The notes beneath the pieces were generated by a model. The model was not told where the DNA came from and did not search any database. It worked only from the letters and a program-made list of their open reading frames with translations. Positions 1 through 64,000 of a stretch of 64,000 bases of DNA are shown piece by piece; positions within the stretch are counted from its first letter, which is position 1, and each line of letters begins with the position of its first letter. The DNA comes from Salarchaeum sp. JOR-1 (GTDB lineage: Archaea; Halobacteriota; Halobacteria; Halobacteriales; Halobacteriaceae). Where the stretch lies: the NCBI RefSeq assembly GCF_007833275.1, contig NZ_CP042241.1, positions 1,922,001 through 1,986,000 on the forward strand. The letters are read 5' to 3'. Position numbers and translations under genes: made by a program.

Positions 1-1203
1 GTCGTGCTCGTCGTAGGCGTTCCGGAGGCTGACGCCGGGGAGGACGATGCTCATGTACTGCTGGGCGCTGAAGGCGTTCGTGACGAACGCGGCGATACCG
101 GTGCCGGCGACGAGGCTGTTCTCGCTCCAGACGAGGTCGAGGAGTTCGTCGGCGAGCACGGCGAGGACACCGATGCCTTCGAGGAGGCCGCCGAGGGAGA
201 GCGCGAGGGCGACGACGGTGACGGTCCACGCGGATCCGGAGAGCCCGCCGGTGACGAGCAGGCCGTTCACGAGTTCGACGCCCGTCTCGGGGCTGGTGCC
301 GTTGAGGAAGACGTTCCAGGCGGTGGTGAACTGCGCGCCCTGGAGGAGGATCGTGGTGAATGCGCCGGCGAAGACGCCGGTGACGAGCGTGGGGAGAGCG
401 GGGACGCCGTAGAGCGCGAGGCCGAAGGTGACGACGAGCGGCAGGAAGACGAACGGGGTCGTGGCGTAGGTGCCGGCGAGCGCGCCGCGGATGCTCTCGA
501 CCTGTCCGGCGGGGATCGCGCCGCCTGCGCGGAGTCCGAGGACGGCGTAGACGAGGACGGAGAGGCCGAGCGCGAGCGCGGTGCCGACCTTCATCGCGTC
601 GATGTGGTCGTAGAGGTCGGTGTTGGTGACGGCGGCGGCGAGGTTGGTGGTGTCGCTGAGCGGGCTCTGTTTGTCGCCGGCGTACGCGCCGGAGAGGATG
701 GCGCCGGCGGTCATCGGCGCGGGGATCCCGAGGCCGGATCCGATGCCGATGAAGGCGACGCCGAGCGTGCCGGCGGTCGTCCAGGAGCTCCCGATGGAGA
801 ACGCGACGACGGCGGCGAGCAGCGCGGTTATCGGGAGGAAGATTTCGGGCGTGAGTATGCCGAGGCCGTAGTACATGAGTCCGGGGATGGTTCCGGCGCT
901 GACCCAGGTGGCGATGAGTGCGTAGATGGTGAAGAGTATGAGGAGCGCCTGCAGGCCCATGATGAGGCCGTTCGAGACGGCGTCGTAGAGGTCGGCGTAC
1001 GTGAGTTCGAGGCGGACGAGACCGACGAGGCCGGCGAAGACGATGCTCCAGAGGAGGGGTGCGTGCGGTGCGAGTCCGAGGTAGCCGGAGCCGACACCGA
1101 GGAAGACGACGACGCCGAGGATTGGGAGAAGCGCCTCTCCGATCGAAGGCCGGCGTTCGGGCGGGATGTCGCTGAGGGTCTTGGGTTCGAAGTCGGAATC
1201 CAT
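1..1203 (-). CDS. nhaC: Na+/H+ antiporter NhaC family (C-terminus outside window)
   Basis: Secondary sodium/proton antiporter of the cytoplasmic membrane. The first 401 codons are visible from an ATG whose A is at 1203, and the gene runs off the left edge. The protein starts MDSDFEPKTL, followed by a chain of hydrophobic segments. About residue 165-185 it carries GDKQSPLSDTTN, the signature of NhaC/malate-lactate antiporters. An AT-rich TATA-like element lies about 28 bp upstream, so the message is probably leaderless. The transported ions (Na+ or an organic acid swap such as MleN) cannot be read from sequence; Na+ export is the natural inference for a halophile. Family call is firm, substrate less so. 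Confidence 0.9.
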   Translation of the reverse strand, partial: MDSDFEPKTLSDIPPERRPSIGEALLPILGVVVFLGVGSGYLGLAPHAPLLWSIVFAGLVGLVRLELTYADLYDAVSNGLIMGLQALLILFTIYALIATWVSAGTIPGLMYYGLGILTPEIFLPITALLAAVVAFSIGSSWTTAGTLGVAFIGIGSGLGIPAPMTAGAILSGAYAGDKQSPLSDTTNLAAAVTNTDLYDHIDAMKVGTALALGLSVLVYAVLGLRAGGAIPAGQVESIRGALAGTYATTPFVFLPLVVTFGLALYGVPALPTLVTGVFAGAFTTILLQGAQFTTAWNVFLNGTSPETGVELVNGLLVTGGLSGSAWTVTVVALALSLGGLLEGIGVLAVLADELLDLVWSENSLVAGTGIAAFVTNAFSAQQYMSIVLPGVSLRNAYDEHD

Positions 1204-1227
1204 CACCCCGGTATATCACTGTGGGGA

Positions 1228-1235
1228 ATTAAATA
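1228..1235 (-). promoter_or_regulatory. TATA box of nhaC
   Basis: The sequence attaaata on the plus strand reads TATTTAAT towards nhaC. It is centred about 28 bp before the ATG, the spacing typical of leaderless haloarchaeal transcripts. Inference from spacing and composition only. Confidence 0.5.
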
Positions 1236-1319
1236 CTGTTGATTCATGTCTATTGGGAATCAGACGGGGGCGTACCGACACCCCAACGTTCAGTAAGCAC
1301 GACGGCTTTCCCTCCATCA

Positions 1320-1721
1320 ATGCGCATGGAACTCCGGGTCTGCAAGCACTGCCACGACGGGGAACACGGGAACCCCGAGAAGACAGCGGTCACGCGGGAC
1401 ATGGTGCGCTGCGCGAAACGCGTCCGCGAGTACAAAGACCTCATCGGCCTCGACAGCCTCTACATCACCATGGTGGAGGAAGGAGAACCCGGCGGCGCCG
1501 AAGCCCTCCCCGCCATCGTCGCGTCCATCCAAGACGACCAGATATCGCTCTCGGACACCCAGCTCGTCATGGAGGACGACGACGGCAACATGCTCGTCTA
1601 CCCCGAGCCCGAGGACATCCTCGAAGTCCTCACGCGGAACATCGACCAGCTCTCAGAACAGACGCGCCAGGACGTGACGGTCGAGCTCTCCGAAGAAGGC
1701 TCGGAGATGCTGACGCGCTAG
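1320..1721 (+). CDS. Conserved small acidic protein with N-terminal CxxC
   Basis: A 133-residue protein of unknown function. I start it at the ATG at 1320 (MRMELRV) rather than the upstream in-frame ATG at 1239, because the extra 27 residues look non-coding and lie in the nhaC promoter region. CKHCHDGEHGN near residues 8-18 could bind a metal. The remainder is acidic and helical with no motif I recognise. It ends tail to tail with the next minus-strand gene, overlapping by 4 bp (CTAG). Not obviously part of the formate dehydrogenase operon, since it faces the other way. Confidence 0.75.
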   Translation: MRMELRVCKHCHDGEHGNPEKTAVTRDMVRCAKRVREYKDLIGLDSLYITMVEEGEPGGAEALPAIVASIQDDQISLSDTQLVMEDDDGNMLVYPEPEDILEVLTRNIDQLSEQTRQDVTVELSEEGSEMLTR

Positions 1722-1897
1722 ACGACCGAGACGACGACGAGCGCCAGGAAGACGCTCACCGCGATGGCGCGCAGCAAGTCGGCAGTGCTGTTCTGTGGAT
1801 CCGCCTCCTCGCGGGAGACCGCCCAGATACCGAACACGAGCGCCGCGCCCGCGAGCAACGCGACCACGGCGTACACGAGGTCGAGGAGCGCGCTCAT
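1718..1897 (-). CDS. 59-residue two-helix membrane protein, last gene of formate dehydrogenase operon
   Basis: A short protein (starts MSALLDLVYA) with two hydrophobic segments, about residues 5-25 and 42-58, separated by a charged loop around REEADPQNS. Its ATG overlaps the stop of the cytochrome b gene as ATGA (1894-1897), so translation is likely coupled and it is probably made with the dehydrogenase complex. No family is recognised. It could be an assembly or accessory membrane subunit. Function is inferred from position alone. Confidence 0.75.
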   Translation of the reverse strand: MSALLDLVYAVVALLAGAALVFGIWAVSREEADPQNSTADLLRAIAVSVFLALVVVSVV

Positions 1898-2892
1898 TCC
1901 TCCACCTCCCCGCCGTCGGCGGCGGTAGTTCGCCCTTCTTCACGCTGCTGCTTCTCGAAGCGAGCGCGGAGGAGGTTCCCGTAGACGGACAGCACGATCC
2001 CCATGAACAGGACGACGATTCCGAAGTTCACGCCGATGACGAGCGGGAGACTCGTCGGGCCGCCGCCGGGCGCGAGGTCGACCGGAATCGGGTAGCCGCC
2101 GTCGTAGATCGAGGCGACGAGGACACTCACGATTCCGATGACGACCACCGATCCGACGAGGTTCGTGACCCAGCGCCACGACGGCTTCAGGCGGAGTTTC
2201 TCGATGCCCGTACCGTCGTGGTCGCTCGCACCGTGGTAGCTCGGCGTGATGTTCTTCGGCACGAACGCCTTCAGCTCCACAGGGTAGAACGCGGGATGGA
2301 AACCGTGTTCGAAGATGTGGAACATGACCCCCATAATCATGATGACGCCCAGAAGGCCGTGGAAGACGATGAACGCCGTCGCCGCCGCCTTCGTCGCCAT
2401 GATCTGCATCAGGCCGGTCTTGCTCCAGATGAGCAGCCCCGAGATCATCAGGAGGGTGAGCTCGACGGTGAAAATGGCGATGACGCCCTTCCCGATGTAG
2501 GAGAGAAGGGGAACCTCGTCGGCCGTGTAGCCCGCGAACTGGCGGGCGTTCGGGTGGCGTTCCTCTGCCTTCCCGAGGACGAACTTCACGTCCTGGACGA
2601 ACGCGTCTACGTCGCCCCTCGTCGGGAGGATCGCCTTGAAGTTCTTCCGCCGCCCCGGCCCGACGAGCATGAACGTCAGCCAGAACACGGTGAGCACGAT
2701 GAGCGCGAGCCCAGCGATGCGGTGGAGCGAGAGCACGCCCGTGTTCCCGCCCATGAGTTCGAGCACCCACCAGAGTTCGTCGTTGAACATCACGGCGTAC
2801 CCCGTGAAGAACAACAGGAACACGTCGAGGGCGAGCAGGCTGTGGAAGACCGTCGTCACCTTCGTGAACTTCCCGTGGTCGAGATTCGTCAT
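1894..2892 (-). CDS. Formate dehydrogenase cytochrome b (gamma) subunit
   Basis: A 332-residue membrane protein of the FdnI/cytochrome b561 type, which anchors the dehydrogenase and passes electrons to the quinone pool. Predicted helices are near residues 15-35, 56-78, 132-155, 170-193 and two more in the last 100. Candidate haem ligands are H17, H57, H178, H192, H196 and H199; the FHSLL and LHRIAG contexts are typical. It is longer than E. coli FdnI (about 217 residues), with a charged loop at 80-125 and an extra C-terminal helix pair. Start and stop overlap the neighbouring genes by ATGA, so it sits inside one transcription unit. Confidence 0.88.
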   Translation of the reverse strand: MTNLDHGKFTKVTTVFHSLLALDVFLLFFTGYAVMFNDELWWVLELMGGNTGVLSLHRIAGLALIVLTVFWLTFMLVGPGRRKNFKAILPTRGDVDAFVQDVKFVLGKAEERHPNARQFAGYTADEVPLLSYIGKGVIAIFTVELTLLMISGLLIWSKTGLMQIMATKAAATAFIVFHGLLGVIMIMGVMFHIFEHGFHPAFYPVELKAFVPKNITPSYHGASDHDGTGIEKLRLKPSWRWVTNLVGSVVVIGIVSVLVASIYDGGYPIPVDLAPGGGPTSLPLVIGVNFGIVVLFMGIVLSVYGNLLRARFEKQQREEGRTTAADGGEVEE

Positions 2893-3278
2893 TCGCCCTC
2901 ACCCCGTGTATCCGCGGCGTTCCCGCCGTCCGTCGCCGTGCGCGCGTTCTCGTCGGCGTGAACCGGCGGCTTCATCCGCGCCGCGAGCCGGCGGAAGGAC
3001 GCCCAGTGAATGAACACCATCACGAGGATGAACAGGCCCATGAGGATGTCGGCGGCGTGGACGAGCACGATGAGCCAGTCGAGGACGGTCGACGAGTTCC
3101 CCTGCACGAAGTCCGTGCCGACGCCGCCGCCCGCCACGGTCGGCTGGACGCGAAAGAGGTTCTCGTGGAAGATGTTGTAGCCCTGCACGAACCAGAGTGA
3201 CGCGGCGGCGACGGCGAGGCCGACAACCGCGCTGACGACCACCGCGACGCCCTCGGAGAGACCACGGCGGTCGCTCAT
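2889..3278 (-). CDS. Small membrane subunit of formate dehydrogenase operon
   Basis: A 129-residue protein beginning MSDRRGLSEG. The longer reading frame upstream of this ATG overlaps the ferredoxin subunit gene and is a shadow; the ATG at 3278 overlaps that gene's TGA. There are two hydrophobic segments (about 10-30 and 65-90) with an exposed stretch between them, and a hydrophilic acidic tail. The topology resembles a minimal membrane anchor, but no haem or cluster ligand pattern is evident. I do not recognise a named family. Placement between the ferredoxin and cytochrome b subunits argues for a structural role in the complex. Confidence 0.8.
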   Translation of the reverse strand: MSDRRGLSEGVAVVVSAVVGLAVAAASLWFVQGYNIFHENLFRVQPTVAGGGVGTDFVQGNSSTVLDWLIVLVHAADILMGLFILVMVFIHWASFRRLAARMKPPVHADENARTATDGGNAADTRGEGE

Positions 3279-3940
3279 CACTGGAACACCTCCGCGTCGT
3301 CGCCGAAGATGACTTCCATCGCGGTGTCGTTGAAGAACGGTTCCGTCTCCCGCGCTTCCATCTCGCTCGCGATCTGCTGGGAGGTGCCGACGAGGATGGC
3401 GTCCGTCGCACACTCCTCGGCACACGCCGGGCCCTTCCCGACGGTCTGGCGTTCCTCACACATCGTACACTTGTCCATGATGCCGCCCGTTCCGACGAGG
3501 CTCGCCGTCCCCTCGTCCGAGTCCGGGAACTGCGGCGCGCCGAACGGACACGCGGACAGGCAGTACTGACAGCCGACACAGAGGTCTTCTGAGACCTGCA
3601 CGAAGCCGTCGTCGTTCTTCTGGAGCGCGTCGGTCGGACAGACGGAGACACAGGGCGCGTCCTCGCAGTGATAACACTGCATCGGAATGCTCGTCTCGCC
3701 CGGCATCGACCCCTTGTCCAGCGCCTCCGGAGAGTCCGTGTTCAGGCTCATCGGATCCGCCTCCTGGCCCTCGAACATGGTGGAGATGCTGATTCGCTGT
3801 TCGTCCTTCGGGATGTCCCACGTGCGCTTGCACGCGACAACACACCCCCCGCAGTCGATACACGCCTCGACGTCCGGGAAGATTCGTGTGCCCTCCCCGG
3901 TCGACATGACGCCCTGACCCATTCGTTCCTTACTGGACAT
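3278..3940 (-). CDS. Formate dehydrogenase iron-sulfur (beta) subunit
   Basis: A 220-residue ferredoxin subunit that wires the catalytic subunit to cytochrome b. Sixteen cysteines form four [4Fe-4S] sites: C27/30/33/37, C89/92/97/101, C121/124/127/131 and C158/161/173/177. This is the FdnH/DmsB/PhsB arrangement. Unlike E. coli FdnH it has no C-terminal membrane helix, so the separate small membrane protein downstream may fill that role. It begins 3 bp after the stop of the catalytic subunit gene and ends in an overlap with the next gene. Confidence 0.92.
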   Translation of the reverse strand: MSSKERMGQGVMSTGEGTRIFPDVEACIDCGGCVVACKRTWDIPKDEQRISISTMFEGQEADPMSLNTDSPEALDKGSMPGETSIPMQCYHCEDAPCVSVCPTDALQKNDDGFVQVSEDLCVGCQYCLSACPFGAPQFPDSDEGTASLVGTGGIMDKCTMCEERQTVGKGPACAEECATDAILVGTSQQIASEMEARETEPFFNDTAMEVIFGDDAEVFQ

Positions 3941-3943
3941 AAT

Positions 3944-6900
3944 CTATTGCACCGTCGTGTTGTCCCGCACGTCGAAGTCTTTCTGTGTCCCGATGTCGTC
4001 CGCGTCCTGAGGGAACGAGACCGCCGAGAGGTCGATTCCCATTTCGAGTTCGTCGACGACGGACTGCGTCGCCTTCTGCACCTTCACCATCGCGGCTTTC
4101 GTCTCCTGCATCTGCGTCTCGACGTCGTACCCACGGGAGGTGATGATGTTCACTGAATCCCCGATGGCGAGAGGCGCGCTCCCCTCCGGATACTTGTCGA
4201 GCAAGCTCTCACCGCGCCACATACCGCCCCAGTGGAACGGCAGGAAGACCTCCTTCGAGTTCGGTCGATGCGTGACCCGCGCCTTCACGAGGATGGAGCC
4301 GCGGTCGGTCGTCGACACGGTTACGAGGTCGCCGCCGTCCACGCCGAGTTCCTCCGCGAGGTCGGGGTGGATTTCGGCGTACATGTGGGGCTGGAGGTCG
4401 GCGAGGAAGATGTTCGACCGGGACTCCGCACCGCCACCCTGGTGTTCGACCTGCCGACCGGTGGTCATAACGACCGTTCCGGGGTCGTCCGGACTGAACC
4501 CCTGGGAGGCCAGCTGATCCATCGCGTTCCGCTGCGTGACCGCGTTGTTCTGATCCAGCCGATAGAAGTTCGTCTGCTGGCCGTTTGCCGGCCACTCCTC
4601 CACGAGATCCGGCCGCGGGCTCTCGATCGGTTCGCGGTGGACCGGGACGGTGTCGATGAAGTTCCAGGTCACGCCGCGCGCCCGTCCGCGCCCCGTCGGC
4701 GCGTCCGGCTGTTTGTAATCGTACTGCTGGTAGAACGACTCGTCGAAGTTCGCCCAGTCGTACGTCCGGTTCATCGCGACGGCCGTGTCGTAGACGGACT
4801 TGTCCTCGCGGAGCGCGTACTCGAACGGAATCGTCAACGCGTCCGGGTTCGTGGGGTCGTCCGGCATCGTCGTCGCGAAGCCCGGATACTGGGGGACGCC
4901 CTGGATTTCGCCGCTGAACGAGGAGTTCGGCCAGTCCGGCGTGTACGAATCGCGGAGCATGTTCAGCCCCGCCTCGCCCTTGGCGTCGTACGTCTCCTGC
5001 ATCGGATACGGCTTGTCGGTGTCCATCGCCTCCCACTCCTGTGGGGTCGGCGCCTGCACGCCCCAGCGAGAGCGGAAGTCCTGGCCGCCGTTCCGCGGGT
5101 CGATGTCGTCCCGCCAGATGATCGGCGTCCCGGGGTGGCCTTCCCCCCAGCACGGCCACGGAAGCATCCAGTACTCGCCCGAGACGGGGAGGCTTTCCTC
5201 GTGGCACTTCGTGTCCTCCGTGCTGAACGCGTAGTCGTACTCGAGGTGTTGCTGGAGCCGCGCGGGATCCTGCTGGTAGCCGATCGTCCGGACGCCGAGG
5301 TTCACCTCGCGAAGGGCCTCCTCGTACGTCGACTTCCCGTTGTACATGTCGGGTCCGCTCCCCCAGTCGAAGTGCTCGCCCATGCCGAGCCGATCCGCGA
5401 GCTCCTGCATGATCTGCATGTCCGGCTTCGTGTTGTGGCTGGGCGGCCGAACGGGCTCAGACCACTGGACGGCCCGATGGGAGTTCGTCACGGATCGGTG
5501 GTGTTCGTACTGGCTCGCCGCCGGCAGGAGGATGACGCCGTCGTCGCGGTCTTGCATCACGGACGTGACGCTCGGGAAGAGGTCGACCACCACGAGCAGG
5601 TCGAGGGCCTCCATCGCCTGCTTCATCTTCTCCATCTCGCTGATGGAGTTCGAGGAGTGCCCCCAGATGAACGCCGCCTTCAGTTTGTCCGGCTGGTAGA
5701 GCGGCGTGTCGTGGAGCCGGTCGGGCTGGTCGAGCGCGCCCTCGAACCAGCGTGCGACCGTCATCCCCTTCTGGAACATCATCGAGCGGTCTTCCTCGGT
5801 GAGGGTCTCGTCTTCGGTTCCGGACTGCTTCCGGTAGACCTCCTCCGGCATGACGTCGTACTTCTGGTAGAGTTCCTCGTACGAGATGTCGCCGCTCGTG
5901 TACGGGCTCTTCGACCAGACGTCCGTCCAGTACTGCCAGGAGCCTTTCGAACTCACCGAGTAGTAGCCGGGGAGGACGTGGCTCGCGACGCCGAGGTCGG
6001 TCGCGCCCTGCACGTTCGCGTGGCCGCGCATCACCTGGAGGCCGCCGCCGGATCGGGCGGCGCTCCCGGAGGCGAGCGAGAGCAGCGCGTACGACCGGAT
6101 GTTCTGCGTGCCGTTGTTGTGCTGGGTGCCGCCCATCGCCCACTCGATCTGGACGCTCGGCTTGTTCTCGATGATGAGGTCGCCGAGCTCCCGGATCTGG
6201 TCTTCCGGAATCCACGTGATGTCCGCGACGGTTTCGAGGTCGTACTTGTCGAGTTCGACGGCGACGTCCTCCCAGGCCTGCACGCGCTCTGAGAGCATAT
6301 CGCGGTCGAGTTCGTTCTGGTCGCGGAGGTACTTGATGAGCCCCATCATCAGGGCGACGTCCGTCCCGGGACGGATGCGGTAGAAGTTGTCCGCGTGCGC
6401 CGAGGTCTTCGTGAACCGGGCGTCCACGGACGCGATGGTGCCGCCGCGCTTCTGGCCCTCGAGGATGTGCTGCATCGCGATCGGATGGGCTTCGGCGGGA
6501 TTCTGCCCGATGATGATGTTGAGGTCGTAGTTCCGGTAGTCGTTGATCGTGTTCGTCATCGCGCCGTAGCCCCACGTGTTCGCGAGGCCGGCGACGGTCG
6601 TCGAGTGACAGATACGGGCCTGGTGGTCGACGTTGTTCGTGCCGAACAGCGAGGAGAGCTTCCGGAACGCGTACGCCTCCTCGTTCGAGTGGTGGGCAGA
6701 CCCCATCCAGAAGACGCTGTCACGGCTGTGTTCCTCGACGATTCGGTCGAGTTCGTCCGTGATGTGGCTGTAGGCCTCGTCCCACGTGATCTTCTTCCAC
6801 TCGCCGTTCTCCTTCCGCATCGGGTGCTTCAGTCGGCGGTCGGAGTGTTCGCTCCCGTAGATGGCTGCGCCCTTCGAACAGAGCGAGCCGTTATTGATCG

Positions 6901-7156
6901 GGTTCTCGTGCCAGGGTTCCTGGCCGACGAACGCGTTCCCTTCGCGTTCGCCGTGGAATCCGCAACCGACCGCACAGAAGTTACAGATAGTCTTTGTCAG
7001 TTCTCCGTCGGTGTCTGTCCCGTCAGTCTCCCCATCGCCGTTCTCGGCGAGGACTTGCCCGGCGCCGCTGCCGCCGAGCGCGAGCGCGCCTGCGACGGCG
7101 CTCGCCTTCATGAACGACCGTCTGTCGAGGTCGAGCGAGACTGGCTCGGCACTCAC
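3944..7156 (-). CDS. fdhA: Formate dehydrogenase catalytic (alpha) subunit, Tat-exported molybdo/tungsto-enzyme
   Basis: A 1070-residue bis-MGD oxidoreductase oxidising formate on the outer face of the membrane. The twin-arginine signal is DRRSFMK at residues 11-17, with a hydrophobic stretch to about 36. C58, C61, C65 and C93 bind a [4Fe-4S] cluster. The metal ligand is C183 in HQARICHSTTV, where E. coli FdnG has selenocysteine, followed by the catalytic H184. The C-terminal molydopterin-dinucleotide domain starts near residue 900. Start is GTG at 7156 with a TATA box about 34 bp upstream. First gene of a five-gene operon. Whether Mo or W is used cannot be told; other family members oxidise different substrates, but the RICH context supports formate. 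Confidence 0.9.
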   Translation of the reverse strand: MSAEPVSLDLDRRSFMKASAVAGALALGGSGAGQVLAENGDGETDGTDTDGELTKTICNFCAVGCGFHGEREGNAFVGQEPWHENPINNGSLCSKGAAIYGSEHSDRRLKHPMRKENGEWKKITWDEAYSHITDELDRIVEEHSRDSVFWMGSAHHSNEEAYAFRKLSSLFGTNNVDHQARICHSTTVAGLANTWGYGAMTNTINDYRNYDLNIIIGQNPAEAHPIAMQHILEGQKRGGTIASVDARFTKTSAHADNFYRIRPGTDVALMMGLIKYLRDQNELDRDMLSERVQAWEDVAVELDKYDLETVADITWIPEDQIRELGDLIIENKPSVQIEWAMGGTQHNNGTQNIRSYALLSLASGSAARSGGGLQVMRGHANVQGATDLGVASHVLPGYYSVSSKGSWQYWTDVWSKSPYTSGDISYEELYQKYDVMPEEVYRKQSGTEDETLTEEDRSMMFQKGMTVARWFEGALDQPDRLHDTPLYQPDKLKAAFIWGHSSNSISEMEKMKQAMEALDLLVVVDLFPSVTSVMQDRDDGVILLPAASQYEHHRSVTNSHRAVQWSEPVRPPSHNTKPDMQIMQELADRLGMGEHFDWGSGPDMYNGKSTYEEALREVNLGVRTIGYQQDPARLQQHLEYDYAFSTEDTKCHEESLPVSGEYWMLPWPCWGEGHPGTPIIWRDDIDPRNGGQDFRSRWGVQAPTPQEWEAMDTDKPYPMQETYDAKGEAGLNMLRDSYTPDWPNSSFSGEIQGVPQYPGFATTMPDDPTNPDALTIPFEYALREDKSVYDTAVAMNRTYDWANFDESFYQQYDYKQPDAPTGRGRARGVTWNFIDTVPVHREPIESPRPDLVEEWPANGQQTNFYRLDQNNAVTQRNAMDQLASQGFSPDDPGTVVMTTGRQVEHQGGGAESRSNIFLADLQPHMYAEIHPDLAEELGVDGGDLVTVSTTDRGSILVKARVTHRPNSKEVFLPFHWGGMWRGESLLDKYPEGSAPLAIGDSVNIITSRGYDVETQMQETKAAMVKVQKATQSVVDELEMGIDLSAVSFPQDADDIGTQKDFDVRDNTTVQ

Positions 7157-7184
7157 TTTGATTCACCCCACATTGTTCTGCTAC

Positions 7185-7195
7185 TAATATTAATA
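7185..7195 (-). promoter_or_regulatory. TATA box of the formate dehydrogenase operon
   Basis: The sequence taatattaata is an AT island in GC-rich DNA, about 34 bp before the GTG start of fdhA. Together with the plus-strand element at 7248 it makes a 160-bp divergent promoter region where a shared oxygen- or redox-responsive regulator could act. No operator is identified. Confidence 0.55.
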
Positions 7196-7247
7196 ACGGC
7201 CGGGGCACTAAGGTGTTACCACGGCTGTCAACTATGTACAAAAAACG

Positions 7248-7255
7248 TTATATAG
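7248..7255 (+). promoter_or_regulatory. TATA box of the HdrA/MvhD-like gene
   Basis: TTATATAG lies about 65-70 bp before the ATG at 7320, giving an expected leader of roughly 40-45 nt. That leader holds an SD-like GAGGT at 7310-7314, five bases before the ATG. So this transcript, unlike most in the window, probably uses ribosome-binding-site initiation. Confidence 0.5.
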
Positions 7256-7319
7256 AACTGCTTGCACGTTGTTTGATCACGGCAAGACCTTTCCCCCAGC
7301 CACCCGCACGAGGTAGTGA

Positions 7320-9431
7320 ATGAACACCGGGGCTTTCGTCTGCTCCTGCGCAGACACCTGCGACATCGACCTCGAGGAGGTCCGTGACGGCGTCCGCGAC
7401 GTCGACGTCGTCGCGAGTTCCAGCCTCCTCTGCGAAGACGGACTCGACGGCGTCTCGTACGTCATCGACGAGCACGACCTCGACCAACTCATCGTCACCA
7501 CGCCCGACGACGGCTGCCAGGCCAAACTCCGGGACGTGGCGGACGCACACGACCTCCACCCGGACGCGGTGGAGTTCGTCGACCACCGCGAATCCGCCGG
7601 CTGGGTTCACGAACGCGCCGACGCGACCGACAAGACCGCTCGCCTGATCAATCGCGCGTCCACGGGCCTCGAACACGAGGCGCCCTCGCGGAGCGTCTCC
7701 CGGCAGGCCGGCGAGCGCGTCGCCGTCGTCGGGGACGCCGAGGCAGCCGCGACGCTCGCCGACTCCGCCGACGTGACCCTCATCGCGCACGGCCACGACT
7801 ACGCAGACCGCGACGTCGACCTGGACGGCGTGACCGTCGAACGCGGACACGTCATGGACGTCCACGGCGAGTTCGGCGGGTTCGACCTCACCGTCGAGGC
7901 GCGCGTCACCGACGACTGCGTCTCCTGCATGAAGTGCGTTCGCCGCGGCCCTGACGACCAGGTCACCGCGGCGCCGGTCGACATCGCGCCCGGCGCCGAG
8001 GACGGCGACTGGACGGAGTGTCCGACGGACGCCATCGACCTCGACGGCACCGCGCGGACGCTGTCGTTCGACCAGGTCGTCCACCCCGGTGCGGACGCGG
8101 ACACCCGCGCCGGCCGCGTCGGCTTCTACACGGGCCCCGTCGACCCCGCCACCGTCGCCGCCGTCGAAGACCTCTTGGGCGGCGTCGAGAAACCCCAGTT
8201 CCTCGACCTCGAGATGGACGTCTGCGCGGCCGGCGACCACGGCCAGGTCGGCTGTAACGCCTGCGTCGACGCCTGCCCGCACGGCGCGGTCTCACGAGAA
8301 CGCGTGGACAGCGTGGAGTTCGACCCCGTCGCATGCGAGAACTGCGGCGCCTGCACGAGTTCGTGTCCGACCGGCGCCACCCGACTCCGGGAGCCGTCGA
8401 ACGAACGCATCGCCCGCGAGGTCGAAGCCGTCACGACGAGCGAGAACGACGACGGCGGCTGGCTGTTCGACCGCGGTAACGACGGCATCGAGACCGAGGT
8501 CGTCGCGTTCGTCTGCTCGGAGCGCGCGGAACGCGCCGTCCGCTCCATCGGCAAGCACGCCGCCCGCGAGAACGACCTCACCTACCCACCCATTCTCCCC
8601 GTGCGCGTGAACTGCACGGACACCATCGGCGAAGGCCACGTCATGCACGCGCTCGCCGCGGGCGCCGACGGCGTCGCCATCGTCGGCTGCGGCGACGGGT
8701 GTCTCCACTCCGGCCCGGATCCGAAAGCCGCCCTCGTCGACCGCCTCAACACCGCGACGACCGACCTCGGACTGGGCGAACGCACGGCGTTCTTCGCGCC
8801 CGACCCCGACGACCCACACGGGTTCGCCGCGGACATCACCGCGTTCTTCGACGGCCTCGAGGAGACGGCGATTCCGACGGGCGAACACGAGGCGACGGGC
8901 GTCGTGGACGCCGAGAAACCCAATCCGGAGTTCAACAGCCACGACTGGACGCTCGAATCGGTACGGGAGATCGTCGACCACGTCGACCCCGAACGGGACG
9001 TGATCCGTGGGCTGGCCGACTTCGGCGTGATGTCGGTGAGCGACGACTGCACGTTCACGCCGACGTGTTCGACGCTCTGTCCGACGGACGCCATCGAACG
9101 GGACGGCGAAGCCGGCCTCCGGTTCAACCACGAGCGCTGCGTGAACTGCGGGCTCTGCGAGGACGGCTGCGTCGAGGACGCCATCACGATGAAGAACGGA
9201 CTCGACCTCACCCGACTCCCCGAAAACCGGGACGGCGAAGCGTGGGAGACGGTCGCGGACGGAGAGATGCAGGAGTGTCGGCGCTGCGGGAAGCCCTTCA
9301 CGAGTCAGGCGTCCGCGGAGAAAATCGAGGGCGAAGTCGGCGACGTCGTCGCCGGAATCGCGCCCGACGCCGAGGGAAGCATCTTCGAGTACTGTGGTGA
9401 CTGCCGGGCGAAACTGGTGTACGACGTATGA
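7320..9431 (+). CDS. HdrA-like / ferredoxin / MvhD fusion protein (multi [4Fe-4S] electron-transfer protein)
   Basis: A 703-residue soluble protein. Residues 1-120 resemble the N-terminus of heterodisulfide reductase subunit A (FVCSCADTC, then VDHRESAGWVHE). About 130-195 is a reduced Rossmann-like piece without a clear FAD-binding glycine motif. Ferredoxin modules follow: C200/203/206/C234; C312/315/319 with C302, and C339/342/345/349. Residues 392-515 match MvhD, the hydrogenase-heterodisulfide reductase linker, with C399, C432, C457 and C461. Two more clusters (C577/583/587 and C607/610/613/617) and a possible zinc ribbon (C653/656, C692/695) end it. It is divergent from formate dehydrogenase and coupled to a TorD chaperone. 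It probably moves electrons between formate dehydrogenase, ferredoxin and an unknown acceptor; bifurcation is unproven. Confidence 0.8.
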   Translation: MNTGAFVCSCADTCDIDLEEVRDGVRDVDVVASSSLLCEDGLDGVSYVIDEHDLDQLIVTTPDDGCQAKLRDVADAHDLHPDAVEFVDHRESAGWVHERADATDKTARLINRASTGLEHEAPSRSVSRQAGERVAVVGDAEAAATLADSADVTLIAHGHDYADRDVDLDGVTVERGHVMDVHGEFGGFDLTVEARVTDDCVSCMKCVRRGPDDQVTAAPVDIAPGAEDGDWTECPTDAIDLDGTARTLSFDQVVHPGADADTRAGRVGFYTGPVDPATVAAVEDLLGGVEKPQFLDLEMDVCAAGDHGQVGCNACVDACPHGAVSRERVDSVEFDPVACENCGACTSSCPTGATRLREPSNERIAREVEAVTTSENDDGGWLFDRGNDGIETEVVAFVCSERAERAVRSIGKHAARENDLTYPPILPVRVNCTDTIGEGHVMHALAAGADGVAIVGCGDGCLHSGPDPKAALVDRLNTATTDLGLGERTAFFAPDPDDPHGFAADITAFFDGLEETAIPTGEHEATGVVDAEKPNPEFNSHDWTLESVREIVDHVDPERDVIRGLADFGVMSVSDDCTFTPTCSTLCPTDAIERDGEAGLRFNHERCVNCGLCEDGCVEDAITMKNGLDLTRLPENRDGEAWETVADGEMQECRRCGKPFTSQASAEKIEGEVGDVVAGIAPDAEGSIFEYCGDCRAKLVYDV

Positions 9432-10057
9432 CAACGGACGTAGAAATATACGACGCACGCATCGAACTCATCGACTACTGCATCGACGCGCTCTGGGATA
9501 CGCCGGACGAGTCGTTCCTCGAAACCATCGTCGCGGGCGAGATAGGACTGCCCGAGGACTCGGTGAACGACCGCCTCGACGCGGGCTTCGAACACCTCCG
9601 AGCGTTCCGGGAGCAGAACGCGGACGCGGACGTGGACTCGCTCCACGACCGTCTCAACCGCGAGTACACGAGCCTGTTCGTCGGTCCGCGGCCACCTATC
9701 CAGCCCCACGAGACGTACTTCCGTGAGGACACGGAGTTCATCGGCCAGGGGCTCGCGGAGGTCGAAGCGAGTTATAGCGCCGCCGGCTGGACGCCCCCTG
9801 AAGACTACGGGGAGGAGAACGATCACGCTGCCGTCGAACTCGCGTTTCTCCGCTATCTCGTCGCCCGGCAGCGCGCCGGCGTCGAGGAAGCGTTCGGCTA
9901 CGAGCGCGTCTTTCTGGACGAACACCTCACCACGTGGGTCGGCGACTTCGCGGACGCAGTGACGGAGGAATCAGCGGAACCGTTCTACCTCGCCGCCGCG
10001 AACGTGTTCGCCGGACTCGTCGCGTTCGAGGACGAGATCGTCGCGCAGATGACCTAA
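9428..10057 (+). CDS. TorD/DmsD-family molybdoenzyme chaperone
   Basis: A 209-residue all-helical protein of the TorD/NarJ/DmsD family. These bind the Tat signal of a bis-MGD enzyme and hold it for cofactor insertion. The family pattern is visible in the middle: ...YTSLFVGPRPPIQPHETYFRE (about residues 80-100), matching the conserved LF..G.....P.E..Y core, followed by a helical half. Its ATG overlaps the stop of the upstream multi-cluster gene (ATGA), so both are co-translated. The obvious client is the Tat-exported formate dehydrogenase subunit encoded divergently. Confidence 0.85.
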   Translation: MTTDVEIYDARIELIDYCIDALWDTPDESFLETIVAGEIGLPEDSVNDRLDAGFEHLRAFREQNADADVDSLHDRLNREYTSLFVGPRPPIQPHETYFREDTEFIGQGLAEVEASYSAAGWTPPEDYGEENDHAAVELAFLRYLVARQRAGVEEAFGYERVFLDEHLTTWVGDFADAVTEESAEPFYLAAANVFAGLVAFEDEIVAQMT

Positions 10058-10201
10058 CTACTCGTCCGAGTCGCCGTCCTGGTCGGGGTCGACTTCGCCG
10101 TTGTTGATCTCCTGGGGCCCGACCTCGTGATCCCAGACCTCCTCTCCCTTGTACTGCATCATCATTCCGTCCGCGCGGAACCCGCCGTCATCGTGAGCCA
10201 T
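10058..10201 (-). CDS. 47-residue acidic small protein
   Basis: A short protein, MAHDDGGFRADG at its start, with a methionine-rich centre (MMMQYKGEEVWDHEV) and a very acidic end. Codon use and acidity match haloarchaeal coding sequence. It directly abuts the chaperone gene tail to tail and lies 41 bp after the 113-residue protein gene on the same strand, so it is probably the last gene of the AOR-like operon. No family recognised. Confidence 0.6.
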   Translation of the reverse strand: MAHDDGGFRADGMMMQYKGEEVWDHEVGPQEINNGEVDPDQDGDSDE

Positions 10202-10242
10202 GCGCGAACGAACGAACGCGGGCGTGATAAAACTTCACTCGA

Positions 10243-10584
10243 TCACTCGACGCCGGGGGCGTTCGGCGGGCGTTCCTCGTCGTCGTGCAGGAACACCCGC
10301 GCGTAGAGGTCGACGTGGATGCGGAGGATCTCCGCGACGCTCACGTCGTGTTCGTCCGCCTGCGCTTCCAGGAAGGACGCGACGTCCGGAACGGGCTCGT
10401 AGTGGACGGTCGTACCGTCGACCGTGAAGTCGACGTCGAACTCGTTCGCGAGCAAGTTCTCGATCTCGAGGAGCGCCTGTTCGACCTTCGATTCGAGCGC
10501 GTCCTCGGTGTCCATCATCCGCTGGTTCCCCCACTCTTCGGCGCCCTCGACGAGCCGGTCGGACGCCTCGAACGTGACCGTCAA
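10243..10584 (-). CDS. 113-residue conserved hypothetical, TTG start
   Basis: Unknown function. I place the start at the TTG at 10584, which overlaps the stop of the preceding zinc-ribbon gene as TTGA. The longer frame to 10620 would overlap that gene by 40 bp. The protein begins with TVTFEASDRL. It has a helical middle (MDTEDALESKVEQALLEIEN), a possible beta unit near residues 45-65 and an acidic tail. There are no cysteines and no membrane segment. It is made with the AOR-like operon, which suggests an accessory role. Confidence 0.65.
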   Translation of the reverse strand: MTVTFEASDRLVEGAEEWGNQRMMDTEDALESKVEQALLEIENLLANEFDVDFTVDGTTVHYEPVPDVASFLEAQADEHDVSVAEILRIHVDLYARVFLHDDEERPPNAPGVE

Positions 10585-10718
10585 AACGACACCCCCTGGC
10601 CCTCGAACGCGGGCTCCCACGACGTCGGTTCCTCACACACCGGACACTGCTGAGTGAACGGCGTGGTGCGGTTGACGACGCTCATCATCGCCTCACAGTC
10701 GACACATTCGACGTACAT
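10581..10718 (-). CDS. 45-residue zinc-ribbon protein
   Basis: A micro-protein with two knuckles, CVDC at residues 5-8 and CPVC at 25-28, the usual layout of haloarchaeal small zinc-finger proteins. The start ATG directly follows the TAG of the membrane protein gene, and the stop overlaps the next TTG start, so the whole string is tightly coupled. Zinc binding is inferred from the two CxxC pairs. A role in protein-protein or nucleic-acid binding is possible. Confidence 0.75.
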   Translation of the reverse strand: MYVECVDCEAMMSVVNRTTPFTQQCPVCEEPTSWEPAFEGQGVSF

Positions 10719-10988
10719 CTATTGTTCCGGCGGCCAGGTCTCGGGCGCGGGCGATTCGCTGCCGAGCTCGTCCGCCAGTGCGATCCCCATCCCGCCCACG
10801 ACCCCGAGCGCGAGAAGGCCAGTGAGGCCGGCGACGAGGTTCTGACCGAGGAACCCCTCCCCGACACCGGAGCCCGTGTGCATCGTCGTCGCGACCGTGA
10901 GGCCGGTGACGAAAATCCAGACGAGTGCCAGTCCGACGGCAGACGGAACGGTGACGCCGAGCTGGCTCACCGCGTTTCGAATACTCAT
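10719..10988 (-). CDS. 89-residue two-helix membrane protein
   Basis: Hydrophobic segments at about residues 14-36 and 48-70 are joined by a short glycine-rich loop; the tail is acidic and proline-rich (PAPETWPPEQ). The sequence begins MSIRNAVSQL. I do not recognise the family. It lies 30 bp after the acidic conserved protein and directly before the zinc-ribbon gene in the AOR-like operon. It may tether that system to the membrane; this is inference from context only. Confidence 0.7.
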   Translation of the reverse strand: MSIRNAVSQLGVTVPSAVGLALVWIFVTGLTVATTMHTGSGVGEGFLGQNLVAGLTGLLALGVVGGMGIALADELGSESPAPETWPPEQ

Positions 10989-11018
10989 ACGTCACCCTCT
11001 ACGCGGCAGCGCCAAAAG

Positions 11019-11708
11019 TCATTCCCCCGCCAGTTCCCAGTCGGCCTGTTCGGCCGCGTGCTCGAGCGGAACGAACTCCCAGTCCGCCGCCGCGGCGATG
11101 GACTCGTCGTCCGTGGATTCGAGACCGACGACCGCCATCCGGTCGGCGTAAAACATCGAGGACGGGCCGATGTCGGCGAGACGCTCACCGGGGCCGTCGC
11201 CGGAGCCGTTGAAGAAGTCGATATCGAGGCCCGTCTCCCGGAGGAACGAGTTGATTTCGTGCGCGTCGACGTGGCCGACGATACCGATCCAGTCCGCCCA
11301 CTCGTTCGCCTCCGCGAGCGCGGCTCGGACATCCGCGAGGCGCTGGACGGCGTCGAACGTGAACGCGAACGTGAGGTCGTCCGCGCCGCCGCCGTGGGGT
11401 CCAGACGCCTGCGGCGCTTCGGGTTCCTGCTCGCCGCCGGTGCCGCCGCTCCCGGCGCCACCTGATTCGACGGGAATGCCGACGGGTTTGTCCTTGTTCT
11501 CGTGCGGGACGTGCGGGATGCGGTCTGCGTTCGTCTCGCTCGACGGACTGCCGACGCCGGCGTCCGTCGCAGCGCCGCCGTCGATCGACGCCGCGTCTTC
11601 GGGCGAGGCGTCGGAGTCCCCGCGACCCCAGAACCACTCGCCGTCGTCCGCGTCCTGTTCGTCCTGCGTGTCGGTCTCGATGTCGTCGAGGTCGATTCGT
11701 TCCGTCAT
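11019..11708 (-). CDS. Conserved haloarchaeal acidic protein (DUF7124-like)
   Basis: A 229-residue protein in two parts. Residues 1-100 are an acidic, Gly/Ser-rich, probably disordered arm. Residues 105-229 are a folded part with FAFTFDAVQRLADV, a WIGIVGHVDAHEINSFL stretch and ADWEFVPLEHAAEQADW at the end. I associate this pattern with a haloarchaea-restricted family (DUF7124), from memory. Its ATG overlaps the stop of the AOR-like gene (ATGA 11705-11708), so the two are co-translated and may form a complex. No catalytic motif is seen. Confidence 0.75.
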   Translation of the reverse strand: MTERIDLDDIETDTQDEQDADDGEWFWGRGDSDASPEDAASIDGGAATDAGVGSPSSETNADRIPHVPHENKDKPVGIPVESGGAGSGGTGGEQEPEAPQASGPHGGGADDLTFAFTFDAVQRLADVRAALAEANEWADWIGIVGHVDAHEINSFLRETGLDIDFFNGSGDGPGERLADIGPSSMFYADRMAVVGLESTDDESIAAAADWEFVPLEHAAEQADWELAGE

Positions 11709-13429
11709 AGGTCAGTGAGTCCGAGTCGGTCGCGCGTCGCCGGCGTTGGCCGTCCGTGGTCGTCCCAGCCCCGGCGGTCGTAGTACGTTTCGAGGAGCGA
11801 TTCGAAGCGGTCAGCGTCGACGGACGCGCCCGCCGCCGGCCCGTCGGGGAGCGGCGTTGTGAGCACCGCGGGCAGCGAGTCGTCCGCCCGGTCGAACCCC
11901 TCGCGGACGTTGAACAGGCGGACGAGGTTCCAGACGCGCTCACCCAGCAGCCGGAGGTCGGCAGGGGTCGCGTCGACGCCGACCGCGGCGAGCAGTGAGG
12001 CGCCGACGTCGTCGAACGCCTCGCCGACGAAGTCGTCGAGTCCGAGGCTCCAGAGCGCCGACCGGCGGTTCTGTTCCTCGATGACGGCGTCCACGCGCTG
12101 GTCGTCCGTCCAGTCGCCCGCGACGGCGGACTGTTCGATGGGGCGGGCGCGTCGGTGGCAGGCACCACGGTCGCTGGTCGCGTACGCGAGCGCCATCGCG
12201 GGGGCTGCCCGGGGGTCGTAGGCGGGGAGTTCCATCGCCTTCACCGTCGGCACGTGCTCGGCCGCGCCCAGTTCTTCGGCGGCCGCGGCGACGCCGTCCG
12301 CGAGCGCGTCTCCGAGCGCGGTCTCCCGACCGGCGACCTCCCGAATCAGGGCGCGCGCGGCGTCCGCGTCACCGAAGTCGACGTCGCGGTCGACGTGACC
12401 GTCGGCGCTCGCGCGAGCCGCGAACGCCACCGCGTTCCCCGCGGTGATGACGTCCACCCCGAGCCGGTCGCAGAGCGCTCCGAGCGCCGCCACCGCGTCG
12501 AAGTCGTCGATGCCCAGTCCCGCGCCGAGGGAGATCGGTGTCGACCCGCGCGGCACCGTCTCGCCTTCCGCGCTCTCCACGCGGAACCCGCCCGGTCGGG
12601 CGCCGTCGCGTTCGCGTTCCACGGCGGCGTCGCGCGCCGCCTCGATACCGATGTCGTCGGCGCCGGCGAACGTCCCCTCCTGCCAGCCCCGAGTGGGGAG
12701 CGCGCCGATCTCGTTCGCGAAGTCGACGGTCTCCAGAGTCTCGCTCGCGGCCTGCCAGCGGCCGACGTCTGACTCCGCGAACGCGTCGTCAACCAGGGCG
12801 GAGCGGTCGGGCGCGTCCGGAGCGGGGTCGCGCGCGACGACCGCTTTGAGGTTCTTCGACCCCATCACGGCGCCCGCGCCGCCGCGGCCCGCGTGGTGGT
12901 CGCCGCCGTCGGACGCGATAGTCGCGTACGCCACCTCGTTCTCGCCCGCCGGGCCGACGCACGCCACCGCGGCGTCCGGGTACGCGTCCGCGGCTTCGAC
13001 GGCGTCCGCTCCCGCGAGGGCTGTCGCGGGTTCGAGGCGGGCGTCGCCGTTCTCGACGACGAGCGCGGTCGGCTCGCTCGCGCGGCCGGTGACGACGACG
13101 ACGAGGTGGTCGCCGAGCGAGCCGGCGAGCCGCTGCGGGAACGTGCCGCCCGCGTACGAGTCGAGAAACGTCCCGGTCAGGGGGGATTTCGTCACGGCCG
13201 CGTACCGGCCGTCGGCCGTCACGGCGGACAGCGGACCGAGCGCGAACACGAGCGCGTTCTCCGGGCCGAGCGCGTCGGCGTTCCGCGGGACGTTCGCGTG
13301 GAGGTATCGCGCGCCGAGACCCTTCCCGCCCCGGTAGGCGTCGAGCCAGTCGTCCGGGATGGGTTCGCTTTCGATGCGGCGCTCGTCGAGTGCTACGCGG
13401 AGTGCGCGGGTCGGTGGCGTCCACGCCAT
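11705..13429 (-). CDS. Aldehyde:ferredoxin oxidoreductase-like protein lacking the [4Fe-4S] cysteines
   Basis: A 574-residue member of the AOR family (tungstopterin enzymes oxidising aldehydes to acids with ferredoxin). Family landmarks are present: GPAGEN near 160, GRGGAGAVMGSKNLKA at 181-196, DRLGVD at 321-326 (the first pterin-binding DxxGxD) and YDPRAAP and RGACHRRA at 404-428. However, the CxxCxxxC that should lie about residues 265-285 is absent: there is no cysteine between C157 and C320. The fourth ligand, normally in DxxGLC, is replaced (SLGLDDF, D465). So it can hardly hold the usual cluster and may use another electron route or be non-catalytic. It heads a six-gene operon of small proteins. 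Confidence 0.85.
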   Translation of the reverse strand: MAWTPPTRALRVALDERRIESEPIPDDWLDAYRGGKGLGARYLHANVPRNADALGPENALVFALGPLSAVTADGRYAAVTKSPLTGTFLDSYAGGTFPQRLAGSLGDHLVVVVTGRASEPTALVVENGDARLEPATALAGADAVEAADAYPDAAVACVGPAGENEVAYATIASDGGDHHAGRGGAGAVMGSKNLKAVVARDPAPDAPDRSALVDDAFAESDVGRWQAASETLETVDFANEIGALPTRGWQEGTFAGADDIGIEAARDAAVERERDGARPGGFRVESAEGETVPRGSTPISLGAGLGIDDFDAVAALGALCDRLGVDVITAGNAVAFAARASADGHVDRDVDFGDADAARALIREVAGRETALGDALADGVAAAAEELGAAEHVPTVKAMELPAYDPRAAPAMALAYATSDRGACHRRARPIEQSAVAGDWTDDQRVDAVIEEQNRRSALWSLGLDDFVGEAFDDVGASLLAAVGVDATPADLRLLGERVWNLVRLFNVREGFDRADDSLPAVLTTPLPDGPAAGASVDADRFESLLETYYDRRGWDDHGRPTPATRDRLGLTDL

Positions 13430-13505
13430 TCAGTTCTCGTAGCCGGGGGACGAGGGTAAGCGTTGCGTCGGAGCCCTCTTGTGGCTCGCTCCCGGTTCGG
13501 CGAGT

Positions 13506-14120
13506 ATGCAGAGCGCCGTCATTGTCGCGGGCGGGCGGTCGACGCGGTTCGGGGACGCCGACAAGGCCGTCGCGGACCTCGCGGGCACGCCGATGGTTCG
13601 CCGGGTCGCCGACCGACTCACCGGCGTCGTCGACGAGCTCGTGGTGAACTGTCGCGCGGATCAGCGGGACGCCATCGCGGACGCGCTCGACGGCTACGAG
13701 CGACCGGTCGCGTTCGCGCTCGACCCGGCGGAGGACGAGGGGCCGATGGCGGGCATCCGAACCGGCCTCCGCGGCGCGAACGGCGAGTACGCGGCCGTCG
13801 TCGCCTGCGACATGCCGTTCGTCGACCCGGCGTTCGTCGCGTACCTCTTCGAGCGTGCCGCGGGGGCGGATGCCGCTGTGCCCCGGGTCGGCGACGGCTG
13901 GTTCCAGACGACGCAGGCGGTGTACCGTGCGGATGCGATGGCGGCGGCCTGCGAGGACGCGCTCGACGCGGGCGAGCGGAAGATACTCGAACCGCTGTTC
14001 ACGCTCGACTACGAGGTCGTCACGGAACGCGAGGTCGAAGAACACGCGGCGAACGGGACGGGGACGTTCGAGAACTTGAACACTCGCGCGGAGCTCGAGG
14101 ACGCACAGGACGCCTTCTAG
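13506..14120 (+). CDS. mobA: Molybdenum cofactor guanylyltransferase MobA
   Basis: A 204-residue nucleotidyltransferase that attaches GMP to molybdopterin, making the MGD cofactor required by formate dehydrogenase. I start it at ATG 13506 (MQSAVIVAGG) because the glycine-rich loop should begin within the first ten residues; the track's earlier start adds unsupported sequence. Motifs are GGRSTRFGDADKA (residues 9-21), the GPMAGIRTGL segment and the metal-binding CDMPFV. It is divergent from the AOR-like gene by about 75 bp and convergent with yqeC (4-bp tail overlap). Confidence 0.92.
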   Translation: MQSAVIVAGGRSTRFGDADKAVADLAGTPMVRRVADRLTGVVDELVVNCRADQRDAIADALDGYERPVAFALDPAEDEGPMAGIRTGLRGANGEYAAVVACDMPFVDPAFVAYLFERAAGADAAVPRVGDGWFQTTQAVYRADAMAAACEDALDAGERKILEPLFTLDYEVVTEREVEEHAANGTGTFENLNTRAELEDAQDAF

Positions 14121-14836
14121 ACCACGTCCACCAGCGGGTCGTCGCGGACGTGACTGGTGAGCGCGACGCGCTCGACGGCGGCTCGGTCGTGGAGTTCGCC
14201 CGCGATGGAGCGCGCGACCGCGAGGGACGCGTCGTCGTCGACCTTGTTCAGGACGGGGACGACGGTCGCGTCCGCGGGTACGTCTTTCAGGCCGCCGTCG
14301 GGGTGCGCGAGTACGCGGGCGACGTGTTCCGGTTCGATAGTGTCGCCGACGGCGAGGTCGGTGAGCGCGGCGACGCGTTCGGGGCGGTGGACGAGCGCGT
14401 CGTCGAGTGGTTCCCCGACGGCTTGAACGGACGCGACGGGGAGGACGGTGTCGGCGTTCGACGGGATCTGTGGCTCCTTCGCCGCGGGAGCCTTGAAGTC
14501 GCGCATCCGCGCGCCGTCCGCCTTCACCAGGACGGCGTCGACGTCGCACTCGCGGAGATCCGCGACGGTTTCGGTGTCGAATCCGCGGTAGCGGTCGGCG
14601 CGTTCCTGGGCGCGCACGACGCCGACGGGAAAGTCCGTGGCGGCGTCGACGACGCGACGGGGGTCGTCGGCGACGTGGACGGCGGTGACGTGCTCGGCGA
14701 ACGGGGGGATGCGGACGGTGGCGGTGACGACCGCCCGGTCGAGCCGGTCGGCGAGCGCGTACAGTGTGGTCTTCTTCCCGCCGGCGCCGACCACGGCGAC
14801 GAGGCCGCGCGCGGCGAGCGCGTCGCTGAGTTCCAT
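14117..14836 (-). CDS. yqeC: YqeC-like selenium/molybdenum cofactor protein
   Basis: A 239-residue P-loop protein. VVGAGGKKTTLYALA (residues 14-28) matches the YqeC glycine-rich loop, and VLVKADGARMRDFKAP (about 100-116) is the characteristic EaDGs..r.lKaP block, here with V-K in place of V-E. In bacteria YqeC is a marker of selenium-dependent molybdenum hydroxylases, which use a labile non-selenocysteine selenium cofactor. Adjacent mobA supports a molybdoenzyme role. No SelD or hydroxylase is in the window. Function in archaea is inferred. Confidence 0.8.
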   Translation of the reverse strand: MELSDALAARGLVAVVGAGGKKTTLYALADRLDRAVVTATVRIPPFAEHVTAVHVADDPRRVVDAATDFPVGVVRAQERADRYRGFDTETVADLRECDVDAVLVKADGARMRDFKAPAAKEPQIPSNADTVLPVASVQAVGEPLDDALVHRPERVAALTDLAVGDTIEPEHVARVLAHPDGGLKDVPADATVVPVLNKVDDDASLAVARSIAGELHDRAAVERVALTSHVRDDPLVDVV

Positions 14837-14872
14837 ACGGGCGTTCGTGGCGCGACAGGGGTAAGCGTAGCG

Positions 14873-15124
14873 CTACTCCGGGAAGCCGCCCGGTCGCACT
14901 GCGCGCTTTCCGGCGTCGGTCGCGCGGAAGACGACTTCGCCCGTGACGGCTTCGAGGAGGCCGCGGTCGGCGAGGACGGCGCAGCGCCGCTCGACGTAGG
15001 GTGTGTGCGCGCCGACCCGGTTGGCGATGATGGCGGCGTACTCCACGCGGTCGTCCGCGAGGAACTCGAGTATCGCCGCGTCCACGGGTCGGAGCGCTGG
15101 ACTGCCGCTACGCGCGTCGCTCAT
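14873..15124 (-). CDS. Small winged-helix regulator (PhiH1-repressor-like)
   Basis: An 83-residue single-domain winged helix. The layout is LRPVDAAILEFLADDRVEYAA, IIANRVGAHTPYVERRCAVLADRGLLEAV and FRATDAGKRAV, that is HTH, recognition helix, then wing. This is typical of the many haloarchaeal small wHTH proteins related to the phage PhiH1 repressor. A tandem 7-bp repeat lies between its TATA box and its start codon, so it may control itself. Targets are unknown; the neighbouring cofactor and AOR-like genes are candidates. Confidence 0.82.
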   Translation of the reverse strand: MSDARSGSPALRPVDAAILEFLADDRVEYAAIIANRVGAHTPYVERRCAVLADRGLLEAVTGEVVFRATDAGKRAVRPGGFPE

Positions 15125-15129
15125 ACACC

Positions 15130-15143
15130 GTATTGTGTATTGT
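15130..15143 (-). promoter_or_regulatory. Candidate autoregulatory operator (tandem 7-bp repeat)
   Basis: GTATTGT is repeated head to tail at 15130-15136 and 15137-15143. It lies between the TATA element CCATATAA (15146-15153) and the ATG at 15124, so it overlaps the expected transcription start. A bound protein there would block initiation. The binding protein is inferred to be the winged-helix product itself. Confidence 0.45.
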
Positions 15144-15145
15144 TA

Positions 15146-15153
15146 CCATATAA
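15146..15153 (-). promoter_or_regulatory. TATA box of the winged-helix regulator gene
   Basis: Reads TTATATGG towards the gene and is centred about 26 bp before its ATG, which implies a leaderless transcript. The rest of the 15154-15372 gap holds GC-rich DNA with no gene that I can support; a weak ACTAAATG at about 15344 may serve the downstream oxidoreductase. Confidence 0.55.
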
Positions 15154-15372
15154 CACTACCGGGCGGGTCTACGTTGGACGCCCCCACAGTCGAGCGAGAC
15201 GAGACCGACCACGGCCACGGAACCCGGCGTACTCGCCACGGGGACGCCGGACGCCTGGCGGACGGGCCGGCGGAACCGACGCCGAACCCGCAACCGCCGC
15301 CGGCCGCGTCAGACCGACGGCCGGTTCGAGAGCACCACACACGACTAAATGCCAGCCGGGAGAGGCGTTCGT

Positions 15373-16374
15373 ATGGCCGAGACCAACCGCCAGTGGATCC
15401 TCGCACAGCGACCGAGCGGTGAACCGACCCACGACGACTTCGAACTCCGGGAGACCGAAAAACCGAGCCCGGACGCGAACGAGGTGCTCGTCGACCTCTC
15501 CTACATGTCGGTCGACCCATACATGCGCGGCCGGATGCGGGACGCCGAGTCCTACGCCGAACCCTGGGACGTCGGCGCCCCGATGGAGGCCGGCGCAGTC
15601 GGCACCGTCGAGGAGTCCAACCACCCCGACTTCACGGTCGGTGACACCGTCGTCGGCAACCTCCGCTGGGCGGACTACGTCGCCGTCGACGGCGCGGAAC
15701 TCTCCCACGTCCGCACCGGCGACGCCCCCGTCAGCACCGCGCTCGGCGTGCTCGGAATGCCCGGCCGCACCGCCTACTTCGGCCTCTACGACGTGGGCGA
15801 ACCCACGCCCGGCGACACCGTCGTCGTCTCCGGCGCGGCCGGCGCGGTCGGCTCCACGGTCGGCCAGCTCGCCAAACTCGCCGGCTGCGAAGTCATCGGA
15901 TACGCCGGGAGCGACGAGAAAGTCCAGTACCTCGAAGGCGAACTCGGCTACGACCGCGGCATCAACTACACGGACGAAGACGTCAGGGACGCCCTCCGCG
16001 ACGCCACCGACGGCGTCGACGTCTACTACGACAACGTCGGCGGCCCCATCACCGACGCCGTCATGGATCACCTCAACGTCGACGCGCGCGTCGTCGTCTG
16101 CGGCCAGATCGCGCACTACAACGACACCGAGCGCCCGACCGGCCCCCGCCACTTCGGAAACCTCATCCAGACCCGCGCCCGCGTCGAGGGCATCCTCGTC
16201 CGCGACTTCGCGCCGCGCTTCCAGCAGGCCACCGAGCGCCTCGCCGAGTGGGTCGCGTCCGGCGACCTCACCTACCGCGAAACCGTCACCGACGGCCTGG
16301 AGAACGCGCCCGACGCCTTCCTCGGCCTCTTCGAGGGCGAGAACATCGGCAAACAGCTCGTCAAACTCGACTGA
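15373..16374 (+). CDS. NADP-dependent oxidoreductase, zinc-independent MDR (CurA/leukotriene-reductase type)
   Basis: A 333-residue medium-chain reductase without the zinc-binding residues. It has the family's SVDPYMRGRM (about residues 48-57), and GDTVVVSGAAGAVGSTVGQLAK around 148-169, the nucleotide-binding AxxGxxG loop. VDVYYDNVGG (about 217-226) and the GRI/GQIAHYN region follow. Members reduce activated C=C bonds of enones with NADPH. I take ATG 15373 (MAETNRQW) rather than the ATG eight codons upstream, matching where homologues begin. Monocistronic by spacing. Confidence 0.9.
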   Translation: MAETNRQWILAQRPSGEPTHDDFELRETEKPSPDANEVLVDLSYMSVDPYMRGRMRDAESYAEPWDVGAPMEAGAVGTVEESNHPDFTVGDTVVGNLRWADYVAVDGAELSHVRTGDAPVSTALGVLGMPGRTAYFGLYDVGEPTPGDTVVVSGAAGAVGSTVGQLAKLAGCEVIGYAGSDEKVQYLEGELGYDRGINYTDEDVRDALRDATDGVDVYYDNVGGPITDAVMDHLNVDARVVVCGQIAHYNDTERPTGPRHFGNLIQTRARVEGILVRDFAPRFQQATERLAEWVASGDLTYRETVTDGLENAPDAFLGLFEGENIGKQLVKLD

Positions 16375-16411
16375 CGACAAGACGGAATAGGCCTCGGACA
16401 GACGATCCCGT

Positions 16412-16612
16412 ATGGTCTCCCGCGCGGGCATCGACACCTAGCCCGACTACCAGTTCGCACTCACCGCCCCCCTGATTCTCGCCGTCGCCGCGGGCCGCAT
16501 CCTCCTCGCTCTCCGCCGACACGTCCCGCTCACGACCGTCGAACTCGTCCTGTACGGCGGCCTCGTGCTCCTCGCCGGTAGTTTCGCCGCGCTCTGGTGG
16601 CTCGACAGATAG
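16412..16612 (+). pseudogene. Small two-helix membrane protein interrupted by in-frame TAG
   Basis: From ATG 16412 the frame reads nine codons (MVSRAGIDT), hits TAG at 16439-16441, then continues open for 56 codons to a TAG at 16610-16612. The downstream part begins PDYQFALTAP and has two clear hydrophobic helices (about residues 13-29 and 41-61) ending in WWLDR. No ATG, GTG or TTG exists in frame after the first TAG. The coding-like hydrophobic pattern suggests a nonsense-disrupted gene. Alternatively it is chance open sequence. Confidence 0.5.
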
Positions 16613-16674
16613 CACCGAAAAAATACCGCGTAAACCACCCCCGAACCACTCGTGTTCCCGGGTCGTTCCTCCCC

Positions 16675-16704
16675 GCTCGCTCGTTCGGCGAATCCTCGCT
16701 TCGC
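16675..16704 (+). repeat. 30-bp direct repeat, copy 1
   Basis: Perfectly identical to 16732-16761, offset 57 bp. Both copies carry the GCTCGCTCG...CTTCGC pattern common around haloarchaeal gene ends. A further shared piece, TTCGCCTACTG, ends copy 1's downstream flank and the TFB stop-codon region (16768 on). So a short stretch around the TFB 3' end appears to have been duplicated. Confidence 0.85.
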
Positions 16705-16731
16705 CTACTGCTCGCGTCTCACTTTGTTCGC

Positions 16732-16761
16732 GCTCGCTCGTTCGGCGAATCCTCGCTTCGC
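16732..16761 (+). repeat. 30-bp direct repeat, copy 2
   Basis: Second perfect copy, just beyond the TFB stop codon at 16772. Only two copies are present, with a 27-bp spacer and no array, so it is not a CRISPR. Confidence 0.85.
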
Positions 16762-16771
16762 TCGGCTTCGC

Positions 16772-17737
16772 CTACTGGAAGCCCATCGCTTCGATCTGCT
16801 CCTGGTAGCGGTTCCGGATGGTGACTTCGGTGACCTGCGCGACGTCCGCGACCTCGCGCTGGGTCTTCTTCTCGTTGCAGAGGAGGCTGGCGGCGTAGAT
16901 GGCCGCGGCGGCGAAGCCGGTCGGGGATTTGCCAGAGAGGAGGCCCTGTTCGGCGGACACGTCGATGATTTCGTTGGCCTTCGACTGGGTTTCCTCGGAG
17001 AGTTCGAGTTCGCTCGCGAACCGGGGGACGAACTGCTTGGGGTCGACGGGCTCCATCTCGAGGCTGAGTTCCTGTGCGACGTAGCGATAGGTGCGGCCGA
17101 TCTCCTTCTGGTCGACCCGGGAGACCTCCGCGACCTCCTCGAGACTCCGGGGAATGCCCTCTTTCCGGCAGGCGGCGTAGAGGCAGGCGGTGGCGACGCC
17201 CTCGATGCTGCGGCCGCGGATGAGGTCTTCCTTCAGCGCGCGTCGATAGATGACGGACGCGACCTCTCGGACGCTGCGGGGGACGCCGAGCGCGGAGGCC
17301 ATGCGGTCGATTTCTGAGAGGGCGAACTGGAGGTTGCGCTCGCCCGCGTCCTTCGTCCGAATCCGCTCCTGCCACTTCCGCAGCCGGTGCATCTGAGAGC
17401 GCTTCTTCGAACTGATGGATCGACCGTAGGCGTCCTTGTCCTTCCAGTCGATCTGGGTTGTCAGCCCCTTGTCGTGCATCGTCTGGGTGGTGGGTGCGCC
17501 GACCCGGGACTTCTCTTGGCGTTCGGAGTGGTTGAACGCACGCCACTCGGGTCCGCGGTCGACGTTGTCCTCCTCGATGACGAGACCGCAGTCCTCGCAG
17601 ATGAGCTCCCCCTGATCCGCGCTCACGCTGAGGTTCGTGGAGTCACACTCCGGGCACACCCGAACGTCCTCCTGCTCGGACCCCGTCGTTTCCTCCGCCT
17701 GGTTCTCGCGCTCGCGCTGCCGGCTGGGGCGTACCAT
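16772..17737 (-). CDS. tfb: Transcription initiation factor IIB (TFB)
   Basis: A general factor bridging TBP at the TATA/BRE element to RNA polymerase. Start is placed at ATG 17737 (MVRPSRQR), six codons inside the longest frame, because a TATA element at 17764-17770 is then 30 bp upstream. The 321 residues comprise a zinc ribbon (C28, C31, C47, C50) and a B-finger/linker (GPEWRAFNHSERQEKSRVG). Two cyclin folds follow, each with the A.Y.A/C signature (ACLYAACRKEGIPR, AAIYAASLLCNEKKTQ), and it ends IEAMGFQ. Haloarchaea carry several TFBs; which one this is cannot be told. Confidence 0.95.
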   Translation of the reverse strand: MVRPSRQRERENQAEETTGSEQEDVRVCPECDSTNLSVSADQGELICEDCGLVIEEDNVDRGPEWRAFNHSERQEKSRVGAPTTQTMHDKGLTTQIDWKDKDAYGRSISSKKRSQMHRLRKWQERIRTKDAGERNLQFALSEIDRMASALGVPRSVREVASVIYRRALKEDLIRGRSIEGVATACLYAACRKEGIPRSLEEVAEVSRVDQKEIGRTYRYVAQELSLEMEPVDPKQFVPRFASELELSEETQSKANEIIDVSAEQGLLSGKSPTGFAAAAIYAASLLCNEKKTQREVADVAQVTEVTIRNRYQEQIEAMGFQ

Positions 17738-17763
17738 CGTACGTACACCAAACACATCGGTAG

Positions 17764-17770
17764 TTTTAAG
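17764..17770 (-). promoter_or_regulatory. TATA box of tfb
   Basis: The sequence ttttaag (CTTAAAA towards the gene) is 30 bp before the chosen ATG. This supports a leaderless transcript and the shorter TFB start. Confidence 0.6.
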
Positions 17771-17800
17771 CCCTTTGTCTGGCTCGTCGTGTCACTAATT

Positions 17801-18154
17801 CTATACGGACGCGGCGGCCCACGCGACCCCGACCGCGGCGAACGACCCGAGGAGATTCAGGGTTGCGTTCGCGGCCGCCAGTCGGGGATGCCCGCGCTCG
17901 ACGAGCCGCACCGTCTCGTACGCGAACGAGGAGAACGTCGTGAACGCGCCGCACGCTCCCGTTCCAAGCAGGAGGAGCCACGGTTCGCTCGCGTTCGCGA
18001 ACGTCAGGAGACCGAGCGCGAAACTCCCGACGACGTTCACCGCGAGAGTGCTCCGCGGGAATTCGCTCTCGGGAACGAGGACGCCGGCGTAATACCGGGC
18101 GAGCGCGCCGAGCGCACCACCAGCGCCAACGAGGTGAGCGGGCGGGACGTCCAT
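17801..18154 (-). CDS. crcB: Fluoride channel subunit CrcB (second copy)
   Basis: A 117-residue four-helix membrane protein of the CrcB/Fluc family. It exports fluoride as a dual-topology dimer. Signatures are GGALGALARYY near residues 13-23, the TLAVNVVGSFALG block (about 36-48; Asn in the pore) and GACGAFTTFSSFAYE (about 66-80; the central Phe track and Na+ site). The ATG overlaps the upstream crcB stop as TGATG. A tandem pair of unequal CrcBs probably forms a fixed-orientation heterodimer. Confidence 0.92.
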   Translation of the reverse strand: MDVPPAHLVGAGGALGALARYYAGVLVPESEFPRSTLAVNVVGSFALGLLTFANASEPWLLLLGTGACGAFTTFSSFAYETVRLVERGHPRLAAANATLNLLGSFAAVGVAWAAASV

Positions 18155-18528
18155 CACGCGTCACCTCCGAGCGCCCGCGCGAGCGCGCGTCCGACGAGCA
18201 CGCCGAGCAGTCCGAGCGCGTAGTTCGCGGCGACGTTCCCGGCGAGCACGAGCGGCGCGCTCTGCAGGCTCTCGACGGCGAACGTGCTGTACGTCGTAAA
18301 AGAAGAGAGGAATCCCGTGGCGGCGACGACGCGTGTGCGGTCGGCGAGCACGCCGACGTGGTACGCCTCGTACATGACGAACCCGAGGAGGAAGCTCCCG
18401 GCGGCGTTCGCGGCGAGCGTGCCCGACAGGCCGGGGAGGAAGAGCGCGAGGAAGTATCGGAGGTTCGCGCCCGCGAACCCGCCGACGGCCACCAGAACGG
18501 CCGTTTCGGCGGATTCGAGGCGGCTCAT
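18154..18528 (-). CDS. crcB: Fluoride channel subunit CrcB (first copy)
   Basis: A 124-residue CrcB/Fluc homologue with GGFAGANLRYFLALFL (about 16-31), LAANAAGSFLLGF (about 38-50) and ATGFLSSFTTYSTFAVE (about 70-86). It differs clearly from its downstream partner, as expected for an obligate antiparallel heterodimer. Start ATG 18528 overlaps the halocyanin stop (ATGA). No fluoride riboswitch is recognised upstream of the operon. Confidence 0.92.
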   Translation of the reverse strand: MSRLESAETAVLVAVGGFAGANLRYFLALFLPGLSGTLAANAAGSFLLGFVMYEAYHVGVLADRTRVVAATGFLSSFTTYSTFAVESLQSAPLVLAGNVAANYALGLLGVLVGRALARALGGDA

Positions 18529-18911
18529 TCCTCGACGACGGTGATGTCGCCGACCATCCCCAGGTTCTCGTGGGGGACGCAGATGTAGTGGTAGTCGCCG
18601 GGAACCGTGAACGTGTGCTGGTGTTCGAACCCGGGGCCCTCCCACTCCTCGTGGCCCTTCCAGTCCGACTCGGCGGGGATGCCGTCCGGGACGACGTTGT
18701 GCCCGCCGTCGAACCACTTCCAGATGACGGTGGTTCCGGCCTCGATAGTGAGCGTATCGGGGGAGAATTTGTACCCGCCATCGGGCGCGACCTTCACGAG
18801 CACCGTCTCCGGCGGGAGCGACGTGACCGTGACGTTCGTTCCGCCCGCGCACCCGGCGAGCGCCGCGACCGACCCGACACCGGCCGTCCGAAGGAACTGC
18901 CGTCTGTCCAT
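18525..18911 (-). CDS. Halocyanin-like blue copper lipoprotein
   Basis: A 128-residue plastocyanin-family electron carrier attached to the outer membrane face. DRRQFLR (residues 2-8) is a Tat motif and ALAGC a lipobox with lipidated C21. Copper ligands are H71, C111, H114 and M119 in the GGHNVVP and YICVPHENLGM segments. It is translationally coupled to two fluoride-channel genes, an unexpected pairing. It likely shuttles electrons between membrane complexes; partners are unknown. Confidence 0.92.
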   Translation of the reverse strand: MDRRQFLRTAGVGSVAALAGCAGGTNVTVTSLPPETVLVKVAPDGGYKFSPDTLTIEAGTTVIWKWFDGGHNVVPDGIPAESDWKGHEEWEGPGFEHQHTFTVPGDYHYICVPHENLGMVGDITVVEE

Positions 18912-19004
18912 ACGTGGGGTTTCGTGGGAAGCCGAAAACGCCTTCCGGTTCCGTCAGTCCATGCAGCACGTATTTAGGGATGGGTCGGCGAGGGGAGGGC
19001 ACGA

Positions 19005-19718
19005 ATGGGCCTCCGCGACATCGTTACGAGCGTCGAAAGCCAGGAGAAGACGCTGACCGTATACGGCCCGAGCGACGCGCTCGCCGACGCCGCTCGCGAG
19101 TACTTCGAGTCCCAGAACGTGCGCGTCGTCTACGAACCCGTCGCAGACCCAGCGGACGCCCGCGCCGAACTGTGCGACGACGACGGCCCCGTTCTGTCTG
19201 TGGACGTTGACGCGGTCGAAGACCTCCTCTCCGAGCGCGCAGACCGCGACTTCGGGGACGTGGCTCCCTACCGCGCCATCCTCGAACACCTCGACCGCGC
19301 GACGTTCACGTCCTACGACCGCGCGCAGATGATGACGGCGTCCCGCGAGGTCGAAGACCGCGCGTGGCGGGTCGGCGAGGGATTGCTGGTCGCGGGGTTC
19401 CAGACGCTCTCGACGTTCGAAACCCAGCACGAGGCGTACGCGTTGCTCGCTGAAACGGATCTGGACGTGCACGTGTACGGCGCGCCCGACGCGGACGTGG
19501 ACGACGTCGGGACGACCGTCCACCCCATGGACTCGCCGGACATCCGGGAGACGTGGTTCGTCGCGTTCGACGGCGGCCCCAGCCCTCAACAGAAGTCGGC
19601 GTTGCTCGCGGAGGAGCGCTCGCCGGGCGAGTTCTACGGGTTCTGGACGTACGACCCGGACACCGTCGACCGCATTATCGACGCGGTTCCCGACACCGCG
19701 AACCGGCCGACGGCGTAG
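19005..19718 (+). CDS. DICT sensory domain protein
   Basis: A 237-residue haloarchaeal signalling-type protein. It matches the DICT pattern: SVESQEKTLTVYGP near the N-terminus, TFTSYDRAQMMTASREVEDRAWR (about 105-127), FQTLSTFETQHEAY and a C-terminal WFVAFDGGPSPQQKSALL then FYGFWTYDPDTVD. DICT domains occur with diguanylate cyclases and two-component proteins and are thought to sense or bind ligands. Here it stands alone. A TATA-like cgtatttagg lies about 32 bp upstream, so leaderless expression is likely. Confidence 0.85.
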   Translation: MGLRDIVTSVESQEKTLTVYGPSDALADAAREYFESQNVRVVYEPVADPADARAELCDDDGPVLSVDVDAVEDLLSERADRDFGDVAPYRAILEHLDRATFTSYDRAQMMTASREVEDRAWRVGEGLLVAGFQTLSTFETQHEAYALLAETDLDVHVYGAPDADVDDVGTTVHPMDSPDIRETWFVAFDGGPSPQQKSALLAEERSPGEFYGFWTYDPDTVDRIIDAVPDTANRPTA

Positions 19719-19760
19719 GCTACCCGTAGGCTTTTCTCGACGGCCACGCGAGACTGTGCC

Positions 19761-20978
19761 ATGGTAGTTATCGACTGCGGCGTCCTCGTGGACGGCCGCG
19801 CGGACGACCCGCTCAGTGACGCCCGCATCGTCGTCGAAGACGAAACCGTCGCCGCGGTCGGCCCGCGCGAGGACGTGGACGCGTCGGACGCCCACGCCCA
19901 CGTCTCGTACCCCGACGCGACCGTGATTCCCGGCCTCATCGACGCGCACGCCCACCTGCAGGGATCGCGGTCGATGAACCCGATGGACTGGGTGACCGAC
20001 GGCGACGCGCTGTCCGCGGCGCGCGCGACCGCCGACCTCCGCGACCTCCTCGACGCGGGATTCACGAGCGTGCGCGACGTGGGGAGCACGACCGGCCTCG
20101 GCCTCCGCGAGGCGGTCGAATCCGGCGACATCCCGGGCCCGCGCGTGTACACGAGCGGGCAGTCCATCAGTCAGACCGCGGGCCACGGCGACAGCCACAG
20201 CCTCCCCTACGAGTGGGCGGCCGACGCCGGCCTCGGTATCTCCACGCTCGCGGACGGCCCCGCGGAGTGCCGGAAGGCCGCGCGCAAGCAGATCCGGGAG
20301 GGCGTGGACTCGCTGAAGATCATGACGACGGGCGGCGTGCTCTCGGAGCGCGACGCGCCCGACCAGAGCCAGTTCACGGACGACGAGATAGCGGCGATGA
20401 CGGAGGAAGCCCACCGCGTCGGGATTCCGGTCGCGAGCCACGCGCAGGGGGCGGCGGGCATCAAGAGCGCGCTCCGGAACGGCGTCGACACCATCGAACA
20501 CGGCTTCTACGTGGACGACGCGGCCGTCGACCTCCTGCTCTCGACGGACGCGACGTTCGTCCCGACGCTCGCCATCATGCATCGCATCGTCGAGCACGGC
20601 GACGAGCATGGCGTCCCCGAACACGGCCTCCGGAAGGCCCGCGAGGCCTACGACGCCCACCGCGAGAGCGTCCGGAAAGCCTACGACGCGGGCGTGCCGA
20701 TAGCGCTCGGCACGGACTTCCTCGGCCCCGACCTCGTCCCGCACGGCGAGAACGCGATGGAAGCCGAACTGTTCGTGGAGGAAATCGGCATGAGCGAGAT
20801 GGAGGCGATTCAGGCGGGGACGCGCGTCGCGGCGCGCACCGTCCCCGACGACGACATCGGCACGCTCGAACCCGGACAGCGCGCGGACATCGTCGTGCTC
20901 GACGAGAACCCCCTGACGGACATCTCGGCCGTCCGCGAGAGCGTGCGGGCGGTGTACGCGCGCGGCGAGGAGGCCTAG
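19761..20978 (+). CDS. Metal-dependent amidohydrolase (imidazolonepropionase/prolidase-like)
   Basis: A 405-residue cytosolic hydrolase of the amidohydrolase superfamily. Metal ligands are visible: DAHAHLQG in strand 1, a lysine in LKIMTTGGV, histidines in VASHAQG and DTIEHGFYVD, and aspartate in ALGTDFLGP. The N- and C-terminal beta-sandwich (ADIVVLDENPLTD) is typical. It resembles Xaa-Pro dipeptidase/imidazolonepropionase-like members whose substrates are rarely known. No pathway neighbours help; it lies 43 bp after the DICT gene and could share its transcript. Confidence 0.88.
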   Translation: MVVIDCGVLVDGRADDPLSDARIVVEDETVAAVGPREDVDASDAHAHVSYPDATVIPGLIDAHAHLQGSRSMNPMDWVTDGDALSAARATADLRDLLDAGFTSVRDVGSTTGLGLREAVESGDIPGPRVYTSGQSISQTAGHGDSHSLPYEWAADAGLGISTLADGPAECRKAARKQIREGVDSLKIMTTGGVLSERDAPDQSQFTDDEIAAMTEEAHRVGIPVASHAQGAAGIKSALRNGVDTIEHGFYVDDAAVDLLLSTDATFVPTLAIMHRIVEHGDEHGVPEHGLRKAREAYDAHRESVRKAYDAGVPIALGTDFLGPDLVPHGENAMEAELFVEEIGMSEMEAIQAGTRVAARTVPDDDIGTLEPGQRADIVVLDENPLTDISAVRESVRAVYARGEEA

Positions 20979-20979
20979 T

Positions 20980-21870
20980 TCAGTTCTCGGGCGCGTCCTT
21001 CCACTCGCCCATCCCCGCGGGGTCGAGGTGGATGTGCACGTCGCCCACGTCCGGGAGCGCCATCACGCGCTCGCGGAGTTCTGTTTCGAGGTCGTGGGCC
21101 TCCCGGAGCGTGTGTTCGTCCGCGACCTCCGCGTGGAACTCCACTTCGATGTCGGTACCGACGTAGTGCGCGGTGAAGTCGTGGATTCCCGCGACCTCCG
21201 CGTGGGAGAGGACGGCGTCCCGAATCGCGTCGAGTTCCTCCTCGGGGGGTGCGCGCCCGACGAGGTAGGTGATGTTCTCCCGGGAGATGGCGACGCCCTC
21301 TCGAATCACGAGCACGCTGACGAGCGCGCCCGCGATGGGGTCGAGCATCGGTTCGCCGATGGCCGCGCCGAACACGCCGACGACGGCGGCGAGACTGGTG
21401 TACACGTCGTTCAGGCAGTCCGCGGCGAGCGCGTCGAGCGCGGGCGATTCGAGCGTTTCGTTCAACAGAGTGGTGTATCGGTAGACGAGCACCATGTCGA
21501 GCACGCCGAACGCGAGTCCCGCCACCAACAGGGGGTCGAACACCACGTCGGGCGCGTGAAGCACGGCGAGACCGGCGTCGTAGAGGATGCGCGCGCCGAG
21601 CACGACGAGGGTCGCGCCGACGAACAGGGCGGTGAGCGGTTCGATGCGCTCGTGGCCGTGCGGGTGCGTGCGGTCGGGGCCTTCGAAGGAGAGGCGCCCC
21701 CAGACGAGCACGATGAGGCTCGCGAGCAGGTCGGCGAGCGAGTGCGCGGCGTCCGCGATGAGCGCGAGGCTCCCGAACATCACGCCGACCGTGCCCTCGA
21801 CGAGAATCTTGAGGACGTTCCCGAGGACGTTTGCCCAGGTCGCTCGCAGGAACGCGCTCCGATCGTCCAT
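20980..21870 (-). CDS. Cation diffusion facilitator (CDF) metal exporter
   Basis: A 296-residue proton-coupled exporter. Six membrane helices are followed by a cytoplasmic ferredoxin-like domain (about 205-290) ending HIHLDPAGMGEW. Helix 2 has ADAAHSLADLLAS and helix 5 ADCLNDVYTS. Helix 5 lacks the H-x3-D of zinc CDFs such as YiiP, so the metal may be Mn2+ or Fe2+ instead; this is inference. Start is the ATG at 21870; an in-frame GTG one codon upstream is also possible. Confidence 0.9.
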   Translation of the reverse strand: MDDRSAFLRATWANVLGNVLKILVEGTVGVMFGSLALIADAAHSLADLLASLIVLVWGRLSFEGPDRTHPHGHERIEPLTALFVGATLVVLGARILYDAGLAVLHAPDVVFDPLLVAGLAFGVLDMVLVYRYTTLLNETLESPALDALAADCLNDVYTSLAAVVGVFGAAIGEPMLDPIAGALVSVLVIREGVAISRENITYLVGRAPPEEELDAIRDAVLSHAEVAGIHDFTAHYVGTDIEVEFHAEVADEHTLREAHDLETELRERVMALPDVGDVHIHLDPAGMGEWKDAPEN

Positions 21871-22126
21871 CACCGGAGGGAGGGAGAGCCGGCAGTTAGG
21901 GGTTGCGTTCGTGCGCGCTGCACGTCGAACTACCTGGTGTCGGGACTCGTCTCGGCCGACGACGCGCCGCGGGCGAGACGACCAGCGGAGAGGGTATACG
22001 CGAGAGGGGAGAGCGGACGGTATAGCCCCGCGCGACGCGTGAACCGCGGGTTAACTGAGCGGCGCGACCGGTTACCGTAGTTCGTTACAGCGAACGCTTA
22101 CAACTCTTCGTGGTGCTAGTTCACGT

Positions 22127-23863
22127 ATGTCGTCTGATTCGCAGGGGTTCGTACACGCGACGGCCCTCGACGCCCTCCGGGAGAGCGGTCGCGAACTCGT
22201 GAACAGGAACGGACAGGCAATCGCGCTGTTCCACGCGGACGGCGAGGTGCGTGCGGTGGACAACCGCTGTCCGCACATGGGGTTCCCGCTCACCGAGGGA
22301 ACCGTGGACGACGGCGTGCTGACGTGTCACTGGCACCACGCGCGCTTCGAGCTGTCCTGCGGGGACACGTTCGACCCGTGGGCGGACGACGTGCCCACGT
22401 ATCCCGTGGAGGTGCGCGAGGGCGAGGTGTACGTCCGACCGGTTCCCCAGCGGGACGCGCCGCCAGCGGAGCACTGGGCGAACCGACTGGAGGCGGGGCT
22501 GGAAGAAGACCTCCGACTCGTGCTCGCGAAGGCCGCCATCGGCCTCACGGACGCCGGCGTCGACTACGACGACCCGTACGCGACGGGCGTCGAGTTCGGC
22601 ACGCGCTACCGGGCGGACGGCTGGGCGTCCGGACTGACGATTCACACGGCGCTCGCGAACGTCCGCGACCGACTGGACGACGCGACGCGGCGGCGCGCGC
22701 TCTACCAGGGACTGGTGGAGGTCGCGGGCGACTGCGCGGGCACGCCGCCGAAGTTCGACCAGCCCATGCTCGACACGGACGCGGTGTCGAAGGCGCGGCT
22801 GAAGGAGTGGTTCCGGGAGAACGTCGAAGTCCGAGACCGGGACGGCGCGGAGCGCGTGCTCCGCACCGCCGTGGCCACTCTCGACCGAGCGGACGTGGCG
22901 GAACTCCTGTTCGCGGCGGCGACCGACCACGTCTACCTCAGCTCGGGCCACGCGCTCGACTTCGTGAACAAGGCGTTCGAGAGCCTCGATCACGCCGGCT
23001 GGGAGCGCGCGGACGACGTGCTCGCGTCCGTCGTCTCCGGCCTCACCGACGCCGACCGGAGCGAGGAGACCGCGGAGTGGCGCCAGCCCGTCGACCTCGC
23101 CGGCCTCCTCTTCGACGCGTACGACGACCTCCCCGAGGGCCCGAGCGGCGACTGGACCGAGCCCGACGGCTTCCTCGACACCCTGCTCGGTGACGACCCG
23201 CACGCCATCGTGGACGCCCTGCTCGACGCCGCGAACGCGGGCGCGACGCCCCGCCAGCTCTCCCGAGTGGTGCGGTACGCGGCCGCCGTGCGGGTCGCGC
23301 AGTTCTCGACGGGCAACGAGTTCGGCGACTGGAACACCGTCCTGCACACGTTCACGTACGCGAACGCCGTCCACCAGGCCACCGAGCGCACCGACGCGAC
23401 CGAGCTCTACCGGGGCGCGTTCGACGCCGCGATCAACGTCTACCTCGACCGCTTCCTCAACACGCCGCCCGCGTCGATCCCGGACGGCGACCCGGGCGCC
23501 GACTCAGAGGGAGCGCTCGACCGACTCGACGACGCGTTCGACCGCGAGGGCGCGGAGGAGGTGAACCGGGCGTCGCGGGCGACCGCTGACTTCCTCGCCG
23601 CCGGCGGCGACCCCGACGACCTCATGGAGTCGCTGGGCGCGTCGCTCGTCCGGGAGGACGCGGGCTTCCACACGTTCCAGGCCGTCGAAGCCGGGTTCAC
23701 GGGCGCGGCCGAGGCCGACAGCACGGAGCGCGAGCGCGTGTTCCTCGTCGCGGCCGCGCGCTACCTCGCCGCGCACACGCCGACGCGCCGGGAGCGCGAG
23801 CAGACGTACCGCATCGCCGAGCGCCTCCACCGCGGCGAAGCCCTCCACGAGACCGAGCGCTAG
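22127..23863 (+). CDS. Rieske [2Fe-2S] domain fused to large helical domain
   Basis: A 578-residue protein. Residues 1-105 are a Rieske domain with C48-x-H50 (NRCPHMGFPLTEG) and C67-x2-H70 (TCHWHHARFELSCG), resembling nitrite-reductase-small-subunit/dioxygenase ferredoxins rather than membrane Rieske proteins. Residues 115-578 are an acidic, almost wholly helical domain without a recognised catalytic motif. Histidines in YLSSGHALDF, TFTYANAVHQ and the ETYRIAERLHR-like end could bind a metal. The 256-bp upstream gap contains no gene I can support. The Rieske cluster would feed electrons to the helical domain. Confidence 0.82.
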   Translation: MSSDSQGFVHATALDALRESGRELVNRNGQAIALFHADGEVRAVDNRCPHMGFPLTEGTVDDGVLTCHWHHARFELSCGDTFDPWADDVPTYPVEVREGEVYVRPVPQRDAPPAEHWANRLEAGLEEDLRLVLAKAAIGLTDAGVDYDDPYATGVEFGTRYRADGWASGLTIHTALANVRDRLDDATRRRALYQGLVEVAGDCAGTPPKFDQPMLDTDAVSKARLKEWFRENVEVRDRDGAERVLRTAVATLDRADVAELLFAAATDHVYLSSGHALDFVNKAFESLDHAGWERADDVLASVVSGLTDADRSEETAEWRQPVDLAGLLFDAYDDLPEGPSGDWTEPDGFLDTLLGDDPHAIVDALLDAANAGATPRQLSRVVRYAAAVRVAQFSTGNEFGDWNTVLHTFTYANAVHQATERTDATELYRGAFDAAINVYLDRFLNTPPASIPDGDPGADSEGALDRLDDAFDREGAEEVNRASRATADFLAAGGDPDDLMESLGASLVREDAGFHTFQAVEAGFTGAAEADSTERERVFLVAAARYLAAHTPTRREREQTYRIAERLHRGEALHETER

Positions 23864-24897
23864 GGACGGATGACCGCGCGGCCCTCGATCTCGTTGCGTT
23901 CGAGTTTCGCCGCGACCTCGTTGATATCGGCGAGGTCGTACTCGGTTGTCGTGAGGTGGATCTCGCCCTGCTCGACGAGCGCGACGAGCTCCTGGAGTTC
24001 GGTGTACGTCCCGACGAGGTTCCCGCGGTAGTCGAACTCGCCGTCAACGAGATCCTGACTGGGCTGGTGGACGTGACCGCCGTAACCGACGATGTGGTGG
24101 TCGCCGCCGGGCGTGACGACGTCCGGCGCGAGCGCGGTAGTGGTGTCCGAGCCGACGAAGTCCAGGAGTTGTTTCGCGCCCCGGCCGTCGGTGATAGCGT
24201 CGACGGCGTCCGCCACGTCCTCGTCCGTCGAGTTCACGGTGTGGTCTGCGCCGAGGCTGTCGGCGAGCGCGAGCGCGTCGTCCTTGACATCGACGGCGAT
24301 CGTTCGGGCGGCGCTCATCGCGTGAACGGCCTGCAGGCCGATGTGACCGAGGCCGCCGATACCGACGAGGACGCAGTAGTCGCCGGGGACGAGTTCGCGC
24401 GCGGCCTTCTTGACGGCGTGGTAGGCGGTGATGCCGGCGTCGGCGTGCGGCGCGATGTCGACCGGGTCGGTGTCGTCGAGCGTGATGGTGGCGCGTTCGC
24501 TGGTGAGGAGGGACTCCGCGAACCCGCCGTCGTGCGTGAGCCCGGAGAACGCGGCGTTCTCGCAGTACATGTCGTTGCCGAGCCGGCACGCACGACACGT
24601 CCCGCACGTCCGGAGCGGATGGCAGAGAACCGCGTCCCCCTCCTCGACAGTCGTCACCTCGTCCCCGACTTCGACGACGGTTCCGGCGTTCTCGTGGCCG
24701 AGCGTCATCGGGAGGGACTGATCGGCGTACGGCTCCCACATTCCCTCGATGATGTGGTTGTCCGTCTGGCACCAGCCCGCGCCCTCGACCTCGACGACGA
24801 CCTGGTTCGACGCCTCGATTTCGGGCCGCGGCACGTCTTCGATGGTGAGCGCGTCCTCCATGTCCTCCGTGTACTCGTGTAGTCTCGCGGCGCGCAT
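23860..24897 (-). CDS. Zinc-dependent NAD(P)-alcohol dehydrogenase
   Basis: A 345-residue medium-chain dehydrogenase. Catalytic zinc ligands are Cys in GWCQTDNHIIEG and His-Glu in TLGHENAGTV. Structural zinc is bound by four Cys in CGTCRACRLGNDMYC. The cofactor loop GIGGLGHIGLQ is near 180-190, and the acidic VDVKDD after strand 2 suggests NAD+ preference. I start it at ATG 24897 (MRAARLHEY); the longer frame adds 37 unsupported residues. It ends tail to tail with the Rieske gene (4-bp overlap). Confidence 0.9.
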   Translation of the reverse strand: MRAARLHEYTEDMEDALTIEDVPRPEIEASNQVVVEVEGAGWCQTDNHIIEGMWEPYADQSLPMTLGHENAGTVVEVGDEVTTVEEGDAVLCHPLRTCGTCRACRLGNDMYCENAAFSGLTHDGGFAESLLTSERATITLDDTDPVDIAPHADAGITAYHAVKKAARELVPGDYCVLVGIGGLGHIGLQAVHAMSAARTIAVDVKDDALALADSLGADHTVNSTDEDVADAVDAITDGRGAKQLLDFVGSDTTTALAPDVVTPGGDHHIVGYGGHVHQPSQDLVDGEFDYRGNLVGTYTELQELVALVEQGEIHLTTTEYDLADINEVAAKLERNEIEGRAVIRP

Positions 24898-24980
24898 GTT
24901 CGACCGTTCGGCGGCATCCCACCTAAACGTACGTCCCGGGCCGACCGAGCGTATTTCCCGCCGCCGGCCGAACGGGAGGC

Positions 24981-25592
24981 GTGACTCTTCGAGACTGCTC
25001 GCACCCAATCGAGGACGGGATGCCCGTCTACCCGGGAGACCCCGCCGTGGGGGTCGAACCGGCGGCGACGATGGACGCCGACGGCTTTCGCGTCCACCGC
25101 CTCGCGCTCTCCACGCACGCGGGTACGCACGTGGACGCGCCGAGCCACCTCGAACCCGGCGGCGCGACGCTCGGCGAGTACGGCGTCGAGGCGTTCCGCT
25201 GGGACGCGCGCGTGGTTCACTGCGCCCCCGGACGGAACGGCCGGATTGAACTGGGCGACGTACCGGAGGCCGGCGGCGCGGACGCGGTCGTGTTCGCGAC
25301 CGGGTGGAGCGACCACTGGGGGACGGACGAGTACCGCGAGCATCCCGCGCTCACCCGAGACGCGGCTGCTCGGTGCGCCGACTTCGAGTATCACGTCGGC
25401 GTGGACTGTCCGAGCGTCGACCCGTCCGAGAGCGCGGCGTTCCCGGCGCACCACGAACTCCTCGGCGCTGGCGGCCTGATTCTTGAGAACCTCACGAACC
25501 TCGCGGGCCTCCCGGAGCGGGTGACGCTGCACGCGTACCCGCTGCCGGTTGACGCGGACGGCGCGCCCGCCCGCGTCGTGGCGGAGTTCTAG
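24981..25592 (+). CDS. Cyclase-family hydrolase (kynurenine formamidase-like)
   Basis: A 203-residue metal-dependent hydrolase. HAGTHVDAPSH near residues 45-55 is the defining HxGTHxDxPxH metal site, with DGMPVYPGDP at the N-terminus. Start is GTG at 24981. Family members hydrolyse N-formylkynurenine or related cyclic/amide substrates, and many haloarchaeal copies are uncharacterised. No tryptophan-degradation genes are near, so the substrate is open. Convergent with the MFS gene (4-bp overlap). Confidence 0.88.
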   Translation: MTLRDCSHPIEDGMPVYPGDPAVGVEPAATMDADGFRVHRLALSTHAGTHVDAPSHLEPGGATLGEYGVEAFRWDARVVHCAPGRNGRIELGDVPEAGGADAVVFATGWSDHWGTDEYREHPALTRDAAARCADFEYHVGVDCPSVDPSESAAFPAHHELLGAGGLILENLTNLAGLPERVTLHAYPLPVDADGAPARVVAEF

Positions 25593-26890
25593 TCGTCAGT
25601 GGCGAGCGCCTGCGCGCGCTCGCTCACCGTGCTGCGGCGGTACATGAAGACGAACGCGGCGGTGGCGACGAGGATGACGGCCGCGGCGACGGCGAACGCG
25701 ACCGGCATCGAGGAGAGGTCGGTGATGATTCCGACGGTGAGCGGACCGACGACCTGCCCGAACTTCCACGAGAGCGAGCGCAGACTCATGCTGGACGCGA
25801 CGGAGTCGAAGCGCTCGCCCTCGCTGACGAACAGGCTCATGCTCGCGGGGAGGCGGATGCTGTCCGCGACCCCGAGCACGGCGTACGCGCTGAACATCAC
25901 GGCGAGCGCGCCGGCGTTCGTGACGGTGCCGACGACGGGGAGGACCGCGGTGGTGAGGAGGTCGTTCGCGGGGCCGGCGAGCGGGAGCATCGCCGTGCCG
26001 ACCGCGTAGAGGAGCGCGCCCGCGACGACGAAGCGGTGTTCGCCGCCGAGGCGGTCGGTGAGGTCGCCCATGTAGCCCTGAAGCACGGTCTTCGCGAGCT
26101 TCCCGCCGGCGAGGATGCCGCCGATGACGAGCGAACTCACGCCGAACACGGTGCGGGCGTAGATGGGGAGGAAGAGGATGACCGCCATCTTCCCGAAGCT
26201 GAACGCGAGGCGGAACGTGACGAGCGAGCGCACCATCGGCCGGCCGAGCAGCGCGACGAGCGTCTCCCGTCCGGTCGCGTCCGCGGGGTCGGTCATCCCG
26301 CCGGGGTTGTCCCGGAGGAAGAGCAGGACGAGCGCGGTCGCGGCGAGCGTCACCGCGGAGAGCACGACGTACGTGAACGTGAAGCCGCGCGCGTAGAGGA
26401 GGTAGCCGCCCACGAGGTCGCCCGCCATGCTCGAAAAGGCCGCGACCTGGTTGTAGGTGCCGAGCCAGCGCCCGCGCTCGCCGTCCGGGCTGATTTCGCC
26501 GACGACCGCCGACCCCGTGATCCAGAGGACGCTCGCGCCGACGCCCTGGAGGATGCGGACGAGGATGACGTGGACGGCGTTCTCCACGAAGATGAACCCG
26601 ACGAACACGAAGACGTTGACGAGGAGGCCGGCGACGAGGTAGCGCTTCGCGTTCCCGGTGTCGATTTTGCGTCCGAGCGGGAGGACGATGAGGAGTTGCG
26701 CGAGCGCGAACGTCGCGCCGAACAACCCCTCGACGAGTCCCGTGGTGCCGAACAGGTCGGCGTACAGCGCGAGCGCGAGGAGGAGCGTCGAGTACGCCTG
26801 ACTGCGCGCGAACGCCGTGCCGGAGAGCGCGACGAACTCGGCGTTCCTGAAGAGCGAGAGCGGACTCCCACGGTCTTCGGAGGCGGCCAC
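25589..26890 (-). CDS. MFS transporter
   Basis: A 433-residue major facilitator with about twelve hydrophobic helices. The family motif A is recognisable in the first half (FGATFALAQLLIVLPLGRKIDT, about 58-79) and again, altered, in the second half (GYMGDLTDRLGGEHR, about 272-286). GTG start at 26890. The drug/metabolite substrate cannot be predicted. No linked regulator; the divergent neighbour direction gives no operon. Confidence 0.85.
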   Translation of the reverse strand: MAASEDRGSPLSLFRNAEFVALSGTAFARSQAYSTLLLALALYADLFGTTGLVEGLFGATFALAQLLIVLPLGRKIDTGNAKRYLVAGLLVNVFVFVGFIFVENAVHVILVRILQGVGASVLWITGSAVVGEISPDGERGRWLGTYNQVAAFSSMAGDLVGGYLLYARGFTFTYVVLSAVTLAATALVLLFLRDNPGGMTDPADATGRETLVALLGRPMVRSLVTFRLAFSFGKMAVILFLPIYARTVFGVSSLVIGGILAGGKLAKTVLQGYMGDLTDRLGGEHRFVVAGALLYAVGTAMLPLAGPANDLLTTAVLPVVGTVTNAGALAVMFSAYAVLGVADSIRLPASMSLFVSEGERFDSVASSMSLRSLSWKFGQVVGPLTVGIITDLSSMPVAFAVAAAVILVATAAFVFMYRRSTVSERAQALATDD

Positions 26891-26948
26891 GAGTACGTGA
26901 CGCTACCCGCGCGCCCTCCTTAAAAAACGCGTCCGGCGAGGAGTTTGC

Positions 26949-27752
26949 CTACAGTTCGATGCGTTCGACGAGGCGCTCGCCGTCCCCGCTCGTGTTGACG
27001 GCGACGATGCGGATGCTGTCTTCGAGCATCGACCGTTCGAGCTTATCCTTCAGGAGGGTGTCGACCTGGTAGACGCCCGCCGCGTTATGCATCTTGATCT
27101 CGACGAGCACGGGCGTGTCGTCGCCGGGTTCGAGCGACACTTCCTGAATCGCCTGACTCGAGATCGTGTTGATGCCGCGGCCGCCGCGCTCGTAGGGAAT
27201 CCGAGAGCGCCCGCGCTCCATGTCCAGCCCGTCCGCGACCCGAATCACGCCCGCCTCCGTCGTCAGCGGCTCTTCTTCCGTGTGGTGGCAGAGAATCGCG
27301 TGCAGGACTTCGGCTTTCACGCGCACCGCGTCCGCCGTCCCGTAGAACTCGGGCAGGAGGCGGTCGAGCAAGTCCGCTGCGAGTGGAATCGAATAGTAGG
27401 AGTGGTCGTCGCGGTGGACGACGTGCCCGATGTCGTGCAGGGTCGCCGCGAGCGCGACGATGACCGCCTCGTCAGCCTCTGCGAGCCCCTGATCGCTCGC
27501 CCCGTTGAACGCCACGCCACCCGCCTTCAGGAGATCGTACAGCCGCAACGCACGATTCCGCACGATTTCGATGTGCTTCGCGCCGTGGTCGTTGTACCCC
27601 TTTCGCGCCACCGGGTTCACGTTCTGCGCCTCCAAGTAGGCCTGAATCTCCTCGTCCGACTCGATGTACGCCAACACGTCGTTCGCTTTCTCGTCCGGGA
27701 ACGCGTGCTCCTCGCTCGGGTCGTACGCGTGCGTTCCACTCATTTCGCTCAT
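26949..27752 (-). CDS. HD-domain phosphohydrolase
   Basis: A 267-residue metal-dependent phosphohydrolase. Metal ligands are the early H in NDHGAKHIEIVRNRAL (about residues 55-70), HD in LAATLHDIGHVVH (about 103-115), further His in the LCHHTEEEPLT segment (about 155-160) and D in IRVADGLDM (about 170-178). The C-terminal 70 residues form a beta-rich unit. Starts at ATG 27752 (MSEMSG) or possibly 27743. Nucleotide or cyclic-nucleotide hydrolysis is the likely chemistry; substrate unknown. Confidence 0.85.
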   Translation of the reverse strand: MSEMSGTHAYDPSEEHAFPDEKANDVLAYIESDEEIQAYLEAQNVNPVARKGYNDHGAKHIEIVRNRALRLYDLLKAGGVAFNGASDQGLAEADEAVIVALAATLHDIGHVVHRDDHSYYSIPLAADLLDRLLPEFYGTADAVRVKAEVLHAILCHHTEEEPLTTEAGVIRVADGLDMERGRSRIPYERGGRGINTISSQAIQEVSLEPGDDTPVLVEIKMHNAAGVYQVDTLLKDKLERSMLEDSIRIVAVNTSGDGERLVERIEL

Positions 27753-27817
27753 ACCTCTGCGTCCGACCGCCGCGCCGAAAAAGACCGCGGGTCACACCGA
27801 CCCACACGAGCAAAAGG

Positions 27818-27826
27818 CCTATAATC
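27818..27826 (+). promoter_or_regulatory. TATA box of tatA
   Basis: CCTATAATC is centred 30 bp before the tatA ATG, indicating a nearly leaderless message. Confidence 0.55.
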
Positions 27827-27851
27827 GGCTATTGGCTACCAATGGGTAGAG

Positions 27852-28112
27852 ATGCTCACTGCACCAGCGTTCATCGGGGGTCTCCCGGGCGGGATGGAGT
27901 TCGCGGTCATCCTCCTGCTCGCCGTCCTCCTGTTCGGCGCAAACAAAATCCCGAAACTCGCCCGCTCCACCGGTCAGGCGATGGGTGAGTTCCAGAAGGG
28001 CCGCGAGGAAGTCGAACAAGAACTCCAGGAAATCCGCGACGGCGACGCACCCGCCGAGACGGAGTCCGACTCCACTACGGACTCGGACACCGACAAGACG
28101 ACCACCAACTAA
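27852..28112 (+). CDS. tatA: Twin-arginine translocase TatA/E
   Basis: An 86-residue pore-forming subunit of the Tat system, which haloarchaea use for most exported proteins (for example the formate dehydrogenase, halocyanin and LivK here). Short N-terminus, one helix (MEFAVILLLAVLLFGANKIPKL, about 15-36) containing the FG-x-x-x-x-P hinge, an amphipathic helix (ARSTGQAMGEFQKGREEVEQ) and an acidic Thr-rich tail. Downstream a T5 run at 28123-28127 can terminate it. Confidence 0.95.
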   Translation: MLTAPAFIGGLPGGMEFAVILLLAVLLFGANKIPKLARSTGQAMGEFQKGREEVEQELQEIRDGDAPAETESDSTTDSDTDKTTTN

Positions 28113-28122
28113 CCGACACGGC

Positions 28123-28127
28123 TTTTT
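28123..28127 (+). terminator. Poly-T terminator of tatA
   Basis: A run of five T just after the tatA stop and before tRNA-Arg, in otherwise GC-rich DNA. Archaeal RNA polymerase terminates at such U-tracts; inferred. Confidence 0.45.
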
Positions 28128-28151
28128 CGGGCGCCCCACTCACCCCGATAG

Positions 28152-28224
28152 GGGCGCGTGGCCAAGCGGACAAGGCGAGAGGTTCCTAACTTCTAGATCA
28201 CGGGTTCAAATCCCGTCGCGCCCG
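28152..28224 (+). tRNA. tRNA-Arg (anticodon CCT)
   Basis: Full cloverleaf by hand. Acceptor GGGCGCG pairs with CGCGCCC (28152-28158 / 28217-28223), discriminator G28224. D stem GCC/GGC (28161-28163 / 28174-28176). Anticodon stem 28178-28182 / 28190-28194 with loop TTCCTAA, giving anticodon CCT at 28185-28187, which reads AGG. T arm ACGGG-TTCAAAT-CCCGT (28200-28216). No intron; CCA is not encoded. Confidence 0.95.
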
Positions 28225-28255
28225 TCAAATTCTGAGCGAAGCGAAGTGATTTGAC
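28224..28255 (+). repeat. Inverted repeat immediately 3' of tRNA-Arg
   Basis: GTCAAAT (28224-28230) and ATTTGAC (28249-28255) are perfect inverted copies separated by 18 bases of GAGCGAAGCGAAG-type sequence. The first arm includes the tRNA discriminator base. The following 28256-28415 contains no gene I can support. It may be a tRNA 3' processing/termination structure or scar of integration next to the tRNA. Confidence 0.5.
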
Positions 28256-28415
28256 GCACAAGCGGGATTCTGAATCAGGGAGGGCGCGCGCAACGACGTG
28301 AGCACGTCCGACGGAGGTACAACTCCCGTCGCCCCGCTCCGGCTCCGAACGAACGTGAGTAGCGGAGCGACGGGCTGGGTAAACGCCATGTCGATGGGTT
28401 GTGTAGTGGTGGCGT

Positions 28416-29138
28416 ATGCCTCTTCGTGTGCAGTTGGTTCGGAACGCCACACTCCTCGTCAACGTGGGTGACGTGACGTTCCTCGTCGACCCGATGTTCT
28501 CGCCGCCGGGGGAGAATCCGCCGGTGCCGAACACGCCGAACGACCGCCGGAACCCGCTCGTCCCGATGCCCGACGTGGATGTTTCGCACGACGCCGTGGT
28601 GGTCACGCATCGGCATCAAGACCACTGGGACGAGGCGGCCGCGGCCGAACTCGACGCCGACGTGCCGCTGTTCTGCCAGCCAGCGGACGCGGACGCGTTC
28701 GCCGCGGAGGGGTTCACGGACGTTCGGCCGGTGGACGAGGCGGCGGCGTTCGCGGGCGTGGAGATTCATCGAACGCCGGGACGGCACGGCCACGGCCAGC
28801 TAGCTGCGGAGATGGGGCCGGTGTCGGGGTTCGTGTTCGACGGCGAGGAGTCCGTGTACGTCGCGGGCGACACAATCTGGTACGATCCGGTTGCGGAGAC
28901 GCTCGACCGGTTCGACCCCGAGGTGGTCGTGCTCAACGGCGGAGAAGCACGGTTCGTGGAGGGCGACCCGATCACGATGGGCGTCGAGGACGTGGCCGCC
29001 GTTCGCGAAGCGACGGACGCGGCAATCGCCGTCGTTCACATGGACGCGATCAATCACTGCCTGCTATCGCGCGAGGAACTCCGGTCGGCGGCGGACGGCG
29101 TTCACGTTCCCGAAGACGGCGAGCGAGTCGGTCTCTAA
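28416..29138 (+). CDS. Metallo-beta-lactamase-fold hydrolase (UlaG-like)
   Basis: A 240-residue MBL-fold protein. THRHQDHWDE (about residues 64-73) is the H-x-H-x-D-H dinuclear metal site; later ligands are H in PGRHGHGQ (about 122-129), D in YVAGDTIWYD (about 148-157) and H in VVHMDAINHC (about 212-221). The N-terminal RNATLLVNVGDVTFLVDPMF matches the UlaG/L-ascorbate-6-phosphate lactonase group. Substrate unknown; haloarchaea have many copies. Downstream is a duplicated dehydrogenase fragment. Confidence 0.9.
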   Translation: MPLRVQLVRNATLLVNVGDVTFLVDPMFSPPGENPPVPNTPNDRRNPLVPMPDVDVSHDAVVVTHRHQDHWDEAAAAELDADVPLFCQPADADAFAAEGFTDVRPVDEAAAFAGVEIHRTPGRHGHGQLAAEMGPVSGFVFDGEESVYVAGDTIWYDPVAETLDRFDPEVVVLNGGEARFVEGDPITMGVEDVAAVREATDAAIAVVHMDAINHCLLSREELRSAADGVHVPEDGERVGL

Positions 29139-29188
29139 GGCGGACGCCTCCGGAAGGAGTGACAAAACACGAGCGGGACGCGAACTCG

Positions 29189-29243
29189 TTAGTCGTCCTC
29201 GGTCTTGATGTCCGCGCTCAAGCCCTGGGCCATCTCGATATCC
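29189..29243 (-). pseudogene. Orphan duplicate of the aldehyde dehydrogenase 3' end
   Basis: On the minus strand this encodes DIEMAQGLSADIKTEDD and a TAA stop, the same 17-residue ending as the intact dehydrogenase 140 bp away (29329-29383). Differences are mostly at third positions (for example gtcctcggtc versus gtcttcggtt). So it is a diverged remnant of a second copy rather than a fresh duplication. The bases 29244-29328 between the copies have a repetitive GCTCGCTCAC stretch and no gene. Confidence 0.85.
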
Positions 29244-29328
29244 TCGCCCAAGCCCTCGCTCGCTCACGCTCGCTCGCCCTTGGAGATTCCACCAGGCCGG
29301 TGGAGATAGCAATCGGATGCGAGAACCG

Positions 29329-30849
29329 TTAGTCGTCTTCGGTTTTGATGTCCGCTGAGAGCCCCTGGGCCATCTCGATATCCTTCGAATTGTTGAGCGT
29401 CCAGGCGGTGCGTTCAGTGACGGCCTCAATAACTTCCCGGGCGCTCGGATACCCGTTCCCCGACTTCTTCACCCCGCCGAACGGCAGATGAACTTCCGCC
29501 CCAATACACGGCAAGTTCCCGTACGCCAATCCAACCTCGGCGTTATCGCGGAAGTAGTTGATCTGGCGGTAGTCCTCACTGATCACCGCGCCCGCCAATC
29601 CGTAGGGCGTGTCGTTGTGGATTTCAACCCCGCGCTCGATACCACCCGAGTATTCGATCAGCGCCACGTGCGGCCCGAACACTTCCTCCCGAATACACTC
29701 GAGATCCGGCGCGTAATCGATTTCGTAGACGAACGGCCCCACCCAGTTCCCGTCCTCGTGGCCATCCGGAATCTCCGCGGCGTCAAGGCTGGTGCGGTCG
29801 ACGAGCACGCGCGCGCCCTCCTCGCGCGCGCGCTCGTTCCCCGTCTTGATTTTCTCGACGTGCTCGGATTCGATGGCGGGCCCCATGAACGTCGCGTCGT
29901 CGAGCGGATCGCCGACCGCGACCTGTTTCGCTTGCTCGACAAACCGCTCTTTGAACTCCTCGTAGACGTCCTCGTGGACGATGAGGCGTTCGCTGGAGAC
30001 GCAGCGCTGGCCGGTGGTCTTGAACGAACTCATCACCGCGGAGTGCACGGCGACGTCGAGGTCTGCTTTTTCGGTGATGACGATGCCGTTTTTTCCACCC
30101 ATTTCGCAGGCGGCGAGTTTGCCGGGTTCACCGCCGACTTTGGAGGCGATTTCGTGGCCGACCTCGGCGCTTCCGGTGAAGAGGACGGTGTCGATGCCGT
30201 TGTCGTCGACGATGCGCGCGCCGGCGTCGCCGAAGCCCTGCACCATGTTGAACACGCCGTCGGGAATATCGGCGTCGTCGAACATTTCGGCGATGATTTG
30301 GCCGCACCAGGGGGTTTGTTCGGCGGGTTTCCAGACGACGGTGTTGCCTTCGACGAGGCTGACGGCCATGTGCCAGAAGGGGATGGCGACGGGGAAGTTC
30401 CAGGGGGTGATGCAGCCGACGGTGCCGCGGGGTTTGCGGCGCATGTAGGCGTCCTTCGACGGGATTTCGGAGGGGACGACGTCGCCGTGTGGGTGGCGGG
30501 CGTTGCCGGCGGCCCACTCGACCATATGCCAGGCTTCGGTGACGTCCGCTTTTCCCTCGGAGATCTCTTTTCCGCATTCTTTGGTGACGATTTGGCCGAG
30601 TTCGTGGTGGCGGTCGCGGAGTTCGTGGTAGATGTCCCAGAGGTATTCGGCGCGGTCGATGTAGGAGAGCGCCTGCCACGTGTTTTCGGCGTTGTTTGCG
30701 GCGTCGATGGCGGCGTCCACGTCGGCGTCGGTGGCGCGGTCGAACTCGCCGAGTGTTTCGCCGGTCGCGGGGTTCGTGCTCGCGAACGTCTCCGCGCCGT
30801 CGCCCGACACCCACTCGCCGTCGATGTAGTGTTTGTATGGTTCTGCCAT
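29329..30849 (-). CDS. Aldehyde dehydrogenase, candidate 1-pyrroline-5-carboxylate dehydrogenase
   Basis: A 506-residue NAD(P)-dependent aldehyde dehydrogenase. Cofactor and catalytic landmarks: TPWNFPVAIP (about 168-177), FTGSAEVGHEIA with the Gly loop (about 245), catalytic Glu in ACEMGGKNG, and catalytic Cys in TTGQRCVSSERL (about 302). EEVFGPHVAL and PFGGVKKSGNGYPSAREV follow. Start at ATG 30849 (MAEPYKHYID) rather than 20 codons upstream. Neighbouring proline dehydrogenase and a regulator make glutamate-semialdehyde/P5C the likely substrate. Sequence alone does not exclude other semialdehydes. The 5' leader holds a hairpin with a T-run. Confidence 0.88.
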   Translation of the reverse strand: MAEPYKHYIDGEWVSGDGAETFASTNPATGETLGEFDRATDADVDAAIDAANNAENTWQALSYIDRAEYLWDIYHELRDRHHELGQIVTKECGKEISEGKADVTEAWHMVEWAAGNARHPHGDVVPSEIPSKDAYMRRKPRGTVGCITPWNFPVAIPFWHMAVSLVEGNTVVWKPAEQTPWCGQIIAEMFDDADIPDGVFNMVQGFGDAGARIVDDNGIDTVLFTGSAEVGHEIASKVGGEPGKLAACEMGGKNGIVITEKADLDVAVHSAVMSSFKTTGQRCVSSERLIVHEDVYEEFKERFVEQAKQVAVGDPLDDATFMGPAIESEHVEKIKTGNERAREEGARVLVDRTSLDAAEIPDGHEDGNWVGPFVYEIDYAPDLECIREEVFGPHVALIEYSGGIERGVEIHNDTPYGLAGAVISEDYRQINYFRDNAEVGLAYGNLPCIGAEVHLPFGGVKKSGNGYPSAREVIEAVTERTAWTLNNSKDIEMAQGLSADIKTEDD

Positions 30850-30876
30850 TGGTGAGAAGACCACGCATACACCGGA

Positions 30877-30902
30877 AAAGCCCCGTCCGACCATGGACGG
30901 GG
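30877..30902 (-). promoter_or_regulatory. Leader hairpin plus U-tract before the aldehyde dehydrogenase
   Basis: CCCCGTCC (30881-30888) and GGACGGGG (30895-30902) form a perfect 8-bp stem with a 6-base loop; reading towards the gene it is followed by CTTTTCC. It sits in the predicted leader between the TATA box (30943-30951) and ATG 30849. This looks like a terminator or attenuator, or it may be an operator; not demonstrated. Confidence 0.45.
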
Positions 30903-30942
30903 TTCGCATCGCGCCGCGATCGGTTCCGAAGCCGCGCCCCGG

Positions 30943-30951
30943 TATTTAAAA
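30943..30951 (-). promoter_or_regulatory. TATA box of the aldehyde dehydrogenase gene
   Basis: TTTTAAATA towards the minus-strand gene, about 97 bp before its ATG, giving a leader of roughly 70 nt. It is nearly symmetrical and might also serve the divergent regulator gene at 31023. The 10-bp sequence CCGACCATGG occurs on both sides (30887-30896 and 30954-30963), a possible regulator site. Confidence 0.5.
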
Positions 30952-31022
30952 CACCGACCATGGTCGCCCGGATCCTTGGTATTCCGTCACACGGATAACC
31001 GTCCGGATCGATACAGACACCT

Positions 31023-31745
31023 ATGGCCATCGCCGATCAAAGAACCACGACGCGGTTGACGCTAGACCTCTGGCACCCGAACTGCTGGGCGATCGAAGCG
31101 ACCGGCCGCACTCCGGGTGGCGTGCTGGCGCACGCGATATACAACTCACCGACGACCGAAGGCGACCACCCGGGAACGGTGCAGGGCCTGTTCACGGCGT
31201 TCGGCGACACCGAAGACGACGTGGAACAGCTCCTCGACGCCATTCAGGCGTCCGACCACTCCGGGGGGCTCTCGAAACTCCAAGAGCGGTTCGGTCGCGA
31301 ACGCAACGCGCCGGGCAACGTCGTCCAGGAGTTCTTCTTGGAGTACGACCCGGACGACATGGTGTGTCCGACGCTGCTCGAACACGGATTCATCCACAGC
31401 GCCCCGGTTCGCATCGAGGACGGCCGCGAGGAGTGGCAGGTCTGTTTCGTCGACGACCGCTCGAAGATTCAAGACGCCCTCGACGGAGTCCGCCGGGACG
31501 CGGGCGCCGAGGTCACGGTCGACTCGATTACGACGACCGAAAACGCCGGGGGAACCGAACGCGACCGGCGACTCGACACGCTCACCACGCAGCAGCGGGA
31601 AGTGTTCGAGCACGCCCGCGCGGCCGGCTACTACGAGTGGCCGCGCGAGTCCTCGACGCGGGAGCTCGCCAGCGATCTGTCGGTCTCGAAGACAACCCTG
31701 CTGGAACACCTCCGGAAGGCCGAAGCGAAGCTACTCAATCCGTGA
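31023..31745 (+). CDS. Bacterio-opsin-activator (Bat) type HTH transcription regulator
   Basis: A 240-residue regulator. The N-terminal 150 residues are the Bat-associated ligand/GAF-like part (LTLDLWHPNCWAIEATGRTPGG). The C-terminus is the HTH_10 domain: LTTQQREVFEHARAAGYYEWPR, STRELASDLSVSKTTLLEHLRKAEAKLL. It is divergent from the dehydrogenase and adjacent to proline dehydrogenase, so it is the obvious candidate activator of proline use. An excellent hairpin terminator follows the gene. Confidence 0.9.
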   Translation: MAIADQRTTTRLTLDLWHPNCWAIEATGRTPGGVLAHAIYNSPTTEGDHPGTVQGLFTAFGDTEDDVEQLLDAIQASDHSGGLSKLQERFGRERNAPGNVVQEFFLEYDPDDMVCPTLLEHGFIHSAPVRIEDGREEWQVCFVDDRSKIQDALDGVRRDAGAEVTVDSITTTENAGGTERDRRLDTLTTQQREVFEHARAAGYYEWPRESSTRELASDLSVSKTTLLEHLRKAEAKLLNP

Positions 31746-31764
31746 AAGAGAGGGGCGGATTCGT

Positions 31765-31788
31765 CCCCGCCCGTCAGGGCGGGGTTTT
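31765..31788 (+). terminator. Hairpin plus T-run terminator of the Bat-type regulator
   Basis: CCCCGCCC (31765-31772), GTCA loop, GGGCGGGG (31777-31784), then TTTTCT. An 8-bp GC stem followed by a T-run 20 bp after the stop codon. Confidence 0.7.
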
Positions 31789-31854
31789 CTCCTTGTACTT
31801 CCGTAAGACGGCGAGGCGGACGCCGAGCGCGGTCGAGAACGCGGCCAGGAGCTC

Positions 31855-32682
31855 TTAGCGCCCGATGACGGCCCGGAGTGCGAACAGGAGGTTCTCCTTG
31901 CGCTCGCGGACGCGGCGGTAGAAGTAGGAGAACCACTTCGAGCCGTAGGGGATGTACTGGTAGACCTCGTAGTCGTCGGCGAGGTCGAACTGGGCGTTCT
32001 CGCGGACGCCCGTGAGCATCTGAATTTCGAAGGGCGTGCCGTGTTCATCGTGGAGTGTCTTCGCGAGGTCGATCATCCGTGGGTCGTGGCTGCCGACGGC
32101 GACGCCGTCCTCGAACTCCTCGAACATGTAGGTCAGATACGTCTCGTAGGCGTCGTTGACCTTCGATTTCTCGGTGTGGGCGAGTTCGCTGGGTTCGTCG
32201 TACGCGCCCTTCACGAGGCGGACTTTTCCGGGGAGATCCGCGAGGCGTTCGAGGTCGTCGCGCGTACGCTTGAGGTTCGCCTGCACGCAGACGCCGACGC
32301 GACCGTCAGTCTCCGTCGCGTGGCGCTCGTAGGCGTCGAGCGTCACGTCCGTCGTCGGGTGGTCTTCCATGTCGATCCAGACGAAGCACTCGGCAGCGTC
32401 GACGATGCGTGCGATGTTCTCCTCGAACGCGGCGTCACTGATACCGAGGCCGACCTGGCTGGGTTTGACCGAGATACAGGCGTCGACGTCGCGCGCGGCG
32501 ATGTCGTTCGCGAGGGCGATGTAGGCGTCCGCGTCCGCGTCCGCGTTCTCCCGTTTCTCGTAGTGCTCGCCGAGCAGGTTCACGATGGCCTTCACGCCGC
32601 GGGCGTTCAGCTCCGCGACGTGGTCTAGTGCTTCTTCGGGCGTCTCGCCCGCCACGAAGTCGCTGGCGATCGGGGGAATCAT
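31855..32682 (-). CDS. Proline dehydrogenase
   Basis: A 275-residue FAD-dependent TIM-barrel enzyme oxidising proline to 1-pyrroline-5-carboxylate. Start at ATG 32682 (MIPPIASDFV), because a TATA box at 32708-32715 sits 29 bp upstream; the longer frame would swallow it. Motifs: VSVKPSQVGLG-type strand 3 (ISVKPSQVGLGI), DMEDHPTTD, VQANLKRTRDD, VRLVKGAYDEP, MLTGVRENAQF and the substrate-carboxylate binding YRRVRERKEN near the C-terminus. Size fits the monofunctional bacterial/archaeal PRODH. The partner P5C dehydrogenase is likely the nearby aldehyde dehydrogenase. Confidence 0.93.
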   Translation of the reverse strand: MIPPIASDFVAGETPEEALDHVAELNARGVKAIVNLLGEHYEKRENADADADAYIALANDIAARDVDACISVKPSQVGLGISDAAFEENIARIVDAAECFVWIDMEDHPTTDVTLDAYERHATETDGRVGVCVQANLKRTRDDLERLADLPGKVRLVKGAYDEPSELAHTEKSKVNDAYETYLTYMFEEFEDGVAVGSHDPRMIDLAKTLHDEHGTPFEIQMLTGVRENAQFDLADDYEVYQYIPYGSKWFSYFYRRVRERKENLLFALRAVIGR

Positions 32683-32707
32683 AGTCACCAGTGCGCACGG
32701 AACGAAC

Positions 32708-32715
32708 CTATATCG
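32708..32715 (-). promoter_or_regulatory. TATA box of proline dehydrogenase
   Basis: The plus strand reads cctatatc, i.e. GATATAGG towards the gene, 29 bp before ATG 32682; leaderless transcript expected. It decides the start of this gene. Confidence 0.55.
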
Positions 32716-32772
32716 GAACCCGACCAAATATATCTTGAGTTTGAGCGTCGAAATAAAGTCGATGTGTGTGGG

Positions 32773-32793
32773 TGGGCGGCGGCGACCCGCCCA
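32773..32793 (+). promoter_or_regulatory. Inverted repeat in the proline dehydrogenase/livK divergent region
   Basis: TGGGCGG (32773-32779) and CCGCCCA (32787-32793) form a 7-bp stem with a 7-base loop, in the probable leader of livK. The adjoining CCATGG core (32791-32796) also occurs twice in the dehydrogenase/regulator promoter region. Possible operator or leader structure; weak evidence. Confidence 0.35.
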
Positions 32794-32845
32794 TGGTAGG
32801 GCCGCGATTGAGGGCGGACTGTATTCGATACACTACTGAAGTAAC

Positions 32846-34132
32846 ATGCCACGTGATACCATGACGGACGTCGACCGGCGAACGATGATTAAACTGACAG
32901 GCGGCGCGGGTGTGGCGGGACTCACCGGACTGGCAGGCTGTTCGACGACCGGCAGCACCGACACTACCACCGAGGGCGGAACCGGCACCGACACCACCAC
33001 CGCCGACAGTGGAAGTGGCCCGTACAACATCGGGATGGTCGACGCGCTCACGGGGTCGCTGTCAGCGTTCGGCCAGCGCAACCAGCGCGGAAAGGACATC
33101 GCGCTCGCGGACGTCAACGCAGTCGGCGTCAACGGACGCGACCTGAGCATCTCCGTCGAGGACTCGGGCAGTCAGAGCTCGGGTGGCGTCTCGGCGGCCC
33201 AGAAGCTCGTCAACCAGGACGGCGTTCCGTTCGTCATCGGGGCCGTGGGGTCGGGCGTCTCGCTCGCCATCTACGAGAGCGTCATCCAAGGGACGGACGT
33301 CGTTCAGGTGAGTCAGAACTCCACGGGCCTGGGGCTCACCGAGTTCCCGGGGCTCCTCCGGGTATCGCCGACCGGGCGAACACAATCGAGAGCGCTCGCG
33401 AACATCATCGCCGAGGACGGCTACGATACCGTGGCGATGACCTACGTCAACAACAACTACGGCTCCAGCCTGGCCGACGCGTTCGCCAACGCGTGGGACG
33501 GCACGATGGCCTACAACAACCCCCACGACCAAGACCAGCAGTCGTACTCGGGCGTCATCAGCGAGATGAACAGCTCCGGCGCGGACGCGTGGCTGTTCAT
33601 CACCTACCAGGCCGAGTTCGCGACGATGGTCAACGAGATGTACTCGAGCGGGTACGACCCACAGCTGTACGGAGCCGACTCCGTCTCGGGCGACAACGTC
33701 CTGGAGAACACGCCGGAAGGCAGCATCGACGGCATGAAGGTCGTCGTCCCCTCCGCGCCGGTCGAGCAGCAGAACTACAAGGAGTTCGTCTCGACGTTCG
33801 AGAGCGAATACGGCGAGAGCCCGACCGTCTGGTCGGCGTACGCCTACGACGCAGTCGCCATCGCCGCGCTGTCGATTCAGGCTGCCGACGAGTTCACGGG
33901 AGCCGCCCTCTCCGACGTCGTCCGTGACGTGACGCGTCCGGAGGGCCAGAAAGCGACCTCGTACAAGGCCGCCCACGACATCCTCGCGGACGGCGGGAGT
34001 CCGAGCGATGTCGACTACCAGGGAGTGAGCGGCCCTATCGACTTCGACGAGAACGGAGACCCGGTCGGCTTCCTGCAAATCCAGGAAGTCCGGAACCACA
34101 GCTACGAGCGGATCGGCTTCATCGAGTCCTAA
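32846..34132 (+). CDS. livK: ABC transporter substrate-binding lipoprotein LivK type
   Basis: A 428-residue periplasm-facing binding lipoprotein for branched-chain or other amino acids/amides. RRTMIK (residues 11-16) is a Tat motif and GLAGC a lipobox with C32. A Thr/Gly-rich linker (33-58) leads to the type-I binding fold: IGMVDALTGSLSAFGQ, VVQVSQNSTGLGLT, AMTYVNNNYGSS and the hinge-region AYAYDAVAIAALSIQ. Start at ATG 32846, with ATG 32861 an equal alternative. First of a five-gene transporter operon, divergent from proline dehydrogenase. Ligand unproven; proline is a reasonable guess. Confidence 0.92.
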   Translation: MPRDTMTDVDRRTMIKLTGGAGVAGLTGLAGCSTTGSTDTTTEGGTGTDTTTADSGSGPYNIGMVDALTGSLSAFGQRNQRGKDIALADVNAVGVNGRDLSISVEDSGSQSSGGVSAAQKLVNQDGVPFVIGAVGSGVSLAIYESVIQGTDVVQVSQNSTGLGLTEFPGLLRVSPTGRTQSRALANIIAEDGYDTVAMTYVNNNYGSSLADAFANAWDGTMAYNNPHDQDQQSYSGVISEMNSSGADAWLFITYQAEFATMVNEMYSSGYDPQLYGADSVSGDNVLENTPEGSIDGMKVVVPSAPVEQQNYKEFVSTFESEYGESPTVWSAYAYDAVAIAALSIQAADEFTGAALSDVVRDVTRPEGQKATSYKAAHDILADGGSPSDVDYQGVSGPIDFDENGDPVGFLQIQEVRNHSYERIGFIES

Positions 34133-34139
34133 TCGACAG

Positions 34140-35081
34140 ATGATACTCGACCTCATCGCGAGCGGCCTGGTGTTCAGCAGCATCATCGTGCTCGGGAGCA
34201 TCGGGCTCTCGCTGATCTACAGCATCGCAGACTTCGCAAACTTCGCGCACGGCGACACGATGACGGTCGGAGCGTACTCGGCGCTAGTGACCTTCGGTGC
34301 TGTCGGCGGACTCGGCGGATCCCTGCTCGGTCTTCCCTACGGCTTCTTCGTCGCGCTGGCCGTCGGTATCGCCGCCGCAGCGGTCGTCGCCGTCATCACG
34401 GAGAAAGTCGTCTACGCGGGACTGGACATCGGCTCCATCGGACTGCTCATCACGTCGATCGGCATCGCGTTCATCTACCGGGCGGTCATCCAGTTGCGCT
34501 TCGGCGCGGGCTTCACCCGGTACGACATCCAGGTGCTCCGCCCCATCGACGCGCTCGTGCCCTACGGCGTCCGCGTCACGCTCCACGACGTCGCCATCGT
34601 CGGCTCGGCAGTCGTCCTCGTCACGGGCCTGCACGTCCTCTTGCAGTACACCGACCTCGGGCGGAAGATGCGCGCGATGGCCGACAACCCCGAGCTGGCG
34701 CGCGTCAGCGGCATCCGAACCGACCGGGTGAAACTGTGGACGTGGGTCATCGGGGCCGGTCTCGCCGGCGCCGGCGGCGTCTTCCTCGGACTGTTTAGCC
34801 GGCTAGTTCCCCGCATGGGGTTCAATCTGCTCCTGATCATCTTCGCCGCCGTCATCCTCGGCGGCATCGGGTCGGTCTACGGCGCGATGCTCGGGGGGTT
34901 CCTCATCGGAATGATAAACCAGCTGACGCCGGCGCTCTCGGAGCTCGGCAGTCTGCTCCCGCTCGTGCCCGACGCGTGGGGGATTCCCATCGGCATCGAG
35001 TACGCGGACGCCCTCGCGTTCGTCATCATGGTTCTCGTCCTGCTCGTCCGGCCGAACGGCATCGCCGGGGAGGCGACCTGA
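34140..35081 (+). CDS. livH: ABC transporter permease LivH type
   Basis: A 313-residue inner permease with about eight helices. The family core is evident: GLSLIYSIADFANFAHGDTM near residues 27-46, MRAMADNPELARVSGIRTDRVKLWTWVIGAGLAGAGGV (about 179-216, the coupling helix that meets the ATPases) and GGIGSVYGAMLGGFLIG. It lies 7 bp after livK and 1 bp before livM. Confidence 0.93.
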   Translation: MILDLIASGLVFSSIIVLGSIGLSLIYSIADFANFAHGDTMTVGAYSALVTFGAVGGLGGSLLGLPYGFFVALAVGIAAAAVVAVITEKVVYAGLDIGSIGLLITSIGIAFIYRAVIQLRFGAGFTRYDIQVLRPIDALVPYGVRVTLHDVAIVGSAVVLVTGLHVLLQYTDLGRKMRAMADNPELARVSGIRTDRVKLWTWVIGAGLAGAGGVFLGLFSRLVPRMGFNLLLIIFAAVILGGIGSVYGAMLGGFLIGMINQLTPALSELGSLLPLVPDAWGIPIGIEYADALAFVIMVLVLLVRPNGIAGEAT

Positions 35082-35082
35082 A

Positions 35083-36267
35083 ATGGGTGTGCGCTCGATC
35101 GTCGCCGACCCGAGCGGCTACTGGAACGGACTCACCCGCGCCGAACAGGGCGTAAGCGGCTTCATCGTCGCGTTCGTGGTACTGCTGCTCTTCGGGCTGC
35201 TTACCGGCGGGCTCGCGCCGACGTACTTCCTGTTCCTCGTCGGACTCGCCGGAATGTACGCACTCATGTCACTCGGCCTCAACGTACAGTGGGGGTACAC
35301 CGGCCTGATCAACTTCAGCGTCGCTGCCTTCTTCGGTATCGGCGCGTACGGAACCGCACTCGCCTCGTCGAGTTCCTCGCCCATCGCCGGCGACCTCGCG
35401 CCCGTCGTCGGACTGCTCGTCGCGCTCGTGCTCGCGGCAGTCCTCGCGCTCCTCATCGGCATCCCGACCCTCAGACTGAGAGCCGACTATCTCGCCATCG
35501 CCTCCATCGGACTAGCCGAAGTCGTTCGCATCATCATCCTCAACGAAGACCAGTGGACGAACGGGAGCGCCGGACTCCGGGGCATCCCGACCTTCTTCGA
35601 CGGCTGGCCGGTGCTCTCGACGTTCCCACAGACGATGCCCGGCATCGCCATCTCGTGGCTTCCGGGGGAGACCATCGTTCTCCGCCAGTCGTTCTGGCAG
35701 GCGACGCTGAACGTCACACTGGTCTTGGCCTTCATCGGCGTGAGCTACTTCGTTCTGAAGCGCGCCCACCGCTCGCCGTGGGGCCGCCTCCTCCGAACCA
35801 TCCGGGGTGACGAGGATCTCGCGCGGGCGCTCGGGAAGAACACCTACCGCTACAAGATGCAGGCGTTCGTGCTCGGCAGCCTCATCATGGCGCTGGCGGG
35901 CGTGTTCTACGCCCACCTGAACCTCTACGTCGGCCCGGGTGACCTCAACCCCATCACGACGTTCTACGTCTGGGTCGCCGTCATCCTCGGCGGCAGCGGG
36001 TCGAACCGCGGCGCGCTGTTCGGCGGCTTCGTCATCGTCGCCATCCAGCAGGGAACGCGGTTCCTCAACGACTTCGGGTGGATTCCGTTCGACGTCGCGC
36101 CGCTGCGCCTGCTCGTCATCGGCGTCATCATCGTCCTCATCATGCGGTTCCGCCCGGAGGGCGTCCTGCCACCCCAGCGCGAGCTCATCTGGCCGAGCGT
36201 CGTCGACGAAGCACCCAAACAACCGGACACTGGCGTTCGTGACGCCAAAGCAGGTGAGAGCGAATGA
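35083..36267 (+). CDS. livM: ABC transporter permease LivM type
   Basis: A 394-residue permease, the LivM half. NVQWGYTGLINFSVAAFFGIGAYG (about 66-89) is diagnostic. GIPTLRLRADYLAIASIGLAEVVR, then the coupling-helix sequence WGRLLRTIRGDEDLARALGKNTYRYK (about 231-256) and GGSGSNRGALFGGFVIV follow. The hydrophilic tail overlaps livG by 4 bp (ATGA). Confidence 0.93.
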   Translation: MGVRSIVADPSGYWNGLTRAEQGVSGFIVAFVVLLLFGLLTGGLAPTYFLFLVGLAGMYALMSLGLNVQWGYTGLINFSVAAFFGIGAYGTALASSSSSPIAGDLAPVVGLLVALVLAAVLALLIGIPTLRLRADYLAIASIGLAEVVRIIILNEDQWTNGSAGLRGIPTFFDGWPVLSTFPQTMPGIAISWLPGETIVLRQSFWQATLNVTLVLAFIGVSYFVLKRAHRSPWGRLLRTIRGDEDLARALGKNTYRYKMQAFVLGSLIMALAGVFYAHLNLYVGPGDLNPITTFYVWVAVILGGSGSNRGALFGGFVIVAIQQGTRFLNDFGWIPFDVAPLRLLVIGVIIVLIMRFRPEGVLPPQRELIWPSVVDEAPKQPDTGVRDAKAGESE

Positions 36268-37097
36268 CGGACAGTCAAGCCACGCAGGTCGCCGAAGGCG
36301 AATCGAACGACGACGAGCGAACCGCGAACATGGACACGGAGGACGTCGTCCTCAGCGTCGAGGATCTCGTCAAGTCGTTCGGCGCGCTGGTCGCGACCGA
36401 CCACGCCACCTTCGAAGTCGAACGCGGCACCATCACCGGCCTCATCGGTCCGAACGGCGCCGGCAAGTCGACGCTGTTCAACCTCATCTCGGGGTTCTAC
36501 GAGGCCGACGAGGGCCGCGTCGAGGTCAACGGGACTGACGTGACCGGCATGGAGCCCTACGAGGTCGCCGAGTACGGGCTCATCCGGACGTTCCAGACCC
36601 CGCGCAAGCTCGAGGGCATGACCGTCCGCGAAGCGATGCTGGTCGGGCCACGCAATCAGCCCGGCGAGTCGTTCGTGAAACTGTTCACCGACCCCGAGAG
36701 CGTCCGGGAGTACGAGCAGAAGAACCTCGACGACGCCCAGCAGATACTGGAGGACTTCGAGATCGACCACCTCGCCACCCAGCCCGCGACGAAGATATCG
36801 GGCGGACAGATGAAGCTGGTCGAACTCGCTCGGGCGATGCTCGCGGACCCGGAAATCCTGTTGCTCGACGAGCCGGCGGCGGGCGTGAATCCGACGCTGC
36901 GAAAGCAACTCGCTGAACAGATCCGGCGGCTCAACGAGCAGGGGACGACGTTCCTGCTCATCGAACACGACATGGAGTTCGTGATGAGTCTCGCCGACCC
37001 GGTTATCGTTCTCGACCGCGGAAGCGTCCTCATGGAGGGGACGCCCACGGAAGTCCAGAACGACGACCGCGTTATCGACGCGTACCTCGGAGGCTAA
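36264..37097 (+). CDS. livG: ABC transporter ATP-binding protein LivG type
   Basis: A 277-residue ATPase. Walker A GPNGAGKS (about 65-72), Q-loop FQTPRKLEGMTV, signature KISGGQMKLVELARAM (about 177-192), Walker B ILLLDEPAAGVNP (about 198-210), H-loop LIEHDMEFV. The A.G.NP end of Walker B and the C-terminal GTPTEVQNDDRVIDAYLGG mark the LivG rather than LivF type. An N-terminal acidic extension of about 25 residues is unusual. Overlaps livM; livF starts 1 bp after it. Confidence 0.93.
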   Translation: MTDSQATQVAEGESNDDERTANMDTEDVVLSVEDLVKSFGALVATDHATFEVERGTITGLIGPNGAGKSTLFNLISGFYEADEGRVEVNGTDVTGMEPYEVAEYGLIRTFQTPRKLEGMTVREAMLVGPRNQPGESFVKLFTDPESVREYEQKNLDDAQQILEDFEIDHLATQPATKISGGQMKLVELARAMLADPEILLLDEPAAGVNPTLRKQLAEQIRRLNEQGTTFLLIEHDMEFVMSLADPVIVLDRGSVLMEGTPTEVQNDDRVIDAYLGG

Positions 37098-37098
37098 C

Positions 37099-37866
37099 AT
37101 GAGCACGAACGAACCCCCCATCGACGAGACGGCTGCGAGCGGTGACGAGGCGGTGACCGACCACGTCCTCGAACTGGACGGCGTCGACAGCGGGTACGGC
37201 GAGGTACAAGTCCTCGACGACTGCTCGATGCACCTGGACTCCGACGAGATCGTCTGCCTCATCGGCCCGAACGGCGCCGGCAAGTCGACCGTTCTCAAGA
37301 CCGTGTTCGGGATGCTCGACCCGTGGACGGGAACCGTCACCTACCACGGGGAGGACATCGGCGGCATGGCCCCCGAGGAGATCGTCCGGGACGGCATCGG
37401 CTACGTCCCGCAGACCGACAACGTGTTCGGGTCGCTGTCCATCGAGGAGAACCTCCGGATGGGCGGTGTCGCCCGGAACGACGGGCTCGACGCGGTCATC
37501 GACGACCTCTACGAGCGGTTCCCGCTGCTCGACGAGAAGCGGCGCGCGAAGGCGCGCACGCTCTCCGGCGGTCAGCGCCAGGTGCTCGCGTTCGCTCGGG
37601 CGCTCGTGATGGAGCCGGACGTCCTGCTCATCGACGAGCCGTCCGCGGGGCTGGCTCCCAACACCGCACAGGAGGTGTTCGGCCACGTCGAGGCGGTCAA
37701 CGACATGGGCGCGGCCATCCTGATGGTCGAGCAGAACGCCAAGGAAGGCCTCGGTATCTCCGACCGCGGATACGTCCTCGATCAGGGAACCGTCCGGTTC
37801 GAGGGCGAGGCCGACAGCCTGCTGGACGACGACGAGGTGTCGAAGCTCTACCTCGGCGGTGCCTGA
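37099..37866 (+). CDS. livF: ABC transporter ATP-binding protein LivF type
   Basis: A 255-residue ATPase. Walker A GPNGAGKS (about 57-64), Q-loop GYVPQTDNVFGSLS, signature LSGGQRQVLAFARALV (about 154-169), Walker B VLLIDEPSAGLAP (about 174-186), then ILMVEQNAKEGL, the LivF-specific EQN switch. C-terminus VSKLYLGGA. It ends the transporter operon; the DMT gene follows after 84 bp and may be cotranscribed. Confidence 0.93.
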   Translation: MSTNEPPIDETAASGDEAVTDHVLELDGVDSGYGEVQVLDDCSMHLDSDEIVCLIGPNGAGKSTVLKTVFGMLDPWTGTVTYHGEDIGGMAPEEIVRDGIGYVPQTDNVFGSLSIEENLRMGGVARNDGLDAVIDDLYERFPLLDEKRRAKARTLSGGQRQVLAFARALVMEPDVLLIDEPSAGLAPNTAQEVFGHVEAVNDMGAAILMVEQNAKEGLGISDRGYVLDQGTVRFEGEADSLLDDDEVSKLYLGGA

Positions 37867-37950
37867 ACGCCCATCCGTCGTTCCGACTACAGTGCTCCAC
37901 TCGCTGACCCATTCCGGGCGTGCTATTCGGGAGCGCCCTGCCCTCGATAC

Positions 37951-38910
37951 GTGACCGCCCTCCGCAAGTACGCGTTCGCACTCGGCCCGCTCACTGCGGC
38001 CGCCCTCTGGGGCGGGATGTACGTCGTCAGCAAGTGGAGCTTCGCGTTCGTACCACCGGTGACGATGGGGTTCTTGCGCGTCACCGTCGGCGCCGTCGCG
38101 CTCTGGCTCAGCGTCCGCGCGAGCGACTGGCGTGCACGCCGTGACGCTGGCGGGAACCGCCGTAACCGAATCGACCCCGGAGACTGGCCGGCATTCGTGG
38201 TTCTCGGCTGCTGGGTGACCGCCACCATCGTCACGCAGTTCCTCGGAACGGAACTCACGAACGCCAGCCAGGGGTCGCTTCTGACCGTTCTGACGCCCGT
38301 CTTCGCCGTCGTGCTCGGTGCGAGCGTGCTCGGCGAGCACGTCACGCGTGCCAAGGCGAGCGGAATCGCCCTCGCCGCCGTCGGAACCGTCATCGTGCTC
38401 GCCGGCCAGTACGACCTGACGAGCGTCGCGGCGGGTAACGCCGCCGGCGTCGCCCTGCTCGTGCTCGCCAGTCTCGCGTGGGCGGGCTACACCGTCTGGG
38501 GCGTGTCGGTCGTCCGAACGTACGGCGCGCTGACCGCCGCCACCTACTCCACGATCGCTGCCACGCCCATGCTCGCCGCGTTGGCAGCCGTCGAACTCGC
38601 CGTCCTCGGGCGAGGGATCGGCTCCATCCCGCTGTCCGCCGATGTCGTGTTCGCCGTCGCGTATCTCGGGCTGGCCTCCACCGCCGCCGCGTGGTACGTC
38701 TGGTACAAGGGCTTGGAGTTCGTTCCCGCCGGAACCGTGGCGGTCTTCTACTTCGTCCAGCCGGTCGTCGGTATCTCGCTCGGGTCGATCCTGCTCGGCG
38801 AGCAAATCGGATCCGGCTTCGCGCTCGGGAGCCTCGTCATCGCGCTCGGCGTCTGGGTCGTTAGCCGGGAACGCGGCGACGACACCGACACGGACTCGGC
38901 CGAGCGATGA
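37951..38910 (+). CDS. DMT-superfamily (EamA) transporter
   Basis: A 319-residue exporter-type membrane protein of ten helices with two EamA repeats. The repeat ends are conserved: LGEHVTRAKASGIALAAVGTVIVL (about 128-151) and LGEQIGSGFALGSLVIALGVWVV (about 287-309). GTG start at 37951. EamA proteins often export amino acids or metabolites, which would complement the adjacent importer, but the substrate is not deducible. Confidence 0.9.
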   Translation: MTALRKYAFALGPLTAAALWGGMYVVSKWSFAFVPPVTMGFLRVTVGAVALWLSVRASDWRARRDAGGNRRNRIDPGDWPAFVVLGCWVTATIVTQFLGTELTNASQGSLLTVLTPVFAVVLGASVLGEHVTRAKASGIALAAVGTVIVLAGQYDLTSVAAGNAAGVALLVLASLAWAGYTVWGVSVVRTYGALTAATYSTIAATPMLAALAAVELAVLGRGIGSIPLSADVVFAVAYLGLASTAAAWYVWYKGLEFVPAGTVAVFYFVQPVVGISLGSILLGEQIGSGFALGSLVIALGVWVVSRERGDDTDTDSAER

Positions 38911-39020
38911 CGTCCGGAACGCGATAGGGCAGCGAAAGCCGGTGTCACGCCCCACGCCGAGACGACTGCCGTCACACCGAGGGGTGTCCGAAGCGTTCGT
39001 CTTCGTGTCGAGGCTGCTGG

Positions 39021-39422
39021 AGGATCGTTAGTCACGCCACGTTCCCGCTCGGCCCGGCGACCCGCGAGGACGCACTCGACCGCATCGACGGCCTCGTCGA
39101 AGCGTCGCAAGCGGAGGACGGAATGTTCGCCGACCACGCGGCGACGGACGTCTCGGATCCGAACCTGATCCGGTTCTTCGAGCAGTACGAGGACGAAGCC
39201 GCGTTCGAGTCGCACACCCGAACCGGACACGGCCAGGAGTTCGAGACGGCGCTCCCCGACGGCCTCGCCGGCGAGCCCGACGTACGCCGGTTCGACGTCG
39301 CCTCCGAAAGGAACTCAGCCGGTAGCGGGCCGCTCCCATCGGGCGCGCACCGCCGGAACAGTTTTCGGCGTGCCGGTTCTGTCGCCGCGTATGCACGAGA
39401 AACTCGACCGCAGCCACGGTAA
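39021..39422 (+). pseudogene. Antibiotic-biosynthesis-monooxygenase-like gene with lost start codon
   Basis: The frame from AGG at 39021 reads RIVSHATFPLGPATREDALD, then EDGMFADHAATDVSDPN and FFEQYEDEAAFESHT. This is the compact ABM dimeric alpha+beta barrel of about 95 residues. Homologues begin M-I-V, so AGG replaces the expected ATG. No ATG/GTG/TTG precedes it in frame; the first in-frame ATG (39123) would remove a third of the fold. The frame also runs past the normal end into the next gene's promoter and start. Likely dead. Confidence 0.65.
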
Positions 39423-39747
39423 CGTACTGGGCTACGAGGTGCGGGACGAACTCGGCGAGGACGACCTGGCGGCGATCCTCGAAGACTTCGAAGAGACGAT
39501 TCGCGAGGAGGGGTCGGTTCGCGTGCTCGTCGAGATGCCGTCGGTGCCGACGCCGCAGCTGGACGCGCTCGACGAGGACGTCGGGTTCTGGCTGGAGCAC
39601 GGCGACGACATCGAGAAGTACGCGGTCGTCGGCGACAGCACGCTCGTCGAGTGGGCGACCGCGGCCGGTGACCGCGTCTCGAGTATCGACATCCGGCACT
39701 TCGACGCGGGCGACATCGACGACGCGTGGGCGTGGGTGGACGCCTGA
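39391..39747 (+). CDS. SpoIIAA-like (STAS-fold) protein
   Basis: A 118-residue soluble protein beginning MHEKLDRSHG. The pattern LGYEVRDELGEDDLAAILEDFEETIREEGSVRVLVEM matches SpoIIAA-like/STAS folds. A C-terminal helix follows (IRHFDAGDIDDAWAWV). These are small lipid- or ligand-binding domains in bacteria and haloarchaea of unknown role. The upstream frame extension is ignored because it runs into the decayed ABM gene. Confidence 0.8.
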   Translation: MHEKLDRSHGNVLGYEVRDELGEDDLAAILEDFEETIREEGSVRVLVEMPSVPTPQLDALDEDVGFWLEHGDDIEKYAVVGDSTLVEWATAAGDRVSSIDIRHFDAGDIDDAWAWVDA

Positions 39748-39784
39748 GGCGGTATCGACCGCCGCCAGTGGTCGTGCCGGGCCG

Positions 39785-40604
39785 TTACCTGTCGAGACGG
39801 CGGGCGTTCTCGCGGACGGCCTCCTCGGTGAGCGACCTGCCCGCGACGGGAGTGCCGTTGAGCCAGAGCGCGCTGGCGATGTTCGCGGCGAGTTCGACGA
39901 GATCCGCCGTGGTGAACGTGGCAGGCGGGTGGATGGTGCGGCCGTCGAGCACGTAGTCCTCGGGAAGCGGGGGATAGTTGTAGGTGGAGACGCTGCCGAG
40001 GCCGTTCTGGGCGGCGACGGGATACCGGATGGTCAGGTGGTGTTCGTCGAGGCCGGTGGAGGTCGCGTCGAGGTGAACCGGGTAGCCGCCGCCGGCGCGC
40101 CGGGAGAGGCTGGCGTAGGGAACGCCGGTGAGTCGGACGGTCTCGCGGGGGATGCCGGCGGCGTCGAGCGCGTCAGTGACGGGGAACGCGATGGCGAGTG
40201 CGGCGAGGAGGCGGGCGAGCGCGTCGACTCCAACGTCGCCGTACGCGAGCGCAGTGACGAGGCCGCGGTCCGTCCCCGCCCACCGGCCCGGAGTCCTCCT
40301 CGTCGTCCCCGCTCTCGCTCTCGCGCTCGACCGCGAGTTCGGCGTCCTCGTCGCGCGCGCCGACGAACGCGAGCCGCTCGCCGTCCGGCCCCCACTGGGG
40401 GTTCGACGCGTCGGACGCCCGCGTGAGCCGGTAGGGGTCGCGGGAGCCGTCCGTCGGCGCGACGAACAGCGACGTCCGCGAGTCGTCCTCGGACTCGTCG
40501 AACTCGGTCGCGAGGAACGCCACCCGGTCGCCGTCCGGCGACACGGCGGGCGAACTCGGGATGCTGTAGTCGTAGTACCGCTCCGCCGAGAAGTCGCCAC
40601 TCAT
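39785..40604 (-). pseudogene. Chimeric remnant: truncated S9 peptidase joined out of frame to an unidentified C-terminus
   Basis: From ATG 40604 the frame begins MSGDFSAERYYDY. It gives about 100 residues of an S9/acylaminoacyl-peptidase beta-propeller start (PAVSPDGDRVAFLATEF, NPQWGPDGERLAFVGA), up to an acidic ESGDDEEDSG. It then becomes nonsense near 40290 (open only to 40173). In a different minus frame a coherent coding sequence of about 165 residues continues to TAA at 39785, containing FPVTDALDAAGI, HHLTIRYPV, PLPEDYVLDGRTIHPP and ENARRLDR. I do not recognise that part. The catalytic Ser-Asp-His domain of the peptidase is absent. An internal deletion fusing two genes is the simplest reading. 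Confidence 0.65.
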
Positions 40605-40660
40605 GGGTGTTCGTCGCACACGCCCCCAAAGAGCCTAGGGTCTCCGGAAATCCGCCGGGG

Positions 40661-40996
40661 TCACTCCACGAGCGTCTCCGCGTCGTCGTGAGAGACGGCG
40701 ACCGCGTGCCCGGTGTGTCGGGCGTGCGTGCGCGCCCACCGCGTCGCCGGACGCTCCGCGAGGAACGACTCCCGGTTCGGGCACTGCCGGCACTCCACCC
40801 GGTAGGGCGTCACGCCGTCCGGGAAGTGGCCGGTGTGGCGCTGGTGGTCGAGCGCGAACTGCTCGACCGCCTGATTGCCCGCCTTCAGTTCGTCGAGTTC
40901 GTACGCGAGATCCCACTCGTCGCCGCAGCGCGAACACGACACCGTCGGCGTGTCGTCCACGTCGGGGTCAGTGTCGTCCACGTCCGGAATGTCCAT
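40661..40996 (-). CDS. Zinc-binding protein with two CxxC pairs and HxxHTGH motifs
   Basis: A 111-residue acidic protein. CSRCGDEW (about 21-28) and CRQCPNRE (about 70-77) are zinc knuckles. Two similar His motifs follow, HQRHTGHF (about 52-59) and HARHTGHA (about 92-99). So the protein is an internal duplication: CxxC...HxRHTGH twice. Zinc binding is likely. Function unknown; possibly nucleic-acid binding. Confidence 0.8.
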   Translation of the reverse strand: MDIPDVDDTDPDVDDTPTVSCSRCGDEWDLAYELDELKAGNQAVEQFALDHQRHTGHFPDGVTPYRVECRQCPNRESFLAERPATRWARTHARHTGHAVAVSHDDAETLVE

Positions 40997-41021
40997 ACGG
41001 GAGAGAGTCACGGCACCCACT

Positions 41022-42608
41022 TCAGCGTCCGGGGAACGAGTCGTCCTCGATGACGCCGGGGTCGGCGCTCCCGACCGGTTCGGGGTCGTACTCGGGGCCG
41101 ACCCCCGCGGTTCCGCGTTCGCCGCGCTCGACAGGCGCGCGCCCCTTCTCGGCGGCGTCGCGGTCGGCGCGGTCGAGCTTCCGGTCGACGCGCGCGACCG
41201 ACCGCGAGAGCCCGGCCCGCTCGTAGTGCTCGCGCGCGGCTTCGAGGTGGACGCGACGAACGCCCGGGTCGTCGCCCTCCAATGACGCCTCCGCCTCGCG
41301 CTTCTGCCCGCGGAGGTGCGCGACGGATTCCCGCCGCCGACCCCCGGGAACGTCGTACTCGGCGAGGGCGTCGATTGCGTCCTCCACGAGTTCGACGGCG
41401 CGCGCGTCCCGACCCGAGGACGCGTACTGGTTCGCGCGGACGACGCTCCGACTGTACAGCGGATCCCACGCGTCGAGGGCGTCGTGGTCGGCCGCGAGCG
41501 CCTGCGCGCGGTCGAACGCCGCGACGGCGCGGTCGTGGTTGCGCGCGCTCCGGTGGCGGTGGCCGACCGCGAGGAGGCGAGCGTACTCGGCGCGCGCCGA
41601 GACGGCGCCGAGGCCGATGGCTTCTGCCACGTCCGCGGCCGCCGCGTGCAGGAGTTCCGGGAATCGGGCGTCGGTTCGCGCGACCTCTCCCGTCCAGTGG
41701 AGAGCGTTCGCGAGCGCGAACGCGAAGTCGTCGTCGGACTCGGTGGCGGCCGCGGCGAGCGCGTCCCGCCACTCTCGGCCGCGGTCCCAGTAGTCGGCGT
41801 CGAGCGCGCGCCGCTTCGCGGAACCGTACGCTTCCCGGGTGTCGAGGTGGCGGCGGACGTACTCGCGAGCACGCTCACGTCCCGCGTCGCCGCGGACGAT
41901 GCGGGAGAGCGCGACCGCGTGGAACCGCCCGTCGTCGCGCTCGGCGAGGCCGCCAGGGGTGTAGTCGAGGCGTCGGAGTCGGGCGCGGGCGGTCGGCCAG
42001 TCCGGCGCGACGGACACGAGGGCGGAGAGCGCGTCCGAGACGTCTACGTCGCCGATGTCGTCGATGTCGTCGAGGCTGGCGGCGAACGACTCGAACGCGC
42101 GCCGCGTGCCGGTGGCGAGGCCGACGCGGGCGACGGCGGCGTGCCGGACGACCGGGTAGCGCACGGCGTGGACGGCGTCTGCGGCGCGCTGGCTCGCGGC
42201 GGTGACGGCGCCGAGGAGGCGCGCGACGCCGGGCGGGTCGAGGACGAACCCCGCGAGAAACGGGAGGGATTCGGGGTTCGGGACGGCGTTCAGCACGGTC
42301 TTCGCGGCCGTTCGGTCGCCGTCGGCCGCGTCCGCGAGCGCGTCACCGAGGACGGGGCCGGGGAGGCGGATGGCGAGGTGGTCGCTCGGAAAGGCGAGTC
42401 GGACGCGCGCGAGCCGTGTCGATTCGGGAACGGTGACCGTCCAGTCGTCGAGCGTCGCGCCGGTCGCGGCGTCGAGCGCGGGGGCGTCCGCGGGGAAGTC
42501 GAGTCGGTAGCGACGCTCGGGATTCTCGCCGCGTTCGTGGTCGCCGAGCACGCGCGTGACGCGCGCGACGGCGTCGCCGGTGCCGACGGTCCAGCGGGAG
42601 CGCTCCAT
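41022..42608 (-). CDS. Large haloarchaeal hypothetical with helical-repeat C-terminus
   Basis: A 528-residue protein beginning MERSRWTVGT. I place the start at ATG 42608; the same frame stays open 460 codons further upstream only as a shadow of the transglutaminase gene. Residues 1-110 look beta-rich (RLDFPADAPALD, WTVTVPESTRLARVRLAF); about 120-450 are alpha-helical and TPR-like (RSARNHDRAVAAFDRAQALAADHD). No catalytic motif. It is divergent from the transglutaminase operon by 105 bp, so the two may share regulation. Confidence 0.75.
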   Translation of the reverse strand: MERSRWTVGTGDAVARVTRVLGDHERGENPERRYRLDFPADAPALDAATGATLDDWTVTVPESTRLARVRLAFPSDHLAIRLPGPVLGDALADAADGDRTAAKTVLNAVPNPESLPFLAGFVLDPPGVARLLGAVTAASQRAADAVHAVRYPVVRHAAVARVGLATGTRRAFESFAASLDDIDDIGDVDVSDALSALVSVAPDWPTARARLRRLDYTPGGLAERDDGRFHAVALSRIVRGDAGRERAREYVRRHLDTREAYGSAKRRALDADYWDRGREWRDALAAAATESDDDFAFALANALHWTGEVARTDARFPELLHAAAADVAEAIGLGAVSARAEYARLLAVGHRHRSARNHDRAVAAFDRAQALAADHDALDAWDPLYSRSVVRANQYASSGRDARAVELVEDAIDALAEYDVPGGRRRESVAHLRGQKREAEASLEGDDPGVRRVHLEAAREHYERAGLSRSVARVDRKLDRADRDAAEKGRAPVERGERGTAGVGPEYDPEPVGSADPGVIEDDSFPGR

Positions 42609-42713
42609 CACGCGAGGGAAGGGCGGCCGGGCGTAATAGCCCACCGTCTCGACCGAAGAATTATGCCGGCCCGCGGTCGTGTGACGTGTACGTGAAACGA
42701 GACGGGGTAGCCG

Positions 42714-45440
42714 ATGGCTGAGGGGACGGCGATCGGCACGGACGGCGGCGGTCGGAGCGTGGGGCGCGCGCTGCTCGCGGCCGCGGTAGTCGTCGGCGTC
42801 GTGCTCGCGACGGGCGTCGCGCCCGCGTTCGGCTCCGTCGCCGGGGGCGCGCCGCTCGCCAGCCTCCTCCCCGTCGTCGACCCGCCCGCGGACGCCGGGG
42901 CCGGCGGGGCTTCGGGGAGCGCGCTGTCCGGCGGTGGGCTGGGCGCGCTGAACGCGGGCTCGCAGGTCGGCGTTGGGGGCGACCTCGCGTCGAACGCCTC
43001 CGCGTTCCAGTCGCTGAACGACGAGGTTCACTTCGTCGTCGAGAGCCCGCAGCCGGCCTACTGGCGGACGAACGCGTACACGACCTACACGGGAACGGGC
43101 TGGTCGAGTGACGGCGAGCGGCGCGCGTACGACCCACCGGTCGCCTCCGGGGCCGGGAACGCGTTCTCCTATCGGGTGACGCTCCGGCAGGCCGCGACCT
43201 CGCTCCCGGCGGTGTGGACGCCGCGAACGCTCGACACGAACACCGACCTGTCGGTGACACCCACCGATGGCGTGATCGCGCAGTCGCGGCTTCCCGCGGG
43301 CACGACGTACTCGGGGACGAGCGTTCGGCCGCCGGACGACCCCGGCCTGTTGCGGTCGCTCGGCACGGACTATCCGCGCGGCATCGAGTCGACGTACACT
43401 CAGCTTCCCGAGGAGTCCCGGGACGCCTTGACGCCGCTCGTGAACAACATCACCGCGGGCGCGGAGACGCCGTACGACGCCGCGAAACAGGTGGAGAACT
43501 GGCTCGAATCGACCAAGGAGTACTCGCTGAACGTCACCGACGCGCCGAACGGGAACGTCGCGACCCAGTTCGCATTCCAGATGGAGACGGGGTACTGCGA
43601 GTACTTCGCGACGACGATGGCCGCGATGCTGCGCACGCAGGGGATTCCCGCCCGGTACGTCGTCGGGTACTCGACCGGCGAGCAGACCGGCGAGGACGAG
43701 TACACGGTTCGCGCGATGAACGCCCACGCGTGGGTGGAGGTCTACTTCCCGGACGTGGGCTGGGTGCGCTTCGACCCGACGCCCGCGAGCGAGCGGCTCA
43801 GCCAGGAGAGCCAGGCCCTCCGGAATCAGACCGGTTCCGGCTACGAGACGGTTACGCCGACCACCCAGCCGCCGAGCGACGACACGACCACGACGCCGCC
43901 CGACGGCACCACCACGACTGACGGCACGACCACGACGACCGACGGTTCCGGCAGCGGGAGCGACTCCGGCGACGGTTCCGGTTCGGACGGCGCGCAATCG
44001 GACGGCTCCGGTTCCGACGGTTCGCAGGCCGCCGGCGGGCTGTCGGTGTCGCTGAACCGGACGCCGGTTCCGGGCGCGGCCGTGGCGGTGACGGTGACCG
44101 CGGGCGGGAACCCGGCGTCCGGCGTGGACGTGTTCTTCAACGGGGAGCGCGTCGGCGTGACGGGCGCGGACGGAACGGTGGTCGGCGTGGTGCCGTACGC
44201 CCGGGAGTTGACGGTGCGCGCGAAGGCGGAGACGGTGACGTGGCAGGCCGTCGGCGCGTCGTTCGAGAGCGGGTTCGCAACGGGGAGCGCGTCGATTCCG
44301 GCCGCGGCCGCGAACAACTCCACGACGTACGCCGTGGCGACGAACGCGTCCGTCTCGCTGCTGGGGCGGACGGTCACCGGGAACCCGGTGACGGTCGTCG
44401 CAGCGGTCGACGGCGTTCCCGTGCGTGACGCCGCGGTCTTCCTGAACGGCGAGCGGGTGGCGACGACGAACGACTCGGGGCGGGCGCGGGTGACGCTACC
44501 CGCGGAGCCGGGGAACGCGACCGTGCGCGTGGTTCGCGACCCCGTGAACGGCTCCGCGGCGGTGCGACTCGAACGGCTGTCCCTGTCGGGCGAGCCGTCG
44601 CTCCCGCTCGCACTCCCGGGAACGGCCGCGACGGTGACGGCGACGCTGAACGGCACGCCCGTCGCTGACGTGCCCGTGTTCCTCGACGGCGAGCGAGTGG
44701 GCGTGACGGGCGCGGACGGGACGCTCCGCGTGTCGCTGCCGGTCGCGTCGTCCGCCGCCGCGACCGCCATCGCGTACGGACAGGAGCGCACGCTGACGTT
44801 CGACGGGCTCTTCCTGCACGCGGGCGGCGTCGCGCTCGGTCTGCTCGGCGTGCTCGGCGGCGCCGTCTACGGACTGGGGCGGTACGGCACGTCGCCGCGC
44901 GGCCTGCTCGCGTGGGTGGTCGGCGCGGCGGTGGCGGTCGCGCGCGCCGCCGTGAACCTCGTCGTGGCGCTCGCAGGACGCGCGGTCGCGGCGGTGCAGC
45001 GCGCGCTCGCCGCCGTCGCGAACACCGTCCGCGGCCGGCGGTCGCCCCGGGAACTCGCGGCGGCGTTCGCCGCGTGGCTCGCCGCGCTGCGCGAGGACGC
45101 CGCCGCCCGAACGCGCTCGGTTCGAGGCGTATTCGGGTCGGGTGACGCGGACGGGGAGGCCGCGGAGGTATCGGAGGCCCAGCGGACGCTGCGGGACGCG
45201 TGGCGCGACTTCCTCGAGGCGACCTCGGTTCGGCGGCCGGCCCGGCACACGCCCGGGGAGCTCGCGACGCACGCCGTCGAGCGCGACGACCTGCCGGCGG
45301 ACGCAGTGCGGGAGGTGCGGGACGCGTTCCGGTCGGTCGAGTACGGCCGACGCGACCCCGACGACCGCCTCCCCGCGGTCGAGGACGCGATGCGGGAGAT
45401 AGAGGCGGCCCGCCGCCCCGACGACGGAGGTGAGCAGTGA
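42714..45440 (+). CDS. Membrane transglutaminase-like protein with Ig-like repeats and DUF4129 end (TgpA type)
   Basis: A 908-residue membrane protein. A helix at about 18-42 precedes the outward transglutaminase/protease core, with the catalytic triad C295 (GYCEYFATT), H338 (NAHAWVEV) and D354 (VRFDPTP). A Thr/Ser/Gly linker (about 375-440) leads to three Ig-like repeats, each with a VFxNGERV or VFLDGERV strand (about 465, 570, 655). Two membrane helices (about 705-780) follow, and a cytoplasmic DUF4129 unit (HTPGELATHAVERDDLP, RSVEYGRRDPDD). First gene of a four-gene operon. TgpA-like role in envelope processing is inferred. Confidence 0.88.
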   Translation: MAEGTAIGTDGGGRSVGRALLAAAVVVGVVLATGVAPAFGSVAGGAPLASLLPVVDPPADAGAGGASGSALSGGGLGALNAGSQVGVGGDLASNASAFQSLNDEVHFVVESPQPAYWRTNAYTTYTGTGWSSDGERRAYDPPVASGAGNAFSYRVTLRQAATSLPAVWTPRTLDTNTDLSVTPTDGVIAQSRLPAGTTYSGTSVRPPDDPGLLRSLGTDYPRGIESTYTQLPEESRDALTPLVNNITAGAETPYDAAKQVENWLESTKEYSLNVTDAPNGNVATQFAFQMETGYCEYFATTMAAMLRTQGIPARYVVGYSTGEQTGEDEYTVRAMNAHAWVEVYFPDVGWVRFDPTPASERLSQESQALRNQTGSGYETVTPTTQPPSDDTTTTPPDGTTTTDGTTTTTDGSGSGSDSGDGSGSDGAQSDGSGSDGSQAAGGLSVSLNRTPVPGAAVAVTVTAGGNPASGVDVFFNGERVGVTGADGTVVGVVPYARELTVRAKAETVTWQAVGASFESGFATGSASIPAAAANNSTTYAVATNASVSLLGRTVTGNPVTVVAAVDGVPVRDAAVFLNGERVATTNDSGRARVTLPAEPGNATVRVVRDPVNGSAAVRLERLSLSGEPSLPLALPGTAATVTATLNGTPVADVPVFLDGERVGVTGADGTLRVSLPVASSAAATAIAYGQERTLTFDGLFLHAGGVALGLLGVLGGAVYGLGRYGTSPRGLLAWVVGAAVAVARAAVNLVVALAGRAVAAVQRALAAVANTVRGRRSPRELAAAFAAWLAALREDAAARTRSVRGVFGSGDADGEAAEVSEAQRTLRDAWRDFLEATSVRRPARHTPGELATHAVERDDLPADAVREVRDAFRSVEYGRRDPDDRLPAVEDAMREIEAARRPDDGGEQ

Positions 45441-46063
45441 TGCGCCTCCGGACGTGGCTCGGCGGAACCGTCGGGCTGGCGTCGCTCGCGGCGGCCTCCC
45501 TCTACACGTACCGACCGCGGCTGGTCGCATCGGTCGCGCCGCTCGCGAACGTGCAGGCCGCGCTCGGCGGCCTGGAACCAACGCCGGTGCTCGCGGGAGT
45601 GGGCGCGGTGCTCACGCTGTACGCGGCGCTGCGGGCGTGGCAGCCGTTCAGCCGGGACGCCTCGCCGACGGACGGATCCGCGGCAGCGCGGTTCGCGGCC
45701 GCCCGCGAGCGCCCGCCCGAGTTCGTGTACGGCGACGACCGCGCGCGAACCGCGGCCGCGATGGACGCGACGGTGACGGGCGCCGTCGACGGCTCCCGGG
45801 ACGCGCTCACGACGACGCGGAACGCGCTCCGCAGTACGGCGGTCGCGGTGCTCGACCGCGCGGACGGCGTGGACGACGCGGAGGCGGCGGTCGCGGCGGG
45901 CGCGTGGACGGACGACCGCGTCGCGGCGGCGTTCCTCGCCGACGATGCGTCCTATCCGTTGTTGAGTCGGCTCCGGTCGTGGGTCGACCCCGCGGCAGCG
46001 CGGGAGCGCCGTATCGAGCGCACGCTCGCCGCCATCGAGGAACGGAGGGGCCGCGATGAGTGA
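45440..46063 (+). CDS. Two-helix membrane protein of the transglutaminase operon
   Basis: A 207-residue protein of unknown function. Its start ATG 45440 overlaps the previous TGA (TGATG); a GTG one codon upstream is possible. Two helices at about 5-25 and 45-68 are followed by an acidic cytoplasmic domain (RERPPEFVYGDDRARTAAAMDA and ALRSTAVAVLDRADGVDDAEAAVAAGAWTDDRVAAAFLAD). It ends 8 bp inside the DUF58 gene. The conserved position in these clusters suggests a structural partner. Confidence 0.8.
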   Translation: MRLRTWLGGTVGLASLAAASLYTYRPRLVASVAPLANVQAALGGLEPTPVLAGVGAVLTLYAALRAWQPFSRDASPTDGSAAARFAAARERPPEFVYGDDRARTAAAMDATVTGAVDGSRDALTTTRNALRSTAVAVLDRADGVDDAEAAVAAGAWTDDRVAAAFLADDASYPLLSRLRSWVDPAAARERRIERTLAAIEERRGRDE

Positions 46064-47402
46064 CGGCGTGCGCGAGCGCTCCGGCCGGTGGAGCGTGGCG
46101 GGCGTCGGCGCGCTCACGCTCGCGGGCGTCGGCTTTCTCTACACCGCGCCGCTCGTCATCGCCGCCGCGGCGATTCCGGCCGCGTTCGCCGCGTACGACG
46201 CCCTGACCACGGTTCCGTCGCGGGGTCGAGTGCGCGTAGTGCGGGAGTTCGGCGCGAGCGCGCCGCGGCCGGGCGAGCGCGTCACGGTCACGCTCACCGT
46301 GGAGAACACGGGCGAGTCGGCGATTCCCGACCTCCGCGTCGTGGACGGCGTGCCGGACGAACTCGCCGTCGCGTCCGGCGCGCCCCGCGTGTCCACCGCG
46401 CTCAGCGCGGGGTCGGCGACAACGGTCGAGTACGCGGTGGTTGCGAAGCGCGGGACGTACGAGTTCGGCGCGCCGGTCGCGCGAGCGCGGTCGTTCTCCG
46501 CGTCTACCGCGGTCACCGTCGACGTCGACCCGGACGGCGACACCGAACTCGTCGGCCAGCGCGCGGTGGACGCGCCGCCGATCACGGACTCGACGACGCT
46601 CCGCGCGGGCACGCAGACGACCGACCGCGGCGGGAGCGGCCTCGAATTCCACGCGACCCGCGAGTACCAGCACGGCGACCCCGTGAACCGCCTGAACTGG
46701 CGGCAGTACGCGAAGACGGGCGAACTCTCCACGGTGGAGTTCCGAGAGGAGCACGCGGTTCGCGCCGCGCTCGTCGTGGACGCGCGCACGCCGACCCGGG
46801 TCGTGCCGAGGCCGGGCGAACCGACGGGAACCGAACTCGCCGGGTACGTCGGCCGCCGACTCCACGGCGCGCTGACCGCCGCGAGCATCGACACGGACGT
46901 GACCGCCGTCGGCCTCGCCGCCGACCACGGCGCGCCGCTCGGCCCGGACGGCCTCCCGTGGGCGGACGCCGCGGACGGCCGGGAGACCGCCGCCCTCGTG
47001 TTCTCCGCCGTCGAGGCCGCCGCGGACGACACCCCCGACCCGGACGCCGCCTGGCAGTCGACGCCGCCGAACGCCGAGTCCTGGGACGCCGCGACGACCG
47101 ACTGGGTGACGGAACTCGGCGAGCGCCTCCCCGCCCGCGCCGAGGTGGTCGTGGTGTCGCCGCTGCTCGACAACTGGCCCGTGCGCGCCGCGAGCGCGCT
47201 CGCCACCCGCGGCTACGGCGTCACCGTCGTCAGCCCCGACGTGGTTGCCGAGTCGTCCGTCGGCGGCCGCCTCGCGCGCGTCCACCGCGACCTCCGGACG
47301 CGAACCCTCCGCGAGCGCGACGTGCGCGTCGTCGACTGGAGCCTGGACGCCCCGCTCGACACCGTCCTCGACGCCTCCCTCTCCCACGTCCTCAGCCAAT
47401 GA
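46056..47402 (+). CDS. DUF58 domain protein
   Basis: A 448-residue protein. Two N-terminal helices (about 12-45) precede a beta-rich repeat region (ERVTVTLTVENTGESAIPDLRV). The DUF58 signature is at about 205-235: LEFHATREYQHGDPVNRLNW then TVEFREEHAVRAALVVDAR, a vWA-like fold. DUF58 proteins work with MoxR AAA ATPases in bacteria. Overlaps both neighbours (8 bp and ATGA). Confidence 0.9.
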   Translation: MSDGVRERSGRWSVAGVGALTLAGVGFLYTAPLVIAAAAIPAAFAAYDALTTVPSRGRVRVVREFGASAPRPGERVTVTLTVENTGESAIPDLRVVDGVPDELAVASGAPRVSTALSAGSATTVEYAVVAKRGTYEFGAPVARARSFSASTAVTVDVDPDGDTELVGQRAVDAPPITDSTTLRAGTQTTDRGGSGLEFHATREYQHGDPVNRLNWRQYAKTGELSTVEFREEHAVRAALVVDARTPTRVVPRPGEPTGTELAGYVGRRLHGALTAASIDTDVTAVGLAADHGAPLGPDGLPWADAADGRETAALVFSAVEAAADDTPDPDAAWQSTPPNAESWDAATTDWVTELGERLPARAEVVVVSPLLDNWPVRAASALATRGYGVTVVSPDVVAESSVGGRLARVHRDLRTRTLRERDVRVVDWSLDAPLDTVLDASLSHVLSQ

Positions 47403-49006
47403 CACGGACACTCACCGACACCACGTGGCGGCCGACCCGTCTCGGGACTGCAGTCGTCCTGCTCGGAACGCTCGCGGTCAGCGTCGCGCTCGCTCGTCCG
47501 CTCGGCCTCGAACCCTCGGTGATGCTCGCGTGGACGGCGGCTGTGCCGTTCGCGCTCGGGCTCTGGCTCGTCGAACGGGAACGCTGGCGGCCCGCCGCGC
47601 GGTTCCTCGCGGGCGTCGCCGCCCTCCCGATCGGCGTCGGCGTCGCCGTCGGTGCGGTGTACGCGGCCGTGACTCTGTTCGGAGCGTTGTTCCCACAGCC
47701 GACCGCGGCGCAGGTCGCGGAGGCGACGCTCGTCGTGCTCGGCCGCCTCGCCGTCGTCGTCGGCCTCACCGCCGCCGCGCTCGGCGCGACCGTGAGCGTC
47801 GCCGACCTCGCGGACCGCACCAGCCTCCGGCGATTCTCGAAGGTCGCCGGTCGAACCGCGTTCGTCGCCATCACCGCGGCGGGCGTGCTCGTCGCGCTCG
47901 CCGTCGTCGGCCACACCGAAATCGGCGGTCTCCAGGGAACCGTCGGCGACACCGCGTCGCGGGGCGTGGACACACTCTCGACGGCGCTACTGTCGCCGAG
48001 CGCCGACCGTCCACACCTGTTTTCGTTCGCGGCGCTGCTCGTGCTCGCGTCCCTGACGGTCGCGGGCGCGCTCCGCTCGCTCCCCGTCGCGGAACTCCTC
48101 GACGCCCCCGAGGCCGTGACCGCGGTTCGCCGCGGGCTCTACCAGCTCACGCTCGCCGGCCTCGTCCTGCTCGCCGCGGGCACGCTCACGCGGTTCGCCC
48201 TCTCGCCGACCCGCCTCCGCCGCGCCCTCCCCGCGAGCGCCTACGACGTACTGCTCGCCGCCACGACGCTCGGCGCCCTGAGAACCGTGTTCGTCGCGGC
48301 GGCCGTGGCCGGTATCGCGGGCGTGCTCGTCGGCCGGCTGTTCCGCCGGCTCGCGCGGGCGTCCGCCGAGTCGGCGGTCGCGCGGAACGCGCCGACTGTC
48401 GCCGGGGGCGCACTCGTCGCCGGCACGTTCGCCGTCCACGAACCCCTCGTCGCCGCCCTCCGCGGGTTCGTGCTCTCCCAGCTTCCGTACACCGTCGTCG
48501 GCACGGTGCGCGAGCAGTCCGACGCCATACTCTCCTACTACGGAGCGTTCACCGTCGCCGCCGTCCTGCTCGCCCTCGTCCTCGTCGCCGCCACCGCGAC
48601 CCTCGTCGCCGCGCGCGTCGGCGTCGCCGTCCGAATCCTCCCCCTGAACGCGTTCGGCCCCGCGCTCGCCGCCGCCGGCCTGTTCGTCGCCGCCGCGTTC
48701 GCCGGCACGACGGACGCCGTCACGCCCGTGCGGTTCCTCGCGTGCGTCGTCGCCGCGCTCGTCGTCTGGGACGCCGGCGAGTACGCCACCCGACTCGGTG
48801 ACGAAATCGGCCGACACGTCTCCACCGCGGGCGTCGAGGGCGTCCACCTCGTCGGCACGCTGCTCGTCGGGGCCGCCGCCGCATTGCTCGCGGTCGGCGT
48901 CGCGGACTACGGCACCGCGATGTCCTTCGCGAACCCGAACGCGCTCCCCGTCGCCGTCGTCGGAACCGGTGTCGCGCTGCTCGCGCTCGTGTTCGCGCTC
49001 AAGTGA
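47399..49006 (+). CDS. Polytopic membrane protein closing the transglutaminase operon
   Basis: A 535-residue protein with about thirteen hydrophobic helices. It starts MTRTLTDTTW at ATG 47399, overlapping the DUF58 stop (ATGA). The longer frame to 46088 is a shadow of DUF58. There is no transport or catalytic motif I recognise. It ends directly before the convergent moxR stop, with no gap. Probably the membrane scaffold of the system. Confidence 0.82.
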   Translation: MTRTLTDTTWRPTRLGTAVVLLGTLAVSVALARPLGLEPSVMLAWTAAVPFALGLWLVERERWRPAARFLAGVAALPIGVGVAVGAVYAAVTLFGALFPQPTAAQVAEATLVVLGRLAVVVGLTAAALGATVSVADLADRTSLRRFSKVAGRTAFVAITAAGVLVALAVVGHTEIGGLQGTVGDTASRGVDTLSTALLSPSADRPHLFSFAALLVLASLTVAGALRSLPVAELLDAPEAVTAVRRGLYQLTLAGLVLLAAGTLTRFALSPTRLRRALPASAYDVLLAATTLGALRTVFVAAAVAGIAGVLVGRLFRRLARASAESAVARNAPTVAGGALVAGTFAVHEPLVAALRGFVLSQLPYTVVGTVREQSDAILSYYGAFTVAAVLLALVLVAATATLVAARVGVAVRILPLNAFGPALAAAGLFVAAAFAGTTDAVTPVRFLACVVAALVVWDAGEYATRLGDEIGRHVSTAGVEGVHLVGTLLVGAAAALLAVGVADYGTAMSFANPNALPVAVVGTGVALLALVFALK

Positions 49007-49960
49007 TCAGTCCGCGACCGCCGGCACGTCGAGGCTGTCGAGCGCGTCCCCGATCACGTCCGCGCGGTCGACGCCGCGGACGTTCGCCTCCGCGGTGAGG
49101 ACGAGTCGGTGCTGGAGCGCGGGCCCCGCGACCCGCTTCACGTCGTCCGGAACCACGTAGTCGCGGCCCTGCACGACCGCCGCGCCCCGGGACGCCTCGA
49201 ACAGCTTCTGGATGCCGCGCGGGCTGACGCCCACGTCCACGCGGTCGTCCTCGCGCGTGCGCCGCCCGAGTTCCACCACGTAGTCCCGGAGGCGTTCCTC
49301 CACGTCCACCGTCTCGACGGTCGCCTGAATCGCCCGGACGGTCTCCGGGTCGAGGACGCGCCCGACGGTCGGAATCTGAGTGTCGCGCTCCGCGCGGCGG
49401 TCGATGAGGTCGCGCTCGCCCGCGAAGTCCGGGTAGCCCATGTCTGTCTTCACCATGAAGCGGTCGCGCTGGGCCTCGGGGAGACCGAACGTTCCCTCCT
49501 GCTCGACCGGGTTCTGGGTAGCGATGACGAAGAAGGGGTCGGGGAGGTCGTGGGTCGTCCCGTCAACGGACACCTGGCCTTCGCCCATCGCTTCGAGGAG
49601 CGCGGCCTGCGTCTTCGGCGGCGCGCGGTTGATCTCGTCCGCCAGCACGACGTTCGCGAACAGCGGGCCGGGGTTGAACGAGAACTCGCCCGTGGACTCG
49701 TTGTAGATGTTCGACCCCGTGATGTCCGCGGGGAGGAGGTCGGGCGTGAACTGCACGCGGGAGAACTCGAGGCCGAGCGCGGTAGCGAAACTCCGCGCGG
49801 TGAGCGTCTTTCCGGTTCCGGGAACGTCTTCGAGGAGGACGTGGCCGTCCGCGACGAGGCTGGTGACGACGAGTTCGAGGAACTCCTCGCGGGTGACGAC
49901 CGCGCCGCTCACCTCGTCGAGGACGTCGCGCAGGCGAGACGCTGCCTCTGCGTGTTGCAT
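49007..49960 (-). CDS. MoxR-family AAA+ ATPase
   Basis: A 317-residue ATPase. Walker A LEDVPGTGKTLTARSFA (about 38-54), Walker B VVLADEINRAPPKTQAALLEAM (about 108-129), sensor region FFVIATQNPVEQEGTFGLPEAQRDRFM (about 146-172) and a C-terminal helical lid. MoxR proteins act as chaperones or activators for DUF58/vWA partners, which are encoded just opposite. Unusually it is convergent with, not part of, that operon, so it has its own promoter. Confidence 0.93.
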   Translation of the reverse strand: MQHAEAASRLRDVLDEVSGAVVTREEFLELVVTSLVADGHVLLEDVPGTGKTLTARSFATALGLEFSRVQFTPDLLPADITGSNIYNESTGEFSFNPGPLFANVVLADEINRAPPKTQAALLEAMGEGQVSVDGTTHDLPDPFFVIATQNPVEQEGTFGLPEAQRDRFMVKTDMGYPDFAGERDLIDRRAERDTQIPTVGRVLDPETVRAIQATVETVDVEERLRDYVVELGRRTREDDRVDVGVSPRGIQKLFEASRGAAVVQGRDYVVPDDVKRVAGPALQHRLVLTAEANVRGVDRADVIGDALDSLDVPAVAD

Positions 49961-49999
49961 ACAGGAAGGGGCGACCCCGGGAGTAAATACGTGTCGCCG

Positions 50000-50584
50000 C
50001 TACGGGGGGCGTTCGAGCGAGAACCGGTCTCGCGTGTAGGAGTAGAGACTGCCCGCGAGGCGGCCGACGGCGTCGAGTTCCCGCACGTCCAGTTCGCCCT
50101 CGGGCGCGAGCGCGTCGTCCACGTGCACGTACTCCACCTCGCCGACGACGAGCACGGAGTCGCCGACGCGGAGCGTGTCGTAGAGCGAGCACTCGAAGTT
50201 CACCGGGGACTCCGCCACCCGCGGGGGCGCCACTCGCTCCGACTCGACGCGCGTCACGCCCGCGTGCTCGAACTCGGACGCCTCCGCGCGCAGGGTCGCG
50301 CTCGTCTCGTTCATCGCCTCCACCGTCTCCCCGGTGACGACGTTCACCACGAACTCCTGCGTCTCCCGGACGTTCCGCGTCGTGTCCTTCGAGCGCTCGC
50401 CCGTGTCTATCGGCGAGAACATCACCGTCGGCGGCTCCACCGACACGACGTTGAAGAAGCTGTACGGCGCGAGGTTGTCCACCCCGTCCGCGCTCGTCGA
50501 GGACACCCACGCGATGGGACGCGGCACCACCGCCCCCGAGAGCGTTCGGTACATCGACCCCACCTCGTCCGGCGCGTACTCCAT
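50000..50584 (-). CDS. Flavin reductase-like FMN-binding protein
   Basis: A 194-residue protein. The N-terminus MEYAPDEVGSMYRTLSGAVVPRPIAWVSS and the SPIDTGERSKDTTRNVRETQEFVVNVV block match the flavin reductase-like FMN-binding fold, the DUF447-free branch common in haloarchaea. The start is ATG 50584; the longer frame is a shadow of the acetamidase gene. It may reduce flavin for a monooxygenase or act as an FMN oxidoreductase. It lies 41 bp after the acetamidase, same strand. Confidence 0.85.
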   Translation of the reverse strand: MEYAPDEVGSMYRTLSGAVVPRPIAWVSSTSADGVDNLAPYSFFNVVSVEPPTVMFSPIDTGERSKDTTRNVRETQEFVVNVVTGETVEAMNETSATLRAEASEFEHAGVTRVESERVAPPRVAESPVNFECSLYDTLRVGDSVLVVGEVEYVHVDDALAPEGELDVRELDAVGRLAGSLYSYTRDRFSLERPP

Positions 50585-50625
50585 ACCCCGAGCACTCGCC
50601 CGCCCGCCGAGTCCCTTTCGACTCG

Positions 50626-51576
50626 CTACGGGAAGATGGACTCCGGCAGGTACGCCGTGACCGTCCAGTTGGGGGCGTCCACGACCTCGCTGATTTTGAG
50701 GTCGACGACGGCGGAGCAGAGGATGTAGGCCTCGCCGCGAGTGAGGTCGCGTTCGGCTTCGAGGTGGTCTATCATGTGGCGAATCGCCTTCTTCGTGGCG
50801 TCCATGAGGTCGTCGGCGATGCCGGTGGTGGCGTACATCGGTTCGTCCGCGCCGGTCGGCGTGTACGGGTGGTCGCTCTCGAACTGGGGCTGGGAGATGT
50901 CCATGTCCGTGCGGACGTCGAAGCGCGCGGTGACGAACATCGGGGCTTCGATGCCGGTCACGCAGACTTCGCCGTCGCCCTGTGCTGCGTGACAGTCGCC
51001 GGTGGAGAACAGCGCGCCCGCGACCTCGACGGGGAGGTATATCGTGGAGCCGGCGGTCATGTGCTTTACGTCCATGTTCCCGCCCACGTCGCGCGGCGGG
51101 AGGGTGTCGTGCGCGCCGTCCGCCGCGGGCGCGTTCCCGATGGTTCCCGGGAACGGGTGGAGCGGGACGTCGATGTCGTTCACGAAGTGGCCGGTGTCGC
51201 CGTCGAGTTCCCAGGCGTGATAGCCCGAGTCCTCGAAGTCCTCGGGGAGCAGGCCGAGACCCATGTCGCCCGGCATGAAGCCCGTGTACCCCCAGCCCTT
51301 GTGTTCGAGGTCGAGGAGTTCGACTTCGAGGACGTCCCCGGGTTCCGCGCCCTCGACGGAGACCGGGCCGGTGAGCGGGTGAACGGGGTCGAAACTCACC
51401 TCGCCGAACTCCGCGGCGGTCGTCTCCATGTCCACCTGGCCGTCCACGGCGTCCCGGCACTCGAAGCGCACCACCTCGCCGGGTTCGACGGTGAGAATCG
51501 GGTCGAGGGAGTTGTCCCACGCGTTGTGGATGTTCTCGTCGTCGTCGCCCAACTCGTAATCCACGCTGTATGCCAT
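50626..51576 (-). CDS. Acetamidase/formamidase family protein
   Basis: A 316-residue amide hydrolase. I start it at ATG 51576 (MAYSVDYE), dropping 23 unsupported codons. Family features: VEPGEVVRFECRDAVDGQV, HPLTGPVSVEGAEPGDVLEVELLDLE (about 67-92), metal-associated GDCHAAQGDGEVCVTGIEAP (about 195-214) and MDATKKAIRHMIDHLE near the end. It would release ammonia plus acetate or formate; formate could feed the dehydrogenase at the other end of the window, which is speculation. Confidence 0.9.
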   Translation of the reverse strand: MAYSVDYELGDDDENIHNAWDNSLDPILTVEPGEVVRFECRDAVDGQVDMETTAAEFGEVSFDPVHPLTGPVSVEGAEPGDVLEVELLDLEHKGWGYTGFMPGDMGLGLLPEDFEDSGYHAWELDGDTGHFVNDIDVPLHPFPGTIGNAPAADGAHDTLPPRDVGGNMDVKHMTAGSTIYLPVEVAGALFSTGDCHAAQGDGEVCVTGIEAPMFVTARFDVRTDMDISQPQFESDHPYTPTGADEPMYATTGIADDLMDATKKAIRHMIDHLEAERDLTRGEAYILCSAVVDLKISEVVDAPNWTVTAYLPESIFP

Positions 51577-51677
51577 ACGCACACGGACGACACGAGTCGA
51601 CTTAACGATAGGTGCCCCGAGCGGCGGCGGTGTGAGGTGACGCAACGCATTTCCCCCTCGACACCCACCATTCGTGT

Positions 51678-52085
51678 ATGACGTTCGACCCCGCCGACGA
51701 AGGCCTCGACACCGACGAAGTCCAGGAGCTCGTGGACGACACCATCGAGAACAACGAGGTCGTGCTGTTCATGAAGGGCACGCCGATGATGCCCCAGTGC
51801 GGGTTCTCCAAGCGCGCCATCGGCCTCCTCACCAAGTACAGAGAGGACGTGGAGACCGTGGACGTGCTCCAGAACCTGGAGGCGTTCCGCGCCGCGCTCG
51901 AAGAGTACTCCGGCTGGGAGACCATCCCCCAGACGTACGTCGAGGGCGAGTTCGTCGGCGGGAGCGACATCCTCGCCGAACTCGACGAACGCGGCGACCT
52001 GGCGGAGACGCTGAACGCCGAAGACGTCGAGGTCGACGCGAGCGACGACGCAGACGACGACCAGACCGTCGAATCCCCGTTCTGA
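51678..52085 (+). CDS. Monothiol glutaredoxin (Grx4 type)
   Basis: A 135-residue CGFS glutaredoxin (active C41 in TPMMPQCGFSKRAI), with WETIPQTYVEGEFVGGSDI (about 90-108) for the glutathione/[2Fe-2S] site and an acidic 20-residue tail. CGFS proteins carry and deliver iron-sulfur clusters. Haloarchaea make gamma-glutamylcysteine rather than glutathione, so the thiol partner probably differs. Start at ATG 51678. Confidence 0.92.
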   Translation: MTFDPADEGLDTDEVQELVDDTIENNEVVLFMKGTPMMPQCGFSKRAIGLLTKYREDVETVDVLQNLEAFRAALEEYSGWETIPQTYVEGEFVGGSDILAELDERGDLAETLNAEDVEVDASDDADDDQTVESPF

Positions 52086-52089
52086 CGAA

Positions 52090-52239
52090 CTACCGGTCTT
52101 CCTCCGACTCGGGCACTGCCCGCTTTCCGTCCCGATAGCGTTCACGCGCAACTCCGAGAACCGAGTACACGACGTAGAGAACGACGCCGACGGCGGCGAG
52201 CGCGAGTGCCGTGACCGCCAGCGTTTCGACGACTGCCAT
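52090..52239 (-). CDS. 49-residue single-helix membrane protein
   Basis: MAVVETLAVT, then one hydrophobic helix (about 6-29) and a charged tail (RERYRDGKRAVPESEEDR). Coding-like composition. It abuts the glutaredoxin gene tail to tail. No family recognised. Confidence 0.6.
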   Translation of the reverse strand: MAVVETLAVTALALAAVGVVLYVVYSVLGVARERYRDGKRAVPESEEDR

Positions 52240-52287
52240 ACCGACGGGTAGGCGCTCGAAAAACAAAAAACCGGAGCCGAGTAACCG

Positions 52288-53106
52288 CTAGTTCCAGGGG
52301 GCGAAGTCGGGGTCGACCTCGCGTTCGCGACGGTCGATGCCGTCGATCTTCTCGACGTCCTCGGGGTCGAGGTCGACGCCGAGGCTCTCCCAGTTGTCCC
52401 GGATGTGTTCCTCGCTCGTGGCTTTCGGGATGGCGGTGACGCCCTTCTCGCGCGCCCACGCCAGCGCGACCTGCGCGGCGCTCGCGTCGTGCGTCTCCGC
52501 GACCTCCGCGATAGTGTCGTCGTCGAAGACCGCGCCGCGGGCGAGCGGGCTGTACCCGACGAGTTCGACGTCGTGCGCTTCCGTGTACTCGCGGAGTTCC
52601 GTCTGGGGGAGGAACGGATGGAACTCGACCTGATTCGCGAACAGCGGCGCGTCGAGGACGTCCCGGGCCTCGTCGAGATGACGGGGTTCGAAGTTCGAGA
52701 CGCCGACGCGCTCTATCTTCCCCTCGTCGTAGAGTTCGTCGAACGCGGAGAGCGTGTCTTCGGCGTCGTACTCGTTCGCCGGCCAGTGGACGTAGAGCAG
52801 GTCGACGTAGTCCGTCCCGAGTTTGTCGAGGCTCTCCTCGAAGCTCTCCAGGACGTCGTCGTGGGAGAGTTCGCTCGTCCAGATTTTCGTCGCGAGGAAC
52901 ACGTCGTCGCGGTCGACGTCGGCCCGTTCGATGCCGTCGCCGACGGCGTCCTCGTTCCCGTAAATCTGGGCGGTGTCCACGTGACGGTACCCCATGTCGA
53001 GCGCGGTCTGCACGGACTGCGCGCACTGTTCGGGGTCTTCGTTCTGCCAGGTGCCGATACCGAGCGCGGGCATGCCGCTATGCTGGGGGTAGTCGAACTC
53101 AGACAT
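52288..53106 (-). CDS. Aldo/keto reductase
   Basis: A 272-residue NADPH-dependent (beta/alpha)8 reductase. The tetrad is recognisable: D44 and Y49 in RHVDTAQIYGNE, a lysine in VFLATKIW (about 78) and a histidine in LLYVHWP (about 106). NADPH-binding PKATSEEHIRDN is near the end (about 227-238). Substrates are unspecified carbonyls. The start ATG 53106 fits homologues. Confidence 0.93.
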   Translation of the reverse strand: MSEFDYPQHSGMPALGIGTWQNEDPEQCAQSVQTALDMGYRHVDTAQIYGNEDAVGDGIERADVDRDDVFLATKIWTSELSHDDVLESFEESLDKLGTDYVDLLYVHWPANEYDAEDTLSAFDELYDEGKIERVGVSNFEPRHLDEARDVLDAPLFANQVEFHPFLPQTELREYTEAHDVELVGYSPLARGAVFDDDTIAEVAETHDASAAQVALAWAREKGVTAIPKATSEEHIRDNWESLGVDLDPEDVEKIDGIDRREREVDPDFAPWN

Positions 53107-53152
53107 ATCTGTTGGATGGAGCGGAACGTGAAAAGACGTTTTGGTAGCGGCG

Positions 53153-54379
53153 CTACAGGTAGTGCTCGGTGACGAGGCGCTTGAGGAGCGAGAGGTCGTC
53201 GAAGTGGAGGAATTTCGCGATCGCGATCGGGTTTCCGCCGTTCGCGTCCGTGAGCGTGTCCATGTTCGCGTCCTTCACGTCACGGAGGAGGCGGTCGTAG
53301 CGGTCGTCGTCCGCGAGGTACAGGAGGCGCGTCATCGCGAGGCGGCGCTTCGCCCCCGGCGCGACGTCCTGATGCCAGAGGTCGGCGTACGTCTCCATCG
53401 CCGCCTTCGACGTGTCCACGGTTCCGGTGAGACAGCGGTCGGCGGTGATGGCGGCGGCGCGCGCGGACTTCATGCCCTTGTGGATTCCCTCGCCCCAGAG
53501 CGGGTCGATGCTCGGCACGGTGTCCCCGATTGCCATGAAGCTGTCCGTGCAGAGCTGTCCGGGTTCCTGGATGTGCGCGGAGCCGCGGTGCTGTTTACCG
53601 TCGAGTTTCGTCGCGTTCTCGAACCGGGGGTCGTTGTCGAGCCAGTAGTCGAGGTAGCCGTCGATGCTCATTCCGTCCTTTCCGCGCTCCTGGTAGGACT
53701 CGTTCTGGATGTAACACAGCCCGACCTTCGCCGTGTCCTCGCCCGTGTGGAAGATCCAGGAGTAGCCGCCGGGCGCGAGGTCGTGGTCGAGGCGGAGCAT
53801 CATCGCGCCGTGGAGGTCGGCGTAGTCGGGATGGTCGACCGCGACGCCGTCCATCTCCCACTCGATGCCGATGGCCTGATTGTGGCGCTCCAGGTCGCTC
53901 ACACCGAGGTGTTTCGCGAGCGGCGCGGCCGGGCCCGTCGCGTCGACGACGATGTCCGCGTACACTTCCTCGTCGCCGCTGTACTCGACGCCCACGATTT
54001 CACCGTTCTCCATGATGGGCTTCGAGACGCGGGAGCCGAAGCGGTACTCCGCGCCGTGCTCTCGCCCCTCCTCGACGAGGAAGCGCTTGAAGTCCGCGAA
54101 CTCCAGCACCGCACCGGGCTGGTTCTGGACGAAGTGCTCGTTCGGGGACTCGAGGACGACGCTGTCCGTGAACTGCATCACCACGTCGTCGGGAATCCCG
54201 AACGCGCCCATCATAGAGGGGAAGGTTCCCGCAGTGGACTTGTTCGACTGTCGCGGGAACTCGTCTTCTGGTTCGGTTTCGAGAACGAGAACGTCGTAAT
54301 CGCGTTGCGCCAGGTCGCGAGCGCACTGCGCGCCCGCCGGCCCCGCTCCCGCGATTACCACGTCGAAACGCTCAGTCAT
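53153..54379 (-). CDS. Digeranylgeranylglycerophospholipid reductase-type flavoprotein
   Basis: A 408-residue FAD-dependent geranylgeranyl reductase, the enzyme that saturates archaeal isoprenoid lipid chains. FAD motif VVIAGAGPAGAQCARDL (residues 7-23), VLVLETE at the end of strand 2, DATGPAAPLAKHLGV (about 151-165) and AIGDTVPSIDPLWGEGIHKGMKSARAAA (about 284-311). The frame extends 120 codons upstream but that part is a shadow; ATG 54379 (MTERFDVV) sits right before the Rossmann strand. Haloarchaea have several paralogues, including menaquinone-modifying ones, so the exact lipid is uncertain. Confidence 0.88.
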   Translation of the reverse strand: MTERFDVVIAGAGPAGAQCARDLAQRDYDVLVLETEPEDEFPRQSNKSTAGTFPSMMGAFGIPDDVVMQFTDSVVLESPNEHFVQNQPGAVLEFADFKRFLVEEGREHGAEYRFGSRVSKPIMENGEIVGVEYSGDEEVYADIVVDATGPAAPLAKHLGVSDLERHNQAIGIEWEMDGVAVDHPDYADLHGAMMLRLDHDLAPGGYSWIFHTGEDTAKVGLCYIQNESYQERGKDGMSIDGYLDYWLDNDPRFENATKLDGKQHRGSAHIQEPGQLCTDSFMAIGDTVPSIDPLWGEGIHKGMKSARAAAITADRCLTGTVDTSKAAMETYADLWHQDVAPGAKRRLAMTRLLYLADDDRYDRLLRDVKDANMDTLTDANGGNPIAIAKFLHFDDLSLLKRLVTEHYL

Positions 54380-54508
54380 ACCCAGAAACATCCCCGTCGC
54401 GCTAATCAACCTTTCCGAATACGCACGCAGAGCGCCCGTATTCCGACGTTTCCCGGAGAACAGAACCGAATCGCCGGGGATTACGGCTCTCCGCCACGAC
54501 CCGGGCGT

Positions 54509-54901
54509 ATGGACGTGAGTCTGCCGCCCGAGGAGGGAGATACGTACACCTACGAGCGGACGTTCACTACCGACGAGGTCGAATCGTTCGCGGAGCTCTC
54601 GCACGACGACCAGCCCGTTCACAGCGTGCCCGACGACGAGGGGCGACTGATGGTGCAGGGACTCCTCACCGCGACGCTCCCGACCGCCATCGGCTCCGCG
54701 CTCGGCGTGCTCGCCTACCACATGGATAACCACTTCCACAGACCAGTCTATACGGGCGAACCCATCACCTGCGAAACCACGCTCACGGACGTGGAAGAAC
54801 GCGACGACCGCTACGACATCCGCGGCGAAAACGTCTGCACGAACGAAGCGGGAGACGAAGTCCTCACAGGCTCGTTCGAGGGCGTCGTCTGGAAAGAATA
54901 A
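54509..54901 (+). CDS. MaoC-like hot-dog fold dehydratase/thioesterase
   Basis: A 130-residue hot-dog domain. The long frame upstream is a shadow of the reductase gene; the ATG at 54509 (MDVSLPPEEG) begins the domain. The FAELSHDDQPVHSVPDDEG segment (about 27-45) carries the Asp/His hydratase motif, and GLLTATLPTAIGSALG and FHRPVYTGEPITCETTL match the MaoC/R-specific enoyl-CoA hydratase fold. Probable role in acyl-CoA or lipid metabolism. Divergent from the reductase by about 130 bp. Confidence 0.8.
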   Translation: MDVSLPPEEGDTYTYERTFTTDEVESFAELSHDDQPVHSVPDDEGRLMVQGLLTATLPTAIGSALGVLAYHMDNHFHRPVYTGEPITCETTLTDVEERDDRYDIRGENVCTNEAGDEVLTGSFEGVVWKE

Positions 54902-54971
54902 GGCGGTCGCGGTGATTGCACTGACATCGTACCGAGCGCGCCGTCGGCGTGCTCGGCGTTTTTAGTGGAGG

Positions 54972-55017
54972 TTTTTGCTCAAGCGGTCGCGCTTCGCGCG
55001 ACCCGCCGAGCAAAAAA
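54972..55017. terminator. Bidirectional terminator between maoC-like gene and korB
   Basis: GGTCGCGC (54985-54992) and GCGCGACC (54996-55003) form an 8-bp stem with a 3-base loop. It is flanked by TTTTT (54972-54976) on the plus strand and AAAAAA (55012-55017), a U6 tract for korB on the minus strand. U-tracts on both strands fit convergent genes. Confidence 0.55.
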
Positions 55018-55022
55018 GTCCG

Positions 55023-55895
55023 TTAGTAGAACTCGCGGACGAGGTCCATCGCGCCGTCGGGCGCGCCGTCGGTGTCGATGTCCGCCATGTTGCCCTCGAC
55101 GCCGTGGGCCTGTTCGTAGGACTGCACGTCGTCGTCCTGGTAGAGGACGCCCATGTACTCCTTCTCGCTGTCGAGGATCTTGTCCTTCGCCTGCTCCCGG
55201 TCGCTCGGGTCGTAGTCCGCGTCGTCGCCGCCGAGGTCGACGAGGCTGTCGCGGAAGTAGTCGTAGGTGTCCACGTCGTTGAACGTCACGCACGGGCTGA
55301 ACGTGTTCACGAGGCTGAAGCCGTCGTGTTCGATGGCTTCCTCGATGATTTCCGTGTGGCGCTGGGCGTGACTGCTGAAGGACTGCGCGATGAAGCTCCC
55401 GCCCGCGGACAGCGCGAGCGCGAGCGGATTCACGGGCGGCTGCTTGGAGCCCTCGGGCGTGGTCGCGGTCTCGAAGTCCGACCGGCTGGTCGGGGACGCC
55501 TGGCCCTTGGTGAGGCCGTAGATGCGGTTGTCCATCACGACGTACGTGATGTCGATGTTCCGGCGGACGGCGTGGATGAAGTGACCGACGCCGATGGAGT
55601 AGCCGTCGCCGTCGCCGCCCGCGACCATCACTTCGAGGTCGGGGTTCGCGAGTTTGACGCCCGTACCGACGGGGAGCGCGCGACCGTGGACGCCGTGGAG
55701 CGCGTACGAGCGCATGTACGTCCCGATCTTCCCCGAGCACCCGATACCCGCGACGACGAACGTGTCGTCGGGCGAGTTCCCGGTGTTCGCGAGGGCTTTC
55801 ATCATGCCGTTCATCGTGCCGAAGTCGCCACACCCGGGACACCAGGTGGGCTGCTTGTCGGACTTGAAGTCGGTGAATCTGACGTTGGAGCTCAT
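55023..55895 (-). CDS. korB: 2-oxoacid:ferredoxin oxidoreductase beta subunit
   Basis: A 290-residue TPP-binding subunit. WCPGCGDFGTMNGMM (about residues 17-31) holds cluster/TPP-region cysteines, and GCSGKIGTYMRSYALHGVHGRALPVGTGVKLANPDLEVMVAGGDGDGYSIG spans the TPP/Mg motif GDG...N (DNRIYGLTKGQ about 127-137). Size and pairing fit Halobacterium KorB (2-oxoglutarate) better than PorB (pyruvate). It reduces ferredoxin while making an acyl-CoA. ATG overlaps korA's stop (ATGA). Confidence 0.93.
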   Translation of the reverse strand: MSSNVRFTDFKSDKQPTWCPGCGDFGTMNGMMKALANTGNSPDDTFVVAGIGCSGKIGTYMRSYALHGVHGRALPVGTGVKLANPDLEVMVAGGDGDGYSIGVGHFIHAVRRNIDITYVVMDNRIYGLTKGQASPTSRSDFETATTPEGSKQPPVNPLALALSAGGSFIAQSFSSHAQRHTEIIEEAIEHDGFSLVNTFSPCVTFNDVDTYDYFRDSLVDLGGDDADYDPSDREQAKDKILDSEKEYMGVLYQDDDVQSYEQAHGVEGNMADIDTDGAPDGAMDLVREFY

Positions 55896-57634
55896 GCTAG
55901 TTCCTCCTGGATGTCCTCGGCGAGTTCGTCCGCCTTGAACTGGACGCCGTTGTACTTGTTCACACGCTTCACGCGGGTAAGCGTGTCGTGCTCGACGAGG
56001 TCGGCGAACTGCCCGGTCGCGTTACACTCGACGACGACGACATCCTCGGCCTCCTCGACGTCCTCCGTGAGGTCTGGTCGCGGGAAGATGTAGGGGACGG
56101 AGAGCAGGCGCACGTCGACGTCCTCCTGGTCGAGGTAGTCCATCGCCTCGATGAGCGTTCCCTCGTTGGAACCCCACGAGATGACGAGGTTGTCGGAGTC
56201 GGGGTTGCCGAACTCGCGGTAGGAGAAGTCCTCTTCCTCCTCTGCGGTGGTGACCTTCTGCTGGCGCTTGTCGACCTGTTCGACGCGCACGTCCACGTCC
56301 TCGGTGCGGCGGCCGAGTTCGTCGTGTTCGAGGCCCGTGCTCATGTGCACGCCGCCCTCCGTGCCGGGGAAGGCGCGGGGGCTGACGCCGTCGGCGGTCA
56401 CGGCGTGCGGCTTGAACTGGTCTTTCTCGTTCTGCCACTTCGAGATGTCGTCCTCGTCGACGACCTTCCCGCGGTCGATTTCGACCGCGTCCATGTCGAA
56501 CGTCTCGGGGTCGAACGTCTGCTCGGTGACCGCCATCGCGAGGTCGGCGGTGAGGTAGACGGGCGTCTGGTACTTCTCGGCGAGGTTGAACGCCTCGATG
56601 GTCTTCCAGAAGCACTCCGCGACCGTCGTGGGCGCGAGGACGAACCGCGGGATCTCGCCGTGGCCGCCGTACAGCATCTGGTTCAGGTCGCCCTGCTCCT
56701 GCTTCGTCGGCATCCCCGTACTGGGGCCGGAGCGCATGACGTTCGTGATGACGAGCGGCGTCTCCGAGGTGGCGACCAATCCGAAGGTCTCCGTCATCAG
56801 GTCGATGCCGGGGCCGCTGGTCGCGGTCATGGAGCGCGCGCCGGCGCGCGCCGCACCGAGCGCCATGTTGATGGCGGCGAGTTCGTCTTCGGCCTGGACG
56901 ACGTGCCCGCCGAAGTTCTCGATGCGGCCCTTGAGGTACGTCATCACGTCCGTCGCGGGCGTGATGGGGTAGCCGGCGTAGAACTTACAGCCGGCGGCGA
57001 TGGCGCCCATCCCGATGGCTTCGTCGCCGTTCAGGAGGACGTAGTCGTTGTCCGTGGTCTCGAGGTCGAAGTCGAACGCGAGGTCGAACTCCTCGGTGAC
57101 GTAGTCCGCGCCGAGACGCGCGGCCTCCTTGTTGTTCTCGACGATCTTCTCGCCCTTCCCGCCGAACTTCTTCTCGAGGGACTCGTCGAGGTTCTCGATG
57201 GGGAACCCGGCGACTTCACAGACGGCGCCGAGCGCGACGATGTTGCGCATGATGGCGCCGCCCGCGTCCTCAGCGAGCGATTTGAGCGGAACGTCGAGGC
57301 CCGTGACGTCGTCGGGGGCTTCGAAGTCGGAGAACTCGGTGCGCTCGCCGTCGTAGATGATGACGCTGCCGTCGTGCAGTTCGTCGAGGTTCTCGTCGAC
57401 GGTGCGTTCGGTGAGCGCGATGAGGATGTCGAGGCGATCCACGACGCTGCGAACCTTGTCGACGGACGTTCGTACCTTGTATGCGGTGTAGCCACCCCGG
57501 ATGCGGGACGCGAAGTCCTTCGAGGTGAAGACGTGCCGGCCGGCGCGCGAGAGCGCCTGTGCGAAGATCTTGCCGGTGGAGTCGATTCCATCGCCGGCTT
57601 CGCCGCCGATGGCCCAGTTCAGGTCCTCGTGCAT
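55892..57634 (-). CDS. korA: 2-oxoacid:ferredoxin oxidoreductase alpha (gamma-alpha fused) subunit
   Basis: A 580-residue subunit in which the gamma domain (NWAIGGEAGDGIDSTGKIF, residues 6-24, to about 175) is fused to the alpha domain. The alpha domain carries GYPITPATDVMTYL (about 230), TSGPGIDLMTETFGL and RSGPSTGMPTKQEQGDLNQMLYGGHGEIPR, the pyrophosphate/substrate region. Start at ATG 57634 rather than 111 codons upstream. With KorB this is the haloarchaeal route into the TCA cycle that replaces 2-oxoacid dehydrogenase complexes. A 278-bp intergenic region upstream holds a weak AT-rich promoter element and no gene. Confidence 0.93.
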   Translation of the reverse strand: MHEDLNWAIGGEAGDGIDSTGKIFAQALSRAGRHVFTSKDFASRIRGGYTAYKVRTSVDKVRSVVDRLDILIALTERTVDENLDELHDGSVIIYDGERTEFSDFEAPDDVTGLDVPLKSLAEDAGGAIMRNIVALGAVCEVAGFPIENLDESLEKKFGGKGEKIVENNKEAARLGADYVTEEFDLAFDFDLETTDNDYVLLNGDEAIGMGAIAAGCKFYAGYPITPATDVMTYLKGRIENFGGHVVQAEDELAAINMALGAARAGARSMTATSGPGIDLMTETFGLVATSETPLVITNVMRSGPSTGMPTKQEQGDLNQMLYGGHGEIPRFVLAPTTVAECFWKTIEAFNLAEKYQTPVYLTADLAMAVTEQTFDPETFDMDAVEIDRGKVVDEDDISKWQNEKDQFKPHAVTADGVSPRAFPGTEGGVHMSTGLEHDELGRRTEDVDVRVEQVDKRQQKVTTAEEEEDFSYREFGNPDSDNLVISWGSNEGTLIEAMDYLDQEDVDVRLLSVPYIFPRPDLTEDVEEAEDVVVVECNATGQFADLVEHDTLTRVKRVNKYNGVQFKADELAEDIQEELA

Positions 57635-57912
57635 GTGGTGTAGGCTTCCGAATCGCCCGGCAAAAAGCCTTCTGAACCCGGTGGACGTCTCGAAATCGAT
57701 TTTTGTCCGAGTCGAAAGATAATTACTGAACGCCCGTTCGTGTTTATCGTTCTCACTGTCCGTTCCTCGCTCTTTCCCCGGTCGAAATACCGGTTCGACC
57801 CGAGCGTCTCGGCGTCGGTCGCGGCCGCACGCACAGCCCGGGACGGATCGCGGACGCCGGTCGACGTGACCCCTAACGCAACTGCTTTCCCCCGGCCACG
57901 GCAACCACGAGT

Positions 57913-58545
57913 ATGGACACGACGGAGGTGACGGTTCGCGCGGTTCGCGCGGTCGGCCCCGACACAATCGCCATTCAGTTGGACGCGCCCGAGGACTTCG
58001 ACGCGAAACCCGGGCAGTTCGTACAGCTCGCGGTCACCGTAGACGGAAACGAGGAAGCGCGCCACTACACGCTCTCCTCGCCGGACGCCGACGACCGCCT
58101 CGAAGTCACGGTCGGCGTCGACCCCGACGGCACGGTCGGCCCCCACCTCGAATCGCTCGAGCCCGGCGATACCGTCGGCATCAACGGCCCGTTCGGACAC
58201 GCGTTCTACGAGGGCGAACCCGCGGTGACGCTCGTCGTCGGCGGCCCCGGCGTCGGCCCCGCGGTCGGTATCGCGGAGCGCGTCGTTCAGGACGGCGGCG
58301 ACGTCGCGGTCGTCTACCTCGACGACGCGCACGCGCACACCGACCGACTCGCGAGCCTCGCCGACCACGGCGCGGACGTGTTCCTCGTCGGGAACGACCT
58401 CGGGCCCGCGGTGGACGCCGCGCTCTCCGCGGTCGGCGGTCAAGTGTTCGTCTACGGGTTCAGCGAGTTCGTGCGGGAAGTCGCCGACATCCTCGAAGCA
58501 CGCGGTGTCGACAGCGACGACGCGAAAATCGAGTCCTTCGGGTGA
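57913..58545 (+). CDS. FNR-like flavin oxidoreductase
   Basis: A 210-residue ferredoxin-NADP reductase-fold protein. FAD part: DAKPGQFVQLAV (about 30-41) and ARHYTLSSPD (about 50-59; the RxYS loop). The nucleotide part has VVGGPGVGPAVGIAERV (about 109-125). The C-terminal tail (SDDAKIESFG) supplies the final aromatic. No iron-sulfur domain is fused. It probably exchanges electrons between NAD(P)H and a ferredoxin or a [2Fe-2S] partner encoded elsewhere. Divergent from korA. Confidence 0.87.
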   Translation: MDTTEVTVRAVRAVGPDTIAIQLDAPEDFDAKPGQFVQLAVTVDGNEEARHYTLSSPDADDRLEVTVGVDPDGTVGPHLESLEPGDTVGINGPFGHAFYEGEPAVTLVVGGPGVGPAVGIAERVVQDGGDVAVVYLDDAHAHTDRLASLADHGADVFLVGNDLGPAVDAALSAVGGQVFVYGFSEFVREVADILEARGVDSDDAKIESFG

Positions 58546-58558
58546 TCCCGGGGAACGA

Positions 58559-58565
58559 TTTTAAG
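58559..58565 (+). promoter_or_regulatory. TATA box of the Nudix gene
   Basis: TTTTAAG lies in the 54-bp gap, about 38 bp before ATG 58600. It indicates independent transcription of this gene from the upstream FNR-like gene. Confidence 0.45.
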
Positions 58566-58599
58566 TTTTCTCCGACCGTCCCTCCACGTAGACTCTGGA

Positions 58600-59121
58600 A
58601 TGGACGACCCCGAACACGACGTGAACCGAGTTCTTGACCGGCTCGAAGACGTCTACGGGGAGGTTCCGATCCACCGCGAGTCGACGCCGGTTCCGCGCGA
58701 GATGTACGTCGAGTGCATGAACGCCGCGGACAACGGCGAACTCGGCGGCGCCCGCGTCCTCGTCTCACACGAAAACGAATTCTTGCTCGTTCGCGAGGAC
58801 AGCGGTGACGCCTGGGATGTTCCCGGCGGAAGCCTCTCCCGGCACGACACGCACGCGAGGGCTGGCACGCAGTACGTCGCCGAGCAGGTCGGCATCGAGT
58901 GCACGGTCGTGGACGCGTTCGCCGCCATCGAACGCGAGTTCGCGCTCGTGGACGGCGGCGAGGGCGTCACCGGCCTCTGGGTGTTCTTCGAAGCGGAGGC
59001 GGACGAGACCGACCTCGCGCTCGGCCCCGGCATCTCGGACGCGCAGTGGTTCTCCCGTCCGCCGCGAGAGGTCGGCCCCCATCTTTCGGAGCGCTTGTCG
59101 CCCGCGGCCGGCGACGACTAG
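58600..59121 (+). CDS. Nudix-fold protein with degenerate Nudix box
   Basis: A 173-residue protein with the Nudix fold (VLVSHENEFLLVREDSGDAWDVPGGSL, residues 48-77). The box itself (about 75-97) reads GGSLSRHDTHARAG then TQYVAEQVGI. The catalytic RE pair is QY, the EE pair is EQ, and the first Glu is Asp, so magnesium-dependent hydrolysis is doubtful. It may bind nucleotides as a sensor, or have shifted chemistry. Its end overlaps the epimerase gene by 4 bp, tail to tail. Confidence 0.85.
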   Translation: MDDPEHDVNRVLDRLEDVYGEVPIHRESTPVPREMYVECMNAADNGELGGARVLVSHENEFLLVREDSGDAWDVPGGSLSRHDTHARAGTQYVAEQVGIECTVVDAFAAIEREFALVDGGEGVTGLWVFFEAEADETDLALGPGISDAQWFSRPPREVGPHLSERLSPAAGDD

Positions 59122-59504
59122 TGCGCTACGTACTCCACGAGCACGCCGCCCGTGTCGCGAGGATGGAGGAACGCGACCGTGTGACCCCACGCGCCCTCTC
59201 GGGGTTCTTCGTCCACCAGAGAGACACCGGCGTCCCGCGCGCGCTCGAGCGCGTCCTCGATGTCGTCCGTGAGGAACGCGACGTGATGGGCTCCCGGCCC
59301 GTTCTCGTCCAGATACCGCCCGATAGTCGTCTCCGCTCCCGTGGGTTCGAGGAGTTCGAGGTAGGCGTTTCCGAGGTCGAGAAAGCAGACGTTCATCCCC
59401 TGGAAGGCTTCTTCGTGCGCGAGTTCGGCGTCGAACAACGAGACGTACTGTTCCGCGAGACTGACGGCGTCCTGGGTGGCGACGCCGACGTGGTCGAGAC
59501 GCAT
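59118..59504 (-). CDS. mce: Methylmalonyl-CoA epimerase
   Basis: A 128-residue VOC-fold enzyme interconverting the R and S forms of methylmalonyl-CoA. Metal ligands: H5 in LDHVGVA, His in GAHHVAFLTDD (about 72-82), and the C-terminal E in VLVEYVAH. AYLELLEPTGAETTIGRYL is typical of the bacterial/archaeal epimerase. It lies 32 bp after the mutase gene on the same strand, forming an operon for propionyl-CoA conversion to succinyl-CoA. Confidence 0.93.
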   Translation of the reverse strand: MRLDHVGVATQDAVSLAEQYVSLFDAELAHEEAFQGMNVCFLDLGNAYLELLEPTGAETTIGRYLDENGPGAHHVAFLTDDIEDALERARDAGVSLVDEEPREGAWGHTVAFLHPRDTGGVLVEYVAH

Positions 59505-59536
59505 ACGTCGACGTGGGGGCGACGGCCCGATAAAGG

Positions 59537-61219
<1,683 letters not shown>

Positions 61220-61279
61220 ACCTTGGGGAACGAGCGAGACCGTCTTAATGGTTGTACGTTAGGGAACTGAACGCCGCCG

Positions 61280-62599
61280 TCACTCGCTCCCGTGAGCGTG
61301 ACCGTCGCTGTGGCCGCTACTGCTGTCACCGGTGCGGTGGAGGGAGTAGAGCGCGAGGAAGGCGGCGGTGGCGAGGGCGTTGAGCGCGGCCTTGTAGTCG
61401 AGTTCGATGGAGATGCGCTCGACGGTCGCGCTCGCGGGGTCGGGGATGAGACCGAGGAGGTCGAACGCGACGTGGACGGCGACGCCGGTGACGACGGCGG
61501 CGACGAATATCATCGCCGAAAGGACGGCGGCGAACGTGGTGCCGTAGTACTCCCGGTACGCCTGCATGATGGGCGGGATGACGAGGTCGGCGTAGATGTA
61601 GGAGAGCACGCTCCCGAACGGCAGGCCGCGCGTCCAGAGAATCGCGCCGAACGGGACGTTCCCGACGGAGCAGACGAACGTCGCGATGCCGACGACGGCT
61701 CCCAAGACGGCGGTCCAGACGACGTACGTGTACTCGCCGACGATCGGCCCGGCGAAGACCGCGTGCCAGACGGAGTCCGGCACGAACCCGGCGATGAGAC
61801 CGGCGAACACGAACCCGATGGCGATCTCGTCCCAGAGCATCCCCCACTCCTTGAGTTGCTTGTCCGCGAGCGCGCGCCACCCGGAGAGCGAGGTCGCCTG
61901 CTCCACGACGGTGGTGTCGGCGTCCGCGGGGTTCCAGCCGCGCTTGCAGGACGCAGAGCAGAAGTAGTAGGTCGTTCCGTCGTACTCGACGGTGTGCTCG
62001 GTCTCGTCGGGGTCGACTTCCATCCCGCAGTTCGGGTCGCGGACGGTGGTGTCGTCTGACGCGTGCTCGCGCGCGGACTCGACGACTTCGTCCGGGACGA
62101 ACCGGAACCCGACCGCCATCAGGCCGATGAGGACGACGCCGCCGACGAAGTCCGCGACGACGAACTCCCAGCCGAGCAGAATCCAGATGACGAACCCGAT
62201 CTCGATGACGAGGTTCGTCGAGGCGAACATGAACGCGCCCAGACTGGCGGCGGCGCTCGCGCCCTTCTTGAAGAGGTTCTTCGCCGTGGCGATGGCGGAG
62301 TACGAACAGGAGGAGGAGACGAACCCGAAGAACGTCGCGGTGCCGAGTTCGCGGACGCCCGCGCCCTCCAGGTGCTGGGAGATGTCGTCCTCGGACAGCC
62401 AGGCCTCGACGCCGCCGGCGATGGCGAACCCGAGCACGAGCGCCCACCACGTTATCCACGCCATCTCGACCGCGGTCCGCACCGTCTCCTCCGCGCCCGT
62501 GAGGAGGTACGTGTCGAGCGGTTCGGTCGACGCAATCGCACCGCCTGCGACGATGAGGGCCGCGAACGCCACCAGAACGAGGTAGTCCCGTCGCTCCAT
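61280..62599 (-). CDS. YraQ/DUF318-type permease with internal YHS metal domain
   Basis: A 439-residue membrane protein. Two half-permeases are visible: SSSCSYSAIATAKNLFKKGASAAASLGAF (about 107-135) and CSVGNVPFGAILWTRGLPFGSVLSYIYADLVIPP (about 312-345), the ArsP/DUF318 repeats. Between them, about 185-235, sits a YHS-type domain (DPNCGMEVDPDETEHTVEYDG, YYFCSASCKRGW) that binds metal. The fusion resembles heavy-metal or thiol-reactive substrate exporters; the ion is unknown. Confidence 0.87.
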   Translation of the reverse strand: MERRDYLVLVAFAALIVAGGAIASTEPLDTYLLTGAEETVRTAVEMAWITWWALVLGFAIAGGVEAWLSEDDISQHLEGAGVRELGTATFFGFVSSSCSYSAIATAKNLFKKGASAAASLGAFMFASTNLVIEIGFVIWILLGWEFVVADFVGGVVLIGLMAVGFRFVPDEVVESAREHASDDTTVRDPNCGMEVDPDETEHTVEYDGTTYYFCSASCKRGWNPADADTTVVEQATSLSGWRALADKQLKEWGMLWDEIAIGFVFAGLIAGFVPDSVWHAVFAGPIVGEYTYVVWTAVLGAVVGIATFVCSVGNVPFGAILWTRGLPFGSVLSYIYADLVIPPIMQAYREYYGTTFAAVLSAMIFVAAVVTGVAVHVAFDLLGLIPDPASATVERISIELDYKAALNALATAAFLALYSLHRTGDSSSGHSDGHAHGSE

Positions 62600-62677
62600 A
62601 CGTGATAGAAGGAACGCCCCGCTTACGCCGTTTGGGGCTCAGAATCCGAGGTGAATTCCCGGGAAAATTCGGCGTCG

Positions 62678-63250
62678 TTAACCGCCGGTGTCGTACTTGT
62701 AGGTCGCTGTCTCGGAGTCGATACCGAAGTCCTCCGCGGTCTCCTGTGGGTCGTTCTCGCCCTCCTCAGACCGGAACCGGCGGCGGAGTCGGCCCGGAAC
62801 GGAGAAGTCGTCCACGTCGAGTACGAGCGGAACGGCGTCCTCGCCCTCCGTCTCGCGGACTTCGGCGAGGCGGCGGACGAGTGGGTCGGGCAGTGTGGAC
62901 TCGTCAATCCGCTCGAACCCGAACTGTTCGAGGTACGCGGGTTCGACGCTGAGCGAGAAGACGCGGTCGAACCCCTGGTCGTACGCGGACTCCACGAGCC
63001 GTTCGACGACGTGCGCGCCGACGCCGCGGTTCCGCCAGTCCACCAGGACGCCGATGTTCGTGAGTTCGCAGACGGACGTCTCGTCGCCCGAGTGAACGCG
63101 GAGCCGACCGAACCCGGCCTTCCCGCCCGTCTCCTCGTCCACCGCGAACACGTAGTCCCGGGAGCGAAAGGCGGGGTCCGGCATCCCGAACTCGTCTAGC
63201 CGGTCCAGCAACCACACCTCCTCGTGTTTCTCCGCGGGCCTGACGTGCAT
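62678..63250 (-). CDS. GNAT-family N-acetyltransferase
   Basis: A 190-residue acetyltransferase beginning MHVRPAEKHEE. The acetyl-CoA motif is NIGVLVDWRNRGVGAHVVERLVE (about 65-87), with the R-x-x-G-x-G loop, then SLSVEPAYLEQFGFERID (about 99-116). The N-acetylglutamate-synthase-like order (low-resolution resemblance) suggests a metabolite substrate. I choose ATG 63250; the nine-codon extension lacks support. Confidence 0.85.
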   Translation of the reverse strand: MHVRPAEKHEEVWLLDRLDEFGMPDPAFRSRDYVFAVDEETGGKAGFGRLRVHSGDETSVCELTNIGVLVDWRNRGVGAHVVERLVESAYDQGFDRVFSLSVEPAYLEQFGFERIDESTLPDPLVRRLAEVRETEGEDAVPLVLDVDDFSVPGRLRRRFRSEEGENDPQETAEDFGIDSETATYKYDTGG

Positions 63251-63312
63251 ACACGAGACGTCTGCCCCGCGCATCAAAAGCGTTCCTCCAGCGGGAAGAC
63301 GGCCGTCCCAGC

Positions 63313-63320
63313 ATTATAAG
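63313..63320 (+). promoter_or_regulatory. TATA box of the acyl-CoA synthetase gene
   Basis: ATTATAAG lies about 29 bp before ATG 63345, implying a leaderless transcript. Confidence 0.6.
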
Positions 63321-63344
63321 ACACAGCCGGCAGAATTTGCGCGC

Positions 63345-64000
63345 ATGGAGTCACTCGACGACGTGAACGAGGTCGTCCACGAACCCGGTGAGGCGTTCGC
63401 CGACGCCACGAACGTCCGCGCGTTCATGCGGGAGCACGGGATCGACAGCGAAGCCGAACTCCGCGAGCGCTCCGCGAACGACCTCGACTGGTTCTGGGGC
63501 GAACTCCCCGACTACCTCGGCCTCGACTTCTACGACGACCCGGACAGTGTGCGCGACGAGTCCGACGGCCCCCAGTTCACGGACTGGTACCCCGGCGGGT
63601 CGCTGAACATCGCGCACAACACCGTCGACCGACACGCCCGCCGCGACTCCGGCACCCGGAATCACGTCGCGACGATCTGGGAGGGCGAGGACGGCGAGGT
63701 CCGCGAGCAGACGTATCACGACATCTATCGAGAGTCGAACCAGGTCGCGAACGCGCTCGAAGAACGCGGCATCGGCCGGGGCGACACGGTCGGCCTCTAC
63801 ATGCCGATGGTGCCCGAAGTCGTCTCAATCCTCTACGGAGTCTTCAAGGTCGGCGCGATCGCCGTCCCTATCTTCAGCGGGTTCGGCGTCGACGCGACCG
63901 CCACCCGCATCGCCGACGCCGAATGTAGCGTGCTGTTCACCGGAGACGGCTTCTACCGCCGCGGGAGCGCAGTCCGCCTCAAGGGCGGCGCGGACGACGC
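63345..64000 (+). CDS. AMP-forming acyl-CoA synthetase (C-terminus outside window)
   Basis: First 218 codons of an acetyl/propionyl-CoA synthetase-like enzyme, activating a carboxylic acid with ATP and CoA. The N-terminal domain is recognisable: DLDWFWGELPDYLGLDFYDDP (about 46-66), WYPGGSLNIAHNTVDRHARR (about 81-100), GEVREQTYHDIYRESNQVANALEERGIGRGDTVGLYMPMVPEVVSILYGVFKVGAIAVPIFSGFG. The P-loop and the A8-A10 motifs lie beyond the edge. With the mutase/epimerase genes nearby, propionate or acetate is plausible. Confidence 0.9.
   Translation, partial: MESLDDVNEVVHEPGEAFADATNVRAFMREHGIDSEAELRERSANDLDWFWGELPDYLGLDFYDDPDSVRDESDGPQFTDWYPGGSLNIAHNTVDRHARRDSGTRNHVATIWEGEDGEVREQTYHDIYRESNQVANALEERGIGRGDTVGLYMPMVPEVVSILYGVFKVGAIAVPIFSGFGVDATATRIADAECSVLFTGDGFYRRGSAVRLKGGADD

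What the first reader, a model, noticed from the sequence alone, without database searches (positions are those of the whole stretch)
3944..10057. Formate dehydrogenase beside an HdrA/MvhD-like fusion protein in a haloarchaeon
A Tat-exported Mo/W formate dehydrogenase operon is divergent from a 703-residue protein that joins an HdrA-like N-terminus, a shortened Rossmann part, several [4Fe-4S] modules and an MvhD linker domain, coupled to a TorD-type chaperone. HdrA and MvhD are known from methanogen hydrogenase/heterodisulfide reductase complexes. Seen here as one polypeptide without the FAD loop, in a non-methanogen, it suggests an unusual electron path between formate, ferredoxin and perhaps sulfur or another acceptor. 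The domain resemblance is seen in sequence; the role is inference.
Basis: partly seen in the sequence, partly recalled or inferred. Interest (0 to 1): 0.75.

Follow-up and report, generated by a model that had tools for sequence, protein, structure and literature searches.

The report
Iron-sulfur helper of haloarchaeal formate dehydrogenase
Next to an exported formate dehydrogenase, salt-loving archaea keep a large cytosolic iron-sulfur protein pieced together from methanogen-enzyme domains without their flavin part; it most likely helps build the enzyme rather than opening a new electron route, and it is a prime candidate for the unknown maturation factors of haloarchaeal formate dehydrogenases, which lack the usual one (FdhD).

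Summary
Window 7320-9431 encodes a 703-aa protein (here FUS) with an HdrA N-terminus, a Rossmann remnant, HdrA's C-terminal ferredoxin, an MvhD/FlpD domain, a second ferredoxin pair and a zinc ribbon. It overlaps a TorD chaperone gene and diverges from a Tat-exported formate dehydrogenase (FDH). HdrA's FAD/thioredoxin-reductase core is missing, so flavin bifurcation is not supported.

In 394 haloarchaeal genomes, all 87 with this FDH have FUS (21 of 307 others do); 88 of 113 FUS places lie divergently beside it. Full-length homologues sit beside TorD and FDH in other archaea and in proteobacteria ('4Fe-4S binding protein'; probably the SO4506/VC1516 family). FUS also accompanies a polysulfide-reductase-like Mo enzyme. 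Nineteen cysteines of the ferredoxin and zinc-ribbon core are invariant in 47 homologues; the HdrA- and MvhD-type cysteines are not.

Best reading: FUS is a cytosolic maturation factor working with TorD on exported Mo/W enzymes before Tat export (works like NapF), not an electron path from formate. FdhD is absent from 294 of 294 haloarchaea tested, matching a published open question (PMC10609526); FUS is a testable candidate answer. New variant of a known kind.

The parts
7320..9431 (+). FUS: 703-aa cytosolic iron-sulfur protein (HdrA-like N-terminus, Rossmann remnant, ferredoxins, MvhD domain, zinc ribbon)
7323..7679 (+). HdrA-type N-terminal domain (residues 2-120; Cys8, Cys10, Cys38)
   Evidence: profile match to HdrA of solved complexes, E 3e-34; pLDDT 60-85 over residues 1-90
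7680..7904 (+). Rossmann remnant of the thioredoxin-reductase domain (residues 121-195), without the GxGxxG FAD loop
7905..8054 (+). single 4-Cys ferredoxin motif (Cys200, 203, 206, 234)
8211..8390 (+). 2x[4Fe-4S] ferredoxin equivalent to the C-terminal ferredoxin of HdrA (Cys302, 312, 315, 319, 339, 342, 345, 349; invariant in 47 homologues)
8499..8861 (+). MvhD/FlpD domain (Cys399, 432, 457, 461)
   Evidence: PF02662 7.5e-17; MvhD chains
9030..9197 (+). second ferredoxin pair (Cys577, 583, 587; 607, 610, 613, 617); position 580 is Thr here, Cys in bacterial, Halodesulfurarchaeum-type and other archaeal homologues
9267..9413 (+). C-terminal zinc-ribbon-like segment (Cys653, 656, 692, 695), invariant
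   Evidence: match to formate hydrogenlyase subunit 6 over 574-698; zinc is inferred
9428..10057 (+). TorD/NarJ-family chaperone, start overlaps the stop of FUS by 4 bp; the only PF02613 protein found in the genome
3944..7156 (-). FdhA: Tat-exported Mo/W formate dehydrogenase catalytic subunit (ARICHS active-site motif); the only PF00384 protein found in the genome
3278..3940 (-). FdhB: iron-sulfur subunit, FDH3-beta-like
2889..3278 (-). small membrane protein conserved in the FDH operon (129 aa if it starts at 3278)
   Evidence: hydropathy; conserved place
1894..2892 (-). cytochrome b561-type membrane subunit (FDH gamma)
   Evidence: PF01292 5.3e-19
7157..7319 (.). 163-bp shared intergenic region between divergent fdhA and FUS; no shared operator found
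1320..1721 (+). 133-aa protein with VCxxCH motif, no Pfam or NCBIfam family; usually at the FDH/FUS locus, directly upstream of FUS in some genomes
10243..10584 (-). 113-125-aa conserved protein of unknown family at the locus
10719..10988 (-). 89-aa predicted membrane protein, found at the locus in some genomes
11019..11708 (-). DUF7124 protein (haloarchaeal)
   Evidence: PF23439 7e-35
11705..13429 (-). AFOR: aldehyde:ferredoxin oxidoreductase-family W enzyme, usually part of the locus in haloarchaea
   Evidence: PF01314, PF02730; conserved place
13506..14120 (+). MobA-like molybdenum cofactor guanylyltransferase
   Evidence: 56% identity to the annotated enzyme of Natronorubrum bangense

Best explanation
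FUS is a cytosolic accessory (maturation) protein for Tat-exported Mo/W-bisPGD enzymes, above all the haloarchaeal FDH. Proposed mechanism: TorD holds the Tat-signal-bearing apo-FdhA. FUS, a multi-cluster iron-sulfur protein with an HdrA-derived N-terminus, an MvhD-like domain and a zinc ribbon, docks on the same precursor and supplies electrons and/or [4Fe-4S] clusters so that FdhA/FdhB are filled and reduced before Tat export; the finished FDH then feeds electrons from formate to the cytochrome b and quinone. Shown: architecture, missing flavin core, invariant cysteine core, no signal peptide or membrane segment, pairing with TorD, genomic linkage to exported Mo/W enzymes in archaea and bacteria. 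Inferred: the accessory role, the direct contact, and electron versus cluster delivery (not separable here).
For: Location: FdhA carries a Tat signal; FUS has no twin-arginine motif and no hydrophobic segment. Pairing: FUS lies within 500 bp of TorD in 50 of 62 inspected loci, with a 4-bp overlap in the window, and beside TorD and FDH in Variovorax and Diaphorobacter. Linkage: FUS in 87/87 genomes with FdhA of at least 60% identity against 21/307 others. Generality: the same protein beside a Tat-exported PhsA/PSR-like enzyme with NrfD and TorD. Conservation: 19 cysteines of two ferredoxin modules and the zinc ribbon invariant in 47 rows; HdrA-NTD and MvhD cysteines absent in Halodesulfurarchaeum-type or bacterial rows that still sit at FDH. 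Literature: ferredoxin genes recur in TorD-fdh operons (PMC4464133); SO4506 responds with FDH genes (PMC2535785); VC1516 with the FDH chaperone gene (PMC5816637). NapF, a cytosolic protein with four labile [4Fe-4S] clusters, is required for in vitro cluster reconstitution of NapA (PMC10609526).
Against: No experiment on any FUS homologue was found in the library. A chain of several conserved clusters suits electron transfer as well as delivery. Some haloarchaea keep FUS away from FDH: beside copper-transport genes, or beside AFOR only. In loci of the second FDH type TorD sits with FdhAB and not next to FUS. NapF membership was not met, so that comparison is functional only. Genomic linkage cannot tell an assembly factor from an electron-transfer partner.
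Confidence: 0.58

Rival explanations
1. One reading: FUS is a working electron-transfer partner of FDH, linking formate to ferredoxin or a sulfur-type acceptor through its HdrA and MvhD modules.
For: HdrA and MvhD domains and many clusters; tight linkage to FDH; HdrA-MvhD fusions do electron transfer in methanogens (PMC12054007).
Against: FDH is exported, FUS is cytosolic; no FAD core, hence no bifurcation; HdrA-NTD and MvhD cysteines are dispensable in FDH-linked homologues; it also serves a non-FDH Mo enzyme. The membrane FDH of haloarchaea is already proposed to reduce menaquinone through its own membrane subunit (PMC5437934, PMC6176080).
Confidence: 0.15
2. FUS (with TorD) replaces the missing FdhD: it sulfurates and/or inserts the Mo/W-bisPGD cofactor of haloarchaeal FDH.
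For: FdhD absent in 294/294 haloarchaeal genomes, including the Halodesulfurarchaeum-type genomes, whose genus grows with formate (PMC5437934); FUS and TorD are the only accessory genes shared by the inspected FDH loci of both haloarchaeal kinds; the gap is a published open question (PMC10609526).
Against: Bacteria with FUS also have FdhD in the same locus, and FdhD is present in the other archaea tested; FUS has no recognised sulfurtransferase or Moco-binding domain; the 133-aa protein or a factor encoded elsewhere could do it.
Confidence: 0.12
3. FUS mainly serves the neighbouring AFOR (W aldehyde oxidoreductase), as its ferredoxin-like acceptor.
For: AFOR-DUF7124 lies by FUS in most haloarchaeal loci, and in G318 without FDH.
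Against: No AFOR at the bacterial loci or at the other archaeal FUS-FDH loci inspected, nor in Nb-type loci.
Confidence: 0.07
4. FUS is a cytosolic redox or metal sensor controlling the locus.
For: Divergent gene arrangement; zinc-ribbon-like tail; one paralogue lies beside copper-transport genes.
Against: No DNA-binding domain found; no shared operator in 16 intergenic regions.
Confidence: 0.04

Closest known systems
Bacterial '4Fe-4S binding protein' of FDH3 / TorD-fdh loci (seen here in Microvirga, Variovorax, Alloyangia, Bradyrhizobium, Diaphorobacter; SO4506 of Shewanella and VC1516 of Vibrio by annotation and gene place)
   Same: Colinear homology (24-30% identity), same invariant ferredoxin and zinc-ribbon cysteines, same neighbours (TorD, FdhA, FdhB, cytochrome b)
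   Different: Haloarchaeal form keeps a recognisable MvhD domain with four cysteines and an HdrA-type N-terminus, has Thr at position 580, and works in organisms without FdhD; SO4506 and VC1516 sequences were not compared directly
Type Ia HdrA (HdrA-MvhD fusion) of methane-metabolising archaea (PMC12054007)
   Same: Domain order: N-terminal domain, start of the TrxR domain, ferredoxin, C-terminal ferredoxin, MvhD
   Different: FAD/TrxR core missing, extra HycF-like ferredoxin and zinc ribbon at the C-terminus, no HdrB/HdrC seen, linked to an exported FDH and TorD
NapF
   Same: Cytosolic multi-[4Fe-4S] protein encoded with a Tat-exported Mo enzyme; proposed to act on its cluster before export
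   Different: FUS is much larger and is not a member by sequence
Formate hydrogenlyase subunit 6 / HycF (7z0s chain F)
   Same: C-terminal 125 residues: ferredoxin pair plus CxxC...CxxC segment
   Different: No hydrogenase or cytosolic FDH complex at this locus

Membership tests
HdrA (type Ia, MvhD-fused) | HdrA N-terminal domain | tested here: met
   profile residues 2-212 against HdrA 5-258, E 3e-34
HdrA (type Ia, MvhD-fused) | FAD-binding thioredoxin-reductase core needed for bifurcation | tested here: not met
   profile alignment skips HdrA about 259-571 and the GxGxxG loop
HdrA (type Ia, MvhD-fused) | C-terminal ferredoxin followed by MvhD domain | tested here: met
   HdrA 572-652 and MvhD chains in order
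HdrA (type Ia, MvhD-fused) | HdrB/HdrC partners nearby | tested here: not met
   none among the scanned neighbours; genome-wide search not done
MvhD (FlpD) | PF02662 match over the gathering cut-off | tested here: met
   61.9 bits against 22.3
MvhD (FlpD) | [2Fe-2S]-binding cysteines | tested here: inconclusive
   Four cysteines kept in the main haloarchaeal clade, absent in bacterial and Halodesulfurarchaeum-type homologues; cluster not measurable
Tat-exported formate dehydrogenase (FDH3-like) | Tat signal, Mo/W-bisPGD domains, Cys-His active-site motif | tested here: met
   motif ARICHS read in the translation
Tat-exported formate dehydrogenase (FDH3-like) | Score over NCBI equivalog cut-offs | tested here: not met
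   TIGR01591 450.9 against 666; FDH3_beta 141.6 against 240: a diverged relative, so the substrate is inferred
FDH/TorD-linked 4Fe-4S protein family | Colinear homology with the invariant ferredoxin and zinc-ribbon cysteines | tested here: met
   19 cysteines invariant in 47 of 47 rows, bacteria included
FDH/TorD-linked 4Fe-4S protein family | Gene beside TorD and an exported Mo/W enzyme | tested here: met
FDH/TorD-linked 4Fe-4S protein family | Needed for FDH activity | not testable with these tools
   no mutant data found
NapF | TIGR00402 match over the cut-off | tested here: not met
   not among the 25 best models for FUS; only a sub-cut-off hit in a bacterial homologue
TorD/NarJ chaperones (protein 9428-10057) | PF02613 over the gathering cut-off | tested here: met
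   85.7 bits against 22.2

The most novel reading that the evidence does not exclude
FUS, with TorD, is the missing maturation system of FdhD-less haloarchaeal formate dehydrogenases: an HdrA/MvhD-derived, flavin-free protein that sulfurates or inserts the Mo/W-bisPGD cofactor (or drives it reductively), a route to active FDH without FdhD.
Probability: 0.12. Interest if true: 0.8.

Novelty: new variant of a known kind. Interest (0 to 1): 0.55.

Why it matters
FdhD is the known sulfurtransferase of FDH maturation, yet haloarchaea have FDHs and no fdhD; a 2023 review names this as an open question (PMC10609526). This work confirms the gap over 294 genomes and names the strictly linked candidate (FUS plus TorD, with the 133-aa protein as a second one), so the question can be tested by single deletions. 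It also shows how HdrA and MvhD pieces were reused, without flavin, in what looks like an assembly factor, and that a conserved bacterial family annotated only as '4Fe-4S binding protein' is a relative with a likely role in exported FDH biogenesis.

Tried and rejected
Flavin-based bifurcation: rejected, the FAD core is missing. FUS as a haloarchaeal curiosity: rejected, full-length homologues occur in other archaea and in proteobacteria. AFOR as the main partner: unlikely, not conserved outside haloarchaea. DUF7124 as an FDH-specific factor: rejected, a copy is in all 22 haloarchaea tested. Shared operator in the fdhA-FUS intergenic region: no 8-mer common to more than 4 of 16 regions. AlphaFold2 on 9 sequences: mean pLDDT 46, used only as support. 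Literature searches for Cj1377c or for FUS in haloarchaea gave nothing direct.
Full report
WHAT IS THERE. On the minus strand lie FdhA (3944-7156; Tat signal RRSFMK, molybdopterin domains, TIGR01591 at 6e-135; best solved relative 9vap FdhA, E 1e-212), FdhB (3278-3940), a small membrane protein (2889-3278) and a cytochrome b561-type subunit (1894-2892). Divergently, 163 bp away, lie the 703-aa protein (FUS, 7320-9431) and a TorD-family chaperone whose start overlaps the FUS stop by 4 bp (9428-10057). In the whole genome this FdhA is the only PF00384 protein and this TorD the only PF02613 protein found.

DOMAINS OF FUS. PF02662 (FlpD/MvhD) matches residues 394-514 at 7.5e-17 and several Fer4 models match. 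A profile of 22-25 homologues gives the order: residues 2-212 = HdrA 5-258 (E 3e-34); then directly HdrA 572-652, the C-terminal ferredoxin; then MvhD (E about 1e-11); then the C-terminal part of formate hydrogenlyase subunit 6 (E 8e-13). The stretch of HdrA that completes the FAD/thioredoxin-reductase core is missing and so is the GxGxxG loop. HdrA-MvhD fusions are known (type Ia HdrA, PMC12054007) but keep that core. The AlphaFold2 model is weak (mean pLDDT 46), though Foldseek still returns HdrA and MvhD as its only matches below 1e-3.

WHERE IT OCCURS. In 394 haloarchaeal genomes FUS is found in 108. FdhA of at least 60% identity occurs in 87, all with FUS (Fisher p 1e-67, which ignores kinship). 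Of 113 FUS places, 88 lie divergently next to such an FdhA and 13 near a second FdhA type (47-53% identity). The other 12: two on fragmentary contigs; five (Nb type) beside a PhsA/PSR-like Tat-exported Mo enzyme with an iron-sulfur subunit, NrfD and TorD in the intact examples (one, L068, is incomplete); two beside copper-transport genes; three without a Mo enzyme next door but in genomes with FDH. The search scored only the two best candidates per genome, so paralogues may be undercounted. Outside haloarchaea, full-length homologues (28-34% identity) sit as FUS-TorD beside FdhA/FdhB in several other Halobacteriota families, and 24-30% homologues sit in proteobacterial FDH3 loci with TorD, DUF3305/3306 and FdhD. 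The tree puts bacterial, other-archaeal, Halodesulfurarchaeum-type and Nb-type proteins in separate supported groups.

WHICH CYSTEINES MATTER. In 47 homologues 19 cysteines are invariant: 8 in the HdrA-type C-terminal ferredoxin, 7 in the second ferredoxin pair, 4 in the zinc-ribbon-like tail. The N-terminal and MvhD cysteines are kept in the main haloarchaeal clade but partly or wholly lost in bacteria and in Halodesulfurarchaeum-type proteins; the MvhD cysteines are lost in some other archaea too. Cys580 of one cluster is Thr in the main haloarchaeal clade only. The common function therefore rests on the polyferredoxin and zinc-ribbon core, not on what recalls methanogen electron transfer.

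HOW IT MOST LIKELY WORKS. FUS is cytosolic by sequence (no signal, no membrane segment); mature FDH is outside. FUS keeps company with TorD, a cytosolic chaperone of Mo enzymes, across archaea and bacteria (50 of 62 inspected archaeal loci within 500 bp; the loci were chosen for diversity, not drawn at random), and follows two different exported Mo enzymes. This fits a pre-export assembly role (cluster and/or electron delivery to apo-FdhA/FdhB), as argued for NapF (PMC10609526), better than a formate-to-ferredoxin path. The step is inferred; linkage alone cannot prove it. Earlier work noted ferredoxin genes in TorD-fdh operons (PMC4464133) and expression changes of SO4506 and VC1516 together with FDH genes (PMC2535785, PMC5816637); no function has been assigned in the papers read. 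Membrane FDH in formate-using haloarchaea is already proposed to feed menaquinone (PMC5437934, PMC6176080), which leaves no need for FUS in that path.

THE FdhD GAP. PF02634 (FdhD) is absent in 294 of 294 haloarchaeal genomes, including Halodesulfurarchaeum-type genomes (G002, G008), while present in five of five other FUS-bearing archaea and in E. coli, M. jannaschii and others used as controls. The gap was noted in a 2023 review as an open question (PMC10609526); the class-wide count and the candidate genes are added here. FUS is not simply FdhD's equal, because bacteria carry both.

VERDICT. Observation confirmed. The exotic electron-path reading is not supported. This is a distinct haloarchaeal variant of a conserved, uncharacterised FDH-linked iron-sulfur protein family, interesting mainly because it makes the maturation of FdhD-less FDH testable.

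Noticed in passing
class Halobacteria (294 genomes), including the window's genome: FdhD (PF02634), the FDH sulfurtransferase, is absent from every haloarchaeal genome searched although many encode FDH; stated as an open question in PMC10609526.
   Followed up: yes
window 1320-1721 (+): 133-aa protein with a VCxxCH motif and no Pfam or NCBIfam family; close copies (64-87%) sit mostly at the FDH/FUS locus, sometimes directly upstream of FUS; a 50-58% paralogue is widespread. Not found in Halodesulfurarchaeum-type genomes.
   Followed up: partly
L030, L065, L066, L069, L070 (L068 incomplete): A second context of FUS: PhsA/PSR-like Tat enzyme, iron-sulfur subunit, NrfD, TorD, FUS; in Natronorubrum bangense beside arsenic genes.
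   Followed up: partly
L071:8269-10497 and L072:9110-11476: A FUS paralogue with intact cysteines beside a copper P-type ATPase and SCO1/thioredoxin-like genes, with no FDH nearby.
   Followed up: partly
window 11019-13429: DUF7124 and an aldehyde:ferredoxin oxidoreductase-family gene are co-conserved with the FDH/FUS locus in most haloarchaea; DUF7124 itself is in all 22 haloarchaea tested, FDH or not.
   Followed up: partly
window 9057-9059 (FUS residue 580): Only the main haloarchaeal clade has Thr instead of the second cysteine of a [4Fe-4S] motif; this could give a [3Fe-4S] or an open-site cluster.
   Followed up: no

Follow-up and report, generated by a model that had tools for sequence, protein, structure and literature searches.

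A haloarchaeal clade of aldehyde ferredoxin oxidoreductase-family proteins without [4Fe-4S] cluster ligands is associated with formate dehydrogenase

Aldehyde ferredoxin oxidoreductases (AORs) bind their tungsten or molybdenum (W/Mo) cofactor as a nucleotide-free bis-pterin. P. furiosus AOR (1aor) and C. autoethanogenum AOR (9g7j) belong to class I of the AOR/WOR family (InterPro IPR013983 and IPR001203), which a 2026 AOR/WOR survey defines by a single [4Fe-4S] cluster while reporting very little variation in cofactor ligands (PMC13328260). A Glu/Tyr loop of AOR acts as a proton relay and in catalysis (PMC12096430). A further relative, E. coli YdhV, contains a nucleotide-free bis-pterin cofactor, bis-Mo-MPT, that MobA can convert to bis-MGD, and its function is unknown (PMC9103625). 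After this conversion the cofactor taken from YdhV activates apo-TorA, and bis-Mo-MPT is less stable than bis-MGD (PMC9103625). We describe here a haloarchaeal clade, AORx, that has in common with the two class I enzymes the three-domain fold, the AFOR_N and AFOR_C domains and a Thr/Tyr/His pocket. However, AORx is ~30% identical to them, lacks the [4Fe-4S] ligands and Glu311/Tyr312/Glu313, has Trp in place of Asp489, and is tied to formate dehydrogenase (FDH) loci. AORx also differs from YdhV, which is a class V, membrane-associated protein with a WorS partner (PMC13328260), has a Cys metal ligand that AORx lacks (PMC12096430), and has no known link to FDH. FdhD, the sulfurtransferase of the FDH cofactor, is from an unrelated family, although it and AORx may have a client, FDH, in common.

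We analyzed a window of 64,000 nucleotides from Salarchaeum sp. JOR-1 and use the name AORx for the clade containing the product of its 574-aa minus-strand open reading frame (ORF; 13429..11705). The initial annotation had placed this gene correctly but gave no strand, and it missed the FDH and cofactor-maturation genes that surround it (Table 1). The protein matches AFOR_N (E 1.6e-59) and AFOR_C (E 1.5e-93), and the Pfam scan returned AFOR domains only, with no PF02634 (FdhD). Its sequence has no export signal and starts straight at the AOR domain, whereas the FDH of the window appears to be Tat-exported, its alpha subunit carrying a probable Tat signal in a longer, 1070-aa reading. Downstream of AORx, the genes for the conserved 89-aa and 113-aa proteins are separated by a minus-strand ORF of 45 aa (10581-10718), whose two CxxC pairs resemble a zinc ribbon when read by eye. 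A canonical cluster-bearing AOR (CHSCPVAC, DICKF) is also encoded in this genome, on a 179-kb second contig (G000:C1:149740-151581, L001).

Table 1. AORx and neighboring genes in the window
Feature	Coordinates	Strand	Remarks
Cytochrome b561-type membrane subunit, 332 aa	1894..2892	-	
FDH iron-sulfur (beta) subunit-like protein, 214 aa	3278..3922	-	
FDH catalytic (alpha) subunit, DMSO-reductase family	3944..7111	-	Active-site motif DHQARICHSTTV
703-aa protein with FlpD and several 4Fe-4S ferredoxin domains	7320..9431	+	
TorD/NarJ-type Mo-enzyme chaperone, 209 aa	9428..10057	+	
113-aa conserved protein, unknown family	10243..10584	-	24 AORx loci
Small predicted membrane-type protein, 89 aa	10719..10988	-	Conserved, 24 AORx loci
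229-aa protein, C-terminal DUF7124	11019..11708	-	Start codon overlaps AORx stop by 4 bp
AORx, AOR/WOR-family protein, 574 aa	11705..13429	-	PRGS in place of GPEYE
MobA-like molybdenum cofactor nucleotidyltransferase, 204 aa	13506..14120	+	PF12804 above cut-off; under NCBI curated MobA cut-off
YqeC, putative Mo-cofactor maturation protein	14117..14836	-	TIGR03172 above cut-off

The only cysteines of the 574-aa protein are C157, C320 and C424, with none between C157 and C320. In an alignment to P. furiosus AOR, the cluster ligands C288, C291 and C295 fall in a deleted segment and C494 corresponds to Asp465. The initial annotation had read the missing cysteines and D465 from the single sequence, and we find that these features hold throughout the clade: among 111 non-identical AORx relatives aligned (a few possibly two views of one gene), Asp465 is present in 111 and CxxCxxxC in none. 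CxxCxxxC and the fourth Cys are kept in 18/18 other family members, which comprise P. furiosus AOR and four other haloarchaeal clades. Cysteines are conserved among AORx at C157 (110/111), C320 and C424 (111/111 each), the latter two being ordinary family positions that are present in cluster-bearing members as well. No substitute set of four Cys ligands is conserved across the 111 AORx, so the loss of the ligands stands and we rule out a cluster bound by other cysteines. We likewise looked for a Cys metal ligand near the GPEYE region, a trait of YdhV and BamB; judged by region rather than by alignment to BamB Cys322, it is absent, as only 9/111 AORx have any Cys in 200-318, none of these is conserved, and position 296 is Ala, Ser or Gly. 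In some AORx (L125, L126, L119), the site of the missing cluster-binding segment is taken up by an acidic insertion of low complexity.

Changes to the active site extend beyond the cluster. E311, Y312 and E313 of P. furiosus AOR are replaced by R294, G295 and (A,S,G)296 in AORx, with the Glu313 position occupied by Ala in 91, Ser in 12 and Gly in 8 of the 111; outside AORx, every sequence compared keeps Glu311 and Glu313, with Tyr or Phe between them. The initial annotation had stated that the pterin-binding landmarks are kept. This is correct only in part: one of the two pterin aspartates, P. furiosus D489, which we take to be a pterin contact in the 1aor structure, is W460 in 111/111 AORx. 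Together with R426, directly after the catalytic His, and D465, the R294-G295 pair and W460 are specific to the clade. The P. furiosus residues that AORx retains include the second-shell residues Thr243 (110/111), Tyr427 (110/111) and His448 (111/111), along with Asp343 and Arg186; in AORx numbering, T231, Y404, H425, D326 and R182 are each found in at least 110/111. Invariant residues of the pocket and phosphate end are G94, R182, D326 and H425. A ColabFold (AlphaFold2) model built from 34 sequences (pLDDT 85, pTM 0.90) superposes on P. furiosus AOR (1aor) with a TM score of 0.91 (Foldseek) and on solved AORs with scores of 0.91-0.92; in this prediction, the AOR fold has outlived the loss of the cluster ligands. 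With the catalytic Glu, the Glu/Tyr relay and the cluster all lost, ordinary aldehyde oxidation with ferredoxin by AORx is unlikely.

We found a close AORx relative in 206 of 394 haloarchaeal genomes searched, and none outside Halobacteria among 394 genomes of the phylum, where the nearest non-haloarchaeal relatives are 45% and 42% identical and keep every ligand. In a maximum-likelihood tree, AORx is monophyletic (100/100) on a stem of 0.86 changes per site and is nested among cluster-bearing proteins, with a cluster-bearing sister clade (support 99/95; L113, L115, L116, L118 and the non-haloarchaeal G689 and G576). The haloarchaeal members of this sister clade are 44-47% identical to AORx but, unlike AORx, retain the complete ligand set (CxxCxxxC and the fourth Cys) along with GPEYE. 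At the three haloarchaeal loci examined (L145-L147), no FDH gene was seen near them. As AORx occupies one branch amid cluster-bearing proteins, the cluster was lost a single time. The cysteine-less clade that the initial annotation had proposed to look for thus exists, as one widespread haloarchaeal clade with a long stem, and the sequencing error it had named as an alternative is ruled out, as is a frameshift, by 111 concordant relatives. A decaying gene is ruled out as well, since the ORF is open in nearly every relative (54-75% identity) and the pocket residues are invariant.

We next consider the genomic context of AORx. A Cys/Sec-His pair is the mark of FDH within the DMSO-reductase family, and the linked FDH genes that we inspected carry the Cys-His motif. 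Across 81 loci (80 named haloarchaeal loci and the window, counted within fetched flanks), AORx neighbors include FDH alpha (52), YqeC (35), DUF7124 (32), a NarJ/TorD chaperone (30), FlpD (27) and MobA (21), and the 4-bp overlap between the DUF7124 gene and AORx recurs in 21 of 32 loci. The physical linkage of AORx and FDH is seen in rearranged gene orders and in several haloarchaeal families; Haloferax massiliensis and H. gibbonsii are two AORx-positive examples. Linked FDHs are of three architectures, one Tat-exported with FlpD, one paired with a NuoF-like protein (~1100 aa), and one of ~700 aa. These differ in electron partners but share the bis-pterin and its maturation, which favors a role linked to the cofactor; the association with all three suggests a target that every FDH has, for instance the cofactor, rather than one electron chain.

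To score co-occurrence, we used a DNA motif of the active site of FDH, whose reversed form gave zero hits as a control, in 206 AORx and 170 AORx-negative genomes, leaving out 18 of ambiguous AORx status. The motif is present in 199/206 AORx genomes versus 50/170 AORx-negative genomes (odds ratio 68, p 9e-48, a statistic that ignores kinship), the latter count possibly hiding more because the motif excludes the DTCTRMCHSSTV variant. Six of the seven motif-negative AORx genomes hold an FDH with DTCTRMCHSSTV and the seventh is incomplete; with the variant added, FDH is found in 205/206 AORx genomes. The FDH type of the window occurs in only two AORx-negative genomes, G349 and G379. AORx is thus associated with FDH.

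YqeC is a marker of selenium-dependent molybdenum hydroxylases. In 77 haloarchaeal genomes, however, it tracks FDH, being present in 42/44 genomes with FDH versus 4/33 without it, which suggests a role for YqeC in maturation of the FDH cofactor; it is also present in 35/35 AORx genomes versus 11/42 others. FdhD/NarQ (PF02634) was found in 0/77 of the haloarchaeal genomes tested, the genome of the window included, and in 8/14 control genomes, three archaea among these. Haloarchaeal FDHs must therefore mature by other means. Replacement of FdhD as the sole role of AORx is weakened, because FdhD is missing too from FDH genomes without AORx.

AOR-family proteins have entered FDH operons at least twice. 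In G349 and G051, an exported-FDH operon contains a different AOR at the position of AORx (L142:482-15749, L183:2129-11107). These two operon AORs are 59% identical to each other, distantly related to AORx, and intact in their cluster ligands and GPEYE. In G349 the AOR gene overlaps the MobA and FlpD genes, and an ABC transporter resembling, by eye, W/Mo uptake systems lies downstream. The repeated entry argues that the link between the family and FDH is real, yet it leaves room for a catalytic role, and the intact proteins of G349 and G051 suggest that in those operons the AOR acts as a catalyst and not as a carrier.

What might a cluster-less AOR do beside FDH? We tentatively propose that AORx assists FDH from the cytoplasm, holding the W/Mo bis-pterin cofactor or passing it on, a reading that we prefer to its rivals even if we would not call it probable. 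The cofactor shared by FDHs and the MobA-convertible bis-MPT of YdhV together favor this carrier or platform role. Also in its favor are a fold and pocket conserved despite the clade-wide loss of ligands and catalytic Glu, the co-occurrence with FDH, the recurrence of cofactor genes (YqeC, NarJ/TorD, MobA) among the neighbors, and the absence of FdhD. In such a scheme, AORx would be a non-redox carrier or assembly platform whose fold still holds W/Mo bis-pterin, free of nucleotides, in the cytoplasm. It would offer the cofactor to MobA and YqeC, which would add the nucleotides and finish it; loading into apo-FDH would then be helped by the TorD/NarJ-type chaperone. Loss of the cluster and the Glu/Tyr relay would keep the AORx-held cofactor from redox chemistry, and R294 and R426 would suit an anionic cofactor or a partner. 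Several observations run counter to this proposal: with the position of P. furiosus D489 and the Glu311/Glu313 loop changed, cofactor binding may be altered or lost; the 50 AORx-negative genomes with a CH-motif FDH indicate that AORx is not universally required; the AORs of the G349 and G051 operons keep their cluster and Glu; and roughly one AORx locus in six has no FDH-related gene nearby. The initial annotation had offered either a changed electron route, for which we found no support, or a non-enzymatic tungsten/pterin-binding protein, which would fit better.

We consider it rather unlikely that AORx has remained an enzyme, acting in formate or one-carbon metabolism to supply or remove the substrate of FDH, either by a redox-neutral reaction at W/Mo bis-pterin or with electrons leaving to a separate iron-sulfur protein, for example the FlpD/ferredoxin protein. 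The near-invariant pocket Thr, Tyr and His (at least 110/111), the cluster-bearing AORs that occupy its position in the G349 and G051 operons, and the precedent of other chemistry within the family in BamB (PMC12096430) would all fit such an enzyme, but essentially no AORx has kept Glu313 or the Glu311/Tyr312 relay, FlpD accompanies one FDH architecture only, and no alternative ligand set for a cluster is conserved. Somewhat less likely again, AORx may use the old fold but take no part in cofactor transfer, acting on FDH in a structural or regulatory way or sensing the W/Mo cofactor. The many lost catalytic residues, the long stem and the translational coupling at many loci to an uncharacterized DUF7124 protein agree with it; against this, the invariant G94, R182, D326 and H425 would be unusual in a pure scaffold, and a protein without an export signal is an awkward partner for an FDH that is apparently exported. 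Finally, shared ancestry or habitat could by itself bring the two together if both are retained in the large genomes of facultative anaerobes, with AORx acting independently, as might be argued from a co-occurrence statistic that ignores phylogeny and from the 13/81 loci (some on short contigs) without a linked FDH-related gene within 8 kb. We regard this as improbable given linkage to three FDH types in rearranged orders across several families and the near-universal presence of FDH in AORx genomes.

On the carrier reading, the AOR fold may have turned from an enzyme into a dedicated haloarchaeal FDH maturation factor, a non-redox W/Mo bis-pterin carrier that acts with YqeC and MobA in a route without FdhD, in a family recruited to FDH operons at least twice; we put this fuller scenario forward with a little more reserve than the accessory role itself. 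In the literature searched, mainly outside the subscription journals, we found no prior description of AORx-like proteins, of a cluster-less AOR clade, of a link between AOR and FDH or their shared operons, or of FdhD in haloarchaea. A clade present in about half of the sampled haloarchaeal genomes breaks the rule of one [4Fe-4S] cluster in class I, and the automatic label “aldehyde ferredoxin oxidoreductase” is probably wrong for hundreds of proteins. AORx makes it testable how FDHs acquire their cofactor in organisms without FdhD.
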